Shown piece by piece: positions 1 through 64,000 of a DNA stretch of 64,000 nucleotides. The stretch's first letter is position 1. Every line of letters starts with the position of its first letter. Both the position numbers and the translations under genes were made by a program. The notes beneath the pieces are model-generated. The model saw only the letters and a list, made by a program, of their open reading frames with translations, searched no databases and was not told where the DNA came from. This DNA comes from Leptolyngbya sp. NIES-3755 (lineage in GTDB: Bacteria; Cyanobacteriota; Cyanobacteriia; Leptolyngbyales; Leptolyngbyaceae), in contig AP017308.1 of assembly GCA_001548435.1 (NCBI GenBank), positions 248,001 to 312,000 on the forward strand, given 5' to 3'.

Positions 1-40
1 AGTCATCGGCTTGAATTTCGAGAGAAAGCCAATCTACCAT
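1..40 (-). CDS. Start of an unidentified gene running off the left edge (partial)
   Basis: An ATG on the minus strand at position 40 opens a frame that stays open to the edge (13 codons, beginning MVDWLSLEIQ). A purine-rich GGGTGTGG stretch lies just upstream. Too short to identify; it may not be a gene. Confidence 0.3.
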   Translation of the reverse strand, partial: MVDWLSLEIQADD

Positions 41-160
41 TACCACACCCACGAAACTCTAGTGCAAAGAATTTGACAAAACCTATCGATAGGAATGATT
101 TTGAACTCGATTGATCGATCGTCTTTTCGCACAATGCTCATGAATTTGCGGGTTCAGTAT

Positions 161-180
161 TAGACTCTGCTAGACTCTAA
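161..180. repeat. Two adjacent copies of a 10-bp repeat
   Basis: TAGACTCT occurs twice, 10 bp apart, about 70 bp upstream of the first plus-strand gene. One-turn spacing would suit a protein-binding site in the leader. The rest of 41-249 shows nothing I can name. Confidence 0.4.
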
Positions 181-249
181 TTCGTTCATCGTTCTTGCAC
201 TCCTGTCCGGATTTTGAGAGTCAAGGGAATTTTGTAAAGTTGGAAGCCA

Positions 250-585
250 ATGATTCACCTGATTCAACAACGAGCTACCCCACAGCAAATCGAAGAGATG
301 TTGGCAGGAGCAGGGCTATACATTAAGCTGGCAGTAGACATCAAACGCGAGATTTTAGCAGGAGGCGGAATTCTTCATGCAGATTGTGAGCGAGTCTTAC
401 TAGAAAATGGCAGTGTTCAAACAAACATCTGGGGTGCAAACTGGTACGCGATCAATGCCAGCTTAGACTACGAATCATTGATTAACATTCGTCCAAAGCA
501 GGGAAATCGCTCAATGAACATCCAAGACCCCTCGATTTGCGATCGTATTTTAGAAATCACACACCGATTGTTAGGAGAAAGCTGA
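250..585 (+). CDS. Small conserved protein, DUF5674-like
   Basis: This 111-residue soluble protein resembles a small conserved family that I recall as DUF5674. The pattern is an N-terminal helix, then a central segment with an invariant-looking HADCERVLLENGS stretch and a WGANW motif. There is no signal peptide or membrane segment. The stop codon overlaps the next start by one base (TGATG), so the two genes are probably translated together. The function is unknown, and the family name comes from memory of the pattern only. Confidence 0.7.
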   Translation: MIHLIQQRATPQQIEEMLAGAGLYIKLAVDIKREILAGGGILHADCERVLLENGSVQTNIWGANWYAINASLDYESLINIRPKQGNRSMNIQDPSICDRILEITHRLLGES

Positions 586-935
586 TGGCTGTTGTCGATT
601 GGGAAGCACTCAGACAGCGATATCAAGAGGCAGATATTTCAACCCGATTAGGTGCACTAGCTTCTAACCTGTCGCGCATTCACTCGTTAACGCTGCGGCG
701 AGAGCAATCTGAAGTCGTTGTTCATCTCATTCGTGAGAGTCAGTTCTTAATTGAATGGACTGCTCCTAATTTAGAGATTGAGTTTGCGGCGGAATTAGTT
801 GAACTGCAACGGCTTTTAGGAAGTTGGTATTATCACTGGAATATGGTTTGGACAACTTCAGTTCATCGAGATCAAATCGTTGAGCAAACACAGCATTGGG
901 CAGAGAAGGTATTAGAGCGATCGTTTATCTTGTGA
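585..935 (+). CDS. Hypothetical protein coupled to the preceding gene
   Basis: This is a soluble, mostly helical protein of 116 residues beginning MAVVDWEALRQRY. I chose the ATG at 585 because AGGAGAAA lies just upstream (574-580) and the start overlaps the stop of the preceding gene. An upstream in-frame ATG at 537 lies within that gene and is less likely. I recognise no domain. The last ten codons form the left arm of a long hairpin shared with the converging gene downstream. Co-translation suggests the two small proteins act together. Confidence 0.7.
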   Translation: MAVVDWEALRQRYQEADISTRLGALASNLSRIHSLTLRREQSEVVVHLIRESQFLIEWTAPNLEIEFAAELVELQRLLGSWYYHWNMVWTTSVHRDQIVEQTQHWAEKVLERSFIL

Positions 936-962
936 ATAACCGCGATCGCTCTAATACCTTCT
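904..962. terminator. Bidirectional terminator with a perfect 20-bp stem
   Basis: Bases 904-923 are the exact reverse complement of 943-962, with a 19-base loop. The left arm is coding sequence of the plus-strand gene, whose stop lies in the loop, and the right arm reaches into the stop of the minus-strand gene. There is no long T-run, so the terminator role is inferred from position and stem strength. Confidence 0.65.
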
Positions 963-2598
963 AAATCGCACAACTCAAGTCGCCTGCTCTTTGGGTAAAG
1001 CGCAAATTCTCCCGATAGTCTACTGGACAATCAATCACGGCTGGAACATCTTGATCGAGTGCTTCTTTCAACGTTGGAATCAGTTCAGCAACCGATTGGA
1101 CTCGGTAGCCCTTTAAGCCCATGCTTTCCGCAAATTTGACGAAATCAGGATTGCCAAACTTGATAAACGAAGAATGTCCAAAATGGTTCTCTTGCTTCCA
1201 CTCGATCAAGCCGTAGCCACCATCATTAAAGATGATCGTCACAAAAGCAGTTCCGACTCTCAGCGCGGTTTCTAGCTCCTGACAGTTCATCATGAAGCCA
1301 CCATCCCCCGTAACCGCAACAATCTTACGATCGGGATGTACCAATTTTGCTGCGATCGCACCCGGAATTGCAATCCCCATCGCTGCAAATCCGTTGGAAA
1401 TGATGCAAGTATTCGGACGATGACAGTGGTAGTGTCGAGCCATCCACATCTTATGAGCACCGACATCAGAGATCACAATGTCATCGGCTCCCATCACTTG
1501 CCGTAAGTCGTAGATCAGCTTCTGAGGCTTGATCGGGAAACCTTCATCGTTCGCATATTGGGAATAGTCACTGCGAATTTCAGCCCGCAAATTGAGAACA
1601 TGAGGATCAGGCTTGCCATCTCGATCGCAGCGATACAAAATCTCTTGAAGTGAGTCGGAAATTTCACCGACGACTTCTGCGATCGGCATATAGCTACTAT
1701 CGACTTCAGCGGGTGTACTGCCAATGTGAATGACTGGAATTTTGCCGTCTGGATTCCATTTCTTCGGGGAGTATTCGATCAAGTCATACCCGATCGCAAT
1801 CACTAAATCAGCTTGATCAAATCCACAGCTAATATAGTCTCGTTGCTGTAGTCCAACTGCCCACAGTGCTAAGGGATGCGGATAAGGAATCACCCCTTTA
1901 CCCATAAACGTATTCGCAACGGGAATATTTAATCGAGTCGCGAACTTAGTTAACATCTCACTTGCATCACCACGAATTGCGCCATTTCCAACCAAGATCA
2001 AGGGATTTTCGGCATCATTGATCGCAGCGGCAGCTTTCTCGATACTGCGAAAGGAAGCAAAGGATTTTTCAATGTTGTCACAAATTAAAGGTTTACCTTC
2101 GACGGGCATAGCTGCAATGTTTTCAGGAAGATCAATATGAACGGCTCCAGGCTTTTCAGTTTGAGCAATCTTGAACGCTTTGCGAACAATCTCTGCGGTG
2201 TTACTCGGTCGCACGATCTGAGCATTCCACTTGGTCACAGGTGCGAACATCGCAACGAGATCAAGATATTGATGCGATTCGATGTGCATTCGATCGGTTC
2301 CGACTTGTCCGGTGATTGCGACTAATGGAGCACGATCGAGGTTGGCATCTGCCACTCCGGTCATCAAATTCGTTGCACCTGGACCTAATGTGGATAAACA
2401 CACTCCGGCTCTTCCGGTGAGTCGTCCATAGACATCTGCCATGAATGCTGCACCTTGTTCGTGTCGAGTGGTGATGAATTGAATTGATGAACCTTGTAGA
2501 GCTTCTAAAACGTGCAGGTTTTCTTCTCCAGGTAGACCAAAAATGTATTCCACACCTTCAGCTTCCAAACATCGGACTAATAGTTCTGCGGTATTCAT
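961..2598 (-). CDS. 2-oxoglutarate decarboxylase (acetolactate synthase-like, ThDP-dependent)
   Basis: This 545-residue enzyme belongs to the thiamine-diphosphate family. It has the catalytic glutamate in an N-terminal RHEQGAAFMADVYGR segment and the GDG...N cofactor motif near residue 435 (GDGGFMMNCQE then FNDGGYG). By similarity alone it would be called acetolactate synthase. It lies directly downstream of a succinic semialdehyde dehydrogenase, as in Synechococcus PCC 7002 (A2770/A2771), where the pair converts 2-oxoglutarate to succinate and closes the cyanobacterial TCA cycle. I therefore favour 2-oxoglutarate decarboxylase. The ATG at 2598 is preferred because AGGAG lies six bases before it, whereas it abuts the ATG at 2604. 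The substrate assignment rests on context. Confidence 0.8.
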   Translation of the reverse strand: MNTAELLVRCLEAEGVEYIFGLPGEENLHVLEALQGSSIQFITTRHEQGAAFMADVYGRLTGRAGVCLSTLGPGATNLMTGVADANLDRAPLVAITGQVGTDRMHIESHQYLDLVAMFAPVTKWNAQIVRPSNTAEIVRKAFKIAQTEKPGAVHIDLPENIAAMPVEGKPLICDNIEKSFASFRSIEKAAAAINDAENPLILVGNGAIRGDASEMLTKFATRLNIPVANTFMGKGVIPYPHPLALWAVGLQQRDYISCGFDQADLVIAIGYDLIEYSPKKWNPDGKIPVIHIGSTPAEVDSSYMPIAEVVGEISDSLQEILYRCDRDGKPDPHVLNLRAEIRSDYSQYANDEGFPIKPQKLIYDLRQVMGADDIVISDVGAHKMWMARHYHCHRPNTCIISNGFAAMGIAIPGAIAAKLVHPDRKIVAVTGDGGFMMNCQELETALRVGTAFVTIIFNDGGYGLIEWKQENHFGHSSFIKFGNPDFVKFAESMGLKGYRVQSVAELIPTLKEALDQDVPAVIDCPVDYRENLRFTQRAGDLSCAI

Positions 2599-2694
2599 GC
2601 TCATCTCCTGGGATAGGGAATTGTCCGTATAGTGATAGCTCAGAATTTGCGAATTAAAAAACGTTTTTATTGATGGATTGGGACTCGATCGCTA

Positions 2695-4062
2695 CTATTT
2701 CACCCAAATCGTTTTGACATTGACGAACTCTAGAATGCCTTCGCGTCCTAATTCTCGTCCGAAGCCCGATCGCTTAATTCCGCCAAAGGGTAATTTCACA
2801 TCAGACTTCACCATGTCATTAATAAACACTGATCCAGACTCGATTTCCTGAATCAATCGATCGCGTTCGGTTTCGTCCTGTGTCCAAGCACTCGCACCCA
2901 GTCCAAACGGAGAATCATTGGCACGAGCGATCGCACTTTCTAAATCAGGCACTCGGAACACTAAAGCAACTGGACCAAAAAACTCGTCATACTCTGCCAA
3001 ACAGCCTTTGGGAATCTCAGACAAAATTGTTGGTGGATAGAAATTACCGGGTCGATCGTGAATCGGTTCACCCCCGATCAGAACTTTTGCACCTTGCTGA
3101 ATCGAGGTTTGAACTTGCTGATCTAAGTCTTTCAGAATTCCCGGAGTTGCAAGGGGTCCAATGTCAGTCTCCGGTAACATTGGATCGCCGATTTTCAGAG
3201 CCTTGTATTGTTCAATTAATCGATCGACAAATTGATCAGCAATTTCATCAGCAACAATAAAACGTTTTGCAGCAATACAAGACTGTCCATTGTTAATCAT
3301 TCGGGCGGTGACTGCTGTTTTCACTGCCTGATCAAGATCTGCGCTCGGCATCACAATAAAAGGATCACTGCCACCGAGTTCCAGCACGACTTTCTTAATC
3401 TGCTTTCCTGCGATCGAGGCTAAACTTGCTCCAGCGGGTTCACTTCCAGTTAGAGTTGCCGCTTTTACTCGATCGTCTTCTACAATCGCTGCAACTTTGT
3501 CGGCTCCCACTAATAAAGTTTGAAATGCTCCAGTGGGAAAGCCAGCACGAGTAAAAACTTCCTCGATCGCAAGGGCGGACTGTGGCACATTTGAGGCATG
3601 TTTGAGCAAGCCAACATTACCTGCCATCAGTGCGGGAGCAGCAAACCGAAACACTTGCCAAAATGGGAAATTCCACGGCATCACAGCCAAAATTATGCCT
3701 AAGGGTTGATAGCGTACAAAGCTCGATGATGCTTCGGTTTGAATCGGCACATCTGCGAGAAATTCATCCGCTTTTTCAGCATAGAAGCGACAAACTGAAG
3801 CCGATTTTTCCACTTCCGCGATCGCAGCTTTGATCGGTTTACCCATTTCCAGCGTGATCAATGTTCCGAAGCGATCGCGCTCTTGTTCTAAAATGTTCGC
3901 GGCTGCCAAAAGCCATTCCGCACGTTGGGACATCGGAATCGATCGAGACTTCAAAAACTGCGAATGAGCAATTTCAATTCGAGTCTCGATCTCAGCATCC
4001 GACAGCGCATCAAAGGTTTTGATAGTTTCTCCGGTCACAGGGTTGATTGTTGCGATAGTCAT
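2695..4062 (-). CDS. gabD: Succinate-semialdehyde dehydrogenase
   Basis: This 455-residue aldehyde dehydrogenase has the catalytic cysteine in NNGQSCIAAKRF and the general-base glutamate in LELGGSDPF. It oxidises succinic semialdehyde to succinate, the second step of the bypass that replaces 2-oxoglutarate dehydrogenase in cyanobacteria. GAGAGGT lies upstream of the ATG at 4062. It is the first gene of a probable two-gene operon, 96 bp before the decarboxylase. The length matches the short GabD/Sad type. Whether it prefers NAD or NADP cannot be read from the sequence with confidence. Confidence 0.85.
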   Translation of the reverse strand: MTIATINPVTGETIKTFDALSDAEIETRIEIAHSQFLKSRSIPMSQRAEWLLAAANILEQERDRFGTLITLEMGKPIKAAIAEVEKSASVCRFYAEKADEFLADVPIQTEASSSFVRYQPLGIILAVMPWNFPFWQVFRFAAPALMAGNVGLLKHASNVPQSALAIEEVFTRAGFPTGAFQTLLVGADKVAAIVEDDRVKAATLTGSEPAGASLASIAGKQIKKVVLELGGSDPFIVMPSADLDQAVKTAVTARMINNGQSCIAAKRFIVADEIADQFVDRLIEQYKALKIGDPMLPETDIGPLATPGILKDLDQQVQTSIQQGAKVLIGGEPIHDRPGNFYPPTILSEIPKGCLAEYDEFFGPVALVFRVPDLESAIARANDSPFGLGASAWTQDETERDRLIQEIESGSVFINDMVKSDVKLPFGGIKRSGFGRELGREGILEFVNVKTIWVK

Positions 4063-4628
4063 CCCGCTACCTCTCTTAAAAAAATAAACAGCACAAAAAG
4101 AGCGATCGTTCTGGTCGCTATCACAATGGGCTGAAGTGGTAATTCTTTCACAACTAAAAACGTGCAGCTTGCAGCGTTATTCCAACTAAATGCTTCTATC
4201 TCTAATTCTGACAACGATCGCACAGAACAGTGAATAAACTATGATTAAGATTGTGAATGTAACCACTCATAGTTTGTTTAACTTGTTCATACAAATTAGA
4301 AAACAGAAATATTGCTGACGGCAAAATAGTGAAATCTTGCAGAAAGCTTAAGGTTTTTTTTGTCACTACAAATCCAAATTTGGAATCCTGTACGATAACA
4401 ATCAATTAGGCATTGCGATCTGGATAAAGCATTACTTTGCTGGATTAGAGCAGAATAAAATTGCAATCAAGCAAGAAAAATTCCCAACACAGATCGAAAC
4501 TTGGCTATACTAGCTGAGTAGCGAACGCAAACCAAAGTGAAGGCGCTTCGATGTACCGCCTTTAACCCTGCTTTTCTAGTCTTAACGATGCCTCGATCGC
4601 TCCAAAAGCTCCAAGTTGGACTGAGAAA
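4063..4628. other. Gene-free stretch of 566 bp
   Basis: This region separates the divergent dehydrogenase operon and response-regulator gene, so it should hold both promoters. A 67-codon minus-strand frame at 4202-4405 has no good ribosome site or recognisable protein. I see no repeat, tRNA or riboswitch here. Confidence 0.6.
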
Positions 4629-5036
4629 ATGAGTTTGGAAGATTCCTTAAGTAGACCGATCGTGCTCGCAGTCGATGACAATCTCGATAATTTGGTACTG
4701 CTCGAATTTCAGCTTGCGGCTGTGACTGATTGTGCTGTAGTGACGGCTACAACAGGAGAAGCGGCACTGCACCTCGCAGAACACAGTCAGCCTGATTTGA
4801 TTTTGCTAGACATTCAACTCCCCGACATTAGCGGTGTTGAAGTGGCTGAACGCTTAAGACAATCCCCAACAACAAATCGGATTCCGATCGTAGCTTTGAC
4901 CGCACTTGCCAGAAATGAAGACCGCGATCGTATCCTCAGTTCTGGCTGCGATGAGTATCTGACCAAGCCTTATGAATTAGAGGACTTACAAGCGATCGTT
5001 ACTCGTCATCTGTCGCTGTCATGTTCTCCTCTCTAG
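4629..5036 (+). CDS. Single-domain response regulator (CheY-like)
   Basis: The protein is 135 residues, one receiver domain with no output domain. The acidic pair is in AVDDN (about residue 16), the phospho-acceptor aspartate in LILLDIQLP (about residue 60), the conserved threonine in IVALTA and the lysine in YLTKPYE. It would carry phosphate between a kinase and a partner by protein contact. No kinase lies next to it. Its last 38 bases overlap the convergent gene downstream. Confidence 0.85.
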   Translation: MSLEDSLSRPIVLAVDDNLDNLVLLEFQLAAVTDCAVVTATTGEAALHLAEHSQPDLILLDIQLPDISGVEVAERLRQSPTTNRIPIVALTALARNEDRDRILSSGCDEYLTKPYELEDLQAIVTRHLSLSCSPL

Positions 5037-5421
5037 GGCGGCGAGATTGAGACTCACGGAGTTGTGGCGCTTCTTCTAGAACCACGATCGTTCCAGTACG
5101 TCCGGTATCAAACGTGGCATCACTGAGAATATCAATCACTTTCACACCGACAATCTCTTCAATCATCGCTTGTAACTGTGGATGAAGCGCTTTATCAAGA
5201 TCGTTGTGAACTTTCTCTGCCAAGTCTTCCTGTCCAGTTTCAAGCAGCAATTGTTCCGGTTTAGTGATTGAATCTTCCAGCACGATGATCACTTTGCCAT
5301 CTGCGACATGACATTGGACGCGACTGGGCTGGTGTCCGAGTTGAGTTCGATAAAAGGCTTGTACCCTTTGGGATAGGGTGCGCTCCAATTGCCCGCGAGT
5401 CGGTAAAGCAGTCGAAGTCAT
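4999..5421 (-). CDS. DUF2294-family protein
   Basis: A 140-residue soluble protein. The N-terminal pattern (GQLERTLSQRVQAFYRTQLG) and the GVKVIDILSDATFDTGRTGTIVVLE segment are typical of DUF2294, a small family of unknown role. The C-terminal 13 codons overlap the 3' end of the response-regulator gene on the other strand. The charged tail beyond the core may be a consequence of that overlap. Confidence 0.75.
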   Translation of the reverse strand: MTSTALPTRGQLERTLSQRVQAFYRTQLGHQPSRVQCHVADGKVIIVLEDSITKPEQLLLETGQEDLAEKVHNDLDKALHPQLQAMIEEIVGVKVIDILSDATFDTGRTGTIVVLEEAPQLRESQSRRPREENMTATDDE

Positions 5422-5527
5422 AATAGTTAAATCATATAAATTGGCATGTTGCTATTATTGCGACCTCGGTTTGATTTCCAATCTCCCCAGAGAAATGTTT
5501 CTGCTGTAAGATTCTCAGCTTTTAGAG

Positions 5528-5713
5528 TTAGCGCACTTCGATCAATCCATTCACAATGGTGAGCACGATCGACAATCCAATCAATATCCAAAGGACGAAT
5601 CCGGGCACAAATGCGAACAGTCCGATTCCGCGTAAAATCCAGACGATCGCGGTTAAAGCAAGAACAACAACATACACAACGGCTCTAGAGTTATTGGGCT
5701 GATTCATAACCAT
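5528..5713 (-). CDS. Small two-segment membrane protein
   Basis: This 61-residue protein has two hydrophobic segments, about residues 11-30 and 33-55, with a short polar N terminus. Small cyanobacterial membrane proteins of this shape are common, and I cannot assign a function. It stands alone, with a spacer on each side and no partner. Confidence 0.6.
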   Translation of the reverse strand: MVMNQPNNSRAVVYVVVLALTAIVWILRGIGLFAFVPGFVLWILIGLSIVLTIVNGLIEVR

Positions 5714-5835
5714 TTCTGTCCAATCGGGTCGATCCCACTATAGACAGACTTTTTATAATCTTCATCAGTTAAAAACAGTTGTTTGACCGAATGCCTGCTA
5801 TCTTTACGGGTGGTTGGTGTAAGGAGTGACTGAAA

Positions 5836-6357
5836 ATGCTGACGTTAATTTCTGAAAACACTGCTTTGATGCAAGGCGAGATTTTGCTGAATCCACGATC
5901 GCATTCTGGTTGGGGTGGAGCCGTGACCGCGAAAATGTATTTACCGATCGCGCTTCCGTCGGTATGGCAACAGGTAACAGACTATCCACGCTGGGTGCAA
6001 TATTTCCCGGATGTGACGAAGAGCGAGATTCGGCAAGTCTTGGAACAATCTGGCATCAAACGAATTTATCAAGCGGCAAGTAAAGCATTTCTGATTTTCA
6101 CGGCTCAGGTCGATATCACGCTCAAAGTATTGGAAACTCAGAATCAGCGAATTCAGTTTTTCTTAGAGTCCGGTAGTTTCAGCGATTTCCATGCTGATTT
6201 ACAGTTACAACCGCATGGAGATGGAACGATTCTGACTTATTCAGTACAAGCAACTCCGACGATTCCAGTGCCAAGCTTTTTGATCGAGCAAGCGATCCGA
6301 TTCGATTTGCCTACGAATTTAAGACAAATGCGATCGGTCATTTGTACAGGGCGATAA
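5836..6357 (+). CDS. SRPBCC-family (START-like) lipid-binding protein
   Basis: The 173-residue protein has the polyketide-cyclase / coenzyme Q-binding fold signature: PIALPSVWQQVTDYPRWVQYFPDV, then alternating strands and a long C-terminal helix (SFLIEQAIRFDLPTNLRQM). Such proteins bind hydrophobic ligands in a helix-grip cavity. AAGGAG at 5820-5825 supports the ATG at 5836. It is 27 bp from the NACHT gene on the same strand and could share its transcript. The ligand is unknown. Confidence 0.8.
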   Translation: MLTLISENTALMQGEILLNPRSHSGWGGAVTAKMYLPIALPSVWQQVTDYPRWVQYFPDVTKSEIRQVLEQSGIKRIYQAASKAFLIFTAQVDITLKVLETQNQRIQFFLESGSFSDFHADLQLQPHGDGTILTYSVQATPTIPVPSFLIEQAIRFDLPTNLRQMRSVICTGR

Positions 6358-6384
6358 TAGTCATAGTTCATTGACTCTGATTTC

Positions 6385-9078
6385 ATGGCGCGTCCTAGCT
6401 ACGGTGCTGCAACTCAATCTCGATCGCGAATTCTCTTCACGGCTCTCCTCGACTATGCCAATGAGGAACTAGAAGTCGATGAGCATTCGATCGATGTTTT
6501 GCGCCCTCAAATTCAGACTCATTGGAAATGCGATCGACGTTTAATTGTTCGGACTAAAGTTCGATTTCTAGAAGCATTAACGAAACGAATTGATTCCCCT
6601 TTAACAGCCGATCAGATCAAAGAATCACTTAGAAGATTCGAGGATTTTCTTGGCATTCTAGAGGACAATCGCCCGAATCGAAGCGGCTCTGAAGTTTGGC
6701 ATTTTACGCTTAATTTTTGGCATTCAAGATTCGATCGTTCTGCAAATCTTCAGCAGTTTGATCAAGCTTGGGAAATGGCGCGTTTACCTCAAACAAAACC
6801 CGAATTGATTAATTCTTGGGTGCAGATTTGTCGCGATAGTTTAGAAGCTCAAAATTATCAGCGCTTAACGACGAATCCGCTCACAATTACAGATGGATTT
6901 TCATTCGATGTGCATGAATTGTATGTGCCATTGGGAATTGTCGAACGACAAGAAGAGGAAGAAGAACGAATTTTCTCGATCGCTGAATTTCTCAATCAAT
7001 TAGGGTCAAAACAACGAATTGCGATCGTTGGCGAACCGGGAGCCGGAAAAACCACGCTTCTACAGCAAATTGCCACTTGGTTGATTGATCAAAATGCGTT
7101 ACCAATTTGGATTTCTTTAGCTGATCTGCAAGGCGAAACACTCGAACAATATTTGCTCAATACTTGGTTGAAACAAGCGACTCGAAAAATTAGTGTCTCC
7201 GTTGAATTACAAGAATCATTTGCAGAACAATTTCGGACTGGAAAGGTTTGGTTGTTATTAGATGCGATCGATGAAATGGCAATCGAAGCCAGTGTCGCTT
7301 TAACCTCGATCGCACGTCAGTTACGCGGCTGGATTTCTGATGCTCATGTCGTTTTAACTTGTCGATCGAATGTTTGGGATAATGGCAAAAATTCCTTAGA
7401 ATCGTTCACGACTTATCAGAATCTTAGTTTTCGAGAACAGACTGGAGAATTTATCGATCGATGGTTTCAGAAGAAATCAGAATTAGGCGATCGACTAAAA
7501 CAAGAATTGAATAAACCAGAGCGAAAACGAGTTCGAGATGCTGTTAGAAATCCTCTGAGATTAGCTTTAATGTGCCGTTCTTGGTCGCTAACTCAAGGTA
7601 CATTACCAAGTACAAAATCAACTTTATATCAACAATTTGTAGAGACAATTTATGCTTGGAAGCAAGACTATTTCCCCACAACACCTGCACAAAGACAGCA
7701 ATTAAATCATGCACTTGGACAGGTTGCACTACGCGCTTTAACTCAATCAAAAACGCGATTTCGTTTACCTTATTCGTTTTTGCAGCAAGCGTTTGGAGAG
7801 GCGCTCGATCTCATGCCTCTAGCGCTTCAACTCGGTTGGTTAAATCAAGTTGCAACTCTGAACGGTGAAAAGATTTATGCGTTTTATCACTCTAGTTTTC
7901 AGGAATATTTTGCAGCACAAGCGATCGACAATTGGCAATTCTTCTTCGACAATTATTTAATCTTTCAATCTCATTGGCGCGAAGTTATTTTCTTGTGGTT
8001 GGGTCGAACTGATTTAGAAATCGACCAAAAAGAATCGTTCATCCAAGCCTTAATTGAATTTGACGATCGCTGCGGTGGTTTCTACTCACATCGCGCCTTT
8101 TTCCTAGCGACTTCCGGTTTATCAGAATTTCCTCAAAGCGAGAAACTAGACGAAATTCTGACAAAATTAATTGAATACCGATTTGGTAGTAAAACGTTAG
8201 CACCTGTTCGGGAAGCAGCGAGAATTGCACTTTTGCAAACCGATCGACAAAGTGCGATCGCAGTCTTAGAACAATTCGTCTCCTCAACCCCAGATTTATT
8301 TGCGCGTTGGTCAGCCGCTTACACGTTAGGTAAAACGCTCGATCATGGAAATCATTTTGCCATTCAAGCCATGATCGATCTATTGAACGAAATCGACAAC
8401 ACAACACTACAATTGAATATCTGCGATCAATTAGAAAAGATTAATCCTGGAAATTCAGTTGCATTTGAAACAATTAATTCAATTCTCAAAACAACAGAAT
8501 CAGAAACCTTACAGCGTAAAGCAGCTTATATTTTAGGTAAGAACAAATTGGATTTAGAAAAATCGATTTCAACGCTTGAGAATTTAATTCATTCCACTCA
8601 AAACCCAACTTTACGATTGCAAGCCGCAGAAAACCTAAACGCACTAGATTCAACAAATACGATCGCGCTTTCAGTCCTAAATTCTCTTCCAACCAAAACC
8701 AAGCCAACCAGCACAAAACCCTCGAAAGCATTACAACTTGAACGCACGATCGCAACCTTAGAACAGCGACTTGCTCAAACGACTGATCCGATCAATCAGC
8801 GTCGTCTTGCTTATCGATTAGCTACACTATCACCCGGACATCAAAGCGCGATCGACACTCTTCTTTCTCTATTGCTCCAACCCCTACCCACCCTACACAA
8901 GAAGATTGTTGAGAACCTCAAGGATGTACTTTTAGAAGAACAATTGCCGATCGTCGTTGATCGACTAAAAGAAGCTTCCGAATCGATCGAGGTCTATAAA
9001 CTGCTTTGGTATTGTTCGGAACGAATGAACTATCCGTTGTTCGATCGAGCTTGGAATCAAGAGCATTCTCAACCCTGA
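6385..9078 (+). CDS. NACHT-domain NTPase with C-terminal HEAT repeats
   Basis: This 897-residue STAND-class protein has three parts. Residues 1-200 are a helical N-terminal region I cannot name. A NACHT domain follows, with Walker A GEPGAGKTT near 216 and Walker B WLLLDAIDEM near 290. From about 580 to the end, short helical pairs look like HEAT repeats. In bacteria NACHT proteins often act as oligomerising sensors, several of them antiphage, with the N-terminal part as effector or adaptor. No obvious nuclease, protease or TIR motif is visible at the N terminus. The 3' end overlaps the convergent aldehyde dehydrogenase by 10 bp. Confidence 0.85.
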   Translation: MARPSYGAATQSRSRILFTALLDYANEELEVDEHSIDVLRPQIQTHWKCDRRLIVRTKVRFLEALTKRIDSPLTADQIKESLRRFEDFLGILEDNRPNRSGSEVWHFTLNFWHSRFDRSANLQQFDQAWEMARLPQTKPELINSWVQICRDSLEAQNYQRLTTNPLTITDGFSFDVHELYVPLGIVERQEEEEERIFSIAEFLNQLGSKQRIAIVGEPGAGKTTLLQQIATWLIDQNALPIWISLADLQGETLEQYLLNTWLKQATRKISVSVELQESFAEQFRTGKVWLLLDAIDEMAIEASVALTSIARQLRGWISDAHVVLTCRSNVWDNGKNSLESFTTYQNLSFREQTGEFIDRWFQKKSELGDRLKQELNKPERKRVRDAVRNPLRLALMCRSWSLTQGTLPSTKSTLYQQFVETIYAWKQDYFPTTPAQRQQLNHALGQVALRALTQSKTRFRLPYSFLQQAFGEALDLMPLALQLGWLNQVATLNGEKIYAFYHSSFQEYFAAQAIDNWQFFFDNYLIFQSHWREVIFLWLGRTDLEIDQKESFIQALIEFDDRCGGFYSHRAFFLATSGLSEFPQSEKLDEILTKLIEYRFGSKTLAPVREAARIALLQTDRQSAIAVLEQFVSSTPDLFARWSAAYTLGKTLDHGNHFAIQAMIDLLNEIDNTTLQLNICDQLEKINPGNSVAFETINSILKTTESETLQRKAAYILGKNKLDLEKSISTLENLIHSTQNPTLRLQAAENLNALDSTNTIALSVLNSLPTKTKPTSTKPSKALQLERTIATLEQRLAQTTDPINQRRLAYRLATLSPGHQSAIDTLLSLLLQPLPTLHKKIVENLKDVLLEEQLPIVVDRLKEASESIEVYKLLWYCSERMNYPLFDRAWNQEHSQP

Positions 9079-10568
9079 ATTGCAGCAAAAAGCAACTGTG
9101 TGAACTTATTCCAAGTGGGTGAAATTTGTAGTTCTGCTGCGCGTTGAGCAACTGGCAATAAATTTCGATGATCCGCGAACCAAAATGGAGTGGGACGAAT
9201 GCGGAATGGTGCATAGAGAACTGATTTTTTAGGTCGATCAAGAAAATAAGCGTTATGTACAAATCCTTGACCCGACTGAATATCACTGTGATCATTACCG
9301 GGATACGCACCCCAAGCGAGTTCTGGTAACGCATAAATCACACCTGTCCAAACATTGACCCCGATCGCGCCATAGTTCAGATTTTTAATCGCATCGTCTA
9401 CTGAAGTTTTCGCCAAAATCACACAGGAGAGATTGCCCCAGATTTTCTCATTACAAAAAGGAACGGCTCGATCGAGAAATTCTTTGGCAGTTGTAGCTTC
9501 CAAACTGACTTCAGCCAGCACTCCACAAAAGGCTTCATTCTGAAGTGCATAGTTATCCTCAATATCTGGAATGAATGTCCAAGGAACAATCTCATCGGTG
9601 CGAGTTCCGAAAATTTCGGCTTGAGGATAGCGATCGAGAAATTCCTGATATCGTTGCTGTGCGCCAGGATAGTATGCTTTGCGATTGGGAATTTTCGCGA
9701 ATTCTTGGCGTAAAAGAGTAAGAAAGCGATCGCGCAATTTCCAGCCTTTCGCAGTCACAATCACTTTCGCCGCTACACAGTTAAAACTCGCATTATGTAC
9801 CACCATGCTGGCAACATGACGCGCTTGGAACTTCAAATCGGATTCAGACCAATCTCCTGGAACAATCAGCACCGGAGTCACACAGCCTAGCTCTGATGTA
9901 ATTGGTTTGGAATTCGCGATCGCGTAATAAGTATGATGCGACCCCGTCACATGAATCGAATCAATTTTCGGATGCTGACAAAGATAGCTCCCAACGTCCG
10001 CCCCACCATAAACGATTTGCAAAAATCCATCTGTAATTAGCGGCTCAAATGCTTGCTCTAGAAACTTCCCAACATATTCATTTACGGGATTCATCTTGAG
10101 CAAAACGACTTGATTTTCTGCGAATAACTTATACAGTGCATCGAGCGGAGCAGTCGAGCCAACATTTCCCGCTCCCAATACCAAAGCAATTCCAGGACGA
10201 TCGCATTTCACACTCTCAGCCGCATCGACCCAAACTTCTCCCCGAAATCCGAGCCAAAGTAATCGATCGAGCAAATTGTCCGGAAACACCCGCGCAATTC
10301 CATTCTCGATCTTGGCGGTTCGTCCTTCTAAAGTTCTGATGATCGCTCTTAACATCATCAGCGTTGTGACCGATCCCGTTAACCATTCTTCGCCCACTGA
10401 ATCGAATCCTTTCGCTTTGCAAGCCGCGATCGCCCAATCTTCCGCGACCTCGATCGTGCCCTCCATGCAGCGCTTCAAATACTCGATTCGCTTTTCAGTC
10501 CCGACTTTCAGCCAATCAGAGGCGCGAGAATCGAGACGAGAAATCGCATTTTCAACTTTGGGGATCAT
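9069..10568 (-). CDS. Aldehyde dehydrogenase superfamily protein (divergent)
   Basis: The 499-residue protein retains the catalytic cysteine (HNASFNCVAAKVIV) and a glutamate in SELGCVTPVLI. The Rossmann loop (LGAGNVGSTAPLDALYKL) is also present. The sequence is distant from the common GabD/BADH types, and the usual GQ before the catalytic cysteine is replaced. It may therefore use an unusual aldehyde or act on a carrier-bound substrate. It is divergent from the peroxiredoxin gene across a 92-bp shared promoter region. The substrate is unknown. Confidence 0.8.
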   Translation of the reverse strand: MIPKVENAISRLDSRASDWLKVGTEKRIEYLKRCMEGTIEVAEDWAIAACKAKGFDSVGEEWLTGSVTTLMMLRAIIRTLEGRTAKIENGIARVFPDNLLDRLLWLGFRGEVWVDAAESVKCDRPGIALVLGAGNVGSTAPLDALYKLFAENQVVLLKMNPVNEYVGKFLEQAFEPLITDGFLQIVYGGADVGSYLCQHPKIDSIHVTGSHHTYYAIANSKPITSELGCVTPVLIVPGDWSESDLKFQARHVASMVVHNASFNCVAAKVIVTAKGWKLRDRFLTLLRQEFAKIPNRKAYYPGAQQRYQEFLDRYPQAEIFGTRTDEIVPWTFIPDIEDNYALQNEAFCGVLAEVSLEATTAKEFLDRAVPFCNEKIWGNLSCVILAKTSVDDAIKNLNYGAIGVNVWTGVIYALPELAWGAYPGNDHSDIQSGQGFVHNAYFLDRPKKSVLYAPFRIRPTPFWFADHRNLLPVAQRAAELQISPTWNKFTQLLFAAIQG

Positions 10569-10660
10569 CGTAGGTCAAAATCGTAATGACTATGATATAG
10601 TTGTAACTGTTTCGTAATCATTCAGACGAACACTGCTACTCTTGCAAGGAGAAAAATCCC

Positions 10661-11260
10661 ATGACCCAAGAAGGATGCTTGCGTGTCGGTCAGAGCGCAC
10701 CCGATTTTGCAGCAACGGCTGTGATCGATCAAGAATTCAAAGACATCAAACTGTCTGACTATCGCGGCAAATACGTTGTCCTGTTCTTCTACCCGCTCGA
10801 TTTTACCTTTGTTTGTCCGACTGAAATCACCGCATTTAGCGATCGCTACGAAGAATTTAAAGCGATCGGAACTGAAATCCTTGGCGTATCAGTTGACAGT
10901 GCGTTCTCTCACTTGGCTTGGATTCAAACCGATCGGAAGTCTGGTGGAGTCGGCGACCTGACCTATCCTTTGGTTTCTGACATCAAGAAAGAAATCAGCA
11001 CGGCTTACAATGTGCTCGATCCTGAGCAGGGTATTGCTTTGCGTGGTTTGTTCATCATCGACAAAGATGGTGTGATTCAACATTCGACGATCAATAACTT
11101 GTCGTTTGGTCGGAGCGTGGATGAAACGCTGCGGACTCTGCAAGCGATCCAGTATGTTCAATCTCACCCGGATGAAGTTTGCCCCGCAGGTTGGAAGCCG
11201 GGTGATCAAACAATGAATCCTGATCCGGTGAAGTCGAAAGAGTACTTTGCTGCGGTTTAA
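10661..11260 (+). CDS. 2-Cys peroxiredoxin
   Basis: This 199-residue typical 2-Cys peroxiredoxin has its peroxidatic cysteine in [16 protein letters not shown] and its resolving cysteine in [13 protein letters not shown]. It reduces hydrogen peroxide and alkyl hydroperoxides with electrons from thioredoxin, protecting the photosynthetic machinery. AAGGAGAAAA lies just before the ATG. A strong terminator follows the stop, so it is probably transcribed alone. Confidence 0.95.
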
Positions 11261-11274
11261 TTGAGTTTGAATTG

Positions 11275-11318
11275 AAAAACCCTCCTAGCTTGATTCAATG
11301 TGGCTGGGAGGGTTTTTT
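11275..11318. terminator. Intrinsic terminator after the peroxiredoxin gene
   Basis: CCCTCCTAGC at 11280-11289 pairs with GCTGGGAGGG at 11303-11312 (one wobble), followed by six T and preceded by five A. It should work in both directions between the peroxiredoxin gene and convergent htpG. Confidence 0.9.
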
Positions 11319-11340
11319 GTTTGAATCAAACGTTTGATCG

Positions 11341-13332
11341 TCAATTCAATGCACGTTCTGTCAGTTTCGTAAGCACCTGATTCGATCGCTCAACAAATGC
11401 TTTCATTCCATCTGCATTAAAGCCTTTCTGCGCCATCAATGCTAAGTCATACACATGGTGACAAATCATATTGGCAAGTTCAGCCGATGGAGAATTCGCA
11501 GCATCACCAGTCACGATCGCGCCTTGACTCAGATTCATCAAATTCTGAATCATCGGATGCGAAGTGTTGACCAATAGAATGTGCTCTTCAGGAAACTCGA
11601 TCGATTGTTGTTGCAATAATGCGCTCATTTCCTGCATCCGACGCAACTGTTCTGGTAACAAGACCATCGCAGGAGGAGCCGCCGAATCTCCTTTTAATGC
11701 CTCAGTGCGAATCGTCAGTTTTGGCTTTCCTAATGCACTTTGGAACAATGACTTGATCTGTTCACCACGAGTTTGATTGGTGTTCGGATCAACAATTTCG
11801 GATTTGTCTTTATCAATCAGCGTTTCATCGAGTTCAGAGTCAACGCGGGAGAATTTAATGTGCGAATATTCCCGCTCCAAAAAGCTGACAAAGTGACTAT
11901 CGATAAAGGAATCCATGAACAGAACTTCTAAGCCCTGACTGGTGTGCAACTGAACATACGTTGCTTGAGTGACTTCATCGGTACAGTAGAACACTCGATT
12001 TTCGTGACGGTCTTTGTTCCGCTCTAGATACTCTTTCAGTGTGGTGTAAGTTTTACCGTCTACAGAATTGCTCTGTTCGGTGTCCTGCCAAGCATCACCT
12101 TCTTGGGTTTGAACTTCGACTTTTGGCTGTTCTTTGAGCGTAGTGCGATAGATCAGAATGTCTTCAACTTGCTTTTTGAACTTGTCATCGTTGAGTGAGC
12201 CGAATTTGACGAAGGTTCCTAAGTCTTGCCAACTCCGGATATAGGCTTCTCGATCGTCGCGGTACAGTTCTTTTAATCGATCGCCCACTTTCTTGGCAAT
12301 GTAGTCTGCAATCCGTCGAACCGTTCGATCGTTCTGCAAGAAGCTTCTCGAAACATTCAGCGGAATATCGACACTATCAATCACACCTTGCAGCGGCAGT
12401 AAAAATCGTGGAACAACTTCTTCACAGTTATCGCTGACAAAGACTTGATTGCAGAACAGTTTAATTTGTCCCTTGGTGACATCGACATCCGGTTTGAGCT
12501 TCGGAAAATAGAGAATTCCGTTAACTACAAATGGATAATCCGTATTCAGATGCACCCAAAGCAGCGGATCTTCTTGGTACGGATAGAGATAGCGATAGAA
12601 CTCTAGATAGTCTTCTTTCGTGAGATTGCTCGGTGACTCCTTCCAAGGTGCTTTCTGGCGGTTGATTTGTTCCGGTGCAGTCATTTCCTGACCTTCGGCA
12701 GCCAGAACTTCTAACTTGATCGGGAACGGGAGAAAGTCACAGTAAGTTTTAACTAACTGACGAATGCGGTATGGCTTCAGGTATTCCTCTTCTTCATCCT
12801 GTAGCGTTAACTTAACTGTTGTACCTCGTGTTGTTCTAGATGAGTCTGAAAGGCTGAACTCGGTCGAACCATCACAAGACCAATGAACCGCTTGTGCGCC
12901 TTCTTTGTATGACAGCGTATCAATTTCAACCTGCTTCGCTACCATGAACGACGAATAGAAGCCTAATCCAAAGTGACCAATGATTTGCTGATCGCCACTC
13001 GCTTTGTACTTTTCGACAAATTCTTCTGCACTGGAAAAGGCGACTTGGTTAATGTACTTCTTCACCTCGTCGGCAGTCATCCCAATTCCGGTGTCTGAGA
13101 TTGAGAGCGTCTTGTTGGGTTTGTCGATCGCGATCACGACTTCTAATTCGCCCACCTCGCCCGAAAATTCACCAGAGCGAGAGACCATATTAAGCTTTTG
13201 AATCGCATCGATCGCGTTCGATACCAATTCACGCAAGAAAATCTCGTGATCCGAATACAGCCACTTTTTGATAATTGGGAAAATATTCTCGGTATGAATC
13301 GAAATATTTCCCTGCTCTAGAATCGTTGTCAT
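11341..13332 (-). CDS. htpG: Molecular chaperone HtpG (Hsp90)
   Basis: The 663-residue protein has the GHKL ATP-binding motifs in order: ELVSNAIDAIQKL, SDTGIGMT and IGHFGLGFYSSFMV. Middle and C-terminal dimerisation domains of normal length follow. It is the cytosolic ATP-dependent chaperone for heat and oxidative stress. It converges on the peroxiredoxin gene, with the shared terminator between them. Confidence 0.97.
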   Translation of the reverse strand: MTTILEQGNISIHTENIFPIIKKWLYSDHEIFLRELVSNAIDAIQKLNMVSRSGEFSGEVGELEVVIAIDKPNKTLSISDTGIGMTADEVKKYINQVAFSSAEEFVEKYKASGDQQIIGHFGLGFYSSFMVAKQVEIDTLSYKEGAQAVHWSCDGSTEFSLSDSSRTTRGTTVKLTLQDEEEEYLKPYRIRQLVKTYCDFLPFPIKLEVLAAEGQEMTAPEQINRQKAPWKESPSNLTKEDYLEFYRYLYPYQEDPLLWVHLNTDYPFVVNGILYFPKLKPDVDVTKGQIKLFCNQVFVSDNCEEVVPRFLLPLQGVIDSVDIPLNVSRSFLQNDRTVRRIADYIAKKVGDRLKELYRDDREAYIRSWQDLGTFVKFGSLNDDKFKKQVEDILIYRTTLKEQPKVEVQTQEGDAWQDTEQSNSVDGKTYTTLKEYLERNKDRHENRVFYCTDEVTQATYVQLHTSQGLEVLFMDSFIDSHFVSFLEREYSHIKFSRVDSELDETLIDKDKSEIVDPNTNQTRGEQIKSLFQSALGKPKLTIRTEALKGDSAAPPAMVLLPEQLRRMQEMSALLQQQSIEFPEEHILLVNTSHPMIQNLMNLSQGAIVTGDAANSPSAELANMICHHVYDLALMAQKGFNADGMKAFVERSNQVLTKLTERALN

Positions 13333-13700
13333 AAGCCTCGTCCAGATTCTTAGAAGGTGGAATGCTCTTTATTGTGCGCGACGAATCGCGAATCCGTCTC
13401 TATTTTATTCAGGGAGATTCACCGTTCCGTGAGTGCGGGTTTCCCTACCCTCGCACCCCGCACCCCGCACCTACTGAAATTGAGTCTTTACAAAATAGGT
13501 GCTAATAATATTACTTCCCTCCGAGAAATTACTGAGATATTCTCCGAAAATTGGGGAATTTTGAGGATTTTTCGGTGACTCGATTATCCAAAAGTATGGT
13601 TTTTTAATCATGTGCTTAACTTGTAACGCATCAGTTTAGAACTTCTAATCTGTCGTGTTCGGTCTTGTGCTTCCCTGATTTCTCGGACTCTTGTGGTGTT
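13333..13700. other. Divergent promoter region with a C-rich repeat
   Basis: This region lies between htpG and the histidine-kinase gene. A short repeat, three copies of GCACC(CC), lies near 13455-13470. I see no clear heat-shock (CIRCE) inverted repeat. A 73-codon frame at 13357-13578 looks non-coding. Confidence 0.5.
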
Positions 13701-14852
13701 ATGCGAGCCGTTGTTTCCTCTATTCCTCTTCGTCCAGCTTCAATTGTCCCTGATGCAGTTGAGTCTGATTCCCCCTTGCAATCGTTTTGTCGGCTGCAAA
13801 TTGAACAAATTCTGTCGATCTTGCCAGGTACAGGAATTCGATTGGTTTATCAATCTCCAGAACAATCTAAACGTCAATCAGTGGTGTACGGTCGAGAGTT
13901 TTGGTCGCTGTTAGATTCAGAGGCGCAATTATTCCTCGCTTCGGAATCTTGGTGGATCAAAAATTCGGTCGGACGCTTGAAAAAAGTGTTTACTGAGTCA
14001 CGGCAGCAATTTTATGCTTGTCCGTTGAGCCAGACTAAGCCCGAATATTTACTTCTAGGTACAACCAAGTTATTAACGGCGCATCAAAAGCGCTTTATCG
14101 AAAATGTTGCAAATCTGTTGAGTCATCATCTTTCAACTGTTCGAGATTTATCTATTCAACGTCAAGCCCAACAACAAATTGAACAAAGAAATCAACACAT
14201 CGAACATCAAGTTAAAAGCCCGATCGCATTAATCCAAATCTATACTCAAATGCTGTTATCGACAGTTTCGGAGGAACAACCGCGATCGTATTTAGAATCA
14301 ATCCAGTCCTCAATTCAAGATATTCATCGCCATATTTCGCTCAAGCAAAAACCACTCCGAATCGAACAGCACGATTTGAGTGAAATCCTGTCACAGAGCA
14401 TCAAACAGCTTGAACCTTGGTTAACAGAAAAGCAAATTCAAGTCAATTATCCTCATGCTCCTCTGCCGATTAATGTCGATGGTTGGCAACTCAAGCAAGT
14501 ATTCGATAATTTGCTGACAAACGCAATTTACTATAGTCCTGAATCGGGCACGATCGACTGTTCTTGGGAAATTTCACCACAAGAAATTCTGATCAAAATC
14601 TCCGACCAAGGTACAGGATTATCAGAAGCCGATTTGGAGCAAGTCTTTACTCCGTTTTATTCGCGTCGTCCCGAAGGAACTGGATTGGGATTATCGATCG
14701 CACAAAAAATCATTCAGGCGCATCACGGTCAAATCTCGGTCACGAACCGTCCTACAGGCGGCGCACAATTCTCATTCACCCTTCCTCGCCAACAGCCCAA
14801 ATTATCGATCGTTCCCTCGATCGAAGTCCCTTCTTTTACGAGTTCAACATGA
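13701..14852 (+). CDS. Sensor histidine kinase
   Basis: A soluble kinase of about 383 residues. An N-terminal sensor-like region of about 150 residues is followed by an H-box (EHQVKSPIALIQIYTQM). The N-box is in FDNLLTNAIYYSPESG, with G1 DQGTGLS and the F/G2 boxes FTPFYSRRPEGTGLGLS. No membrane segment is visible, so it would sense a cytoplasmic or partner signal. The ATG at 13701 is preferred over 13665 on length, but neither has a good ribosome site. The stop overlaps the next start as ATGA, so kinase and regulator are a cognate pair. Confidence 0.85.
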   Translation: MRAVVSSIPLRPASIVPDAVESDSPLQSFCRLQIEQILSILPGTGIRLVYQSPEQSKRQSVVYGREFWSLLDSEAQLFLASESWWIKNSVGRLKKVFTESRQQFYACPLSQTKPEYLLLGTTKLLTAHQKRFIENVANLLSHHLSTVRDLSIQRQAQQQIEQRNQHIEHQVKSPIALIQIYTQMLLSTVSEEQPRSYLESIQSSIQDIHRHISLKQKPLRIEQHDLSEILSQSIKQLEPWLTEKQIQVNYPHAPLPINVDGWQLKQVFDNLLTNAIYYSPESGTIDCSWEISPQEILIKISDQGTGLSEADLEQVFTPFYSRRPEGTGLGLSIAQKIIQAHHGQISVTNRPTGGAQFSFTLPRQQPKLSIVPSIEVPSFTSST

Positions 14853-15538
14853 TTTCCACGGCTCCCGCTCAAGGTCAAATTTCAGTTTTATTAGTCGATG
14901 ACGATGCCAAATTTCGTCAAGGACTCCAAACGCTACTTCAGTTCTACAGTACGACTCAAGATCGGCGTTTTACTGTGATTGGAGAAGCCGCATCTTCGGA
15001 TCAAGCGATTCAACTTGCACAACAACAACATCCAATGTTGATTCTATTGGATATGGAATTGACCAATGGTGATGGAATCGGGACGCTGAATGAATTGGCG
15101 AAATTGGAACATCGATCGAAGATTCTGGTCGTCTCTGGACATCAAGAAGAAGAATGGGTGTTTCGAGCGATGCGAGCGGGCGCGAATGGTTATGTTGTCA
15201 AGACTGAACTCGCAACCGAACTATTTAATGCTACGACTACGGTACTCAAGGATCAGGTGTATCTTTCTCCTGATTTGGCGACTCGATTCTTTCAAATGTT
15301 CCGGTTCTACAATGGGCAAGCGTTAGATGCGAAAGCGAAATTGCATTTAACCGATCGAGAACAAGAGGTCTTACATTGGTTAGTTCAAGGCGCATCGAAT
15401 GAAGAGATTGCGACTCGATTGTATATTTCAGTGGCAACGGTGAAAGCGCATTTAACAGCGATTTTTCATAAGTTAGGTGTGACGAGTCGAACACAAGCAA
15501 TTATTCGAGCGTTAAAAATGGGCTTAGTGAGTTGTTAG
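14849..15538 (+). CDS. LuxR/NarL-type response regulator
   Basis: The protein has 229 residues. The receiver domain has its acidic pattern at VLLVDDDAKFRQGL and the phospho-aspartate in LILLDMELTNGDG. The C-terminal LuxR helix-turn-helix spans LTDREQEVLHWLVQGASNEEIATRL to HLTAIFHKLGV. The longer upstream frame is inside the kinase gene, so I take the ATG that overlaps the kinase stop. It is the likely DNA-binding output of that kinase. Targets are unknown. Confidence 0.9.
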   Translation: MISTAPAQGQISVLLVDDDAKFRQGLQTLLQFYSTTQDRRFTVIGEAASSDQAIQLAQQQHPMLILLDMELTNGDGIGTLNELAKLEHRSKILVVSGHQEEEWVFRAMRAGANGYVVKTELATELFNATTTVLKDQVYLSPDLATRFFQMFRFYNGQALDAKAKLHLTDREQEVLHWLVQGASNEEIATRLYISVATVKAHLTAIFHKLGVTSRTQAIIRALKMGLVSC

Positions 15539-15659
15539 GCTTGCAATAATCGACCCACGATCGTATCTTCACAATGATGAGGCATCTCTCTATGAGGGGA
15601 GACATCGACAAGATCCCTCAGCTAAAATCCTCGACGGATGAGCTTACCGGAGGTGTGAT

Positions 15660-17381
15660 GTGCGAGCAGGTTTCCCTGTGCCAAAGGCAGCGCGTCGGTT
15701 TATTCTCGCTCTTGTATTGAGCGCTTTACTGTTCCTGACTCCATCGGTTTTGGCGCAGAGTCCAATCTTGCCAACTCCTAAAATTGAGTTGCCGCAACTA
15801 AATAATACTGATGTAAGAACGGCTCCCATTCGCTTAGATGGACGGGAACTGTTTCGAGTCGCAGTTTCAGCCGATAGCGGCTCAAATCAAAATAATGCGA
15901 TCGGGGTTCGAGTTCAAGGGATTGAAAGCAATTTACAACGATTCGCCAATCAATCAGGTTCAACTGCTTTGGAAGTTACAAGCGCGATCGATTCCAGCAG
16001 CAATCTCCCAATCATTCGGGTGAACAATCAGTATTTGATGACGGTAACGACCTTAGATGCTCAACTGCAAGGACAAGAACCCGCGATCTATGCAGAAGAA
16101 TTGACCCGTGTGATTCAGCAAGCGTTGACGACTGCACGACAGGAACGACAACCGGATTCTTTTGTCACCCAGACCGGGAAAGCGATCGCGATTCTGGCTG
16201 GAATGGTTGTGCTGAGTTGGATGGTGTCACGCCTGCAATCGTATTTGAGAAAGCGACATCGACGATCGCACACTGAGGAACCGAATTTTTCTGAATTGCC
16301 ACCGAATTCGCCAGAGACCGCTAGTTCTCGTACTCAGTTGATTGTGAAGCAACAGTTGGCGAATCGACAGCAACGGACGATGAAAGATGTCCAACGTCGA
16401 TCGCTTCAGCTTGTTCAATTGTTGATCTGGGCAACGGGCGGGTTCATTATTCTTGGACTCTTTCCTCAAACGCGATCGCTGCAACCGTTCGTACTTTCTA
16501 CGCCACTGAAGGTATTAGGAGTGATTGTTGCGATTTATCTTCTGAGTCGATTGAGTGACTTGTTAATCGATCGAATTTTTGGTGCGTTAGATATTTCTCA
16601 GTCGTCTACGGATGTTTCTCAGCGAGTTGCACTCCGGTTTTCAACGTTTTCGCGAGTGATCAAAGGATTAGTCACACTAGCCTGGATTAGCATTGCTTTA
16701 ATTACAATCCTCTCTCTCATTGGAATTGAGATTTTACCGTTGCTGGCGGGTGCTGGAATTATTGGTTTAGGGATCTCTCTAGCGTCGCAAAACTTGATCA
16801 AAGATGTGATCAATGGATTTCTGATTCTATTTGAGGATCAATATGCAGTGGGCGATGTGATCCAAGTTGGCGCATTGAGCGGCTTAGTAGAATCGATTAC
16901 TTTGAGAATTACACAGATCCGGAATGCAGAGGGGAGATTAATTACGATTCCGAATAGTTCGATCTCGATCGTAGAAAACCTGTCGAAAGATTGGTCGCGA
17001 GTGGATTTAGCGATCGCGATTTCTTACGATGCCAATGTCGATCGAACGATCAAGCTAATTGAAAAGGTTGGGGTTGAGATGAGCCACGATCCGGATTGGG
17101 AAAGCAGAATTCTAGAACCACCAGACGTTTTAGGCGTGGAAAATCTCAGTTATGAAGGGGTGACTCTGCGAATTTGGATCAAAACTCAACCGTTACAGCA
17201 ATGGCACGTGGGACGAGAGTTTCGCAGACGATTAAAAATGGCGTTGGATGCTGAGGGAATTCAGATTGCGATTCCGCAGCAGGCATTTTCGGTCCGAGGC
17301 TCGATCGATGATGAGGTGTTTGATCATCATGAAGCTCAAGCGGCTAAACCGAAGCCATCTCAGAACAATTCTAAAAAATAG
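15660..17381 (+). CDS. MscS-family mechanosensitive ion channel
   Basis: This 573-residue membrane protein begins with a signal peptide (about residues 8-30, ending VLAQS) and a periplasmic domain of about 130 residues. Several membrane helices follow. The MscS pore-lining helix is in LLAGAGIIGLGISLASQNLI and leads into the FEDQYAVGDVIQVG beta domain. It opens under membrane tension on osmotic downshock. The GTG at 15660 is chosen because GGAGGT lies five bases upstream. The C-terminal tail is hydrophilic. Confidence 0.9.
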   Translation: MRAGFPVPKAARRFILALVLSALLFLTPSVLAQSPILPTPKIELPQLNNTDVRTAPIRLDGRELFRVAVSADSGSNQNNAIGVRVQGIESNLQRFANQSGSTALEVTSAIDSSSNLPIIRVNNQYLMTVTTLDAQLQGQEPAIYAEELTRVIQQALTTARQERQPDSFVTQTGKAIAILAGMVVLSWMVSRLQSYLRKRHRRSHTEEPNFSELPPNSPETASSRTQLIVKQQLANRQQRTMKDVQRRSLQLVQLLIWATGGFIILGLFPQTRSLQPFVLSTPLKVLGVIVAIYLLSRLSDLLIDRIFGALDISQSSTDVSQRVALRFSTFSRVIKGLVTLAWISIALITILSLIGIEILPLLAGAGIIGLGISLASQNLIKDVINGFLILFEDQYAVGDVIQVGALSGLVESITLRITQIRNAEGRLITIPNSSISIVENLSKDWSRVDLAIAISYDANVDRTIKLIEKVGVEMSHDPDWESRILEPPDVLGVENLSYEGVTLRIWIKTQPLQQWHVGREFRRRLKMALDAEGIQIAIPQQAFSVRGSIDDEVFDHHEAQAAKPKPSQNNSKK

Positions 17382-17390
17382 ACTGTTCTT

Positions 17391-17413
17391 AAAAGGGTAG
17401 GAAGAACCTACCC
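17391..17413 (-). terminator. Terminator of the flavoprotein gene
   Basis: GGGTAGG at 17395-17401 pairs with CCTACCC at 17407-17413. Read on the minus strand the stem is followed by TTTT, so it serves the minus-strand gene. Confidence 0.8.
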
Positions 17414-17428
17414 CACGATCGCTTGCTT

Positions 17429-18550
17429 TTAGCCGCCCATTCCTGGAATCAATCCGCCACCTAACCGTTTTAGGGCGCGATTTGCCACATCTGCATAGCG
17501 CAGTTCACCGCACATAATCTTCCCTAATCGATCGGTTGCTGTCGGGCGCTTCACACCGACTTTGTATCCAATCCCTGGCACACGATAAAACAAATTCGCC
17601 AATCGTTGCGCCCAAACCATATCGCTGCCCCATTCCCGCTGAATAATCTCAGTGTATTGAGCCAACGCCGATCGATCTCCGTTCAAAGATTGATCCACCG
17701 CTTCCGCTGCTTTCATTCCACTAAACATCGAGGGGCGAATCCCTTCAGCGGTCATCGGATCAACGATCGAAGCACTTTCCCCCGCGAGAACCGCATTCTG
17801 AGTATGCAGCGTTTGATCCCCATCCCAAAACGCGATCGGATGGGTATAAACTTGAGCACCGCTCGTATTAAATCCAGCTTCTTTGGCGTACTTCGATAAA
17901 GCCGCGTTGAAATCAGTGCGATCGTCACCTCTAAACGATGCCGTTCCAGCGGAAAACCCTTCAGCTTTCGGCAAATTCCAGATGAAACCGTTCTTTAACA
18001 TGCCAAAATCGAACTGTGCGGTACTTCCAACGGCATGAGGCGCTTCCATGACTGCCCCCATGCGAGTTTTGCGCTCTTTGAATCCGAGCAGTTTTGCCAT
18101 CGGACCTTTCGCGCCATCCGCAGCAATTAAATATTTCGCTTCTAAGACTCCCGCTGTGGTATTGACTTGCCAATGATCGCCTTTGAATTCGATCCCGGTC
18201 ACAGCGGTTGCATCTTGGAGTTTGGCTCCTGCTTGCTGTGCCTGATTCATTAGAAACTCATCGAACTGATCGCGACGCACCATCCACATCGGTTCTGGTG
18301 TATTCAACGTCGCATCGACGGGATCACCGAGCTTCCAGGTGTAGCGAATTGTATTCACTTTTCGAGAAATCACGGGAGCGAAATCGAAATCAAACCATTG
18401 TGCGATCGCAGGAGAAACTCCGCCGCTACAGGGTTTATAGCGAGGTAGTGCTTCTTTTTCTAGCACTAAAACAGAGCGTCCGCGTTTGGCGAGATGATAG
18501 GCGGCAGTTCCTCCGGCGGGTCCTGCTCCGACAACAATACAGTCAAACAT
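17429..18550 (-). CDS. Geranylgeranyl reductase-family FAD oxidoreductase
   Basis: The 373-residue flavoprotein has an N-terminal FAD-binding GxGxxG motif (VVGAGPAGGTAAYHLA) and the PCSGG signature after the ribose-binding glutamate. The second FAD motif is AVLAGESASIVDPMTAEGI. The family saturates isoprenoid chains; ChlP, which makes the phytyl tail of chlorophyll, belongs to it. This protein is shorter than ChlP and differs in its C-terminal part. The substrate may be another prenyl lipid or carotenoid-type compound. It stands alone on the minus strand with its own terminator. Confidence 0.8.
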   Translation of the reverse strand: MFDCIVVGAGPAGGTAAYHLAKRGRSVLVLEKEALPRYKPCSGGVSPAIAQWFDFDFAPVISRKVNTIRYTWKLGDPVDATLNTPEPMWMVRRDQFDEFLMNQAQQAGAKLQDATAVTGIEFKGDHWQVNTTAGVLEAKYLIAADGAKGPMAKLLGFKERKTRMGAVMEAPHAVGSTAQFDFGMLKNGFIWNLPKAEGFSAGTASFRGDDRTDFNAALSKYAKEAGFNTSGAQVYTHPIAFWDGDQTLHTQNAVLAGESASIVDPMTAEGIRPSMFSGMKAAEAVDQSLNGDRSALAQYTEIIQREWGSDMVWAQRLANLFYRVPGIGYKVGVKRPTATDRLGKIMCGELRYADVANRALKRLGGGLIPGMGG

Positions 18551-19090
18551 AAAGCTAGAAGTTCACTCCTACGTCACGCTACTAGGTCATACAAACTTTC
18601 CGCTTGTGATCCGAACTGTTTAGGCAATTCTCACAAATGCATTGTTAGTGTACGTCAATTCCCAGAATTCAAGGTAGTTCATTTGAATAAGCTTTATCGT
18701 ATCAATGCTCTCAGTGATCAGGAGTGTGGCGTTGCTTGAAAGGGTTCTAAGTCAGATGAAACGGACTCTTGAGTTCAATTAACCATCTCTGTATTCAGTC
18801 TCTATTTACGGTTGCCATTCATTCTTTTTATTCAGAACAATCTTTGCAAGCTCTTTAAATAGAAACCGAGTTTGATGGCTCGATCCGTGTTTTCCGTAGA
18901 GCGCTTCATATTTACGGAGTAACACTGAGCCAGATCATGAAGCTTTTACAAACCGTTTGCGGAATTCATTGGAGTTTTTATCTTGTTAAGGGAACAATCG
19001 TAAAGTATTCACAAAATTACCGGGTGTCTCCGTAGAGCAACAGAAGATTGGAGACAGTCAGCCTATAAGATCGCTGGATGGAGATAGAGT
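18551..19090. other. Gene-free stretch of 540 bp
   Basis: This region lies between the flavoprotein gene and the dioxygenase gene. TGTCTCC at 19025-19031 and GGAGACA at 19050-19056 can form a 7-bp stem in the likely leader of the downstream gene. I see no other structure. Confidence 0.5.
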
Positions 19091-20086
19091 GTGTTCTTAG
19101 GATTTCATTGGTTCAGAGAGCTTTACCATGATGCTTATGATTCTGGGTACGAATGGTTTCGAGGAATCACTAGAAATCCAAGATGGCTAGTGATGCGACA
19201 ATTGGCGCGATTTAGAGGAGTACGAACACTTCGTGCAGCGGAGCTACCGCTCTTTCGTCGCTTTCAGTCTCACTCTGTTCCTCAATTCTCTGGCGAATCT
19301 GTCTTTCCTTATGCCGATTCAGACTTTATTGTGCAGTCGGTTGCAAAGGATGGACTGTATCTTGGTTTGAATCTGCCGCCTGAATCGCTTCAAGACATTA
19401 TTACTTATGCGAAACAGTATCCGTGTTACGGCGATCGCAAACCTGAATACGGCTTTCACTATGCTCAAAAGGTTGAATCGGAACAATGGTACGAGCGCAA
19501 ATTTGCCACTGCCAGTTACTTTAATACGATCGAGACTTGTCCCGCGATCGCTCAATTAAGTTGTGATCCGCTGATTTTGTCGATCGCGGCTCAGTATTTA
19601 GGAACAAATCCAGTTCTCATCAGTAGCCAGCTTTGGTGGAGCTTTGTCACAGATGCTTCAATCCAAGCTCGACGTAAAGCGGCTCAACTGTTTCACTATG
19701 ATTTAGATGACTATCGATTTATCAAATTCTTTTTCTATCTCACCAATGTTGATGGGCTAACAGGTGCTCACGCTTGTGTTCAAGGAACGCATCGACGCAA
19801 AAAGCTAAGACATGAATTGAATCGAAAGCGCTTCAGAGATTCAGAGATTATTGATGCGTATGGGATTGAGAATTTAGTCACCATTCGAGGAAATGCAGGA
19901 TTTGGATTTGTCGAAGATACCTTGTGTTTTCATAAGGGAATGCCACCGATTCGGCACGATCGATTAATGCTTCAGCTTGAATTTGCAACTTGCGACTATC
20001 AAATGCAGCACGATCGAGTCGATCCACGATCGCTATTCGTTTACTCTGCATCTCTAAACGAAAGCTTGAATCGATCGAATTTCTAA
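19091..20086 (+). CDS. Phytanoyl-CoA dioxygenase-like protein
   Basis: This 331-residue protein resembles the PhyH branch of Fe(II)/2-oxoglutarate oxygenases. An HxD pair (H202, D204 in FHYDLDD) is followed by a GTHRRKKL segment. A distal histidine lies at 281 in CFHKG and an arginine shortly after, which could hold 2-oxoglutarate. It would hydroxylate a small molecule or lipid. The start is GTG at 19091, and the first 60 residues lie outside the core. The family assignment rests on these spaced residues and is moderately sure. Confidence 0.6.
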   Translation: MFLGFHWFRELYHDAYDSGYEWFRGITRNPRWLVMRQLARFRGVRTLRAAELPLFRRFQSHSVPQFSGESVFPYADSDFIVQSVAKDGLYLGLNLPPESLQDIITYAKQYPCYGDRKPEYGFHYAQKVESEQWYERKFATASYFNTIETCPAIAQLSCDPLILSIAAQYLGTNPVLISSQLWWSFVTDASIQARRKAAQLFHYDLDDYRFIKFFFYLTNVDGLTGAHACVQGTHRRKKLRHELNRKRFRDSEIIDAYGIENLVTIRGNAGFGFVEDTLCFHKGMPPIRHDRLMLQLEFATCDYQMQHDRVDPRSLFVYSASLNESLNRSNF

Positions 20087-20153
20087 CGATCGCCCGATTC
20101 CAAACCTTTGTAGAATTCGCTTTGATGGAAAACAGTTGATTGAGGATTGTCCC

Positions 20154-21584
20154 TTGAAGCGTTATCGAATCGGATTGCTCCTTCTCGCTGGAGTGCTCAT
20201 TGTCTTTTCTTGGTGGGGGATTTTCTCTGCTCGTTCAGGCTTAACCGTTCGTTCTTTGAACCAAGACGGGGTTCCACTGCTTTATCTAGCTCCAAAGTCA
20301 CTGCGCTCTGTTCCAGGTGTATTGGTCGCGCATGGGTACTCTGGCTCAAAACAATTAATGCTGTCTTACGGTCATGTGTTAGCGCGATCGGGGTATGGGG
20401 TCATGCTCTGGGATTGGGATGGACATGGTGCGAATCCGACTCGGTTAGAGAATGATTCACTCCAGCGCAACTTGGAAACGGCATGGAGCGCACTAGCACA
20501 ACAGCCCGAAGTCGATGCCACTCGTTTAGCAGTCGTGGGACATTCGATGGGGAGTGGTGCGGTGATGAATGCTGCGATCGCTCATCCCGGTGACTTTTTT
20601 GCCACAGTGGGTATCTCTCCAACAGGTGCGAATGTGACTCCAGAGCAACCTAGAAATCTGCAACTTCAAGCGGGTAGCTGGGAAGGGGGCTTTATTCGCA
20701 ATGCAGAACGGATTCTTCAGCAAGCAGGCGGCAGCAATTCGGATGTCGCAAATGGTAGAGGTCGGGAGTTCGTTCTCGTTCCAAATGTGGAGCATATTAC
20801 GATCTTGTTCAATTCAGTGAGTCACACTGCGACACGAGACTGGCTCGATCGAACATTTGGAGCACAGCAGCAAAGTTTGTATGTCGATCGACGAATGCTT
20901 TATCAAGCGGTTCATTTAATCGGCTGGTTAATCGCTCTAACTGCGATCGTGCCAAGTTTACAAATAGCAGCTTCACCGTTATCCATTTCACCGTTGCAGC
21001 GTTGGGGCGGATTATTGCTGTCTTCGACGGTTCCAACAGCGGGATTGGTTTTGATCAATCGCGTCACTGATTTACAAACCTTAGGTGGAATTCAAGTGGG
21101 TGGAGCAATTGCGCTCTGGTTTGCGATCGCAGGTTTGCTCTGGCTAGCAGTTCTACGCCAAATTCCACAATTTAATCTGAGAAAGCTACTCCTTGGAATT
21201 AGCGTATTTACAGCGCTGTGGATTGCAGTGGGAGCGATGGCGCAATTCGTTTGGTTACAATCGGTGCTGATTCCAGAGCGATTACTGATCTGGGGAATGA
21301 TTGCGATCGCATCTCTGCCCTGGTTTTTAGCCAGCGAAATCGCCCAATCTAAACAACGAATCCTTTGGGGAATTGCTCAAAGTGTGGCTCTGATTGGTGG
21401 CTTTGTACTGGTACTACAATTTTTGCCGCAGCTTGGATTTATGTTTATCTTGCTGCCGCTGTTTCCGGTCTTGATTACGGTTTTATCGATCGTCGGTGCT
21501 CAAGTTCGAGAAAGTTGGAGTGTTGCCATTTCGAGTGCCTTGTTTTTCGCATGGTTACTCGCAGCCGGATTTCCCCTAGCTTAG
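20154..21584 (+). CDS. Membrane-bound alpha/beta hydrolase
   Basis: A protein of about 476 residues. A signal anchor lies at the N terminus (YRIGLLLLAGVLIVFSWWG). An alpha/beta hydrolase domain follows, with the nucleophile elbow GHSMGSG and an early VAHGYSG oxyanion segment. The second half (from about residue 250) is a bundle of roughly seven membrane helices. The reaction is probably ester or peptide hydrolysis outside the cytoplasm. I take TTG at 20154, which has TGAGG suitably upstream, over TTG at 20136. The fusion to a helical bundle is unusual for simple esterases. Confidence 0.75.
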   Translation: MKRYRIGLLLLAGVLIVFSWWGIFSARSGLTVRSLNQDGVPLLYLAPKSLRSVPGVLVAHGYSGSKQLMLSYGHVLARSGYGVMLWDWDGHGANPTRLENDSLQRNLETAWSALAQQPEVDATRLAVVGHSMGSGAVMNAAIAHPGDFFATVGISPTGANVTPEQPRNLQLQAGSWEGGFIRNAERILQQAGGSNSDVANGRGREFVLVPNVEHITILFNSVSHTATRDWLDRTFGAQQQSLYVDRRMLYQAVHLIGWLIALTAIVPSLQIAASPLSISPLQRWGGLLLSSTVPTAGLVLINRVTDLQTLGGIQVGGAIALWFAIAGLLWLAVLRQIPQFNLRKLLLGISVFTALWIAVGAMAQFVWLQSVLIPERLLIWGMIAIASLPWFLASEIAQSKQRILWGIAQSVALIGGFVLVLQFLPQLGFMFILLPLFPVLITVLSIVGAQVRESWSVAISSALFFAWLLAAGFPLA

Positions 21585-21601
21585 CTCCACTCCAACGTCA
21601 G

Positions 21602-22105
21602 TTAAGCGGCTTCAAAGCGAGAAGGATTGTCTTGCACTTTCTTCAACAATCCACGCCGTTCAGCGTGTTTGGTGGTGATCGCAACACTTCTTCTTGCTTT
21701 GGAAATCTCAGCCGGATCGAACTCATCGTAGAGTTGATTGATCAAATCATCGATCGATAAAGCACTCTTCTCAGCCGCCAACACTTGCAAAATTGCATCC
21801 ATCGGCTTAGTACCTTTGAATTTTGATTTGAGCTTTCCAGCATCAAACGCATTTTTGCTCGATGATTTGGGTGCGGCTGACTTTGCTTTGGTGGTCGTTT
21901 TAGGTTCAGACTTGGTAGCAGGTTGTGAAACAGGTTCGCTTTCAGTCGTCTCACCGAGCAAAGAATTGATGTAGCTGATCACACGATCGATTTCTGCTTC
22001 TGCTTCTTTCGTCACGGTTTCAGCGATCGTTTCTTGCTCACTGAGCAATCGAGCACGGGTCTGTTCGAGTTCTGCTTTGAGCGTATCGTTGAGGATAGTA
22101 GGCAC
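21602..22105 (-). CDS. Conserved protein with a winged-helix-like C-terminal domain
   Basis: This 167-residue protein has three parts. Residues 1-50 form a helical coiled-coil-like segment. Residues 55-90 are a low-complexity Ser/Lys/Thr linker. The compact C-terminal region (PMDAILQVLAAEKSALSIDD to the end) has the pattern of a HARE-HTH winged helix. A basic linker plus winged helix suggests a nucleoid or regulatory DNA-binding protein. I know no characterised homologue. Confidence 0.65.
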   Translation of the reverse strand: MPTILNDTLKAELEQTRARLLSEQETIAETVTKEAEAEIDRVISYINSLLGETTESEPVSQPATKSEPKTTTKAKSAAPKSSSKNAFDAGKLKSKFKGTKPMDAILQVLAAEKSALSIDDLINQLYDEFDPAEISKARRSVAITTKHAERRGLLKKVQDNPSRFEAA

Positions 22106-22422
22106 TGTTGTATTTCCTTGAGTTGAAGCGCGTTACTAAAGATTGTAGTGCTAACTGCAACTTTTGGTGATCGAATCTTCAAAAGCTTTTACTAAGTTGC
22201 TAATTTTGGTGATTAGCTCGACTGATGGGGTGAAAGAATGGGATGCTGGGTGTGTATTGCCAATCAGCTAGGTTGTTTCACCTCCCCTATTTTCCATTTT
22301 TGCAACTGAGTCTAGGAGCGCGATCTATTTAGTCAGAAAGCAGAATCTTTTACCCGACCTTAACCTCTGGGTTGTAAATTCCTGCTAAGACTGAGGCGAG
22401 TATCTACTGGAGTTCTGCCATT
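22106..22422. other. Divergent promoter region upstream of phoX
   Basis: This is a 317-bp gap between divergent genes. It holds the Pho-box-like repeat described separately. No other structure is recognised. Confidence 0.5.
22348..22366 (+). promoter_or_regulatory. Pho-box-like direct repeat upstream of phoX
   Basis: CTTAACCT at 22359-22366 matches the cyanobacterial PhoB (SphR) repeat unit exactly. The octamer 11 bp upstream (22348-22355) matches it at 5 of 8 positions, which is the expected spacing. It lies 57 bp before the phosphatase start. Confidence 0.55.
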
Positions 22423-24624
22423 ATGCCGATGAAACGCCGGAATTTTCTTTTATTTTTGGGTGCTGCTGCTGGAACGACTGCGATCGGAAGCTTGATCAAA
22501 AACCATCAGAAGTTCTCCATGCCCTTTCAATCGGCAGAAGCAACCCCTTCAAATCTGAGTTTCAAGCCGATTCCCAGCCCAATGGCATTGCTCACAGGTG
22601 CAAAGAGCGCTGCGCCCACCGAGTTTGAGATTGTCGATGATTTGATTGTTCCGGAGGGCTTTTCCTACCAAGTAATCGGAGCTTGGGGAGATAAAATTGG
22701 CGATTCTCGGTTTGGTTATAACAATGATTACCTTTCGTTTGTTGAAACTGCTCCGAATGAAGGCTTTCTAACGATTAACTTTGAGTACATCAGTGCTATC
22801 CCCTGGCTGCAATCCTACTCGAAAGTGCTAGGTAAAGAGCTTCCAAGAGCGGCAGTCGAAAAAGAATTGCAAAAGACCAAAGGAAAGGGCGTGAATGCGT
22901 TTGCACTTCCTGAGAAAAATCCGCTTAAAGCTCAGATTAGAACCATTGCCAAGGAAGCATTGATTGATCAAGGTATGGGCGTGATTTCGGTTCGCAAAAA
23001 TGCAGACGGGAAATGGGAGCGGACTTTTTCTAATGTCGATCGACGAATCACAGGAATTTCAGGTCTCGAAGACGATCGCTATCTCGACTGTACCGGACCT
23101 GCAAAAGCAGTGTTCCAGAAGAAGCAAGGCAAGGGATACATTGATAAATTAGGCGATCGTATTATCGGAACGTTCGGCAACTGTGCAGGTGGAACCACGC
23201 CTTGGGGAACGGTTCTCAGTGCAGAAGAGAACATTCAAGTGCAGGTTCCTGATCCGGTTTATGCAGATGGCACTTCTTTTCCACCCAGTCGCGTCACATT
23301 TACGATCGATGATGAGGAAGTGTCTGGACAAGGAAATGTCTTCGGTTTAGCAGGTAATAAGTACGGATGGATTGTCGAAGTCGATCCAGCAAATCCCAAA
23401 GATTTTGGCACAAAGCATACTTGGCTCGGTCGCTATCGGCATGAAGCAGTCGGAGTTCGAGTCGAAGCAGGAAAACCTTTGGCATTCTATTCAGGATGCG
23501 ATCGACGAAGCGGACATATTTATAAGTTCGTCAGCCGCGATTCGGTCACTGATCCAAAAGACAAAGCCAATTCTCGATTGCTTGCTGATGGAATGCTTTA
23601 TGCTGCCAAGTTCAACGAAGACGGAACCGGACGATGGATTGCACTAAAACCAGATACGCCCGTGAATCCTGAAGATCCAGCAACCGTGGTCGGTGGCATG
23701 ATCACTCTACCCAAGCGCCCTGATGGTGGATTCATGCCTGTTCGGAACAAAAGCGCGATCGCTCAATACAAGAAACAATTCAAAACCTTGGGCGACCTCT
23801 ACGAAGGCAATCCCACCGAAAAGCAAGGTGCAATCCTGATCGATGCTCACTATGCGGCAAATGCTTGTGGTGCAACTTGTACTGCCCGTCCTGAAGACAC
23901 TGAGATTGCGCCAGATGGTTCGCTCTACATCGCATTCACCTCTGGTTCACCGGATAGTCGAGATGGCGGACCTGATAAGCGAGTATTCAAAGGTCCCAAC
24001 GGCGAAGCACCTTATGAATATGGCTTTGTCATGCACGTTGTAGAAGACAACAATGATCCAGCGGCAATGACTTTCCGTTGGAAAATGATGGCAATGGGGG
24101 GAGAACCCACAGCGGGTGGAGCAGGCTTCTCGAATCCGGACAATTTACTGATTGATCCAGATGGTCATGTTTGGATTGTCACCGATATGTCTTCGGACAA
24201 GCTCAATAAAGCGGTTCCGAAACGGATTGGTAAAAATGGGGTTCCGATCAGTCAATCCAACTTACGCGGACTGTACGGCAACAATAGCTTATGGTTTATG
24301 CCAACCTCTGGAGAGAATGCTGGAAATGCTTATCTGTTTGCGATGGCTCCAATGGAAGCGGAACTAACCGGACCCTTTTTAAGTAGCGATCGACAATCTC
24401 TATTCCTCGCGGTTCAACATCCTGGAGAAAGTAACGGCATTCGGCAAAATCTGAAAGCTGACACTCGCCAGTATGCAATGAAAGCTACAGACGGTAAGGA
24501 GTTTACTCAGACTCGCCAAGTTCCAGTGGGTTCAAATTTCCCCGATAACAAGGCAAATGCGGCTCCTCGACCTTGTGTAGTGGTGGTGACGAGAAGCGAT
24601 CGTAAAAACATCACGTCGGTGTAA
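22423..24624 (+). CDS. phoX: PhoX-family phosphatase (DUF839)
   Basis: This 733-residue protein begins with a twin-arginine signal (KRRNFLLFLG plus a short hydrophobic stretch). It continues as the beta-propeller of the PhoX/DUF839 family, with segments such as FGNCAGGTTPWGTVLSAEEN and NACGATCTARPEDTEIAPDG. PhoX enzymes are calcium- and iron-dependent phosphomonoesterases exported folded by Tat, releasing phosphate from organic esters outside the membrane. The Pho-box-like site upstream fits control by phosphate starvation. A terminator lies between it and the convergent gene. Confidence 0.9.
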   Translation: MPMKRRNFLLFLGAAAGTTAIGSLIKNHQKFSMPFQSAEATPSNLSFKPIPSPMALLTGAKSAAPTEFEIVDDLIVPEGFSYQVIGAWGDKIGDSRFGYNNDYLSFVETAPNEGFLTINFEYISAIPWLQSYSKVLGKELPRAAVEKELQKTKGKGVNAFALPEKNPLKAQIRTIAKEALIDQGMGVISVRKNADGKWERTFSNVDRRITGISGLEDDRYLDCTGPAKAVFQKKQGKGYIDKLGDRIIGTFGNCAGGTTPWGTVLSAEENIQVQVPDPVYADGTSFPPSRVTFTIDDEEVSGQGNVFGLAGNKYGWIVEVDPANPKDFGTKHTWLGRYRHEAVGVRVEAGKPLAFYSGCDRRSGHIYKFVSRDSVTDPKDKANSRLLADGMLYAAKFNEDGTGRWIALKPDTPVNPEDPATVVGGMITLPKRPDGGFMPVRNKSAIAQYKKQFKTLGDLYEGNPTEKQGAILIDAHYAANACGATCTARPEDTEIAPDGSLYIAFTSGSPDSRDGGPDKRVFKGPNGEAPYEYGFVMHVVEDNNDPAAMTFRWKMMAMGGEPTAGGAGFSNPDNLLIDPDGHVWIVTDMSSDKLNKAVPKRIGKNGVPISQSNLRGLYGNNSLWFMPTSGENAGNAYLFAMAPMEAELTGPFLSSDRQSLFLAVQHPGESNGIRQNLKADTRQYAMKATDGKEFTQTRQVPVGSNFPDNKANAAPRPCVVVVTRSDRKNITSV

Positions 24625-24632
24625 TTGAGAAA

Positions 24633-24658
24633 AGCGATCGGGATTTTTCTCGATCGCT
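24633..24658. terminator. Hairpin between convergent genes
   Basis: AGCGATCG (24633-24640) pairs with CGATCGCT (24651-24658) around a loop containing five T. It could end both phoX and the DUF1028 gene, though the HIP1-like arms could also be chance. Confidence 0.5.
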
Positions 24659-24675
24659 CAACTTCCAATCATTGC

Positions 24676-25470
24676 CTAAACTTTCTCTGAAATTCCCAAG
24701 GGTTGATCAGCGACTTTGAATTTTGACACGCCGGATTTTTTCCGAATCACGTCCTGAATCCGTTTTGCTAATTGATTCGCTGTGACCGAATGAGTTTGAC
24801 GACATTGGGATGGCATGGTTTGACGGAACGATTGATAGTAGTCTTTGCGCGACTCTTCAAATAGAAATCGCAATTGTGCGATCGGGTCTTGATGATGATC
24901 GACTCTCAGATCCAGATGCGGATAAACATCTTGATTCATCACATAGATTGCCGCCGATTGTCTACCTCGTTTGTCGCCGCCTGCCCGCTCTCCCGCTTCC
25001 AAAGCCTGCAACAATCGCTCTGAAAATTCCACGCCTGCCTTTGATTGATACGCTTCCGCCATTGCAGTGAGAACTTGCTCACCGACGAGCATATTTCCAG
25101 CAACGGAGAATTCAGGAAAGGTTGAATGTCCTGCCCAATCGACGCAGTTCTTTCCAGTCCAAGCTGCGGTCTGTCCATTGTGATCGACTAAATGCAGTTG
25201 TCGATCGTCCGCTTCTAAATCGTTTTCTAACAGTAAATGAATAATCTCTTCAACCGAAATCTCATCCGCTGTGCCTTCACTGGCAATCCGTTGTTCTAGT
25301 AATTGAATGCCGAGAATGCCGAGTACAGGATTGGTTTGCGCTTGAGTCGCGATCGCACCGACCGAAGCTTTCACATGCGGCACGAGCGATCCGACTGCTA
25401 AATGTTTCGTCGCTACAGCAATCCCGGTCATTTGCGTTTGTGAGTCCCAAGCTACGATCGAGAATGTCAT
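24676..25470 (-). CDS. DUF1028-family Ntn-hydrolase-like protein
   Basis: The 264-residue protein starts MTFSIVAWDSQTQMTGIAVA and continues with the SVGAIATQAQTNPVLG and VAGNMLVGEQVLTAMAEAY segments typical of DUF1028. Relatives have an Ntn-hydrolase-like fold, and the function is not established. The C-terminal 60 residues are a basic extension. It stands alone, converging on phoX. Confidence 0.8.
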   Translation of the reverse strand: MTFSIVAWDSQTQMTGIAVATKHLAVGSLVPHVKASVGAIATQAQTNPVLGILGIQLLEQRIASEGTADEISVEEIIHLLLENDLEADDRQLHLVDHNGQTAAWTGKNCVDWAGHSTFPEFSVAGNMLVGEQVLTAMAEAYQSKAGVEFSERLLQALEAGERAGGDKRGRQSAAIYVMNQDVYPHLDLRVDHHQDPIAQLRFLFEESRKDYYQSFRQTMPSQCRQTHSVTANQLAKRIQDVIRKKSGVSKFKVADQPLGISEKV

Positions 25471-25764
25471 AGAGTCCTAAATCACTAAGAATAATGTAGA
25501 GATATTACTTCTGATATCATCGATCGCGCACTTGGAACTGTCACCTACGCTTCAATTCCAACCCGTAAATTCCCCCGTTTTTTCGAGACGCGGCAAAAAG
25601 TCGAAGAACGTTGAGTCTGCCAATAATCCCAGCCGAATAGCAAGGTCAATGCGTTCTGTTAGCATAATCAATGGCTTACTGAGTAAAAACAGATGCAGCT
25701 TAATGCCAGTTCTTCCGGTCATCTATGTCAGGATAAAAAAGATTAATCTGCCGAAGCCAGTTGC

Positions 25765-27714
25765 ATGAATCAGTCTCCTTCTCGACCTAATCGACGATCG
25801 CAGTTCTTCCAAGTTGCAGAATATACCTCAGCCGCCGCATCAGTCGTCGGGGTTGTGATCTCTGCCGTTTCGCAACAAGTCGTTTATGCAGCGGCTCCAT
25901 TGTCTCTGTCAGTGTGTCTCAATCTGGTGAATCGAAGACGATTTGAGCAACAGACTGAACAACAATTGACGAGTACGATCGCACAACTTGACCAACGCAT
26001 CCAAGCTCTTCCACCTGCGAATGATGCGGCAGTGATCGAACAGATATCTCAACTCAGGCAACAGTTCACCACGATCGAGGGAACGACAGATCAGACTGAA
26101 CTGCGATCGCAGCTTGCTCAATTGGGTGAACAGTTCAGAGGACTACAGCAGCATCAAAGTGAATTTCAAACTCAACTCGATCGCATTTCTCAAGGAATTA
26201 CAGACAGGCTGGAAGAAAAGATCGATCGATTAGAACTATCATCACAGCTTTCCCAACTGAGTAATGAATTGACCGAATTGCAACAGCGTCAGGCTGAACT
26301 ACAAGCGCGATTATCGGAGATCCAACTCACGATTCCGCAAGAGATTCAGTCGATCGAGCCTTCAGAAGCGATTGAACCCCCTGATACATCAGAAGAAACT
26401 GACGGGTTAGAAGTTCTAGCACTGAATCTAGGAATTGATTTTGGCACGAGTTTCACTAAGGTTTGTTTTCGGGACGTTGTGAATGATCGATCGGAGATTG
26501 TGACCTTTACCGATGATGAAGTGACGAATCTGGATGAAGCATTGCTGCCGACGAAGATTGCGATTTTGCCTGATGGTCGATTGCTAACTGGGTTAACCGC
26601 TTCAGAATGGCAGCAGAATGAGCATCTAGATCAGAGCGTTGTGGAATTTATCAAGATGCGATTGGCTCACTTTGATTTGCCACAAAGCGTTGAGAATTGG
26701 CAGTTTGATCAAATTTCTGAAGCGACGAAAGCAGAAGCGATCGAGGATCTTTGCGCTTACTACCTCAGTCGAGTGATCGGTCGCGCTCAAGCTTGGATTC
26801 GACGCAATAAGGCGGATCTCGTTCTGAATCAGAGAATTGAATGGTCTGCAAATGTTGGTGTTCCGGTGGAATACTGCGACTCTAAAGCGATCGAGCGATT
26901 CAGAAAAGTGCTGTCTCTGGCTTGGTTATTGAGCAATGAGCCACAGACTGAAGTGACAACGCTGCAAAACTTACACGCTCAATTGCAGCTACTACGAGCG
27001 AAATTGGAAACGACCGAGGTGGATTGTCATGCAGTTCCCGAAATTGCAGCGGAAGTGTGGTCATTGATTAACTCGCGTGAAGCTGACACCGGATTTTATT
27101 TTCTGTTTGATGTGGGCGATGGAACTCTAGACGGTTGCTCATTTCGATATTGGAACGATCAAGGCGAAAAGAAAGTCGATTTCTATTTTGGTAAAGTTAA
27201 TCCGTTAGGCGTGACTGCTTTTTCTCAAAGCTTGGCACAGGAATTGGGCGTGACTGAGATTGATGTAAAACAGACCATTTGTGGCAATTCTAGGCGGTTT
27301 ACCGATCGGATTCAAACCAGCAAAACCCGCAAAGAGATTCAAAAATTAGTCGCTAAAGTTGTGATTGAAGGAACAAGGCGTTATCGTCAGCATGGCTTTC
27401 AGTTAGTTCCTCATGGGCTTAAGAAACCGTTAGACATTCGCATTGGTGGCGGTGGAGGACAAACTTCGTTCTATCTAAAAGCTATCAAGAACACCCACAC
27501 GGACTTTCAGCACCAGAACTCTAACATTCCAGACTATCAACTAGAATTCCTGCCTAAACCGAAAGACTTGGACACGAATGGCATTGAGCAGCAAGAGTTT
27601 TATCGTTTTGCTGTGGCTTATGGATTGTCGATTCCAGTGGGAGAACAGCCTGAGATTCGATTACCAAGTGAGATGGAAAGAAACAGACCTGATCTCCATG
27701 CGATCGGTGAGTGA
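25765..27714 (+). CDS. Hsp70/actin-like ATPase with N-terminal coiled coil
   Basis: This 649-residue protein has two short hydrophobic stretches (residues 15-50), a glutamine-rich coiled coil (about 55-195) and an acidic linker. An actin/Hsp70-type ATPase follows, with phosphate-1 GIDFGTSFTK near 223, phosphate-2 FDVGDGTLDG near 448 and adenosine motif IGGGGGQT near 558. There is no Hsp70 substrate-binding domain. The next gene, a SNF2 helicase, starts 30 bp downstream on the same strand, so the two probably act together. The N terminus could anchor or oligomerise it. No characterised homologue is known to me. Confidence 0.8.
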   Translation: MNQSPSRPNRRSQFFQVAEYTSAAASVVGVVISAVSQQVVYAAAPLSLSVCLNLVNRRRFEQQTEQQLTSTIAQLDQRIQALPPANDAAVIEQISQLRQQFTTIEGTTDQTELRSQLAQLGEQFRGLQQHQSEFQTQLDRISQGITDRLEEKIDRLELSSQLSQLSNELTELQQRQAELQARLSEIQLTIPQEIQSIEPSEAIEPPDTSEETDGLEVLALNLGIDFGTSFTKVCFRDVVNDRSEIVTFTDDEVTNLDEALLPTKIAILPDGRLLTGLTASEWQQNEHLDQSVVEFIKMRLAHFDLPQSVENWQFDQISEATKAEAIEDLCAYYLSRVIGRAQAWIRRNKADLVLNQRIEWSANVGVPVEYCDSKAIERFRKVLSLAWLLSNEPQTEVTTLQNLHAQLQLLRAKLETTEVDCHAVPEIAAEVWSLINSREADTGFYFLFDVGDGTLDGCSFRYWNDQGEKKVDFYFGKVNPLGVTAFSQSLAQELGVTEIDVKQTICGNSRRFTDRIQTSKTRKEIQKLVAKVVIEGTRRYRQHGFQLVPHGLKKPLDIRIGGGGGQTSFYLKAIKNTHTDFQHQNSNIPDYQLEFLPKPKDLDTNGIEQQEFYRFAVAYGLSIPVGEQPEIRLPSEMERNRPDLHAIGE

Positions 27715-27744
27715 CCAAACTGTGACAATTTGAAGGGGGTATAG

Positions 27745-30700
27745 ATGGATTGGAATCCAGCCATTCCGGGTCAAGAAGTGCGTGTGAAAGCGAATCCTGG
27801 ACATCGAGGTATCACAACCGGGAAGACTCGCACTGCTGGGACTCGATTGTTAGTTCAGGTGCAGTTTTCACCGAATGAGAAATCTTACAAGCCGTATAAC
27901 CTTCTGGAACTCTGTGGAGAACCGGAAGGACTGATCAATCTACTAGAACAAGGTAAGTTTAGTGGAGCCGATGACTTACGAAGAATTCTCACCTTTGAAA
28001 AAGTTAAGGGAGAGCTAACAAATATCTTCTACAGCATGGAGTCGAGCAAAACTGACTTCTATCCGCATCAATTCAAACCTGTTCTCAAGTTCCTCGAATC
28101 TCCGGTGGGACGGTTGCTCGTTGCTGATGAGGTTGGATTGGGGAAAACGATCGAAGCAATGTACGTCTGGAAGGAGCTACAAGCGAGGATTGATGCACGT
28201 CGATTGTTGATTCTCTGCCCAGCGGTGTTACGCGAGAAATGGCAGACCGATTTACAACAGCGATTCAATATCATTGCTAAACTCACCAGTGCTCAAGAGC
28301 TAGTCGAGGAAGTGAACTCTGTTTTGCAAAGTCAATATCAACATTCTTTTGTCTGTATTGCCAGTCTGGAGGGCATTCGACCGGGCTTGAATTGGGAAGA
28401 TGAAACTCAGACCAGTGCTAAAGCAGAACTCGCTCGATTGCTCGATCGACATCCGACGATCGATGATCTCGGTTTATTCGATTTAGTCATCATTGATGAA
28501 GCGCACTATCTTCGCAATCCATCGACTGCAACTCATCGTTTAGGACAGTTAGTCAGAGATGCGTCTCACCATTTATTGCTATTAACTGCGACTCCGATCC
28601 AGACTCACAGTACGAATCTGTTTCAACTGCTGAAAATTGTGAGTCCAGAAGACTTTTTTGACGAAACGATTTTTGATCAGATGCAGGCGGCGAATGCTCC
28701 ATTAGTTCAGGCTGTCCGATCGCTGTCTGTTCACCCGCCTAATTTAACGACAGTGAGACAGCACCTCGATCGCGTCTTGCAATCCGACTATTTTCGAGAC
28801 AATCCAGTGCTTCAGCAAATTCGCCAACAGGTGAGTGAAAGCACGATCGATAGTGATGCTCAAGTTCGCATCGGATACAAGCTCGAAAGCGCTTCACTGA
28901 TTAGTCAATATCTTACTCGAAGCCGTAAACGCGATGTGATTCCCGATCGAGTCAAGCGCGATCCTCAAACCTTGAGAGTTCCCTTTCACCCGATCGAGAA
29001 GCAGATTTACGATTCTGTAACTCAAACCCTGCGCCAACAAAGTAAAGGAAAGCAAGGGGTTCCGCTGTTTCGACTCATTGCCCGTCAGCGTCAAATGGCA
29101 AGCTGTTTAGTCGCTGCATTGCAATCCTGGTCGAATCAAGGCATTCTGCAAACCGATGAATTATTCTGGGAAGATTTGGGCATTGCAACTGAAATCGATC
29201 CGATTGACGATCGCATTCCTCAACTTGAATCGATCGACTATCAGCAACTTGAAGCCCAAGACACGAAATATCAGAAGTTAGTCGAATTTCTCGATCGCGA
29301 ACTGAAGCGCAATCCGAAAGAACAATTTGTCCTCTTTGCCTACTTTCGTGGGACGCTGCACTATCTACAACGCCGTTTAGAAGCCGATCGCATTTCAACC
29401 AGTTTGATTATCGGTGGAATGGGTGAACAGAAATGGGACATTCTGAAACAGTTTGAACAAGGAAAAGCATCGGTTCTCTTATCTTCAGAAGTCGGCAGTG
29501 AAGGGATCGACTTACAATTCTGTCGATTCTTGATTAACTATGATTTGCCGTGGAATCCAATGCGAGTCGAACAACGAATCGGAAGACTCGATCGCTTAGG
29601 ACAAAAAGCCGATCGCATTTCTATCATTAACTTCAGCTTAGAAGACACGATCGAGGAACGAATTCTTGATCGCTTATACGATCGCATTCGGGTGTTTCAA
29701 GAAAGTATTGGTGACTTAGAAAACATTCTGGGAGAAGCAACCGAAAAATTGATGTTGAGCTTATTCAAGCCAGATCTGACCGACGAGGAACGCCTTCAAC
29801 GTGCAGAAGAAACTGCGATCGCGATTCTGAAACAATCGGTCGAACAAGAACGCTTAGAACAAGAAGCCGTTAACTTGATGGCATTTTCAGATCAAATTCT
29901 CAACACCGTTCAAAAAAGCCGTGATCAAGGACGATGGCTCACCGCAGAAGAATTACACGCTTTTGTAGAAGACTATTTCGCTCGATATTATTCGGGAACT
30001 ACGATTAAACCAACTCCGCGACAAGAAGCCGTGTTCGAGATTCGTCTGACCGAAGATGCCAAACTCGACCTCGAACAGTTTCTCAAACACCACCGTTCCT
30101 CAGTTCAAACACGCCTACATCGATCGCCTGCACTCTGTCTATTCGATCCTCGTCTCGAATCCAGTCGCAATACTGGAGCCGCGATCGAACTCATCGATCC
30201 CACTCATCCTTTAATCCAGTGGATCAGACACAGCTATGAACTGGATGCCCAAAAACTTCATCCAATTGCGGCAATTCACTGTCATTCAGCCGAGGTCGAA
30301 ATCCCGCCAGGACAGTACGTCTATGTGATTCACCGTTGGCAATTCGACGGACTGCGATCGCAAAGTCGCCTCGCCTACAAAGTCGCTGATTGTTCGACTG
30401 ATCAACTCCTATCCGATGAACAATCCGAACAATTCGTATATCGTGCAGCCCGTTTCGGAAAAGCCAAACCGAACGCCGCCAATTTAATCGACAATCTCGA
30501 TCGAGTTCTTTCCCTCTACAGTGATTGCGACGATGCACTAGAGCAAGCCTTTGATCAAGCCTCAAAAGAGTTCGAGGCAGAAAACGAGAACCGCTGTCGA
30601 ATTCAAGAACGCAGTGCCGAAAACTATGCCGATCGTCGTCGCCAACAACTCGAAGAACGAATCGCCCAGTTTCAACAATCGGGTAAGCTCCGAATGCTGC

Positions 30701-30831
30701 CTGCAACCGAAGGCTTGCTCAAGAAAGTCAATCGAGAACTAGAGCTAAAAAAAAGGGCGATCGATGACCGCCTCAATACAGATTTCAATTTGACTCAACT
30801 CGCTGCTGGAATCATTTTTGTCGAATCATGA
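27745..30831 (+). CDS. SNF2-family DEAD/DEAH helicase
   Basis: This 1028-residue two-lobed SWI2/SNF2 ATPase has motif I DEVGLGKTIEA near 130, the DEAH box IIDEAHYLRN near 250 and TATPIQT after it. Motifs V-VI are in SEVGSEGIDLQF and VEQRIGRLDRLGQ near 605. The N-terminal about 70 residues look like a small beta barrel, and the last 350 are helical and charged. It resembles RapA and the DrmD/DpdE helicases of defence islands. It would translocate on double-stranded DNA and move bound proteins. It follows the Hsp70-like gene, and its stop overlaps the dedA stop in TCATGA. Confidence 0.88.
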   Translation: MDWNPAIPGQEVRVKANPGHRGITTGKTRTAGTRLLVQVQFSPNEKSYKPYNLLELCGEPEGLINLLEQGKFSGADDLRRILTFEKVKGELTNIFYSMESSKTDFYPHQFKPVLKFLESPVGRLLVADEVGLGKTIEAMYVWKELQARIDARRLLILCPAVLREKWQTDLQQRFNIIAKLTSAQELVEEVNSVLQSQYQHSFVCIASLEGIRPGLNWEDETQTSAKAELARLLDRHPTIDDLGLFDLVIIDEAHYLRNPSTATHRLGQLVRDASHHLLLLTATPIQTHSTNLFQLLKIVSPEDFFDETIFDQMQAANAPLVQAVRSLSVHPPNLTTVRQHLDRVLQSDYFRDNPVLQQIRQQVSESTIDSDAQVRIGYKLESASLISQYLTRSRKRDVIPDRVKRDPQTLRVPFHPIEKQIYDSVTQTLRQQSKGKQGVPLFRLIARQRQMASCLVAALQSWSNQGILQTDELFWEDLGIATEIDPIDDRIPQLESIDYQQLEAQDTKYQKLVEFLDRELKRNPKEQFVLFAYFRGTLHYLQRRLEADRISTSLIIGGMGEQKWDILKQFEQGKASVLLSSEVGSEGIDLQFCRFLINYDLPWNPMRVEQRIGRLDRLGQKADRISIINFSLEDTIEERILDRLYDRIRVFQESIGDLENILGEATEKLMLSLFKPDLTDEERLQRAEETAIAILKQSVEQERLEQEAVNLMAFSDQILNTVQKSRDQGRWLTAEELHAFVEDYFARYYSGTTIKPTPRQEAVFEIRLTEDAKLDLEQFLKHHRSSVQTRLHRSPALCLFDPRLESSRNTGAAIELIDPTHPLIQWIRHSYELDAQKLHPIAAIHCHSAEVEIPPGQYVYVIHRWQFDGLRSQSRLAYKVADCSTDQLLSDEQSEQFVYRAARFGKAKPNAANLIDNLDRVLSLYSDCDDALEQAFDQASKEFEAENENRCRIQERSAENYADRRRQQLEERIAQFQQSGKLRMLPATEGLLKKVNRELELKKRAIDDRLNTDFNLTQLAAGIIFVES

Positions 30832-31482
30832 CTCTTGGGACGGTTCTTCGATCGCTTTCTCAACTAACTGCTTCGACTTGCGCGACTCTAACCAAAACGG
30901 CACAACAATCCAAGCCGCTACGAGCAAGAACGCCACGATGCCAAACTGAGAAGCCAACGTAAACAGCTTTTCTAAGGGCACAATTTGACCTGCAAAATAC
31001 GAGAGTGACACCATTACTGTCGCCCACGTCAGAGCGCCGATCGTGTTATACAAGGTAAATTTCCAGTACGGCATCTCAGCAATTCCCGCTAACGGACTGG
31101 CAAAAATCCGCAGCAGTGCCACAAACCGACCAAGGAAGACTGCCTTTCCTGCATTCTCACCAAACTGCCGCTTCAGTTCTTCGATTTGCGTCTCTTTGAT
31201 TCGGAACAGCTTGCCCAAATTGAGTAACAATGCCCAGCCGCCATATCGACCGATCCAGTAGCCGATATTTCCGCCGATCGTGGCTCCAAGTGCGGCATCG
31301 CCAACCACCCACCAGTAATTCAACTGATCACTGCCTGCGAGGAATCCACCTGCAAGCGTCACCGTCTCACCGGGAATCGGCAGTCCTAAGTTCTCCAATA
31401 GAATTCCGAAGAAAATTGCCCAATATCCGTACTGTTGAGCAATTTGCTCGATCGCTTCCGGCGAAATAAAGTCTAATGACAT
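30826..31482 (-). CDS. DedA-family membrane protein
   Basis: The 218-residue protein has the VTT/DedA signature (ENLGLPIPGETVTLAGGFLAG), a re-entrant loop region, the FLGRFVALLRIFASPLAG motif and several membrane helices. DedA proteins act as lipid transporters or scramblases that recycle undecaprenyl phosphate or phospholipids and help keep the proton gradient. Motif residues are intact. It converges on the helicase gene. Confidence 0.9.
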   Translation of the reverse strand: MSLDFISPEAIEQIAQQYGYWAIFFGILLENLGLPIPGETVTLAGGFLAGSDQLNYWWVVGDAALGATIGGNIGYWIGRYGGWALLLNLGKLFRIKETQIEELKRQFGENAGKAVFLGRFVALLRIFASPLAGIAEMPYWKFTLYNTIGALTWATVMVSLSYFAGQIVPLEKLFTLASQFGIVAFLLVAAWIVVPFWLESRKSKQLVEKAIEEPSQES

Positions 31483-31874
31483 TACGATAACCTTTACAAA
31501 GCTTCATCTTCCTCTGATCTTGACGCGCTCTTGTCCGAAGTGTCAACGAGAAACAGAAGGATTTTGTCAGCAGAATTGATTTTCATCGAAGGTTTTATCC
31601 GTAATTTTCTATAGAAACTAAAAAACTTCATTAAAATTGCGCGTCGATGTCCGTATACATAAAGTTTCGATGAAAGTCCAACGATCGGAGATTGCATCCG
31701 GAAAGAGAGTCTTTATAGTTGGAGTACCCAGAATGAGTAAAACTACGGAGCGGCGGAACGATCGTGCTTGCGTTCGTCGTCAAGTTAACGATAATCTGAT
31801 TGCGCTTTAAAATGTCAGAGTTTCGAGACAAGCGTTCAGGATGCGATTTTGAAAAAATTGGTGTGGGGGAAAGG
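31483..31874. other. Divergent promoter region, 392 bp
   Basis: This region lies between dedA and the STAS gene. A 67-codon minus-strand frame and a short 5' extension of the STAS frame are present, but neither looks coding. I see no named motif. Confidence 0.45.
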
Positions 31875-32231
31875 ATGACGTTAGTTGAACAGTACGAAGA
31901 GGTCGTACTACAGCCCCAAGGACGGCTGGATACAGTGGGCGGTGAGGCACTACAGCAACAATGGGCGACACTGGCTCCAAGACGATACAAAGTCTGGATT
32001 ATTGATATGTCGAGAATTGAATTTATCGATAGTTCAGGATTGGTCGCGCTAGTGACGGGTTTAAAGGCTGCGACAGAAATGGGCACGAAGATGATACTGT
32101 GCGGTTTGCGTCCTTCGGCTCGACTGGTGTTTGAGATTACCCAACTCGATCGAGCTTTCGCAATCTTTGAGAATTATGAGGCGATTACTCGATCGTTTGG
32201 ACGGACTCAAGAGGTATTGCAGGCAGTCTAG
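31875..32231 (+). CDS. STAS-domain anti-sigma-factor antagonist
   Basis: This is a single STAS domain of 118 residues. Its phosphorylation-site motif is in MSRIEFIDSSGLVALV, with serines in the DSSG pattern of SpoIIAA. Such proteins are switched by a serine kinase and phosphatase and bind anti-sigma or other partners. I take the ATG at 31875 (MTLVEQYEEV), preceded by GGGGA, because it gives the family length. Longer starts at 31800 (TTG) or 31812 are possible. No kinase partner lies nearby. Confidence 0.8.
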   Translation: MTLVEQYEEVVLQPQGRLDTVGGEALQQQWATLAPRRYKVWIIDMSRIEFIDSSGLVALVTGLKAATEMGTKMILCGLRPSARLVFEITQLDRAFAIFENYEAITRSFGRTQEVLQAV

Positions 32232-32248
32232 AGAACCTCCACAAAAAG

Positions 32249-32278
32249 CCCCCGCAATTCAGAACTGCGAGGGGTTTA
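32249..32278 (+). terminator. Terminator after the STAS gene
   Basis: CCCCCGCA (32249-32256) pairs with TGCGAGGGG (32266-32274) with one bulged A, followed by TTTATT. It lies 17 bp past the STAS stop and may also serve the converging gene. Confidence 0.75.
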
Positions 32279-32306
32279 TTGATCAATTGCGTTAGAAATT
32301 TCCGTT

Positions 32307-32864
32307 CTAAGCGTTCCCAAAACTAGGTAAAGAAATGTCACCTTCACCCCGTGGAAAAGTGGGTAAATCGAGGTGCCCGTTCCGACGATTTTTCACAGCA
32401 AGACGGTAATTCACGCTCTGTAATTCCGCATGGAGTTGACGATTTTCCCGCTGAATCATTGCCACCTTTTCCCGGACAGGCTGCATCCGTTCCGCAAACT
32501 TCTGACGGTACACTTTCGGTAACTCTTGCACCACTTGTTCGAGCATCTTCGATCGCTCAGTCAGTTCTTGAGTCGTTTGGCGCAATTCGTAGATTTCCTG
32601 ATCTCGCTGCGTAATCTGCTCTTGGTAGAACGTGACTTGCTGTTCGACCGTTTGAAGTTGTTCGCGTAAGGATTGGACTTCTGCTAAATGTCGATCGGAG
32701 GGTTCATCAGACAAAGGAACAGGTGCAGTTGCGTTGCCTTTTACCAGACGGAAAAGCTCTTGAGATAACTGCTGCACGAGTTGATCGCGCATTTGCAGTT
32801 CCTCTTGGAGCCGGAGATTTTCAGCGTGGATTTGTTGGGCTTGAGAAGCATCGAGTTGAATCAC
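32307..32864 (-). CDS. Coiled-coil protein coupled to the reductase gene
   Basis: A soluble protein of about 185 residues, almost all long helix: heptads from about residue 10 to 50 and 65 to 155 (SLREQLQTVEQQVTFYQEQ), then a short glycine-rich tail. I choose the GTG at 32864 because it overlaps the reductase stop as GTGA and has GGGAG upstream. An ATG at 32948 would lie 88 bp inside the reductase gene. The tight coupling suggests a scaffold or partner for the reductase. No known family is recognised. Confidence 0.65.
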   Translation of the reverse strand: MIQLDASQAQQIHAENLRLQEELQMRDQLVQQLSQELFRLVKGNATAPVPLSDEPSDRHLAEVQSLREQLQTVEQQVTFYQEQITQRDQEIYELRQTTQELTERSKMLEQVVQELPKVYRQKFAERMQPVREKVAMIQRENRQLHAELQSVNYRLAVKNRRNGHLDLPTFPRGEGDISLPSFGNA

Positions 32865-33877
32865 GAGACAGGTACTCCCTTTGGGGTCATCAAGTTGAGG
32901 TTTTCCTCCCATAATCGCGGAGGAGACGATCGACGAATTTCTCGCCAAATTGCGGTTGCCGCCAATGTACCATCTGCGACCGCAATTGATACTTGATTTA
33001 ACCCCTCTTTTAAGTCTCCGATCGCATAAATTCTCGGATGGGATGTCCTACACATGTTGTCTGTGGCTAAATTGCCACCCTTCCATTCGAGGTCTAACCC
33101 TTGTAAGTAACCGTTGTAATAATGCGAACCCATTGCCACGAGTCCGTTTTCGAGTTCGATCGTGCTTCCGTCCGCAAGTTCCACTCCGGTCATGTGATGG
33201 TCGTGTCCGATGAATCGCTTCAGAGGAGTTTCGACTAGCGGATATCCATGCGATTTCAATTTTTCGCGCATCGCATCGCTGACCTCGAATAAGCCTTGGG
33301 TAAAGACCGTGATGTAAGGCGTGAACCAGTTGAGGACAAACGCCGTATTGATCGCGCCTTCGGTTCCAGCGAATAAGCCGCACTTCGTATCTGCCATTTC
33401 CCACCCGTCACAGATCATGCAGACGTGCAAATTGTGTCCTGCGTAATCGAAGACGTTTTGCATATCTTCGAGTTTGGGCAGATGATCAATAATGCCACTT
33501 GCAGCAATCACGTATTTGGAGCGAAACACTGGGTAGCTACTTTCGACTTTGCCAACTTTGGTTTTGACCGCGAAGGTATCGCCCTCGTCTTTCACTTCTT
33601 CGACAAAGCCCATCAGGTAGTCGCCACCGAGTGAGAGGAAGTGATTTTGACCTTGTTGAAGCATCGTGCGTCCAGGGGTTCCGGGCGGTAAGCCGAGATA
33701 ATTTTGAAGCTCCTGCATCCAGAACGATCGACCACGACCTTTTTCGATCACGAGACACGACAGCCGATAGCGTTGGAGATAGATCGCGGCAGACAGTCCA
33801 CCTGCACCACCGCCAACAATGATGACATCGTAAACGTGATCGAGCTTTTCTTGGAGGTTCTTTCTAGTAAGCTTCAT
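32861..33877 (-). CDS. Thioredoxin-reductase-like FAD oxidoreductase
   Basis: The 338-residue protein starts with FAD-binding VIIVGGGAGGLSAAIYL and carries a CxxC pair (C153 and C156 in HVCMICDGWEM) at the place of the thioredoxin-reductase redox disulfide. It ends with the second FAD motif IYAIGDLKEGLNQVSIAVADG. The NADPH motif around GLFAGTEGAINTA departs from the usual GGGDSA pattern. It may therefore use another electron donor, as in deeply branching cyanobacterial relatives. It is the first gene of a two-gene unit. Confidence 0.8.
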   Translation of the reverse strand: MKLTRKNLQEKLDHVYDVIIVGGGAGGLSAAIYLQRYRLSCLVIEKGRGRSFWMQELQNYLGLPPGTPGRTMLQQGQNHFLSLGGDYLMGFVEEVKDEGDTFAVKTKVGKVESSYPVFRSKYVIAASGIIDHLPKLEDMQNVFDYAGHNLHVCMICDGWEMADTKCGLFAGTEGAINTAFVLNWFTPYITVFTQGLFEVSDAMREKLKSHGYPLVETPLKRFIGHDHHMTGVELADGSTIELENGLVAMGSHYYNGYLQGLDLEWKGGNLATDNMCRTSHPRIYAIGDLKEGLNQVSIAVADGTLAATAIWREIRRSSPPRLWEENLNLMTPKGVPVS

Positions 33878-33994
33878 ATCTCATCCTTATGTGAACGCGG
33901 CAATCTGTGAGCAGAATTTCGCCCTAGATTCTTAACTGTAGCAATTTCAGGAAAAGACGTGGATCGGGTAGCTGTACTGCAATGGGCGGGATTT

Positions 33995-34672
33995 TTAGAA
34001 TGATTGCGCGATCGAGCTTTCGGATTTGCCCACGGTTTTAATCATTTCCACACCGTTTTGCACAAGTACGATCGATGGGTTGCCGCCATTCACGTTAATT
34101 CTTTTCACCGTTATTTCCCCATTCGCAAGTTTTTCACCGACTTGGACATAGCGCGAAGTTCCGTCCGTGTCTTCGATAATGGCGCTCAGTTGAGTTCCGG
34201 TTTGAATGACTCCGGTGAGTGCGATCGAGTCTGCCAAATTCGTCTGCGAAACAGGTGGCATCGGAGGCGGCGCAACCGGGAGCGCGGGCAGTGGACGGAC
34301 TGAAACTGTTTGCGGAATCGGAGTGTATTGAACGGGTTGAGGTAGGGGAACGACGGGATTGGAGCCGACGGAAGCTTTAGCGGCAATTGGTTTTGGCGGA
34401 ACGACCGTGGCTTGAAGCGTGGTGGGAATAGTTGGAGCCGCGAAGGGATCACGAGTGCTTGAAACAGCAACGGGCATTAAAGGGGCTTTACCATCAGTTG
34501 TGGGGATCATGCCCGGAACTTTGATTGTGGCTAAAGTCTGAGGTTTTGGAGGCACGATCGGTTGGGCAAACGCTTGTGGAGACGGTTGAACTTTTGCTTG
34601 AGATGTCCGATTCGGTTGGCAACTGACAAGGAGAAGCGCAGTTCCAGCAATCATCCAGTGACGGTGTTTCAT
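33995..34672 (-). CDS. Proline-rich lipoprotein with a PilP-like C-terminal domain
   Basis: A protein of about 225 residues. The ATG at 34672 starts a lipoprotein signal (MIAGTALLLVSC), the cysteine at about residue 18 being the lipidation site. A long proline-rich linker follows (residues 30-150). A compact beta domain ends it (about 155-220), with ALTGVIQTGTQLSAIIE and YVQVGEKLANGEITVKRI. The latter has the pattern of PilP, which links inner-membrane pilus parts to the secretin. A longer frame from 34777 would lack the signal context. The pilus role is inference. Confidence 0.65.
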   Translation of the reverse strand: MKHRHWMIAGTALLLVSCQPNRTSQAKVQPSPQAFAQPIVPPKPQTLATIKVPGMIPTTDGKAPLMPVAVSSTRDPFAAPTIPTTLQATVVPPKPIAAKASVGSNPVVPLPQPVQYTPIPQTVSVRPLPALPVAPPPMPPVSQTNLADSIALTGVIQTGTQLSAIIEDTDGTSRYVQVGEKLANGEITVKRINVNGGNPSIVLVQNGVEMIKTVGKSESSIAQSF

Positions 34673-34848
34673 ACAAACTTTCCGGGTGGCTACAGTAATC
34701 CAGAATAGACAGGGTTTCCTCGAATGCACGGCGATCTTGAAGGGTTTGACTATCGGTTTTGACGGATTTTTTTGCATCGATCGTATTTCTACGTGGGCGT
34801 TCTTGCGGTTGCGCTGTCGCTAAACTGGAGAAAATACGCGAATCGTTC

Positions 34849-34953
34849 ATGAAGCAGTTAGTTTTGGTCGGAGGAGGGCACAGTCACGCGATCGCGCTTA
34901 CTTTGGCGGGCGAAAGATTTTATCGATCGAGCTTTCATGAATCAGTTTCGTAA
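34849..34953 (+). pseudogene. Remnant of a SelD/NDH-2-type FAD oxidoreductase gene
   Basis: The first 17 codons (MKQLVLVGGGHSHAIAL) match the start of the cyanobacterial pyridine nucleotide-disulfide oxidoreductase fused to SelD-like domains. Similarity then ends, and a stop follows after 34 codons. This looks like the 5' scar of a large deletion; a chance match is unlikely given the GGGHSHAIAL string. Confidence 0.55.
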
Positions 34954-34967
34954 CTTAGGCTAGAACA

Positions 34968-35327
34968 ATGCAAATCTCTATTTCTGATGATCAGTTAAAG
35001 ATTGACTTGGATTGGTTAGAGCGCTTTTGGGCGTTTTACTACAATGCGGATCTGCACATTCCATTGAGTCATATCAATCAAGTTTCGACCGAGGAACCGC
35101 CGAGTAGTTGGACAGATGCGAGATTGCCTGGAACTTATTTACCAGGTGTGATCAAAGCAGGAACTTACTATACCGATCGCGGAAAAGAATTCTGGTATGC
35201 CACTCGATCGGGTCGATACTTAGTTTTAGAGCTTGAGAACGAGTTTTATAAGAGAATTGTGTTGACCCTGGATCAAAACCAACTTTGGGCAACACGCATT
35301 CGAGAGCATAATGGGCAAGCCGTCTAA
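34968..35327 (+). CDS. Conserved hypothetical protein (PH-like beta fold)
   Basis: This 119-residue protein is rich in predicted strands, with WFYATRSGRYL-like and LELENEFYKRIVLTLDQ segments reminiscent of small PH-like domains. There is no signal or membrane segment. It overlaps the RNA methyltransferase start by 17 bp, so the two are probably co-translated. Function unknown. Confidence 0.65.
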   Translation: MQISISDDQLKIDLDWLERFWAFYYNADLHIPLSHINQVSTEEPPSSWTDARLPGTYLPGVIKAGTYYTDRGKEFWYATRSGRYLVLELENEFYKRIVLTLDQNQLWATRIREHNGQAV

Positions 35328-36282
35328 CTTATTGATTAAACTCAGTCGTCAACTGTTCACAGACTCGATCGAGCAAGAACAATTCATCAATGCCTTGGTG
35401 CATCCAAAACCTTTCAATCCTTGTATTCTCTGGTGCAAATCGCGACCTGAGATTGTTCCATTCGAGGTTGAACCGCGATTAAATTGGCAGCCCGAATTTG
35501 TCGATCGACTCTCTCTACAAGAAAAGCCCGGACAACATCCACTGCATGATTCTGGCTATTTCTACTGTCTCGATTTCTCTTCAGTATTTGCAGCATCGGT
35601 TATGAGTGCTATCGACTCTGCTGATCTCATTTTTGATATGTGTGCATCTCCAGGTGGAAAAAGCGTTTTTGCTTGGACAATGTTTCATCCAAAGCAATTG
35701 TTTAGCAATGAAGTGATCGGGAAACGCAGAGCCGCATTGATCTCGAACTTTAAGCGGTGTGAGATTAGAAACTCGGTCCCGTACCCGTGTAGCGAAGCTA
35801 TCGTGCTCACCTTAGATTCTAAAATTCTGGCTGAAGAACTCCCGAACACAATGGATTTAGTTCTGGTGGATGCGCCTTGTAGTGGACAGTCCTTGATTGC
35901 AAAAGGTGGAAAAGCGGAGGGTTGCTTTCATCCGATCAACATTAATAAGAATGCCAATCGTCAGAAGCGAATTTTGGCGAACTCTGCACAGTTAGTCAAG
36001 CCGCAAGGATATTTGGTGTATATGACTTGCACCTATTCCACTGAGGAAAACGAGCAGGTGATTGATTGGTTACTAGAACGGTTTCCGCGGTTTGAAACGG
36101 TTGAGGTGCAGAAATTGGAAGGGTATCGATCGCATCTTACCGATCAATTTTGTTATCGCATCTTTCCACACAATCGATTAGGCGCAGGCGCTTTTACTAC
36201 TTTGCTGAGAAACAAGGAGACTGGAGAAGGGCAGAAAGTGCCTGCAACATTTTTGGAGCGTCCCGGAATGATGCTCATCTAG
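35311..36282 (+). CDS. RsmB/NOP-family RNA (cytosine-5) methyltransferase
   Basis: The 323-residue methyltransferase has a SAM-binding motif in DMCASPGGKSVFAW. The two cysteines of the 5-methylcytosine mechanism are in VDAPCSGQSL and MTCTYSTEENEQV. It would methylate a cytosine in rRNA or tRNA; the target is unknown. The N-terminal RNA-binding part is shorter than in RsmB. A segment near residue 158 (VPYPCSEAIV) looks like extra sequence between motif III and the catalytic motif and may come from a small inserted repeat. The 3' end overlaps the convergent nuclease gene by 8 bp. Confidence 0.88.
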   Translation: MGKPSNLLIKLSRQLFTDSIEQEQFINALVHPKPFNPCILWCKSRPEIVPFEVEPRLNWQPEFVDRLSLQEKPGQHPLHDSGYFYCLDFSSVFAASVMSAIDSADLIFDMCASPGGKSVFAWTMFHPKQLFSNEVIGKRRAALISNFKRCEIRNSVPYPCSEAIVLTLDSKILAEELPNTMDLVLVDAPCSGQSLIAKGGKAEGCFHPININKNANRQKRILANSAQLVKPQGYLVYMTCTYSTEENEQVIDWLLERFPRFETVEVQKLEGYRSHLTDQFCYRIFPHNRLGAGAFTTLLRNKETGEGQKVPATFLERPGMMLI

Positions 36283-36895
36283 AAACAATTAGTGTTCCAA
36301 TCTTTTTCATCACACTCAGCACATCATAAAGCTGATTACGGCGGGAAATCAGAGAGTAAACATCTGAGAAATCATACGTTTGCTCCAAGACCTTCGCGAA
36401 TGCAAAACTGCTTCCATTTGTGACCAATCCAAACACTGCTTGCTGAGGATTTGGATTCGCTGCCATGTAAGTGAGTAGTTGAGGAATTCCAACCTCGATC
36501 GAAGCTTTCGTTTGCTTTGCTTCAACCACTAGCACCCAAAACCGTTGCTGAATTACCAAAGCATCAATCCGTCCTTGGATTTCTTCCTCATCTTCAAATT
36601 CAAAGCTGACAGCGATTTCTGCTCTAAATCGAAACGGCGGTTCGTAAAATCCAGCTAAATCAAGCAGCGGAGAAACAATGAGCACTTTCGCTGTTTCTTC
36701 CAGCATTGGGCTATCTGCCTGTTGATAGTCATACCGCTGTTTGATGAGATCCAGTCGCGCTTTCTCTTCTGCACTCAATTGCACAAAGTCCTCTCGCCAT
36801 TCGGTGAAAAAGCGATCGTCCTCTGCTCGTCTCAGCCCGAACTTCTCATGAACTTGGTTAAGACTAACAATGTACTTAGAGACTGCTTGAACCAT
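36275..36895 (-). CDS. PD-(D/E)XK nuclease, type I restriction HsdR N-terminal-like
   Basis: The protein has 206 residues. The nuclease core has the acidic residue in GRIDALVIQQ and the E-x-K pair in WVLVVEAKQTKASIE, then a helix with QLLTYMAAN, the pattern of the HsdR N-terminal nuclease. There is no helicase or specificity domain. Stand-alone proteins of this type are common in cyanobacteria. It lies 50 bp downstream of the transglycosylase-like gene and may end the same operon, but has no clear ribosome site. Confidence 0.8.
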   Translation of the reverse strand: MVQAVSKYIVSLNQVHEKFGLRRAEDDRFFTEWREDFVQLSAEEKARLDLIKQRYDYQQADSPMLEETAKVLIVSPLLDLAGFYEPPFRFRAEIAVSFEFEDEEEIQGRIDALVIQQRFWVLVVEAKQTKASIEVGIPQLLTYMAANPNPQQAVFGLVTNGSSFAFAKVLEQTYDFSDVYSLISRRNQLYDVLSVMKKIGTLIVSR

Positions 36896-36945
36896 AATAT
36901 TTGACCGAAAAGTTTATCAATTATGCGATCGCACAGGTGGCAAAT

Positions 36946-38004
36946 TCAACAGCGAATCATATCGTCTACTAAACGGTCAATTATAGGACGATACATTGTG
37001 TTATCTAAATGCTCCTTATACCAACTATGATAACTGCCATCCATCAAATGCTCTTGAATCAGTCTCGCTTCTTCTAGTAACACCCAAAGGTTATGAGTTG
37101 CGCGATTATAAAACCCTTGGCTACCTGCGCCTTTTCCGTCTTCCTTAGTGAGCTTTAATCCTGCAATCCCGTCTTTAACACAAGCTGGACAACGGCATTC
37201 TTTCAGCGTTTCTAACTCTTCAGCACCAATGTCTCGTCCGCGCCATTTTCCCAATCCCGCGATCGATCGCTCTCCAGTGCCAGGAAGTTGAATCATGCCG
37301 CGTGCCGCCCGATTTCTCCATCCGCTCGAATCCACGGAGTCAAAGCCAAGCAATGCCGCAATGTGCAAAGTAGCAGTTCCACCGATTCCGAAAACATGAA
37401 GTTTCTGGCAATTAAATTCCTCCCGAATTCGCTCTAGTCCTTTAAGCACTGTTTGATGTGACATCGCCTTTGGAGCGCGTAATAAATTCGGGACAATGCC
37501 TCCCAATGCAACATAGGACTTTTCTAAAAATGCTGCATCACTTTTTATGGCTCCGATGTACTCTTCAAGCATTTGACTAATATGAATGACAGGAAAATAA
37601 GAATTTGAGAACTGTTTATAATTGCGATTAGCTTCCATCGTTTTAAAGAAGCAAATTTCCTGCTCCTCAAGACTCATTTTGGGAGTTGGAATGAAGTCTT
37701 GAGGAATCGGATACCAATCAGGTTTTGCTCGATCGATAAACTCTTCATATTCGCCAATTGGTGCAGTTCCTTCGCGAGAAATAAAGTAGAAAGCACCATT
37801 GTCTAGATAGATTTTGATAGGGTCGGGAACCTGTAAAAACTCTCGCAATCCAAGCTCGATTGCTTGACGACGCTTGTTTCGAGACTGATGAAAATCGGCA
37901 TAGGAAACCATTATTGCCTCTAAATTAGGCAAATAGTATTCGCTGTCGGGATGCCACACTTTCGGCTTGATATTACTGAGGCTAAGCCCTGCAACAATTC
38001 TCAA
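36946..38004 (-). CDS. tRNA-guanine-transglycosylase / DpdA-like enzyme
   Basis: This 352-residue protein has the landmarks of the TGT superfamily. An early aspartate lies in YLDNGAF (D68, where TGT has DSGGF). The likely nucleophile region is FDSVDSSGW (D222, D225). A zinc site is formed by C270, C272, C275 and H304 (ECRCPAC...THNL). The size, and its place beside HerA and NurA rather than tRNA genes, point to the DpdA group that puts 7-deazaguanine bases into DNA. A TTG start at 38004 with GGAGA upstream lies 5 bp past the herA stop. No preQ0 synthesis gene lies in the window. Confidence 0.75.
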   Translation of the reverse strand: MRIVAGLSLSNIKPKVWHPDSEYYLPNLEAIMVSYADFHQSRNKRRQAIELGLREFLQVPDPIKIYLDNGAFYFISREGTAPIGEYEEFIDRAKPDWYPIPQDFIPTPKMSLEEQEICFFKTMEANRNYKQFSNSYFPVIHISQMLEEYIGAIKSDAAFLEKSYVALGGIVPNLLRAPKAMSHQTVLKGLERIREEFNCQKLHVFGIGGTATLHIAALLGFDSVDSSGWRNRAARGMIQLPGTGERSIAGLGKWRGRDIGAEELETLKECRCPACVKDGIAGLKLTKEDGKGAGSQGFYNRATHNLWVLLEEARLIQEHLMDGSYHSWYKEHLDNTMYRPIIDRLVDDMIRC

Positions 38005-38009
38005 TCGTT

Positions 38010-39848
38010 TTATCTCCCTTTACCGCTGGAGATATTACCACGTTGGGCATCTTCCAAGGCTTGAAAAGCGTCCTTTTCTTCACGTTCTCCACTTGATTCA
38101 GATTGTTTAATTCTCACTAATACCGGGAAGTTAATGAGTTGACCGGATAGAACTGCCTCACCAACATCGAGATCGGGAAGCATCCTTGCCTCGTCTTCAC
38201 CCAAACTCTCGATCACTTTACGGACAAAGTTTTGATCGGCAGGATTGACCATCCGCATAATGATAAAGGAATTGCACATTGCCAAAGTGGTTTCATCCAA
38301 TCGCGAAGGTCTCTGACTGACCAAGATTAGTCCTACTCCAAATTTTCGTCCTTCTTGTGCAATGCGCTTAGTAATTGAAATTGAGAACTCCTCAGCTTGA
38401 TTGTTGGCATATCCTGGAACAAAATTATGTGCCTCTTCTAATAGAAACAGAACAGGGAGTTTCAGTTCGTTCTGAACACGAGCGCTGAAGATGTCATTGG
38501 CAACAAGGCTGTAGATTGTGGCTTGAAAGTTGCTGGTATAGCCCGCTAAGGAGACAATACTGATACCTCCGTATCTCACCAGTTGAGTTCGATCGTTGGG
38601 CAGCGGCTCTGTTGTTTTAGAGACTTTCTTGCTAATCTCTTCCATCTGGCTAAGTTGTTTAGCAGCGGCACGTAAATTATTCGGCAATCCTTCCAGATAG
38701 CCAGCCGTTCTCTTATCAATTTCTTTTAGTTGTTCACAGCCGCTCCATTCAATCAGTTGATCGAGTGCATCTTCTTCCTCGAAAGGTTCTTGTTGATCTG
38801 AATTCTTTGATTTTGATTTGGTTGCTTCTTTCGCGGCTCTTTCTTTCGCGGCTTTAATCACCGCAACCACAAAATCTGCAAGTGCATGGAGATCGGGTTT
38901 CAGTGAAAGGTTCGGATTGCCAATATACTGACTCAGCCATAGTTGGCGAGTTTTCATTTCTTGAGGCGTTTTTGCTGAAAGAAATTTGTGAGCGCCTTTG
39001 AACAAATCATCAAATTTGCTGCGGTGAGTATTCGCTAATGCCCATCCCAGCGCTTCTACGATCGTAATTACAGTCTCCGGAGCCTGCTCAAAAATCGGAA
39101 GTTGAGCATAGTAGCGTTGTACTCTGCCTTGTAAGCTTGGCACATCCGCTAAACCCGTGTAATCTCCGTGCGGATCGAAGATCACGATCGGATAATTCTT
39201 CCTCGATAGTTCCTCAATAATTTTTCTCGCAGTCACGCTCTTTCCTGCGCCTGTCATCGCAAGAATTGCCAAGTGACGAGACACGATCGCATGACCATCG
39301 ACTTTGACATCGACCTCTGGACGATTAGAGAGCGTCGCAATGTCTAAAGCCCGATTTTGTTTATCTTCTAGCTCTCCGATGACTACACGAGCAATATCTT
39401 TAGACTCAGGACGATAGGCGCTCGAAGCGGGTTGAGGAGGATATCGAAGCTGGTCTAACCGCCCACCCTTGTTACTACTACGCTGTTCTACACCCAGAAC
39501 TTGACAGACTGCACTCACCATCTCACGGCTCAGCGACAAGACTGTTTCAAAGGGATCAGTTCGAGTAGCAGCTAACTCATGCCCGGCTTCTGCTGGAAAG
39601 AGTGGGTTTAGTCGTTCAATGCGCTGAACTTTTGCCCAGATGCGAATTTGTTCTATCTGAGCGTCTTTTCCTGGCTTGCGGAGTTCCGCATCTACGGCGA
39701 TGATATCCTGTTCGCGCACCTCTTCATGAGCGACTGCCAAACGAAATTCTCGGCTGGTACTTTCGCCCACTAAGGTTCCAACATAGCGATCGATAGAATC
39801 ATCTTCAGGCTGTTGATTCGTTTGGGATTTTTTAGAAGTCGTCACCAT
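38010..39848 (-). CDS. herA: HerA-type DNA translocase ATPase
   Basis: The 612-residue protein has an N-terminal HAS-barrel-like region of about 110 residues, then a FtsK-HerA ATPase. Walker A is AMTGAGKSVTARK (about 198-210) and Walker B LPVLFLLEEAHNFVPG. A distal region contains EGRKFGVGLILVSQRPSRLD. A 30-residue lysine-rich insert lies near residue 340. HerA hexamers pump DNA into NurA nuclease. GGAGAAAA before the ATG and the 12-bp gap to nurA support an operon. In bacteria HerA is often a defence-system component. Confidence 0.92.
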   Translation of the reverse strand: MVTTSKKSQTNQQPEDDSIDRYVGTLVGESTSREFRLAVAHEEVREQDIIAVDAELRKPGKDAQIEQIRIWAKVQRIERLNPLFPAEAGHELAATRTDPFETVLSLSREMVSAVCQVLGVEQRSSNKGGRLDQLRYPPQPASSAYRPESKDIARVVIGELEDKQNRALDIATLSNRPEVDVKVDGHAIVSRHLAILAMTGAGKSVTARKIIEELSRKNYPIVIFDPHGDYTGLADVPSLQGRVQRYYAQLPIFEQAPETVITIVEALGWALANTHRSKFDDLFKGAHKFLSAKTPQEMKTRQLWLSQYIGNPNLSLKPDLHALADFVVAVIKAAKERAAKEATKSKSKNSDQQEPFEEEDALDQLIEWSGCEQLKEIDKRTAGYLEGLPNNLRAAAKQLSQMEEISKKVSKTTEPLPNDRTQLVRYGGISIVSLAGYTSNFQATIYSLVANDIFSARVQNELKLPVLFLLEEAHNFVPGYANNQAEEFSISITKRIAQEGRKFGVGLILVSQRPSRLDETTLAMCNSFIIMRMVNPADQNFVRKVIESLGEDEARMLPDLDVGEAVLSGQLINFPVLVRIKQSESSGEREEKDAFQALEDAQRGNISSGKGR

Positions 39849-39860
39849 CGATTTTCTCCA

Positions 39861-41378
39861 CTAAACTTGAGGACGGAAGAGCCAGTCGCGTTTGGTCATA
39901 TACATCGCTTGCACCAGAATTCGACGCATCTCCGCATCATTGATTTCTCCACGTTGCAAGCTGACTCCGAGTTGATACTTGATGATTTTGCTGTAGGCAT
40001 CTGTCATCCAGTTTGGAATATGTGCATATTTGTCAACAATGTCCAAACCGACTGGAAACCCATAGCCTGGAAGTAACCGAGCATAAAGATTCGTATGTTG
40101 GGCAGCATCAATGATCTGATCTGTTCCTAGTTCGTCAAAGACTTCCACTCGAATCGGATCAGTCGTTTCCGAAACTTGGACATAGCAGCCTCGAACTCGC
40201 GGAAATCCAAATTTGCTCGATGACTTCAGACAGTTCCAATTCACTTCACTCGATCGAGATTCTTTGGGTAAAGCCATCTGACCTTTCGAGAAACCGCTGT
40301 ATTTATCGATAATCCAAGACTCGGTCGCCTCACCTGGTTGAAGCAGCATTGCTAGAAGTAAGCTATCGGTGTAGCCCAGTTTCTTTAAGAGCGCTTCTGG
40401 GGAATTCAAATCAGAGCGTCCATAGGTTTCATTGAAATAATCCTCCCTTTCATTCTTCCGCAATCCGGTAAACACCCGCTCCATTAAGATTGTTTGACAA
40501 AATAAGATTGTTTGACAAAACTCGCGCAAATTCCCACCGCGTTCGATTACACCCACGATCGTCGGTCTCGGTTTGCGCTGTTTTGCTTTGTGAATGAGTT
40601 GACGATGCAGAAAGGACATCCACGCTAAAGGCTCAAATAACCTCTGTTTCACCCATTCATGCGACCAATCTGGTGCCATTTTTGGATAGATGTAAAGCTT
40701 TGCTTCTTCTAAGAAATCTGCTTTTAACTGTTGAGCAAGTGAGGGATCTTGAGCATATTGACTGAGAAATAGATCAATATCCTGCTCAGTAAACGGTGTA
40801 TGTCCCATGTAGTGCCAAACGGTGTATACCAGCGGACCTTGAAACATCAACACTCGTAGATCCGGTGTTCGTTCGAGTGCGGCTAATCCTCCTAAAAGCT
40901 CTGCAATAATTCGCACAATATCTGTAAAGTCTTTGCGATCCTTACTGCCGCCTTCTAAGTCTCCCAAAATGATTGGGTAGTAACCAAACTGCTCTCTTTC
41001 CGCCAATCGCCGCTCTCCAGTGCGAACGCAGTAAGAACCAACCCGTAACAGAATCGGAACCTGACTGGAGATCTGAACTTGTCCAAGTCCCCCATCAATA
41101 AAGGTTACAACTTCGCCTTGAACATCTGCCCAGGTTAAATCATCTACAGATTGTACAGACAAAATGGGATCATCCCGTCGTCCTTGTTGAGATTCCCACA
41201 TTGCCTGCCGCAAGTGCCTCACAAACGTTGCAGTATTTCTGAAATAGTTGTCTCTCAGACTTTCTGCAACCGTAAGGGCATTCTCAGCCAGTTTGACAAA
41301 CAGGTGGGGATGCCGCTAAATTTCTTCTCGAACACCATCTTCTGTCAATCGATGCAGCGGTTGGTTTGCGTGATTCAT
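39861..41378 (-). pseudogene. nurA: NurA-type nuclease gene with an in-frame amber codon
   Basis: The frame from ATG 41378 encodes 505 residues with a NurA domain: the first metal-binding aspartate in VTFIDGGLGQVQI, the LLGGLAALER helix, and a late VDKYAHIP segment. The ATG overlaps the upstream stop as ATGA. Codon 21 is TAG (41316-41318), probably from CAG, and the frame then runs open to the end. A GTG at 41222 could restart translation and give 453 residues with the catalytic core, but no ribosome site precedes it. An 18-bp tandem duplication lies at 40485-40520. Activity is therefore uncertain. Confidence 0.8.
40485..40520. repeat. 18-bp perfect tandem duplication inside nurA
   Basis: TAAGATTGTTTGACAAAA occurs twice without a gap, repeating the residues FCQTIL in the protein. 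The reading frame is kept. Confidence 0.95.
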
Positions 41379-42103
41379 TGCCGCTTTACCTCAATTCCCA
41401 ATTGATTTAAGACTCGACAAGCATCATGAGTTCCAAAACATCGTACCGGGAGTTCCGTAATTTGACTGACTAACCATTTTGGCGAAATTTGATGATTGTC
41501 GATGTCGAGGAACCAAGACTGACAGCGGCTCGCGATCGCGTCCTCAGTTTGAACAGCGCGTTTTGCTCGTTCAAGCACTTGCTCACGAGTCAGCGTGATC
41601 TCGACTCCTTTGATCTGTGGAAAGCGAGAGCGACAGCGGCTAGAGGGTTTCTCTAGTAATTCTGAATTTTGATACAGCCAATTCTGTAACTCAGTGAGTC
41701 TTCTTCCTAATCCGCCTTTGGAAATTTGAAGGCTGCATTGTGGAGGAAATAACGATCGCAAATCTCCAATTGCGCTTGAGTAGCTTCGACTTGCGCCCAC
41801 AAAAACGGCTTGATAAGAATCTGAAAGTGTTGAGAGAGAAGCTGTAACTTGAGTTTGTAACTGTTGTGATCGCTCAGGCTGCATTTTGCGATCGTAATTT
41901 GGGATCGGTTTATCGCTGGAAATTAAACCAAATTCAGCGGATAAGACATGAATATCAAGCAAATTCGCTTCGTCTGGATATTGCCGTAAGAATTTTCTCA
42001 AAACTTTAAAAGCAGGACCATCGTAGCGCTCCAAAGCTCTGAGCAACTCTGGATCAGACCGCTTTTTTTGAGAACACGCAAGAATGAGAAGCCGTTTATT
42101 CAT
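41375..42103 (-). CDS. DUF6884 / YaaA-like protein
   Basis: This 242-residue protein starts with LLILACSQKKR, then RYDGPAFKVLRKFL and VLSAEFGLISSDKPIPNYDRKM. This is the layout of DUF6884 proteins related to the YaaA fold. The C-terminal about 90 residues are less typical. YaaA binds DNA and protects it in peroxide stress, and relatives occur beside DNA-modification genes. It is the first gene of the nurA-herA-transglycosylase operon and shares the ATGA overlap with nurA. The role is not established. Confidence 0.75.
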   Translation of the reverse strand: MNKRLLILACSQKKRSDPELLRALERYDGPAFKVLRKFLRQYPDEANLLDIHVLSAEFGLISSDKPIPNYDRKMQPERSQQLQTQVTASLSTLSDSYQAVFVGASRSYSSAIGDLRSLFPPQCSLQISKGGLGRRLTELQNWLYQNSELLEKPSSRCRSRFPQIKGVEITLTREQVLERAKRAVQTEDAIASRCQSWFLDIDNHQISPKWLVSQITELPVRCFGTHDACRVLNQLGIEVKRQ

Positions 42104-42270
42104 CCAGATTTTGAACTGCTAATCAACGTTCTGCTTATTTTTACTTGAATTCTCAAAAAATGGTGATTTCAGATGAGAAATTTACTTATCATCCGCTGTA
42201 ATGCCTGAGACAGAGAAAGCTTTGAGTAAATTTGTTAACATAACTTCATTGTTCTCTTATCTGCGATCGT

Positions 42271-42921
42271 ATGTTGCTCAATCCGAATCAGCGAGAAAAG
42301 TTAGACCCGTCGAATGATGCGTTGTTTTATGAGCATCCGCGCTTTGTCACGCATGTCGATGAAGGATTTATTCAACAATTGACCGATTTGTATCGCGATC
42401 GCTTAAAGCCGAATTCGCGGATTTTTGACATGATGAGCAGTTGGGTGTCGCATTTGCCCGATGATGTCAAATTTGAACACGTCGAAGGACATGGCTTGAA
42501 TGGAGCAGAACTGGCACGAAATTCTCGATTAGATCATTACTTTGTGCAGAATCTGAACTTAGATCCGAAGTTACCACTGCCCGATCGATCGTTTGATGCA
42601 GTGTTGAATACAGTTTCGGTTCAATATGTTCAATATCCTGAAGCAATCTTTAGTGAAATTCATCGCGTTCTGAGACCGGGTGGCATGGCGATCATTAGCT
42701 TCTCGAATCGGATGTTTTATCAAAAAGCGATCGCAGCTTGGCGAGAGGGAACAGAACGCGATCGAGTGGAACTGGTGAAAAACTACTTCAAAGCGATTCC
42801 TGGATTTTCACAGCCTGAAGTGATCGTCAAAGAATCTCAGACTCCAGCCGTGTTTCAACTCTTTGGCATGTCGGGAGGCGACCCGTTTTATGCGGTGATT
42901 GCAACTCGAATCGATTCGTAG
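42271..42921 (+). CDS. SAM-dependent methyltransferase (class I)
   Basis: The 216-residue protein belongs to the Methyltransf_11 type: a motif region around DVKFEHVEGHGLN, the acidic post-motif PLPDRSFDAVLNTVSVQY, then IHRVLRPGGMAIISFSNR. The usual glycine-rich SAM loop is replaced by FDMMSSWVSHLP, typical of a cyanobacterial subgroup. A small-molecule substrate is likely but unknown. It is divergent from the HerA operon across 167 bp. Confidence 0.8.
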   Translation: MLLNPNQREKLDPSNDALFYEHPRFVTHVDEGFIQQLTDLYRDRLKPNSRIFDMMSSWVSHLPDDVKFEHVEGHGLNGAELARNSRLDHYFVQNLNLDPKLPLPDRSFDAVLNTVSVQYVQYPEAIFSEIHRVLRPGGMAIISFSNRMFYQKAIAAWREGTERDRVELVKNYFKAIPGFSQPEVIVKESQTPAVFQLFGMSGGDPFYAVIATRIDS

Positions 42922-43189
42922 TAGGCTGACGGTCATTGCTCGTAGCGATCGCACTTCGATACAATCTGGTGCGAATTTGCAAACATATTTCTCTGATGAC
43001 ATCGAAGTATTGAAATTCGCAAAGAGAAATAACGACTTAGCTCCCGCACATCGAAGAGATAGCTAGAATTCCATCAGCTTAAGACCGGAATTGTTCATCG
43101 GGAACTAAGTCAGTTTTTCTCCAGCAAATTTGGTGTTGAGGCAGAACTCAGCATCAGGAGATCGATTTAATATCCATCATCAGGAAACT

Positions 43190-44203
43190 ATGGAAACTTC
43201 TGCAACTATCAGTGTTCAATTTTCCACACTCGATCGATTAGTGCGAACCCGCTTCCGTGCACTGATCGCATCCCTCAAAAAATTCTGCTTAAATCTTCGG
43301 AGTTCTGCTTGGATTCACATTGCCGGATTGATGTTAGGAGCCTCGATTCTGGTGGCAACGGTTCCAGCCGCTCAAGCCTTTACGGTTCAAGTGAATTCTA
43401 ATGTGTCTGCGGTGAATGTTCGGAATGGTCCTGGAACTCAGTTTGGTTTAAATGGTAGACCGCTCTTTCCAGGCGAAGTTGTCCGGGTCGTGAATCAGTC
43501 TGGAAACTGGTATCAATTGCCCGATGGCGGTTGGTTTTCGTCCTCTTTCGTCACTTCAGGAGCCGGAACTGGAAGTGGTGGAGTTGGCGGCGGCGGGACA
43601 CCGATTAATCGAACCGTGAGAGCCACTACAACGGTGAATGTTCGGAATGGTCCTGGAACGGGATTTAGTTTGAACGGTAGACCGCTCTTTCCCGGTGAAA
43701 CGGTGCGAGTGATTCGTCAATCGGGAGGCTGGTATCAGCTATCAGATGGCGGCTGGTTTTCTGGTCAGTTCGCGCAAGTTGTCTCTGGTGGTGGAGTTGG
43801 CGGCGGTGGCACACCCGTCAATCGAACGGTGAGAGTTTCGACCACGGTGAATGTTCGGAATGGTCCTGGAACTGGATTTAGCTTGAATGGTAGACCGCTT
43901 CTGCCCGGTGAAACGGTGCGAGTGGTTCGCGAATCGGGAGGTTGGTATCAATTGCCTGATGGCGGTTGGTTTTCTTCTGGATTCGCAACTGTAGTTTCGG
44001 GGGGCGGCACTGGAGGCGGTGGCAGTTTTGCTTCGGGTGTCGTTTCCACCAATGGCAGTAACTTGGTTGTACGATCGAGTCCTTCAGGCGGCGCGATCGG
44101 CAGTCTCGCGAATGGAACGGTTGTTCGATTAACGGGTGTGCGAAGCGGAGGTTTCTCTCAGCTTTCGAGCGGCGGTTGGGTGTCTAGCACCTGGTTACGA
44201 TAG
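43190..44203 (+). CDS. Exported SH3b-repeat protein
   Basis: A protein of about 337 residues. A membrane/signal segment lies near residues 43-62, ending AAQAF, preceded by a long basic N-terminal region. Four bacterial SH3 domains follow, the first three nearly identical (NVRNGPGT...GGWYQL.DGGWF) and joined by glycine-rich linkers. The fourth is divergent. SH3b domains bind cell-wall peptides. I take the ATG at 43190 with AGGA upstream over a TTG at 43130. It probably sits in the periplasm on peptidoglycan. Confidence 0.8.
   Translation: METSATISVQFSTLDRLVRTRFRALIASLKKFCLNLRSSAWIHIAGLMLGASILVATVPAAQAFTVQVNSNVSAVNVRNGPGTQFGLNGRPLFPGEVVRVVNQSGNWYQLPDGGWFSSSFVTSGAGTGSGGVGGGGTPINRTVRATTTVNVRNGPGTGFSLNGRPLFPGETVRVIRQSGGWYQLSDGGWFSGQFAQVVSGGGVGGGGTPVNRTVRVSTTVNVRNGPGTGFSLNGRPLLPGETVRVVRESGGWYQLPDGGWFSSGFATVVSGGGTGGGGSFASGVVSTNGSNLVVRSSPSGGAIGSLANGTVVRLTGVRSGGFSQLSSGGWVSSTWLR
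43412..43960 (+). repeat. Three near-identical SH3b coding repeats
   Basis: The string GTGAATGTTCGGAATGGTCC begins at 43412, 43634 and 43847, spaced 222 and 213 bp. The copies are close at DNA level, pointing to recent duplication or gene conversion. Confidence 0.85.
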
Positions 44204-44222
44204 AACGATTTGACGGTTCACC

Positions 44223-44252
44223 AAGGCGGTAGGGAGCATTTTCTACCGCTTT
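44223..44252 (+). terminator. Hairpin after the SH3b gene
   Basis: AAGGCGGTAG (44223-44232) pairs with CTACCGCTTT (44243-44252) with one wobble. The T-run is short, so termination is only likely. Confidence 0.5.
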
Positions 44253-44358
44253 GATGTAAAGATTGCAATCGATCGATGCTGGGTTCGCAATTGTTGAATA
44301 TGCGATCGCTCAGTTCTGTGGCACAGTAATCTTGAGAACTGAACGCCGAGTGAAGACT

Positions 44359-45648
44359 ATGCAACAACTGAGTAGTCACGAAATCTTAGAACAAGCGAAA
44401 TTCGCAGCAACTCACCAGGATTGGGGGCAATTGAGTCAGAATTTGCAGCAGATTCTCTCAAAGGAAGCTCAGTCTGAATTGTTCTGTGATCCGAACGCGA
44501 CTGTGATTCTGCTTGATTTAGCAATGCAGGTTCTGGAATCAGGGAGCTTTCAGGATCGATGGGATGTTGCAAAGCTGTTCCCGAACTTTGGAAGTGATGC
44601 GATCGCACCCTTGATCGATCTTCTCAATGATGAAGATGCGGAACCTGAAGCTCAGTGGTTTGCGGTTCGGATTCTCGGTGGCTTTAATCATCCACAAGTC
44701 ATTGAAGCCTTAATCGAACTGTTGAAACATTCAGAAAGCGAAGATCTCAATTCGATGGCAGTGTCAGTTCTTGCCAGCATGGGAAAAGACGCAGTTTCAA
44801 TGCTCGAAACATTGTTGGCAGAAGATTCGACGCGATTGTTTGCGGTTCAGGCACTTGGGCAAATTCGTCGATCGGAAACCATCCCGCTCTTGATGCAAGT
44901 GGTTCATGATCCAGAAGTTCAGATTCGAGCGATCGCAGTTGAAGCCCTCAGCAGTTTCCATTCTCACGACATCACAACTGTTCTGATCGAAGCACTCCAA
45001 GATGTTGCCGTTCAAGTTAGACTCGCCGCAGTCACCGGATTAGGCTTTCGTCCAGACTATCCAAATTTAGTCGGTCAGCTTCGTCCCTTGTTGTTTGATC
45101 TGAACTTAGAAGTCTGTCGGCAAACTGCGATCGCACTGGGAAGACTTGGAACTTCGCAAGCGGCAACTGCACTCTATGAAGTTCTACAATCTGCACATAC
45201 ACCGGATAACTTATCGATCGAATTGGTTCGTGCTCTCGGTTGGATTACTTTACCCGAAGCTTTGAGCTATTTGGAATCTGCATTGTTGCAACTCTCTAAA
45301 ACAGTCCAACTCGAAATCATTCAAACATTGGGACGGATTGATTCAGCCGAGTTGAAATCTCAAGCAACAGAGATTTTATTGAATGCACTGCCAAAGCTCG
45401 AATCCATTGAACTTCGACAAGCGATCGCGCTTTCTTTAGGACAGTTGGGCAATCCAGAATCGATCAATGCTCTAGTTGCGCTACTAGCAGATACCGATGA
45501 TGGTGTACGATTTCATGCCATTTCAGCCTTGAAAACATTGGATGCTGAACTATCCCATCAACAATTAGAGAAGTTATCGAAGATTGAGCCAGAGGAATCG
45601 GAACTAGGGCGGGGAATTGCGATCGCGCTTCGAGAGTGGCACTTCTAA
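44359..45648 (+). CDS. HEAT-repeat protein (phycobilin lyase-like scaffold)
   Basis: A soluble protein of about 429 residues built of HEAT repeats of about 30 residues (AIAVEALSSF, AVTGLGFRP, AIALGRLGTSQAA, ALSLGQLGNPESINALVALL). In cyanobacteria such proteins include CpcE/F-type chromophore lyases and other binding scaffolds. No lyase-specific residue can be identified, so I leave it as HEAT-repeat. The ATG at 44359 (MQQLSSHEIL) is preferred over 44263. The stop overlaps the end of the disrupted Uma2 gene. Confidence 0.75.
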   Translation: MQQLSSHEILEQAKFAATHQDWGQLSQNLQQILSKEAQSELFCDPNATVILLDLAMQVLESGSFQDRWDVAKLFPNFGSDAIAPLIDLLNDEDAEPEAQWFAVRILGGFNHPQVIEALIELLKHSESEDLNSMAVSVLASMGKDAVSMLETLLAEDSTRLFAVQALGQIRRSETIPLLMQVVHDPEVQIRAIAVEALSSFHSHDITTVLIEALQDVAVQVRLAAVTGLGFRPDYPNLVGQLRPLLFDLNLEVCRQTAIALGRLGTSQAATALYEVLQSAHTPDNLSIELVRALGWITLPEALSYLESALLQLSKTVQLEIIQTLGRIDSAELKSQATEILLNALPKLESIELRQAIALSLGQLGNPESINALVALLADTDDGVRFHAISALKTLDAELSHQQLEKLSKIEPEESELGRGIAIALREWHF

Positions 45649-45983
45649 ATTGACTCTTGAAAGACTCGAACCGCTTCTGCAAAATCAGTTTCAGCAATCA
45701 AAATGCAGCGTTGAAGCAGATCGATATCAAGTCGATCGAGTCCAGGTAATTCACTGCGATCGATTTGCTGATATCCGTTTTCGCGCAAGTGGTGAAGCTT
45801 CAAAACGCCATCCTCCCAGAACCAAACTTCAGGAACTCCTAAAGCGCGGTATCGTGCCAGTTTCTCCTCGCCGCCGCTAGTGAAAACGACTTCAATTGAC
45901 AAATCAGGAATCGGCTTGAGTCTATCCAAGCAAAAAGACTCGTCTGCTTGGGCAGAAACTTCTCGCTCCCGCTCTTGGGTTAC
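45645..45983 (-). pseudogene. 3' part of a Uma2-family gene split by an insertion sequence
   Basis: This fragment encodes the C-terminal half of a Uma2 (DUF820) protein: KPIPDLSIEVVFTSGG, then RYRALGVPEVWFWEDG, the PD-(D/E)XK part of this family. Joined to 47245-47488 without the element and one TTAC copy, the frame is exact and gives 192 residues. Without its 5' half the fragment is probably not made. Host genes of this family are abundant in cyanobacteria and of unknown role. Confidence 0.85.
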
Positions 45984-47244
45984 CTCAGATCTTGCACCAG
46001 TCTCAATAGGGGTTGCCAAAGGCATCAAAATCTGAAAGAAAGGGCGTAGAAAAAAGATGAGACGGTTATGGAAACCATCGCTGTACACGCCCAATCGCTA
46101 GTTTATAGTCTTCTCTGCTTGATGCCTAGTGCCTACCAAAAAGCCAGTTTGAATGCGCTGTTCGGGCTATTTCTCGAAGCGCTGGGACATCCATTGCCTC
46201 AATCCACTCAGGTGAAATCAGCCAGTTCGCTCAGCCGATTTTTGAACCATTACTCGTGGTCTACGCGCAGCGTGATTCGCGCCACCCGCAAAGCGATCTT
46301 CGACCAACTGAGGCAGCATCCGTCGCGCAGAGACCTGCCGCTGCGGGTACTCATCGATCTGACAACCTTGGAGAAATGTGGCAAGTTCTTGCATCTGAGT
46401 ACCCCGACCCAAAACCCGGATGCGCCTGACCCTTGGGTACGAATGCTGAATAGCAAGCGGGGACTACATTTGGTCGTGTTGTATCTCAACCTTGGCAATT
46501 GGCGCATCCCGTGGAGTTTTCGAGTCTGGCGAGGCAAGGGGCAGGCAAGTCCGGCTCAGTTAGCCTGTAAGTTACTGGCAACTGTGCCCACTGACTTGGC
46601 AGCGGGTGCGCCTGTGATTGTGCTCGCTGACACTGAGTTTGGCACGATTGACTTTCTCAAAGCAGTCAAGCATCGACGTTGGCGAGCGGTGGTCGGAATG
46701 CGCTGCACCCGCAAATTACAAGATGGGCGTAATCTCAAACAGCTTTATCGCCACAATCGGCGAGGAGCGCAGATCAAGCTTGATGGCATTGACTTCCCAC
46801 TGACTGTCTCCTGGTTCTGGCTCAGACTCGCTGATGGCAAACGAGAACTGCGTTTTGTGGTTTCGACCTATCCTTACTCTGGAGTCTACCTCGTGCGCTT
46901 GGGGCGCAAGCGGTGGGCAATTGAAGCCTTCTTCAAAACCATCAAGCATCGCTTTGGTCTGCATCGCTTTGGTCAATCGACAAAGCAGGGGGTCTATCGT
47001 TGGTTAATTCTGGCTCTGATTGCCTATCTCCTCGTTCATTGGATTTACCAAAGTTCGTTGCTCCCTCAACTCGATTGGAAGGTTGCCAGTGATTTAGCTT
47101 TGTCAATTTTGTTTCCTTCTGTGCTGTGGTTCCAGTTTCTCCGATATCTCCAAGAAGCAGTTCCGATTGCTGCTGGCTATCAGTTTGAGATTGTTCTCAA
47201 GTCGCTACCCAATCCCGCTTATCAGGAATGGTGCAAGATCTGAG
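45984..47244. mobile_element. Complete IS4-like insertion sequence, 1261 bp
   Basis: CTCAGATCTTGCACCA at 45984-45999 is the exact inverted copy of 47229-47244. It is flanked by TTAC at 45980-45983 and again at 47245-47248, a 4-bp target duplication. It contains one transposase gene and interrupts a Uma2 gene. The family label (IS4/IS701-like) is inferred from the transposase. Confidence 0.92.
46068..47243 (+). CDS. DDE transposase (IS4/IS701-like)
   Basis: This 391-residue transposase has the first catalytic aspartate in VLIDLTTLEKCGK, the second in VIVLADTEFGTIDF and the YREK-type end KRWAIEAFFKTIKHRFGL with the glutamate. It cuts and joins DNA at the element's inverted repeats. The stop codon lies within the right inverted repeat. 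The gene is intact, so the element may be mobile. Confidence 0.88.
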   Translation: METIAVHAQSLVYSLLCLMPSAYQKASLNALFGLFLEALGHPLPQSTQVKSASSLSRFLNHYSWSTRSVIRATRKAIFDQLRQHPSRRDLPLRVLIDLTTLEKCGKFLHLSTPTQNPDAPDPWVRMLNSKRGLHLVVLYLNLGNWRIPWSFRVWRGKGQASPAQLACKLLATVPTDLAAGAPVIVLADTEFGTIDFLKAVKHRRWRAVVGMRCTRKLQDGRNLKQLYRHNRRGAQIKLDGIDFPLTVSWFWLRLADGKRELRFVVSTYPYSGVYLVRLGRKRWAIEAFFKTIKHRFGLHRFGQSTKQGVYRWLILALIAYLLVHWIYQSSLLPQLDWKVASDLALSILFPSVLWFQFLRYLQEAVPIAAGYQFEIVLKSLPNPAYQEWCKI

Positions 47245-47488
47245 TTACTGCTCCTGTCATCTGAAACCAGATTCCCTGTTTAAGCAGAAATGTTGACACC
47301 AAGAAATTAATAATGCGAGAAAAACGTTCGTGGTCTATTCCAGGCGTAATAATCTCGATCGTTCCTTCGTAGTAAGCTAGTCTCGCCTTTCGAGCTTCTT
47401 CAAAACCTTTCTGAATCAGCTTGAAATGCTCCCAGGTTCCTGGAATAAGAATGCGTTGATCGAGATTCTTCGATAAAACTTGCGTCAT
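47245..47488 (-). pseudogene. 5' part of the split Uma2-family gene
   Basis: The ATG at 47488 opens the N-terminal half of the Uma2 protein: RILIPGTWEHFKLIQKGFEE, LAYYEGTIEIITPGIDHERF and a helix up to MTGAVTQ, where the inserted element begins. The frame then continues five codons into the element and stops. The restored gene ends at 45645. Confidence 0.85.
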
Positions 47489-47654
47489 AAATCATCGTGC
47501 GATCGCTTTGATTCATTCTCGCACAATCTCTTTCTTAAGATAGGCTGCAAAACTATTGCTTTTGATTCGTTGCGACCGTTCCAAAAGGCTGATGTAGCAA
47601 ACAATTAACGTCTTTATCTTGAAGTTATTCGTGAATACACATGAAATAACTACT

Positions 47655-48479
47655 ATGGCTCTTCATAAGATTAAGGACTTTGATCCTGAGTACCGCTCTC
47701 ACTTTGATAATAATGATGTCATCGGGTTCGATCTCTATTCTGGAGATGAAAAGATTGGTTCAGTCGATGATGTTTTAGTCGATGACAATGGTTCATTTCG
47801 CTATCTTGTCGTCAACACAGGACTTTGGATTCTGGGCAAAAAGGTCTTGATGCCGATCGCACAAGGTCAGATCAACTACGCCGATCACAGAGTGCATGCG
47901 AACAATCTCACCAAAGCTCAAGTCGAACAACTCCCGGAGTACAACCCGGATCATTTGGTTGACTACGACTATGAAGAGAGCGTTCGCGGCGTGTATCGTC
48001 CTGCTGCAACGGGTGTCGCGGCTCCTGAGATGGCATACGACCGGACAAGCTATGGATACGATCGCGATCCAGATCTCTATGGATTTGACCATGATCAAAC
48101 GCTGCGTCTTTACCAAGAACGCTTGATCGCCAGCAAGACTCGCATGAAAGCGGGCGAAGTAACAGTCGGCAAGCACATTGAAACTGAAACGGCTCGTGTG
48201 TCTGTGCCGATCGAGAAAGAGCGCGTTGTGATTGAACGGACTCCAGTGACGGGTGGAATGCCTGTGACTCCGGGCGAAGTCGATTTTCATGAAGGCGAAG
48301 TCGCACGAGTGGAAGTTTACGAAGAAGTGCCAGACATTCACAAGGAAGCGTTTGTGCGTGAAGAAGTGCGCGTGACGAAAGTTGTCGATCGTGATGTCGT
48401 CACCGCAGAAGATGAAATCCGTCGCGAAGAGTTGGATCTCGATGTCGATGGCAATCCAGTCGTAGAAAGAAAGCTCTAA
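47655..48479 (+). CDS. PRC-barrel and DUF2382 (YsnF-like) protein
   Basis: A soluble protein of about 274 residues. A PRC-barrel occupies residues 5-85 (DVIGFDLYSGDEKIGSVDDVLVD). DUF2382 occupies about 150-274, with RLIASKTRMKAGEVTVGKHIETE and a charged EEIRREELDLD end. Such proteins are general-stress proteins with unknown chemistry. The ATG at 47655 is favoured over a TTG at 47619. It heads a run of four same-strand genes. Confidence 0.82.
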   Translation: MALHKIKDFDPEYRSHFDNNDVIGFDLYSGDEKIGSVDDVLVDDNGSFRYLVVNTGLWILGKKVLMPIAQGQINYADHRVHANNLTKAQVEQLPEYNPDHLVDYDYEESVRGVYRPAATGVAAPEMAYDRTSYGYDRDPDLYGFDHDQTLRLYQERLIASKTRMKAGEVTVGKHIETETARVSVPIEKERVVIERTPVTGGMPVTPGEVDFHEGEVARVEVYEEVPDIHKEAFVREEVRVTKVVDRDVVTAEDEIRREELDLDVDGNPVVERKL

Positions 48480-48545
48480 CGCTCAATCCAACAAGAAGGG
48501 TGGAGTTATTCATTTCATCCTTCTTTTCACCCTTCAACTGTTGTT

Positions 48546-48989
48546 ATGACCCCAAGAATTGATGAAACCCTAACCTCTGAAGTGCTGACTCCCGAAGCAG
48601 CCATTCAGCTTTTAGAAGAACGTCTAGTTGTACGATCGCATAAACGCAAAGTTGGCGAAATCGTAGTCCGTAAAGAAATCGAAACTCACATGGTTGAAGT
48701 TCCAGTGCGGCGAGAAAAGCTAATCGTGGAACGAGTTGAACCTGGTTACGAGCGCATTGCTGAACTGACGATTGGTGAGAGCTATTCAAACGGGACAGTT
48801 GCAAACGGACACAAAGCCGGTACAGTTTCGGGTGAGTTCCATTCGCCTAGAGTTGCGCGAGATCTGCTAGATGCGATCGCGAGAACTCCAGACCATGACT
48901 GTGCTGAAATTCGCATCGAAATTACTCTGAAAGACTCGAAACATCGAGAAACGTATCAATCTTGGTTCGATCGCTGTCGTAAATCTTAG
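48546..48989 (+). CDS. DUF2382-domain protein
   Basis: This 147-residue protein has half of the YsnF-type repeat (LLEERLVVRSHKRKVGEIVVRKEIETHMVEV) plus a C-terminal extension (LDAIARTPDHDCAEIRIEI). It is related to the preceding gene, 67 bp upstream, and is probably expressed with it. Role unknown; stress-related by family. Confidence 0.78.
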   Translation: MTPRIDETLTSEVLTPEAAIQLLEERLVVRSHKRKVGEIVVRKEIETHMVEVPVRREKLIVERVEPGYERIAELTIGESYSNGTVANGHKAGTVSGEFHSPRVARDLLDAIARTPDHDCAEIRIEITLKDSKHRETYQSWFDRCRKS

Positions 48990-49001
48990 AGGACTTAAAC
49001 T

Positions 49002-49499
49002 ATGACCACTCAACTTGAAATGCAATCTAGCTCCGCAATTGAGACCACCGAACAATCCATCACTGAGCAACAACTGATCGAAGCCCGTCGAATTGCCGCT
49101 TGGGAACGCGACCATGCTCAGATCCAAGATTTCTTTAACGATCCGATGAAGTACGTTTCGACGTTCTGGCAAGAATACAAGCCGATCGTATATATCCTCG
49201 GTGCTTTTCTCGCAGCCTTGTTCACGCTGAATATTGTGCTTGGCATTATCGGTTTTGTCACCCACTTACCGATTATCAGTGGATTGTTAGAACTGGTTGG
49301 ACTGGGTTATACGATTTGGTTTGTCAATCGCTATCTGCTGAAGGCTGACACGCGCCAAGAGCTTTCCGAGAAGATGGAAGTAATGAAGCAGGACGTGATC
49401 GGTGCAACAAAGCCTGCTACGGATGAATTCATCAATACGGTTCAGCCTGCGATCGAAGAGTTCAAGAATACGATCGAAGCTGAACAATCTCCGTCCTAA
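49002..49499 (+). CDS. CAAD-domain membrane protein
   Basis: The protein has 165 residues, with a helical N-terminal third and then the two-helix CAAD membrane domain (PIVYILGAFLAALFTLNIV, then a second hydrophobic helix and RYLLKADTRQELSEKM). CAAD domains place proteins in the thylakoid membrane. They were first found attached to aminoacyl-tRNA synthetases, but here the domain stands without a synthetase. It is the third gene of the stress-type cluster. Confidence 0.85.
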   Translation: MTTQLEMQSSSAIETTEQSITEQQLIEARRIAAWERDHAQIQDFFNDPMKYVSTFWQEYKPIVYILGAFLAALFTLNIVLGIIGFVTHLPIISGLLELVGLGYTIWFVNRYLLKADTRQELSEKMEVMKQDVIGATKPATDEFINTVQPAIEEFKNTIEAEQSPS

Positions 49500-49562
49500 G
49501 AGGAATTTCGCTTCGTCGATTGTTTTTCTATTCTGATTTCGTTGTCTCGAAAAGGTTGTTGT

Positions 49563-49772
49563 ATGTTTCTGCAAGAAAAAGAAACGGGTAATTTACTCGA
49601 AATCATTGATGTCACGTTGTTGATTGATCCAACTGAAGATAAAGTTCCTGCTCGTGACCAAGCTGGACAAGAAGAGCAAGATCCAGAGAAATATTCTAAA
49701 ACTTCTTTGGTCTTCCCTTCGGGTGAATCACTTCCCCGCTGTTGGGTAGATGCCAACTATCGAAATAACTAA
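49563..49772 (+). CDS. Small acidic hypothetical protein
   Basis: This is a 69-residue protein beginning MFLQEKETGNLLEIID with a VLIDPTEDKVPARDQAGQEEQD middle. Small conserved cyanobacterial proteins of this shape exist. The ATG at 49563 is preceded by AAAGG and is preferred over an upstream TTG. No function is known. Confidence 0.65.
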   Translation: MFLQEKETGNLLEIIDVTLLIDPTEDKVPARDQAGQEEQDPEKYSKTSLVFPSGESLPRCWVDANYRNN

Positions 49773-49857
49773 GTTTAATAGGATCTCCAGCGAATACCGT
49801 TGGGGATCATTTTTATCAGATTTAACAAGATGCTTCGAGATTGTTTTTTTACTATTG

Positions 49858-50016
49858 ATGCAAATGCGGCGATCTGAAAACCCTCGATCGCTAGAACATT
49901 GTCTTGAACTGTGCAATCGTCAAGGCGATTCAGGCGACGAGGCTGAGTCTTGTACCGATTTAGAATCTTGTATGGCTCGATATCGACGCAACCAGCGAAT
50001 AAAGCGATCGCATTAA
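49858..50016 (+). CDS. Possible 52-residue cysteine-containing protein
   Basis: A short frame starting MQMRRSENPRSLEHCLELC, with four cysteines in a helix-like context. It lacks a clear ribosome site and may be chance. A terminator follows. Confidence 0.35.
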   Translation: MQMRRSENPRSLEHCLELCNRQGDSGDEAESCTDLESCMARYRRNQRIKRSH

Positions 50017-50030
50017 ACTAAGAAACTCTG

Positions 50031-50066
50031 AACCCGTCCCCAAGCAATTCGGAGACGGGTTTCTAT
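50031..50066 (+). terminator. First terminator downstream of the stress cluster
   Basis: AACCCGTC (50031-50038) pairs with GACGGGTT (50054-50061), followed by a weak T-run. Confidence 0.65.
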
Positions 50067-50093
50067 CACAGTTAGAGATTTGTTTTCACTGCT

Positions 50094-50117
50094 AACCCGC
50101 GAAGGCGGGTTTTGTTT
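50094..50117 (+). terminator. Second terminator downstream of the stress cluster
   Basis: AACCCGC (50094-50100) pairs with GCGGGTT (50105-50111) around GAAG, followed by TTGTTTG. It makes a tandem terminator with the one 60 bp upstream. Confidence 0.75.
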
Positions 50118-50163
50118 GTATAGCCGCGAATTCTATTCGCCAGGCATCTTTACTCAAAATCGA

Positions 50164-50652
50164 CTAATCGATCGCTTTCGTCACATCTTCAACTTTGTCT
50201 CCGACCGCCTTCATCGCTTCATCCATTTTCTCACTGGCAGCCTTCATTGCAGCTTCCGCCTTCGCTTTCCCGCTAGTCATAAAGAACTCTTTCTTCTGCA
50301 TAAACAATTCGCGCTTCTGATCCGGAGTCAGCGACGTAAAGTAATCTTTGGGCACTGACTTCATCATCATGCCAATCTTGCCTTTTTGCTCTGGACTAAG
50401 CGCGATCGACTTAAACGCTTTCTTGACGCTTGTACCATTCGCCACGGCTTCGTCAAATTGCGATCGCTGCTCTGGAGTCAAGATGCTTTCCAGTTCCGGT
50501 ACAATCTTTGCTTTCAATTCAGCAAACGGATCAGTGGTTGCTGCGGGAGCCTCCACAGCGGCAAACAGAGGAGCAGCTTGAACCATTGGTGCTACTGCCC
50601 AACTCATCACCATCATCACACCCACGAAAACCGCGACTAAAATTCGTTTCAT
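50164..50652 (-). CDS. Spy/CpxP-like periplasmic protein
   Basis: This 162-residue protein has a signal peptide (MKRILVAVFVGVMMVMSWAV to VQAAP) and three LTxxQ-type motifs (LTPEQRSQF, LSPEQKGKI, LTPDQKREL), the repeat of the Spy/CpxP chaperone and metal-response family. The C-terminal 40 residues are a lysine-rich helix. It lies 13 bp downstream of the YoaK-like gene on the same strand. The ATG at 50652 is chosen for the signal peptide. Envelope stress is the likely role. Confidence 0.75.
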   Translation of the reverse strand: MKRILVAVFVGVMMVMSWAVAPMVQAAPLFAAVEAPAATTDPFAELKAKIVPELESILTPEQRSQFDEAVANGTSVKKAFKSIALSPEQKGKIGMMMKSVPKDYFTSLTPDQKRELFMQKKEFFMTSGKAKAEAAMKAASEKMDEAMKAVGDKVEDVTKAID

Positions 50653-50665
50653 TGTCAATAACCTC

Positions 50666-51448
50666 TTAAACACTTTGAGTTTTTGTACTGGATTGAATGT
50701 ATGCGGCAACTGCCAACATTGAAACGACTAAGAGCGGCATTGATAAAGACCAAAACTCCGCTGAAGGTACAAAGTAGGCTGCACCCGTTCCTCCCAGAAA
50801 GAAACCGACTAACAGCGGTGCAGTAAGCTTAATTTGCTTCAGAGCATAAGCCATTTCTGCCTGAGTTTCCTCAGTTTGCTTCGAGAGTTTTGCGCTGAAG
50901 TAATGCACCAAATTAATGGTGAAATTCGTAAAGTTCCCGGTCATCACAGTCGTTGGAAAAAATCCGGTAAACGAAGCCGCCGCTTCCTTCATCAGTGCAT
51001 TCTGAATTCCCATTGCAATTACGCCTGTCACCGCGATCGGGAAAATCAATTCGTCTTGACCATCAATAATCAGAGTGGCAGAGTATTGTAATCCCACCGT
51101 CATGAAGATCCCAAGCGCGATCGCTTCTGCACTTAACAACACAGGCAACACTCCCCAGCCTCTTTTTCGAGCCAGTCGAGCCAGAAGTGAAGTTGAGATG
51201 ACCGACAGCATAAAGACAGGCAGCATTGAAAGCCGTAACACTGTTGTTTGTGGATCAGAACTCGCAAACGCTGAACCTGCTAGGGCAATGTTTCCAGTCA
51301 CATGCGCTGTAAAGATCCCGAACAGAACAATGAATGCGGCTGTATCGACAAATCCAGCAACCCAGCTCAGCAAAAATCGAGCGGGATTATCACTAACTAA
51401 AAAGGCACTCAGACTGAACGCCTCTTTCTCAGGGAAACTGATAGTCAT
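50666..51448 (-). CDS. YoaK-family (DUF1275) membrane protein
   Basis: The 260-residue protein has the DUF1275 signature (SWVAGFVDTAAFIVLFGIFTAHVTGN) and about six membrane helices. Function is not known; transporter-like by shape. The central loop includes QTEETQAEMAYALKQI. It heads a two-gene unit with the Spy-like protein. Confidence 0.82.
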   Translation of the reverse strand: MTISFPEKEAFSLSAFLVSDNPARFLLSWVAGFVDTAAFIVLFGIFTAHVTGNIALAGSAFASSDPQTTVLRLSMLPVFMLSVISTSLLARLARKRGWGVLPVLLSAEAIALGIFMTVGLQYSATLIIDGQDELIFPIAVTGVIAMGIQNALMKEAAASFTGFFPTTVMTGNFTNFTINLVHYFSAKLSKQTEETQAEMAYALKQIKLTAPLLVGFFLGGTGAAYFVPSAEFWSLSMPLLVVSMLAVAAYIQSSTKTQSV

Positions 51449-51529
51449 AGTTTCTGGGAGGTAAAAGAAATTTGGGAAATTTCGATCGATTGTACAGATT
51501 CTCGATCGTAAAAATAGTTAAGCCGTTAC

Positions 51530-51926
51530 AGAGTAGGACGGGAGTGTGAAAGCCCATCGGCTTCTAGTCGTGGGATGAACCGCGACACGGGCACTTCTTA
51601 CTCAGTCCCCTACGGAGGGAAACCCTCCTTCAGGGCTGAGCGCTTTTAAGTGCCGTCCGTCTCTGGTACAATACTCGTGTTCGTGCAGGGTAAAACCTCA
51701 GAGCAACACTGAACCACGACAACAGAGTATGGAGTTGTGGACCTGAATCGCGGTCTACGTAAAACTTTGTGCGGAATCGGTTGAACATACTTTTCGAGTT
51801 TGATTTGTACTTGTTCAAAAACGGGCAGGGCATTGTCCGTTAGGGTAGGCAATGTAAGACGGGCTACGCCTGCTATTGCTGTCTGAGCCTAGAATCCCAC
51901 TGCTTCTAGCTGTGGGAGTGTGTCAA
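51530..51926 (+). mobile_element. IS200/IS605-type element without tnpA or tnpB
   Basis: Two imperfect palindromes share the apical loop TTCTA: CCCAT(c)GGC-TTCTA-GTCGTGGG at 51553-51574 and CCCACTGC-TTCTA-GCTGTGGG at 51896-51916. TTAC immediately precedes the left end (51526-51529) and TCAA closes the right end (51923-51926), as in IS608-type elements. No tnpA or tnpB is present in the 397 bp. The left border is inferred, the right one is firm. Confidence 0.6.
51587..51656 (+). ncRNA. Nested RNA-like hairpin inside the IS605-type element
   Basis: Three stems nest in 70 bases. An outer stem of nine pairs joins 51587-51596 to 51648-51656 with one bulge. CTCAG/CTGAG and CCC/GGG lie in the middle (51601-51640). 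GGAGGG/CCCTCC closes on AAA (51614-51628). This suits a structured guide-type or terminator RNA; transcription is unknown. Confidence 0.45.
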
Positions 51927-52717
51927 GATTCTTCGGTCTCTTTTTTCGGCTTCTTCACTTCTGCGGGCAAGATGCTCACGACATTGTATAAGTGCTGTTC
52001 GACATCGACTAAGCTTGCCACTTCTGCATCAAGCGCATCAAATTCGGCAGGCGTTTCTCCTTCAGCGAAGTCAGCGGTACAGTTCCAATTCGCCATCAGT
52101 GCCACATCGGTATTGTCAGTGCTGCTCATCAAAATGACAGATTGTGGAGTCGGCTGTTTCAATAATGCGGCTGGGATTAGTTTCTCTGCACTGGCGACGA
52201 CTTTTTCTCGATCGTCTGGGGTTTTCAGCTTGAATTCACTAAATTCCACGACGGCTTCTTTTCCTTTAACGGCTGGAATCACTCCTTCGCGGGCAGTCTG
52301 TGTTTTTCCAAGCTCAAAGACGACAGTTCGAGTGGGAGCTACCGCAGTCGTTTTGGTTTCTTTTGAACTTTCGACCGGAGTTGCGATCGCGGTCTGATAA
52401 CTTTCTAGATCTTTCCACTGGGATAGAACAATCAGCCGTGTCCCATCATCGCTTTGCAACACCGCAGCCCCTTCAAATCCTGCTGCTTTTTTCAATGCTT
52501 TATTCGCGCTCTTGAGCGATTTCATTGTTGTCTTTTGCGTGGTTGGTGCAGTTTCGTAGATGGTTGCGACATTCACCGCAGTTGCACCGGGATCAAATGC
52601 GATCGATTTCAGTGCTTTGACGGCTTCGGCTCGATCGGGAAATCCAATCAGAACACTCAAGCTCAGCAAAATGGCGACTGCGATCGTACTGAATCTACGG
52701 CTGAAAAATCTGCACAT
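51923..52717 (-). CDS. Exported protein with two ABM-like domains
   Basis: A protein of about 264 residues with a signal peptide (MCRFFSRRFSTIAVAILLSL to AEAV). Two ferredoxin-like domains resembling antibiotic-biosynthesis monooxygenases follow: the first near YETAPTTQKTTMKSLKS to LIVLSQWKDLESYQTAI, the second near FSEFKLKTPDDREKVVAS to VALMANWNCTADF. The TGA stop lies in the TCAA end of the adjacent IS605-type element, so insertion may have trimmed the C terminus. The start could be 52717, 52735 or 52798; GGAGAAAG lies before the first. Confidence 0.65.
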   Translation of the reverse strand: MCRFFSRRFSTIAVAILLSLSVLIGFPDRAEAVKALKSIAFDPGATAVNVATIYETAPTTQKTTMKSLKSANKALKKAAGFEGAAVLQSDDGTRLIVLSQWKDLESYQTAIATPVESSKETKTTAVAPTRTVVFELGKTQTAREGVIPAVKGKEAVVEFSEFKLKTPDDREKVVASAEKLIPAALLKQPTPQSVILMSSTDNTDVALMANWNCTADFAEGETPAEFDALDAEVASLVDVEQHLYNVVSILPAEVKKPKKETEES

Positions 52718-52798
52718 ACGGCTATCTTTCTCCATAACATAAATCACAATGGCAAGGAAAAGAACGCATAACACAAAAACCATTCTTATGAGAAACAC

Positions 52799-53106
52799 AA
52801 ACTAACACTGTGTAGAATCATAAGGTTTCAAAGCTTTTGAGTTTTTACAATATCTGAAACAACGTAAACAGTATCAAAGACTACAACACTTTTTTAGTGA
52901 TAAGACGAACGCAGAGGCAATAATTCACTTTAAGCAATAGAATTACCTGTTTCCAGCTTTATCACTGATATTTTTCCTCGCGTATACAGCATACAAGAAG
53001 ATTCTCCTCACTCTCAAGGGGGAGTTTGATCTTGGTTTGTGTAAATTAGAAAACATCGGTGAGCGAATCATTGGCAAGCCCACCGATGAATTTTAAGCAG
53101 GCGCGA
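52799..53106. other. Intergenic stretch of 308 bp
   Basis: This region lies between two minus-strand genes. It holds the permease terminator (53054-53088) and presumably the promoter of the ABM-like gene. Nothing else is recognised. Confidence 0.5.
53050..53088 (-). terminator. Terminator of the nucleobase permease gene
   Basis: CATCGGTG (53054-53061) pairs with CACCGATG (53081-53088). Read on the minus strand the stem is followed by TTTTC, just past the permease stop. Confidence 0.75.
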
Positions 53107-54543
53107 TTAGTGCATCGTAGGAGGAGCCTCTTCACGTGCCCGTTCTGCTGCGATGTCCTGTTCCGATTTAGGAATAATCAAATTCAGTCCTAATGCCAAC
53201 AATGATCCCGTTGCAATTCCTGATTCAAGAATGCTGTGCAAGAAACCCGGAAAATGTTCGAGTGCATCTGGAAGGAATGTAACTCCTAAACCACCTGCAA
53301 GAGAGACCGCAAGAATGACAAGCGATCGATTGGTCATTTCAACCCCTTTGAGGATGTTGAATCCTGCAACTGCAACCGTTCCAAACATCAGCATCACAGC
53401 ACCACCAAACACAGGCAGTGGAATACACCGAAGAATACCACCGATGATTGGGAACAATCCCAAGAATGACAAGACTGCGGCAACATAATAGCCAACATAG
53501 CGGCTGCCTACTCCAGTTAGTTGAATAATGCCGTTATTTTGCGCCAAAGTTACGACTGGGAAACTGCTACACACCGCAGCGATCAAGGAATTAAAGCCAT
53601 CTCCCAAAATGCCACCTTTGAGCCGACGAAAGAAGACTCCCCCTTTAATCGGTTCACCTGTCACCATCGAAGTCGCTGTGATATCGCCAATCACTTCCAG
53701 CGTCAACGTAATGTAAATCACGGCAAACGAAATGAATGTGCCCCAATCGAAGGCGAGACCGAATCGAAATGGTATCGGGAAATTGATCCAGGGAAGTCCT
53801 TGTAGAGCTTTGAAATTGACCAGCCCGAACATCAGCGACACGATGAAACCCGCCCCCAGTCCAAGGATGATCGATCCCATGCGAAGAATTTTGTTCGTGC
53901 TGGCACTACAAAGAGCGACGATCGCGAATACAAACGCAGAGATTCCCCAGTTCTGCAAGCTTCCATACGTTCCAGCCGCCTTCGCGGGTGCGCCTCCTGC
54001 CATATAGCTCATTCCCACTTTGATCAGTGTTAATCCGATCAAAGTCACAGCCGTTCCGGTCACGAGAGGCGTAAAAATCTTTTGTGTAAAACCTAAGAAC
54101 CGACTAAGAATAATTGGAATAAATGAGCCAAAGAAGCAGAGTCCGAGAATTAGGGAAAGTCCTTGTTCTGGAGTTTTTCCAGCCGCGATCGCACTGGTCG
54201 CCACGGCTAACATTGGAGTCACAAAGGCGAAACTGGTTCCTTGAATACTGAGCAATCCAGAACCGATCGGTCCAAACGTTCTTGCTTGAATGAAGGTCGC
54301 AATGCCAGAGACAAACAGCGACATGCCTAGAATGTAAGCCGTGGTTGGCGTATCGAGTTTGAGAGCAGCGCAGACGAGGAACCCTGGAGTCACGATCGGG
54401 ATAAAAATCGCGCAAACGTGCTGCATCGCAACAAAAGCAGCTTCAGCGAAAGGCGGTTTATCATTCAGACCGTACAAGAGATGATGCCGAGGCGCGGATT
54501 CCTCCTCGTGATGAAGGTCGAGGGGGTCGTGAGAAACTGACAT
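53107..54543 (-). CDS. NCS2-family xanthine/uracil permease
   Basis: The 478-residue permease has about 12-14 membrane helices and the NCS2 signatures VTLAQNNGIIQLTGVGSRYVG and AIYITLTLEVIGD-like segments. It would import a purine or pyrimidine base, probably xanthine or urate, with protons. Start and length are typical. GTATAC and GTATAT repeats lie in the leader (54624-54636), as before the next gene. It has its own terminator. Confidence 0.85.
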   Translation of the reverse strand: MSVSHDPLDLHHEEESAPRHHLLYGLNDKPPFAEAAFVAMQHVCAIFIPIVTPGFLVCAALKLDTPTTAYILGMSLFVSGIATFIQARTFGPIGSGLLSIQGTSFAFVTPMLAVATSAIAAGKTPEQGLSLILGLCFFGSFIPIILSRFLGFTQKIFTPLVTGTAVTLIGLTLIKVGMSYMAGGAPAKAAGTYGSLQNWGISAFVFAIVALCSASTNKILRMGSIILGLGAGFIVSLMFGLVNFKALQGLPWINFPIPFRFGLAFDWGTFISFAVIYITLTLEVIGDITATSMVTGEPIKGGVFFRRLKGGILGDGFNSLIAAVCSSFPVVTLAQNNGIIQLTGVGSRYVGYYVAAVLSFLGLFPIIGGILRCIPLPVFGGAVMLMFGTVAVAGFNILKGVEMTNRSLVILAVSLAGGLGVTFLPDALEHFPGFLHSILESGIATGSLLALGLNLIIPKSEQDIAAERAREEAPPTMH

Positions 54544-54832
54544 GGGAAAATCCTTAATAACTGGGAATGAATTAGATGAAGCGATCGAGAGTTTGATCAG
54601 CAGAACTACGGTCAGGATTAGGCGTATACCGTATATCGGATTCGTTCGCTACTACTTATATCGATAAGAGATGGGTTTTATTGTGTTCTCTAATACTGAC
54701 TTAAGCATTCCAACACTGCGATTTGTATATATTTTTTGCGGTATTCTTTCTATTTAGATAAGCATTAACCTTGCTCAATTTTTGAAGTCAATATATTTCA
54801 TTCAGTTCAATAACTGTTATGTTTCTCAATAT
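54544..54832. other. Intergenic stretch of 289 bp with GTATAC-type motif
   Basis: AT-rich leader of the permease gene. GTATAC at 54624-54629 is followed by GTATAT at 54631-54636. No coding sequence is seen. Confidence 0.5.
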
Positions 54833-55927
54833 TCAACTGGTGAACCGCCAACCATAAGCAAACAACCAGGAACCGATCGCGCCACCCGTAAAGAAAATCA
54901 CCATATAGATCGTGGTTAAGCGGTTGTGAATTTCGATCGGTAAACTATAAATCTTTGCTTTATTCGAGATCTGTCCTGCCTGCGTTCCTAAATCCAATAA
55001 GACCGCGCCTAGAATCAATCCCCAAAGCGTTGTATAAAACTGACAGAGAATCAGAAGCGCGATCGCAAAAAGCCCGATCGCAATTTTCAGCATCAAACGC
55101 GAACTGGTCTGATCCGTCATTCGTCCCAACCAGGGAGAAGCCGTCGCGCTAATCATTCCAACTAAGCCGAACAATCCTGCAACTTCACTGTGAAATTCAA
55201 AGGGTGGACGTTCTAATACAAAAGGCAATACTGCCCAGAATCCGCTATAAGACGCAAATAAAACTGCTCCTGCAATCGATCGCTGTCTCAATGCAGAATG
55301 TTCTGCGAGTAGCATCGGTAACGATCGCAATAATCCAAAATATGAAATCTCAATCGCTGAAGGTAATGTAGAAGGTAATTGTTTCAGCAGCACAAATCCC
55401 AATGTGATCATCAACGCTGCGGCAATCCAAAAGATCGATCGCCATCCAAAAGATCCACCCGCCAATCCACCCGCAACGCGACCCAAAATAATTCCAACCA
55501 ATAACCCGCTCATCACCGTTCCAACAATTCGCCCGCGTTGTTCTGCATCCGCCAACTGTGCTGCGAATGGGATGAGCAACTGAGGAACTACCGCTGTCAG
55601 TCCGATCGCACAACTCGCTGCCAAGAGTCCATTCAATCCTGGAGAAATCGCCGCCAGAATTAACGCGATCGCATTCAATCCACTTAATCCAACGATCAAC
55701 TTTCTTCGATCAACTCGATCGCCTAATGGCACGAACAATAAAAGTCCGATCGCATAAGCAATCTGAGTCAGCGTTGGAATGGCACTCACCTCAGAAACAG
55801 AAATATTGAGATCCGTACTGATCAGTGCTAAAAGTGGCTGATTGTAATAGAGACTACCGATCGAGATTGTACAAGCGATCGTAATGAGCCAAAGGGTATT
55901 GTGTCGAAGGGGTATAGCTTGATTCAT
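54833..55927 (-). CDS. MFS transporter (drug-efflux type)
   Basis: This 364-residue protein has about 12 membrane helices and the MFS motif A-like GDRVDRRKLIVGLSG in the first loop, with QPLLALISTDLNISVSEVSA at the N terminus. It resembles YnfM/Bcr-type transporters. Substrate unknown. Three GTATAC palindromes lie upstream, suggesting regulated expression. Confidence 0.85.
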   Translation of the reverse strand: MNQAIPLRHNTLWLITIACTISIGSLYYNQPLLALISTDLNISVSEVSAIPTLTQIAYAIGLLLFVPLGDRVDRRKLIVGLSGLNAIALILAAISPGLNGLLAASCAIGLTAVVPQLLIPFAAQLADAEQRGRIVGTVMSGLLVGIILGRVAGGLAGGSFGWRSIFWIAAALMITLGFVLLKQLPSTLPSAIEISYFGLLRSLPMLLAEHSALRQRSIAGAVLFASYSGFWAVLPFVLERPPFEFHSEVAGLFGLVGMISATASPWLGRMTDQTSSRLMLKIAIGLFAIALLILCQFYTTLWGLILGAVLLDLGTQAGQISNKAKIYSLPIEIHNRLTTIYMVIFFTGGAIGSWLFAYGWRFTS

Positions 55928-55973
55928 AAATTCTATCGGGGTAAGGGAAGGCTCTTTTTACCGCAAGAGTATC

Positions 55974-56039
55974 CTGTATACAGCGAAATGAAGCAGTATA
56001 CTTTAACACCGATTCTGGACGAAGAGCATACTGTATACA
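55974..56039 (-). promoter_or_regulatory. GTATAC operator-like repeats upstream of the MFS gene
   Basis: CTGTATACAG at 55974-55983, AGTATACT at 55995-56002 and CTGTATACA at 56031-56039 are palindromes sharing GTATAC. The first two are centred 20 bp apart, two helical turns. Confidence 0.55.
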
Positions 56040-56204
56040 AATAGACCTTCTGCCTAGAGAACTCACCCCTCTAGAGAGAGGAGTTTAAAAAAGTCTTTAT
56101 TTATTAATTAAAAATAAAATACTTAAAACAATTTTGTTTAATCTAAAAAACAGGGATGCACAGTTCGCGAATAAGTCAATCCTGTGCATAGAGGTTTTAC
56201 AATA

Positions 56205-56939
56205 ATGCCTAAGACTGTGGTTCTCCATGCTTATCGAGGCGGATCTGGCACATCTACATTGACTGCAAATATTGCTGTCTTACTTGCGATGCGTGGAGCA
56301 CGAGTCGGCGTGATTGATGCGGACTTTTATACTCCTGGATTGCATCTATTATTTGGGATTACAGGTGATGCCCTCGCTCGATCGTTCAACATTGCCTATT
56401 TACAACAAGAGCAACCGATCACAGAACTCGCTTACGATGCCACTCATTTATTAAGCGATCGAGGTCGATTATTCGTCATTCCTTCCAGCATCACGCTCAC
56501 CCAAACGCTGAAGAAAAGCTACGACCCGATCCAACTCAAACAAGGTAGCCAGCAATTCATTCGAGCGTTTGATCTGGACTATTTACTGATTGACACTTAT
56601 CCGGGAATGGATACATCGTGGGTCACCTTTGCGAATCAGGTTTTGCTCGTAATGCGTCCAGATCAGCAAGACTTTCAAGGAACCGCCATGCTGACGACCG
56701 CATTAAAAGGATTTGGGGGTTCAGTGCAAGTGATTCTGAATCAAGTTGTGGATCGATCGCAGGTTCAGAGCTTGAGAAATCAAGTCGAACGGGCTTATCG
56801 AATTCCGGTTGCAGGTGCATTCGAGTGGATGCCCGAAATGGCGCAAATTGGCAGCAGTCGATTATTCTGCTTACAGTATCCAGAACATCCATTCACCATT
56901 TCGATGCGATCGCTGAGTACTCAAATCGTGAGTAATTGA
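56205..56939 (+). CDS. MinD/ParA-like protein with altered P-loop
   Basis: This 244-residue protein follows the MinD/ParA fold: VVLHAYRGGSGTSTLTANIAV, then VGVIDADFYTPGLHLLFG and DYLLIDTYPGMD. In the deviant Walker A motif the first lysine is Arg (R11) and the P-loop lysine is Thr (T16, codon ACA), so ATP hydrolysis may be lost. The ATG at 56205 has GAGG upstream. No partner (MinC/E or ParB) lies nearby. Confidence 0.75.
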   Translation: MPKTVVLHAYRGGSGTSTLTANIAVLLAMRGARVGVIDADFYTPGLHLLFGITGDALARSFNIAYLQQEQPITELAYDATHLLSDRGRLFVIPSSITLTQTLKKSYDPIQLKQGSQQFIRAFDLDYLLIDTYPGMDTSWVTFANQVLLVMRPDQQDFQGTAMLTTALKGFGGSVQVILNQVVDRSQVQSLRNQVERAYRIPVAGAFEWMPEMAQIGSSRLFCLQYPEHPFTISMRSLSTQIVSN

Positions 56940-57055
56940 TACAAGATATAGAGATTCTTGAAGGTTTCGGGCGGGATAACCCATTAGAATATCAATGGAT
57001 GCTTCGCGTCTGAGATAGCATTAGTCACTCTCGTTTTTAGGAAGGTTCGGGCGAC

Positions 57056-57529
57056 ATGGCACTTTTGACCACTGGTGGACAATTGATCAAAGACCTGGAA
57101 ACTCACGGCGCGATCGCGGCTTATGTGCCGCTCGAAGGTGGCTTTGAGGGTCGGTATCGTCGTCGAATTCGCACCGCAGGCTACAAATCTCTCAGCATTA
57201 CCGCACGAGGATTAGGGGATGTGGCAGCGTATTTGACTGGAGTGCATGGCGTTCGTCCCGCTCACTTGGGTAAGAAAAGTACGGGATCGGGAGCGGCAGT
57301 GGGGTATACCTATTTCATTCCGCCGATCGTGACGACGCAGATCGAGCAGTTGCCTCCGAAATCAAAGGGACTGTTGCTCTGGATTATCGAAGGGCACATT
57401 CTATCGAGCCAAGAGCTTGAGTATTTGGCGAATTTGCCGAAGATTGAACCGCGTGTGAAGGTTGTGATCGAAGTGGGCGGAGAGCGATATTTCCGTTGGC
57501 AACCGTTGGCACAGGTGATTGCAGCGTAG
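57056..57529 (+). CDS. ndhN: NAD(P)H-quinone oxidoreductase subunit N
   Basis: The 157-residue protein is a clear NdhN, starting MALLTTGGQLIKDLE and with GVRPAHLGKKSTGSGAAVGY and the PRVKVVIEVGGERYFRW end. It is a peripheral subunit of the NDH-1 complex on the thylakoid, needed for cyclic electron flow and respiration. It is single, between the MinD-like gene and psaD. Confidence 0.95.
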   Translation: MALLTTGGQLIKDLETHGAIAAYVPLEGGFEGRYRRRIRTAGYKSLSITARGLGDVAAYLTGVHGVRPAHLGKKSTGSGAAVGYTYFIPPIVTTQIEQLPPKSKGLLLWIIEGHILSSQELEYLANLPKIEPRVKVVIEVGGERYFRWQPLAQVIAA

Positions 57530-57618
57530 TTTTTGTCTAATCCTTCGCCAAGCATGTCCCATAGGCATTAGAAGTACAATCTAGTGTTTGTGGGATATTG
57601 TGTATTTTCTAGCAATGT

Positions 57619-57738
57619 AGCTTTAACGAAATTTGAAATCAATCCGTCTTCACTCTGCAAAGAAACTTGAAATAATCCGCGCTCGAACGGAGTGTGAAAC
57701 CTGCCCCTATTAACAACTGTTACGGTTTCGTTAAAGCT
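57619..57738. repeat. 13-bp perfect inverted repeat upstream of psaD
   Basis: AGCTTTAACGAAA at 57619-57631 is the exact inverse of TTTCGTTAAAGCT at 57726-57738, with 94 bp between. The right arm lies in the likely psaD promoter/leader, next to a TTACGG...GTTAAA half-repeat. Confidence 0.8.
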
Positions 57739-57786
57739 GTAAACACCCGGTGATAGGATGCCTAAAAACGTTTAGAGCGAGACCTT

Positions 57787-58209
57787 ATGTCAGAGACTCT
57801 TACTGGACAAGCACCTTTGTTCGGAGGCAGTACAGGCGGACTGCTGACCAAAGCCCTAATTGAAGAAAAATATGCCATCACATGGAGCAGCCCCAAAGAG
57901 CAAGTCTTTGAGATGCCGATGGGTGGTGCAGCCAAGATGCGCCAAGGCGACAACTTGCTGTATTTAGCTAGAAAGGAGCATTGCCTTGCTTTGGGTGGAC
58001 AACTTCGCACGAAGTTCAAAATCACCAACTACAAGGTCTATCGCATTTTCCCCGATGGCGAAATTCAGTATCTGCACCCCAATGATGGTGTCTTCCCTGA
58101 GAAGGTCAATCCGGGTCGTGTTGCAGTGAACAGTGTTCCTCGCAATATCGGTTCCAACCCCGAACCTGCGAAGTCGAAATTCAGCGGTCGCAAACCCTAC
58201 GATCCTTAA
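57787..58209 (+). CDS. psaD: Photosystem I reaction-centre subunit II
   Basis: This 140-residue PsaD matches in start ([16 protein letters not shown]), core ([20 protein letters not shown]) and end ([20 protein letters not shown]). It sits on the stromal side of PSI and docks ferredoxin. It is highly conserved. A strong terminator follows. Expression should be light-regulated. Confidence 0.98.
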
Positions 58210-58234
58210 TTTCGATCGTCGCAATTGTGCTTTG

Positions 58235-58278
58235 AGGAGCCAGATTTTAGCCTACCCGGTTAAAGTTTGGCTCCTTTT
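58235..58278 (+). terminator. psaD terminator
   Basis: AGGAGCCA (58235-58242) pairs with TGGCTCCT (58268-58275) before TTT. Confidence 0.8.
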
Positions 58279-58296
58279 GCTTGCTGATTCGAGCAC

Positions 58297-58330
58297 AAAA
58301 AAATGCCCTGATCTGAATCGATCGAGGCAC
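58297..58330 (-). terminator. Terminator of the RND operon
   Basis: TGCC (58304-58307) pairs with GGCA (58326-58329) plus inner GATC pairs. On the minus strand seven T follow. Confidence 0.55.
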
Positions 58331-58337
58331 CTTTTGT

Positions 58338-61300
58338 TTAAGCAATCCCGTCTTGAGAGGCTTTCGGAACCGATACCGTTTCCTTGACTGGCGGAACCGA
58401 TCGCTTTGTTCGAGATTTTTTCCGCATCATTCCACTCAATCCTCCGTCTGTCCATCGGTGCAACAAGATGTAGAAGCACGGAATCAGGAACAGAGTGAGC
58501 AAGGTGGACAATGATAGTCCAGAGAAGACCACAATTCCCAAAGGTTGAAGAAATTCGCTCCCTTCGCCTAATCCGAGTGCCAGTGGGAATACACCCAGAA
58601 CGGTTGTAACGGTCGTCATCAAGATTGGACGTAAGCGTTCTGGAGCCGCTTTGAGAATGGACGATCGACGATCGAGTCCTTCATTTTTATAAATCTCGTT
58701 CGCGGTCTCCACCATGATGATCGCGTTGTTCACTACAATTCCGACGAGCAAGACTGCTCCGACGACGACTGTTGCACCGATCGCGGTTTGAGTCAGGAAC
58801 AATCCGATAATGCCACCGGACAATGCCAGCGGAATCGTGAACATGATCACTAAAGGATCAATCAGAGAGTTGTACTGAACTGCCATCACGACGAAGACCA
58901 AGAATGCAGCCAATCCGCCCAAGACAGGTAATGCTTCTTGCAATTGTCTGTTACTTTCAGCCGCACTACTCGGTAAGCGAGAAATCCCTTCAGGAAGTTG
59001 AACACCTTGAATAATACGATCGACTTCCGCCAAAGCATCTCCTAAACTTGCGCCTTGGTTCAACGTTCCAGCAATTTGGAAGACTTGTCGCTGGTTGATT
59101 CGCTGAATTTGTCCCGGTGCTTGTCCTGTCCGAATATTCGCAACATCGCTTAGACGAACGATTTGATTGTCGCTAGTAAACAAGGGAATGCGTCCGACTT
59201 GGGAAGCGTTCTGAATTGCTTCTTCGTTTAATTCCACACGAACATCGACTAGACGGTTTCCGCGTTGAATTTGAGTCGGAACGGTTCCCTCGATCGCGGT
59301 TTGAATGGTTTCTCCAACGGCGAGGGTATTCAGTCCGAGTTCTGCGGAGCGTTCTCGATCGCGTTCGATCTGGATTTCGGGCTGACGTTGATCCGCGTCT
59401 GGACGATATCGTGCGAGGGATGCCTGAGAAAGTGCGCCGATTACTTGTCGTCCTGCGGCTTCGAGTTGATTGAGATCCTGACCTTGCAAGATTACGTCAA
59501 TTTCTGCACCCCGAACCGGAGAGTTATTGAGAATCAGACCTCGAACTTGTCCCGGACTCAATCGCAGAGTCACATCGACTAAGTTGAGCCGCTGAAATTC
59601 TCGGTTCACTTTCTCGACGTATTCTTCAACATCGGTTCCTTTCTTCAAGGTGATATTGCTAGAGGCGCGGAGCGGGTTTTCGCTCGTACTGTTACCGAAC
59701 AAGAAACCCCCCACGGTTGAGAAAACGTACTCGGTTTCGGGTTGAGCTTGAATAATCTTGTCTACTTCCTGCATGACTCGCCGACTCGAATCGATCGGTG
59801 TTCCAGGAGGAAATTGAGCAAATAAGTTCGCTTGTCCAGTACTAATTCGCGGCAGAATTTCTTGCGGAATGCGACCTGCCATCCAGAGACCGCTACCCCC
59901 CAGAATGAGAACGGTTAATGCGATCGCAAGAATCGGTCGGAGTGTTAGTTTCGCTAAGAAATTCCCATAGCTCCGAGTTGCGCCTTTCAACCGTCGATCG
60001 AACTCTCGGAATAGCCAGAAGCGGTTCAAGCCGCTCGACTTCCGAATCGTTAACAATCGCGATGCCAACATGGGTACGATCGTGATTGCAACAATCAACG
60101 AAGCGCCAACTGCAAAACAGATCGTTAGAATTAATTCGTTGAACAATAGTGCGATAAATCCGCCAACTAATACGAATGGCAAGACTGAAACTAAGTTTGT
60201 CGTAGCAGAAGCGACTAGAGCCGATTCCATCTCGCGGCTACTATCTTCGACTAAAGCGATCGTTGATCCTTTCGATTGTCCATCCTGTGTCAGCGTACTC
60301 CCAGTACTTTGATCAATTCCAGCCCGTTTATAAATGTTTTCTAGAATCACCACGGAAGCGTCTACGGATTGTCCCACGCTCACCGCTAATCCTGCCAAAC
60401 TAAAGATATTGAGCGAGAAACCACTAAATCGCATTACTGTGATTGCAATCAGCGTACAAAGTGGAATCGTGAGACTGATAATAAAGGTTTGTCTGAGTGA
60501 TCCCAAGAATAATAAAACTGATGCTGCCGCGAGTAATGCTCCAAGTGCTGCGGATTGAATCACGCTATCGAGCGAAGATTGAATGAAAGTCGATTCATCT
60601 AGTGTGGGAAGAAGCTGCATATCTTGGGGAATTACACCCGATCGACGAAGTTCCTCGATCCGCTGCTTCACGCCCTGTACCACTTGAATCGTATTCGCAT
60701 CCGGTTGTTTCTGAACACTCACTCTAACCGCAGGCTGACCGTTCAGGTTCACGAATACTCGCTGCTTCTGAGTGCCATCATTCACCTGAGCAAAATCGCG
60801 GAGATAAACCCGATCTTGGGGGGCTGGTGTTGTTGATTCCGTTGCAGTTCCCGTTGCAGTTTCCGTTGTAGAAGTTGCGGTTTGTTGAGCCGCGACAGGA
60901 AACGATAAATTCTCAATTTCTGCGGCATCTCTGAATCGCCCGATCGTTCTCGTCAGCGGTTCAGAATTTCTGCCTAGAATCCGACCCCCAGAAATGTCTT
61001 GGTTCGTTTGCTCCAATTCCTGAAGAACGCTATTCAATCCAACGCCTAAAGCTTGAAGTCGATCGAGATCTACAATCACTCGAACTTCTTCCTCCACTCC
61101 ACCCGCCACATCAACGGCTGCGACTCCTTCGACAACGCCCAATTCTCTCGATAGTTCTTCATCTGCAAAGACTCGCAGATCAACTACTTCAGAGGACTGC
61201 GAAGTGACTGCAAACTCATACACCGGAAGCTGAGACGGATCAACTTTGAATAGCGTCGGTTCTTCGATCGTATCGGGTAAGTTTCCCCGCGCTCGGTTAA

Positions 61301-61664
61301 ATGCCGCAGTCGCATCATTCAAAGCTTGGTCAATGTTCCCACCGGGTTGAAAAAACAAGTCCACACTGACTTGCCCTTCACGAGTTTGAGAATAAACTTG
61401 CACCACGCCTTCAGTTGCAGAGAGCGCTTCCTCAAGTGGACGAGTCACTTCATCAACTGCGACATCTGGAGAAATCCCAGGGGATTGGACTCGAACGCCA
61501 ATTCGCGGATACGTGATCGAGGGAAGTAAATCGACTTGAAGACTAGAAAGAAAATACAGACCAATGACGATCGCGGTAATCGTGATCATTAATGTGCCGA
61601 TATGTTGACGAATCGCGGTCGCACTGATGCTAAATCCGCGAGGTCGAGAAGGCTGCATAGTCAT
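58338..61664 (-). CDS. RND-type efflux transporter permease (HAE1)
   Basis: This 1108-residue permease has two halves, each with large periplasmic loops and about six membrane helices. Membrane segments include VLLFLGSLRQTFIISLTIPL and FTIPLALSGGIIGLFLTQTA, with the RND motif LAGLAVSVGQSVDASVVILE. It pumps hydrophobic compounds or ions out with proton energy, together with the adaptor encoded just upstream. No outer-membrane TolC gene is near. Substrate unknown. Confidence 0.92.
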   Translation of the reverse strand: MTMQPSRPRGFSISATAIRQHIGTLMITITAIVIGLYFLSSLQVDLLPSITYPRIGVRVQSPGISPDVAVDEVTRPLEEALSATEGVVQVYSQTREGQVSVDLFFQPGGNIDQALNDATAAFNRARGNLPDTIEEPTLFKVDPSQLPVYEFAVTSQSSEVVDLRVFADEELSRELGVVEGVAAVDVAGGVEEEVRVIVDLDRLQALGVGLNSVLQELEQTNQDISGGRILGRNSEPLTRTIGRFRDAAEIENLSFPVAAQQTATSTTETATGTATESTTPAPQDRVYLRDFAQVNDGTQKQRVFVNLNGQPAVRVSVQKQPDANTIQVVQGVKQRIEELRRSGVIPQDMQLLPTLDESTFIQSSLDSVIQSAALGALLAAASVLLFLGSLRQTFIISLTIPLCTLIAITVMRFSGFSLNIFSLAGLAVSVGQSVDASVVILENIYKRAGIDQSTGSTLTQDGQSKGSTIALVEDSSREMESALVASATTNLVSVLPFVLVGGFIALLFNELILTICFAVGASLIVAITIVPMLASRLLTIRKSSGLNRFWLFREFDRRLKGATRSYGNFLAKLTLRPILAIALTVLILGGSGLWMAGRIPQEILPRISTGQANLFAQFPPGTPIDSSRRVMQEVDKIIQAQPETEYVFSTVGGFLFGNSTSENPLRASSNITLKKGTDVEEYVEKVNREFQRLNLVDVTLRLSPGQVRGLILNNSPVRGAEIDVILQGQDLNQLEAAGRQVIGALSQASLARYRPDADQRQPEIQIERDRERSAELGLNTLAVGETIQTAIEGTVPTQIQRGNRLVDVRVELNEEAIQNASQVGRIPLFTSDNQIVRLSDVANIRTGQAPGQIQRINQRQVFQIAGTLNQGASLGDALAEVDRIIQGVQLPEGISRLPSSAAESNRQLQEALPVLGGLAAFLVFVVMAVQYNSLIDPLVIMFTIPLALSGGIIGLFLTQTAIGATVVVGAVLLVGIVVNNAIIMVETANEIYKNEGLDRRSSILKAAPERLRPILMTTVTTVLGVFPLALGLGEGSEFLQPLGIVVFSGLSLSTLLTLFLIPCFYILLHRWTDGGLSGMMRKKSRTKRSVPPVKETVSVPKASQDGIA

Positions 61665-61670
61665 AAAGCT

Positions 61671-62984
61671 CTATCCTTGCTGCGATAAAATGCTCAACCG
61701 AACGGGCGCACCCGCTTCTAACTTTCCGCTACTACGAACGACGATCGTTTCCCCTGCATTCACACCCGACAGAATTTCGACTTGTCCATTCGCCCGATTG
61801 CCGAGTTGCACTTGTCTGGGGCTAACGGTGGCTTGCTCACCCGATCGATTCACAACATAAACCGTGGCAGTTCTTTGCTGCTCTTGATTTTGCTGTGCTT
61901 GACCTTGCTGCTGTCCAGGTCGCTGTCCAATCTGAGTCGCACCTTCTGGAACGACCACGCGCTGAGATTGTGTTGCTTGAAAGGTGACTCGTGCTAACAA
62001 TCCGCTGCCAATTCTGCCATTCGGATTCGGAATGGTCACTTCAACTGGAATCAATCGCGCTCTAGTTTCTGCTGCTGGAGAAATCCGTGTTACCGTTCCA
62101 GCTAAAGTTTGATTCGGTAGAGCATCTAAGCGAACTTGTGCTCTTTGACCTTCTCGAATGTTGGCAAATTCTCGTTCTGAGACTTGTACTTGAACTTTAA
62201 CTTGACTAAAATCACCCAATCGTAATACTTCTGTTCCGGCTTGTGCAAGGTTTCCAGGTTCGGTTGGACGGGCTAAGACGGAACCCGTTACAGGTGAAGT
62301 CAGAACACTAAAAGACTGTCTTTCTCGTTCTTGATTCACGATCGCTTGTTGTGCCGTAATTCTTCTTGCTGAAGCTGAAACTGCTTGCTGTCGAGTTGCT
62401 ACCTGTTTTTCTGCCGATCGTAAAGCTTGTTCTGCGGTTCCGACCGCCGTTCTTGCAGTTTCGGCTTGCTGTTCTGAGATTGCACCTTGTCGAAAAAGTT
62501 GCGCCTGTCTTTCATAGTCCGATCGAGCTTGTTGCAGTTCCAACCGCGTCCGTTCTACTTGAGTTCGAGCTTCTTCGACTTCGGCTTGCAAACTTGCGAC
62601 TTCTGATTCTCGTGCCGCCACTTCTGCCTCTGCTTGTGCGACCGATGAATTCGCGATCGTGCCATCCAATCGAGCGACCACCTGACCCGATTGCACCGAG
62701 TCCCCCACATTCACGCTAATGTCTGTGATTCTGCCTTCGGCTTGCGATCGCAGTGAAATTTCTCGGAAAGGTCGTGTGGTTCCAGTGTAAGTTTGTTCTT
62801 CGTTCAGGCTACCAGTCTCAGCAACAGCCGTATCGACTGCAACCGCGCCTCCCTGCTGATTCTGCGGATTAGGTTGTTGTTGAGCATCGCCCGCTGGAAT
62901 CAGATTGCAGCCACCCAGTAAGAGTACTCCAGCGAGTCCGAGATGGCTGAGCGTTAAGCGGGCAGGAATCGGAAGTCGCATCAT
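61671..62984 (-). CDS. RND efflux periplasmic adaptor lipoprotein
   Basis: A protein of about 437 residues with a lipoprotein signal (LGLAGVLLLGGC) and a biotinyl-lipoyl-like domain. A long helical hairpin follows (EAEVAARESEVASLQAEVEE) with a beta-barrel (FSVLTSPVTGSVLARP). It spans the periplasm, linking the permease to an outer-membrane channel. The gene is 6 bp from the permease gene, so one operon. I take the double ATG at 62984/62981 over a GTG at 62996. Confidence 0.9.
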   Translation of the reverse strand: MMRLPIPARLTLSHLGLAGVLLLGGCNLIPAGDAQQQPNPQNQQGGAVAVDTAVAETGSLNEEQTYTGTTRPFREISLRSQAEGRITDISVNVGDSVQSGQVVARLDGTIANSSVAQAEAEVAARESEVASLQAEVEEARTQVERTRLELQQARSDYERQAQLFRQGAISEQQAETARTAVGTAEQALRSAEKQVATRQQAVSASARRITAQQAIVNQERERQSFSVLTSPVTGSVLARPTEPGNLAQAGTEVLRLGDFSQVKVQVQVSEREFANIREGQRAQVRLDALPNQTLAGTVTRISPAAETRARLIPVEVTIPNPNGRIGSGLLARVTFQATQSQRVVVPEGATQIGQRPGQQQGQAQQNQEQQRTATVYVVNRSGEQATVSPRQVQLGNRANGQVEILSGVNAGETIVVRSSGKLEAGAPVRLSILSQQG

Positions 62985-63196
62985 GACGAATAGCACGTTG
63001 GCGCGAATTAACCTTCACAGTATTTAATATTTTGTGTTCTAACTGTATCAACCCAAAGGCTGAAGTTACGCAAAACCGTAAGAGTGAACTGCGATCGCTA
63101 TTTCTCCCAAAAGAGTGACGAATTCCGAAGGCAGATTGCAAGAATCGAATCAGGTGTGAGAGAAATTGTTGCAATTCTTGAAGAGGACGAAAGATT

Positions 63197-63514
63197 ATGG
63201 CAGATTCAGTTCGGACGATTGATGTTGATACAACGATCGCAGCGCTTCAACAAGGCTTGACATCGATTCCGGTCGAACAAGCGATCGCGGTGATCGAAAG
63301 CTGGCAGCAACAGCTTCAAGGAACCGATTTAGCTGAAGATCTAGGTGATTTGAAAGCAGCACTGCAACAAGGCGACGCAAGTATGATTTCGCAGATCTTG
63401 ATTGATCTGGGTGAAGATACTTCCGAAGCCGCAGCAGATGCCACTGGAGATGTCGCGGTGAAAGTCGAACAGTTAGGCGAATTGCTGTCACAAGCAGGCG
63501 AATCGTTAGCGTAA
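63197..63514 (+). CDS. Small helical hypothetical protein
   Basis: This 105-residue acidic protein is almost all helix (AIAALQQGLTSIPVEQAIAV, LGDLKAALQQGDASMISQIL). No signal, no cysteine. Family unknown to me. It lies divergent from the RND operon across 212 bp. Confidence 0.65.
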   Translation: MADSVRTIDVDTTIAALQQGLTSIPVEQAIAVIESWQQQLQGTDLAEDLGDLKAALQQGDASMISQILIDLGEDTSEAAADATGDVAVKVEQLGELLSQAGESLA

Positions 63515-63618
63515 TTGATATTGGGTAGGGGCAATTTCGCCTCTACCTCTTTTTCCTTGGAACGTGCTTCTTCTGAAATGGAATTGAATACTGTGCGGAT
63601 TATTTTGAGGAGAAATCA

Positions 63619-64000
63619 ATGCTACGAAAACTAGGCTTATGGCTGATCTGGCTTGGGTTTATTGTTTATGTACTTTGGTTCGCTCCCCCTTTAAATATCC
63701 AATTACCCTACTTATTAAATCCAGTCGCAATCTCCGCCTTCAGCATGGTTGGAATCTGGCTTTTAATCTATAGCTGTCTGATCTTTGCAGACGGCAGAAT
63801 GCAGCGAATTCCAGCTTGGGGATTTATGTTGGCATCGATCGCATCCGGTACGATCGGTTTAATTCCCTATCTTGCTCTACGCGAACCAAATGACCAATTT
63901 TCAGGCGAGAAAGATCCTGGGTTAGCACTACTCGATTCAAAAGCGACAGGAATTGTGCTGACGATTAGCACGATCGCTATCTTGATATTCGCGATCGCAT
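63619..64000 (+). CDS. Multi-pass membrane protein, cut by the window end
   Basis: An ATG at 63619, with GAGGAGA upstream (63607-63613), opens a frame of 127 codons to the edge. It has hydrophobic segments near residues 6-23, 36-55 and 62-80, and a fourth starting near 112. Shape suggests a small integral membrane protein; I do not recognise the family. Confidence 0.7.
   Translation, partial: MLRKLGLWLIWLGFIVYVLWFAPPLNIQLPYLLNPVAISAFSMVGIWLLIYSCLIFADGRMQRIPAWGFMLASIASGTIGLIPYLALREPNDQFSGEKDPGLALLDSKATGIVLTISTIAILIFAIA

Follow-up and report, generated by a model that had tools for sequence, protein, structure and literature searches.

Two described systems lie closest to the locus reported here, Dpd (DpdA-K) and BREX-related capture (BRC). 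Dpd combines a TGT-fold transglycosylase with a YaaA-fold/DUF6884 protein, and DUF6884 has been named as the DpdC domain (PMC11888242). BRC is a predicted defence operon containing a HerA/FtsK pump and a TGT homologue. It encodes PglZ, DUF6079, a STAND NTPase and DUF4007, with GNAT and TGT in a subset, and in the portion of the paper available its authors report no homologue of DpdB or DpdC (PMC12839542). In that text the word NurA does not occur. HerA hexamers with a nuclease or NADase partner are known from HerA-Sir2 (Nezha) and HerA-DUF4297 (PMC12948488). HerA-NurA pairs occur in archaea and Deinococcus-Thermus; the T. kodakarensis pair cleaves both DNA strands and has been suggested by its authors to act against viruses, with neither a transglycosylase nor DUF6884 mentioned in the accessible text (PMC12977600). 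TGT-like DpdA enzymes of phages and archaeal viruses act on viral DNA (PMC6884629), and the virus HRTV-29 encodes both DpdA and YaaA homologues (PMC8651126). Among the literature matches listed, no description was found of the four-gene set presented below, which appears to be a hitherto undescribed relative of restriction systems.

The window analysed is a 64,000-nucleotide stretch of DNA from Leptolyngbya sp. NIES-3755. Five minus-strand open reading frames had been proposed to form one operon, and all five were found at the positions given for them:

41375..42103, minus strand, first gene, DUF6884 protein of 242 aa (PF21818, 40.8 bits, cut-off 30)
39861..41222, minus strand, second gene, NurA nuclease, 453-aa open frame from GTG (Pfam PF09376, E 7.2e-8)
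38010..39848, minus strand, third gene, HerA DNA translocase of 612 aa (Pfam DUF87, E 3.6e-27, and HerA_C; PADLOC HerA, E 1.8e-58)
36946..38004, minus strand, fourth gene, DpdA-like base-exchange transglycosylase of 352 aa (PF01702, 27.1 bits; TGT fold)
36275..36895, minus strand, PD-(D/E)XK/HSDR_N gene, a neighbour outside the cassette (Pfam HSDR_N/PD-(D/E)XK, E 1.3e-5)
36896..42201, no strand assigned, extent of the cassette, the stretch absent from two congeners (G391 and G388 alignments)

The predicted spacers of 50, 5 and 12 bp were correct, the 12 bp lying between NurA and HerA. Pfam profiles upheld the NurA, HerA, TGT-like and PD-(D/E)XK calls, and the protein described as YaaA-like proved to be DUF6884, with a YaaA/DpdC-like fold. 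Among eight window proteins scanned, Pfam detected no PglZ, DUF6079, STAND NTPase or DUF4007, and BRC membership was ruled out on this gene content. The locus resembles Dpd in its transglycosylase and DUF6884 protein, an apparent 7-deazaguanine need and restriction-type genes nearby. It differs from Dpd in its effector, HerA-NurA versus DpdD-K, and in the lack of a PADLOC match to DpdB among the same eight proteins. It differs from HerA-Sir2 and HerA-DUF4297 in that the partner of HerA is NurA and the pair is bracketed by two base-modification-type genes.

The five-gene set stood only in part: four genes are conserved together, and the PD-(D/E)XK gene does not belong with them. This gene was rejected as a component since it remains in the congener G391, which is without the other four. 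In a second congener, G388, the alignment to this gene is limited to 43 bp at its start. Its family is dispersed and multi-copy, with 8 matches in its own genome and matches in 28/39 genomes searched (own included), and a scan of other cassette loci gave no match to the gene (E ≤ 1e-4). The unit is therefore four genes (DUF6884, NurA, HerA and DpdA-like), not five. Both congeners present empty sites, in which the 5.3-kb block is missing and both flanks align, separated by 40 bp (G391) or about 45 bp (G388). Our preferred reading, held with moderate confidence, is a restriction-modification-like system in which the DpdA-like and DUF6884 proteins would mark self DNA and HerA-NurA would destroy unmarked DNA.

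The 4-bp overlap claimed between the first two genes was not clean. The long NurA frame, which is the conserved one and starts at 41378, is broken at codon 21 by a TAG (41318-41316); the open frame begins at GTG 41222, leaving a 152 bp spacer to the DUF6884 gene. In the homologous locus L015 the two genes are coupled by 4 bp (6207-6210), and its 500-aa NurA is 73% identical to that of the window. The window NurA had no NurA match in PADLOC, NCBIfam or PHROGs. Because the NurA frame carries a TAG and the window branch is long in the DpdA-like tree (0.57-0.62), this copy of the cassette may be impaired or failing.

Genome contigs were searched for related loci; an alignment query returned 35 loci and a single-sequence query none. 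Once duplicates (L022, L025, L041), a fusion (L013) and L050, which has no DpdA-like frame, were excluded, 39 loci remained, a number that does not include a plasmid copy (L062) and a viral contig (L061). Removing 10 loci with frames <330 aa and 4 full-length loci too close to a contig edge (L018, L019, L023, L028) left 25 full-length loci with enough upstream sequence, the close relatives L010 and L024 both being counted. HerA is next to the DpdA-like gene in 25/25, NurA is present in 25/25 (tentatively in 9) and DUF6884 in 24/25. The complete unit occurs in 23/25 loci, or 24/25 once L021 is extended. Conservation of the neighbourhood, set beforehand as a test, thus holds for the four genes. 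DUF6884 comes first as a rule, HerA-NurA occupies the middle and the DpdA-like gene is last.

Carriers belong to Cyanobacteriota, Chloroflexota, Poribacteria, Latescibacterota and Acidobacteriota. A full-length DpdA-like gene was found in 4/386 cyanobacterial genomes (own included), and the same 4 are those with the DUF6884 protein (E ≤ 1e-20). G118, with a DpdA-like piece at a contig edge, is a fifth cyanobacterial carrier; G027 holds a canonical DpdA fusion. Co-occurrence of the two genes is beyond chance (hypergeometric p 5e-9 with 5 carriers among 386 genomes, relatedness ignored). Calothrix PCC 7103 has a full unit, of type 3 as defined below, and Chlorogloeopsis fritschii PCC 6912 has the DpdA-like gene in a unit cut by the contig edge. 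In the phylum of G444, 4/201 genomes are carriers. The unit is shared by distantly related bacteria, shows signs of mobility and probably moves horizontally: besides the empty sites, one copy is on a plasmid (L062), one locus lies in a Tn7-like neighbourhood, and L020, L040 and L045 are apparently broken. A DUF366 gene sits beside the L035 module; judging by titles, the literature on DUF366 among the matches listed concerns other domains.

The middle position is filled by three divergent HerA-NurA sets. In type 1, that of the window, HerA and NurA domains are in adjacent genes and score above the Pfam cut-off, as does the L015 NurA. Intact type 1 cassettes are present in a Coleofasciculus locus (L016) and in Nodosilinea (L027). 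In type 2, PF09376 was matched at E ≤ 0.1 by 7/10 NurA members, the best at E 5e-4, all under the Pfam cut-off (19.8 bits versus 21 in L011). Neither the type 1 nor the type 2 NurA profile matched a solved structure by sequence, and the type 1 profile aligned with neither the type 2 nor the type 3 profile. For these reasons NurA identity is tentative in 9 of the 25 loci. Pfam alone was silent or weak on type 3, and the type 3 profiles matched a solved pair, 7f6d (HerA with 7f6d_B, E 8e-62; NurA with 7f6d_H, E 4e-5), which is presumably from Deinococcus. On well-supported branches of the DpdA-like tree the HerA type switches at least 3 times while the outer pair stays; L033, which holds types 1 and 2, was labelled type 2 in this count. 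Mre11-Rad50 accompanies the unit in L021/L063 and L062 and lies beside a type 1 unit in L038.

HerA-NurA with Mre11-Rad50 is a resection-type set, and HerA-NurA is tied to repair in Deinococcus (PMC12977600). The cassette could on these grounds serve DNA-end repair, base marking steering or limiting resection of the host's own breaks. The patchy distribution described above, the empty sites, plasmid carriage and the apparently broken copies all speak against such a function, which we regard as quite improbable.

Model and alignments give the DpdA-like protein a TGT fold and the catalytic and zinc residues of the family. PF01702 was matched above its curated cut-off (27.1 versus 26.3 bits). The model (pLDDT 86.6) superimposed on archaeosine TGT 1iq8 with Z 29.6 and rmsd 2.7 over 314 aligned residues, so the TGT fold assigned to the 352-aa protein was borne out. 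Catalytic D68 and D225 and zinc ligands C270, C272, C275 and H304 are kept in 27/27 aligned sequences and align with those of the genome's own TGT. The DpdA equivalog NF041059 gave the window protein 25 bits, far under its cut-off of 200. The profile matched archaeosine TGT, an RNA enzyme, better (4e-11) than DpdA (6e-5). In a mixed TGT/DpdA tree the deep forks, which would place the DpdA-like family among DpdA, ArcTGT and TGT, were weak and long branches met. With an archaeosine tRNA TGT as best profile and fold match, the protein might be a tRNA-modifying paralogue that lies beside HerA-NurA by happenstance. We give this idea hardly any weight, since a canonical TGT is also present in all seven carriers checked and HerA adjoins the DpdA-like gene in every one of the 25 loci.

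Residues 1-147 of the DUF6884 protein adopt a YaaA/DpdC-like fold, and a C-terminal domain follows (the fold search barely covered 148-242). PF21818 was matched at E ≤ 0.1 by 20/20 members. C10 and K14 of the CxxxK motif and S55 and G59 of the LSAxxG motif, both as defined for DUF6884 in PMC11701544, are invariant in 20 aligned sequences. The PADLOC DpdC match to the window protein had E 5e-4, and the DUF6884 profile matched no solved chain by sequence. By structure, matches were obtained with E. coli YaaA (5caj, Z 9.9) and AF0587 (2q07, Z 9.8). DUF5591 was matched weakly by 4/20 members (best E 0.004); this and the AF0587 match we take as hints of archaeosine synthase. In the canonical dpd cluster of L013, DUF6884 and a canonical DpdA scoring 481 bits form one fused protein, with DpdE, DpdF and QueC alongside. 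We propose that DUF6884 acts on inserted 7-deazaguanine.

Full-length QueC (E ≤ 1e-25) was found in 23/28 carriers, or 28/28 if short weak matches are counted; dropping G027 (canonical dpd) and adding two genomes gives 23/29. The G413 copy is divergent (102 bits). A gene of the preQ0-transporter family lies just upstream in 4/5 QueC-less carriers that have upstream sequence, versus 0/18 QueC-bearing loci as fetched (Fisher p 6e-4, kinship ignored). In L030 a queuosine-precursor transporter gene (TIGR00697) overlaps DUF6884 by 4 bp and in L036 one is 0.8 kb upstream (122 and 133 bits, cut-off 51). L037 has a weaker family member directly upstream (32.7 bits, below the cut-off), with a homologue in L055. 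G444 carries a second such gene at 2 kb from its tRNA TGT; in G118 and G443 no full-length QueC and no member of the transporter family was seen. Because these genes lie upstream in QueC-less carriers, they point to a 7-deazaguanine as the likely substrate.

Viruses carry related enzymes. The best match in a phage collection was Sulfolobus virus STSV1 (E 4e-11), where annotation within 4 kb shows no preQ0 genes. In two tailed phages, related TGT-like genes sit inside FolE-QueD-QueC-QueE clusters. Three aligned viral TGT-like proteins differ in having no CxCxxC zinc motif, and viral enzymes mark viral rather than host DNA. Some cyanophages have a preQ0 pathway and a TGT-like gene of their own, and GrwAB shows that restriction of such DNA exists (PMC12137116). 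A type IV-like role, in which HerA-NurA would be called in by the TGT-fold protein and DUF6884 as these sense or remove phage 7-deazaguanines, nevertheless seems very unlikely: the upstream transporter-family genes imply a need for supplied base, and the transglycosylase residues are kept throughout the aligned family.

In the viral contig L061, a single case, the DpdA-like gene is intact and follows a HerA scar of 22 residues, which would be expected if the enzyme were protective by itself. This suits protection better than the converse arrangement, in which the invader (or, during infection, tRNA) is the target of the transglycosylase or DUF6884, HerA-NurA degrades the altered DNA and the host stays unmarked. 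TGT chemistry proceeds through a covalent intermediate, the cassette supplies its own DNA-degrading motor, and the third architecture adds Mre11-Rad50. Canonical Dpd, however, marks host DNA (PMC11888242, PMC12839542), and we consider an attack on the invader unlikely.

Self-marking with degradation of foreign DNA is strengthened by the upstream transporters, the DUF6884-DpdA fusion, the empty sites and the plasmid and Tn7-like contexts. Through TGT base exchange the DpdA-like enzyme would replace selected guanines of host DNA, rather than RNA, with preQ0 or a closely related 7-deazaguanine. DUF6884 would bind the same DNA and, like DpdC in Dpd, convert the nitrile of the inserted base; alternatively it would act as the reader of that base. 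HerA, a hexameric double-stranded DNA pump, would together with NurA degrade both strands of DNA without the mark; marked DNA would be spared. The role would presumably be antiphage defence. More tentatively, and with considerable doubt, the cassette may typify a restriction-modification class that has no site-specific cutter. The 7-deazaguanine mark, which DUF6884 would finish or read, would be a stop or eject signal on processive HerA-NurA (joined by Mre11-Rad50 in one architecture), so that whole molecules rather than individual cut sites would be guarded as the pump travels.

If true, the proposal would join 7-deazaguanine DNA marking with HerA-driven defence. The same outer pair is found with three divergent HerA-NurA sets, which may make the code between mark and motor approachable by part swapping. 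It would also provide a concrete candidate reaction for DUF6884, a family of unknown function.

The original prediction was a five-gene modification and defence operon. The positions of its five minus-strand ORFs were confirmed, and the labels match Pfam, where they appear as PD-(D/E)XK/HSDR_N, TGT, HerA, NurA and a YaaA-related protein with the Pfam name DUF6884. Four of the five labels are also backed by PADLOC, NCBIfam and PHROGs; the window NurA has no match in these three. The TGT-like protein is barely over the TGT cut-off and far below that of the DpdA equivalog (25 bits vs 200 needed), and is called DpdA-like here. The proposed 4-bp overlap between NurA and DUF6884 does not hold, as the frame needed for it has a TAG at codon 21; the open NurA frame begins at GTG 41222.

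41375..42103, minus strand, DUF6884
39861..41222, minus strand, NurA
38010..39848, minus strand, HerA
36946..38004, minus strand, DpdA-like
36275-36895, minus strand, PD-(D/E)XK
35311-36282, RsmB/F-like methyltransferase, overlapping the PD-(D/E)XK gene tail to tail

Two congeners have an empty site. In G391, the alignment with the window spans the PD-(D/E)XK gene (36294-36895, 84%) and resumes from 42202, with 40 bp in place of the window's 5.3 kb. G388 has the same gap (about 45 bp), and its PD-(D/E)XK alignment is limited to 43 bp. Because both genomes align on either side with the gap between, exactly DUF6884, NurA, HerA and DpdA-like were gained or lost en bloc. The proposed unit therefore stands for these four genes; PD-(D/E)XK was rejected as a fifth component, being aligned in G391 where the block is missing. 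The PD-(D/E)XK gene belongs to a dispersed multi-copy cyanobacterial family with 8 matches in the window's own genome, up to 18 in one relative, and members in 28/39 genomes searched (own included). The RsmB/F-like gene is also absent at the same site in G391, so the stretch is variable in more than one way.

A DpdA-like profile search of public genomes gave 35 loci. Together with other searches there were 39 non-redundant loci, 29 of them full-length and 25 with enough upstream sequence. The four genes proved to be conserved together, as the prediction needed: HerA is in 25/25 of these loci, a NurA-type protein in 25/25 (the name is tentative in 9/25, all type 2), and DUF6884 in 23/25, or 24/25 once extending L021 upstream uncovered its DUF6884 gene, leaving L043 as the one locus without it. 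The records of these 25 loci name Cyanobacteriota, Chloroflexota, Candidatus Poribacteria, Candidatus Latescibacterota and Acidobacteriota. Among 386 cyanobacterial genomes, the four with full-length DpdA-like are also the four with DUF6884 (E <= 1e-20), and window-type NurA (E <= 1e-10) is in 1/386.

Three divergent HerA-NurA sets lie between DUF6884 and DpdA-like. Type 1, that of the window, is DUF6884-NurA1-HerA1-DpdA-like (15 loci) and type 2 is DUF6884-HerA2-NurA2-DpdA-like (10 loci). L033 is counted in both, having NurA1-HerA1 plus HerA2-NurA2 with a single DpdA-like gene. Type 3 consists of DUF6884, two further genes, an IrrE-like peptidase, NurA3, HerA3, Mre11, Rad50 and DpdA-like (L021/L063 and the mobilizable plasmid AP018313). 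HerA2 and HerA1 share about 24% identity across the alignable part, and profile comparison of NurA1 with NurA2 gave no alignment. Of the ten type 2 NurA proteins, seven hit PF09376 at E <= 0.1, the best at 5e-4; none of those tested singly reaches the PF09376 cut-off. Profile searches with HerA3 and NurA3 hit their solved counterparts in 7f6d (E 8e-62 and 4e-5). In the DpdA-like tree, well-supported branches carry at least three switches of HerA type, and in L038 type 1 adjoins a type 3 nuclease set. NurA-HerA-Mre11-Rad50 with an IrrE-type peptidase (L021, L062, L063, L038) is a separate bacterial resection-type cassette, preceded by a DUF6884 gene in L063 and on the plasmid.

The 352-residue DpdA-like protein has the predicted TGT fold. 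Its model matches archaeosine TGT 1iq8 (Z 29.6); other TGTs match too, and DpdA 7ui4 is among the Foldseek matches (E 1e-9). D68, D225, C270, C272, C275 and H304, plus D103 and H203, are conserved in 27/27 aligned sequences. The base-pocket stretch separates preQ0 from preQ1 enzymes. Here it is GGIVPNLL, which, gaps aside, resembles GGVVPLLE of archaeosine TGT and is unlike GGVSVG in the TGT of the same genome. The DUF6884 model (residues 1-147) matches E. coli YaaA (Z 9.9) and AF0587 (Z 9.8), and the protein has both Pfam-named motifs as worded in an excerpt of PMC11701544. A link to DpdC is drawn because DUF6884 is given as the dpdC domain in an excerpt of PMC11888242, and in L013 a canonical DpdA is fused to DUF6884, with DpdE, DpdF and QueC adjoining. 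L013:2140-13178 is a cyanobacterial example of the canonical dpd cluster; QueE and QueD, assigned by eye, lie next to it. Haloarchaeal virus HRTV-29 encodes both DpdA and a YaaA homologue, according to an excerpt of PMC8651126. Upstream of the module, Poribacteria have extra genes (L033:1-672, L034:2216-3845) that are relatives of the DUF6884 portion of the canonical DpdA fusion.

The window copy has an in-frame TAG at 41316-41318, within the conserved N-terminal part of NurA. As the frame on both sides matches an intact homologue, the TAG is read as a stop gained recently, an error of sequencing or a point of restart. The DpdA-like branch is long (0.57-0.62) vs HerA (0.2) and NurA (0.18). Given this branch and the interrupted NurA frame, the copy may be impaired, or translation may restart downstream; since the NurA branch is of ordinary length, a stop gained recently or a short NurA that still works is favoured.

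Signs of mobility besides the empty sites include the plasmid copy and the apparently broken copies in L020, L040 and L045. The L018 copy adjoins TnsA, TniB, TnsD/TniQ and a sub-cut-off rve gene, which places Tn7-like transposition genes beside DpdA-like (L018:2830-10485). A viral contig that encodes a P22-type coat protein has an intact DpdA-like gene (L061:5809-7032), whose frame opens with a 22-residue HerA1 scrap (86% identical). It looks as if a virus picked up the marking enzyme but dropped the weapon. A phage may have captured a protective enzyme here; this single contig could instead hold a prophage boundary. In a phage collection, 21 records match the DpdA-like query, none covering > 80% of it. 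The best matches, Sulfolobus viruses, show no preQ0 genes across the stretch that was examined; two weaker tailed-phage matches sit in complete FolE-QueD-QueC-QueE clusters.

Full-length QueC is present in 23/29 carriers tested, a set that excludes G027, the canonical dpd genome. It is missing from G118, G438, G443, G444, G445 and G646, and the module's upstream side is visible in all of these but G118. A queuosine-precursor transporter gene overlaps DUF6884 by 4 bp in L030 (G438) and lies 0.8 kb upstream in L036 (G444), where two small genes intervene; another transporter gene in G444 is 2 kb away from the tRNA TGT of that genome. In L037 (G445; PF02592 35.6 bits, above cut-off; TIGR00697 32.7, below) a more distant member of the family is directly upstream, as is its homologue in L055 (G646). 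L035 (G443) has DUF366 instead (L035:99-671), and from this position DUF366 is possibly linked to 7-deazaguanine supply. No transporter-family gene was found in 18 QueC-bearing loci, as fetched. At L047:1144-2785, outside the QueC-tested set, such a gene adjoins broken frames of NurA and DpdA-like in back-to-back orientation, on the opposite strand; HerA was not seen there. Of all the hints that imported 7-deazaguanine is consumed by the module, the upstream transporter-family genes in QueC-less carriers are the strongest. Against import, no QueC or transporter source was found in G118 and G443, the genomes lacking QueC are draft assemblies, and the four transporter cases are partly related to each other.

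No description of this gene set was found in the open-licence literature, among the matches listed. The nearest known system, judged from an excerpt of PMC12839542, is BRC. PMC10853773, by title and topic probably the BRC paper's reference on HerA capture systems, gave no match for TGT, NurA, YaaA, deazaguanine or Dpd. HerA-NurA of T. kodakarensis cuts both strands, and an excerpt of PMC12977600 has its authors suggesting an antiviral role. The most economical account of the cassette is that the DpdA-like and DUF6884 proteins would mark host DNA and HerA-NurA would degrade DNA that is unmarked, with the DUF6884 protein's conserved C-terminal domain as a candidate for sensing the missing mark.
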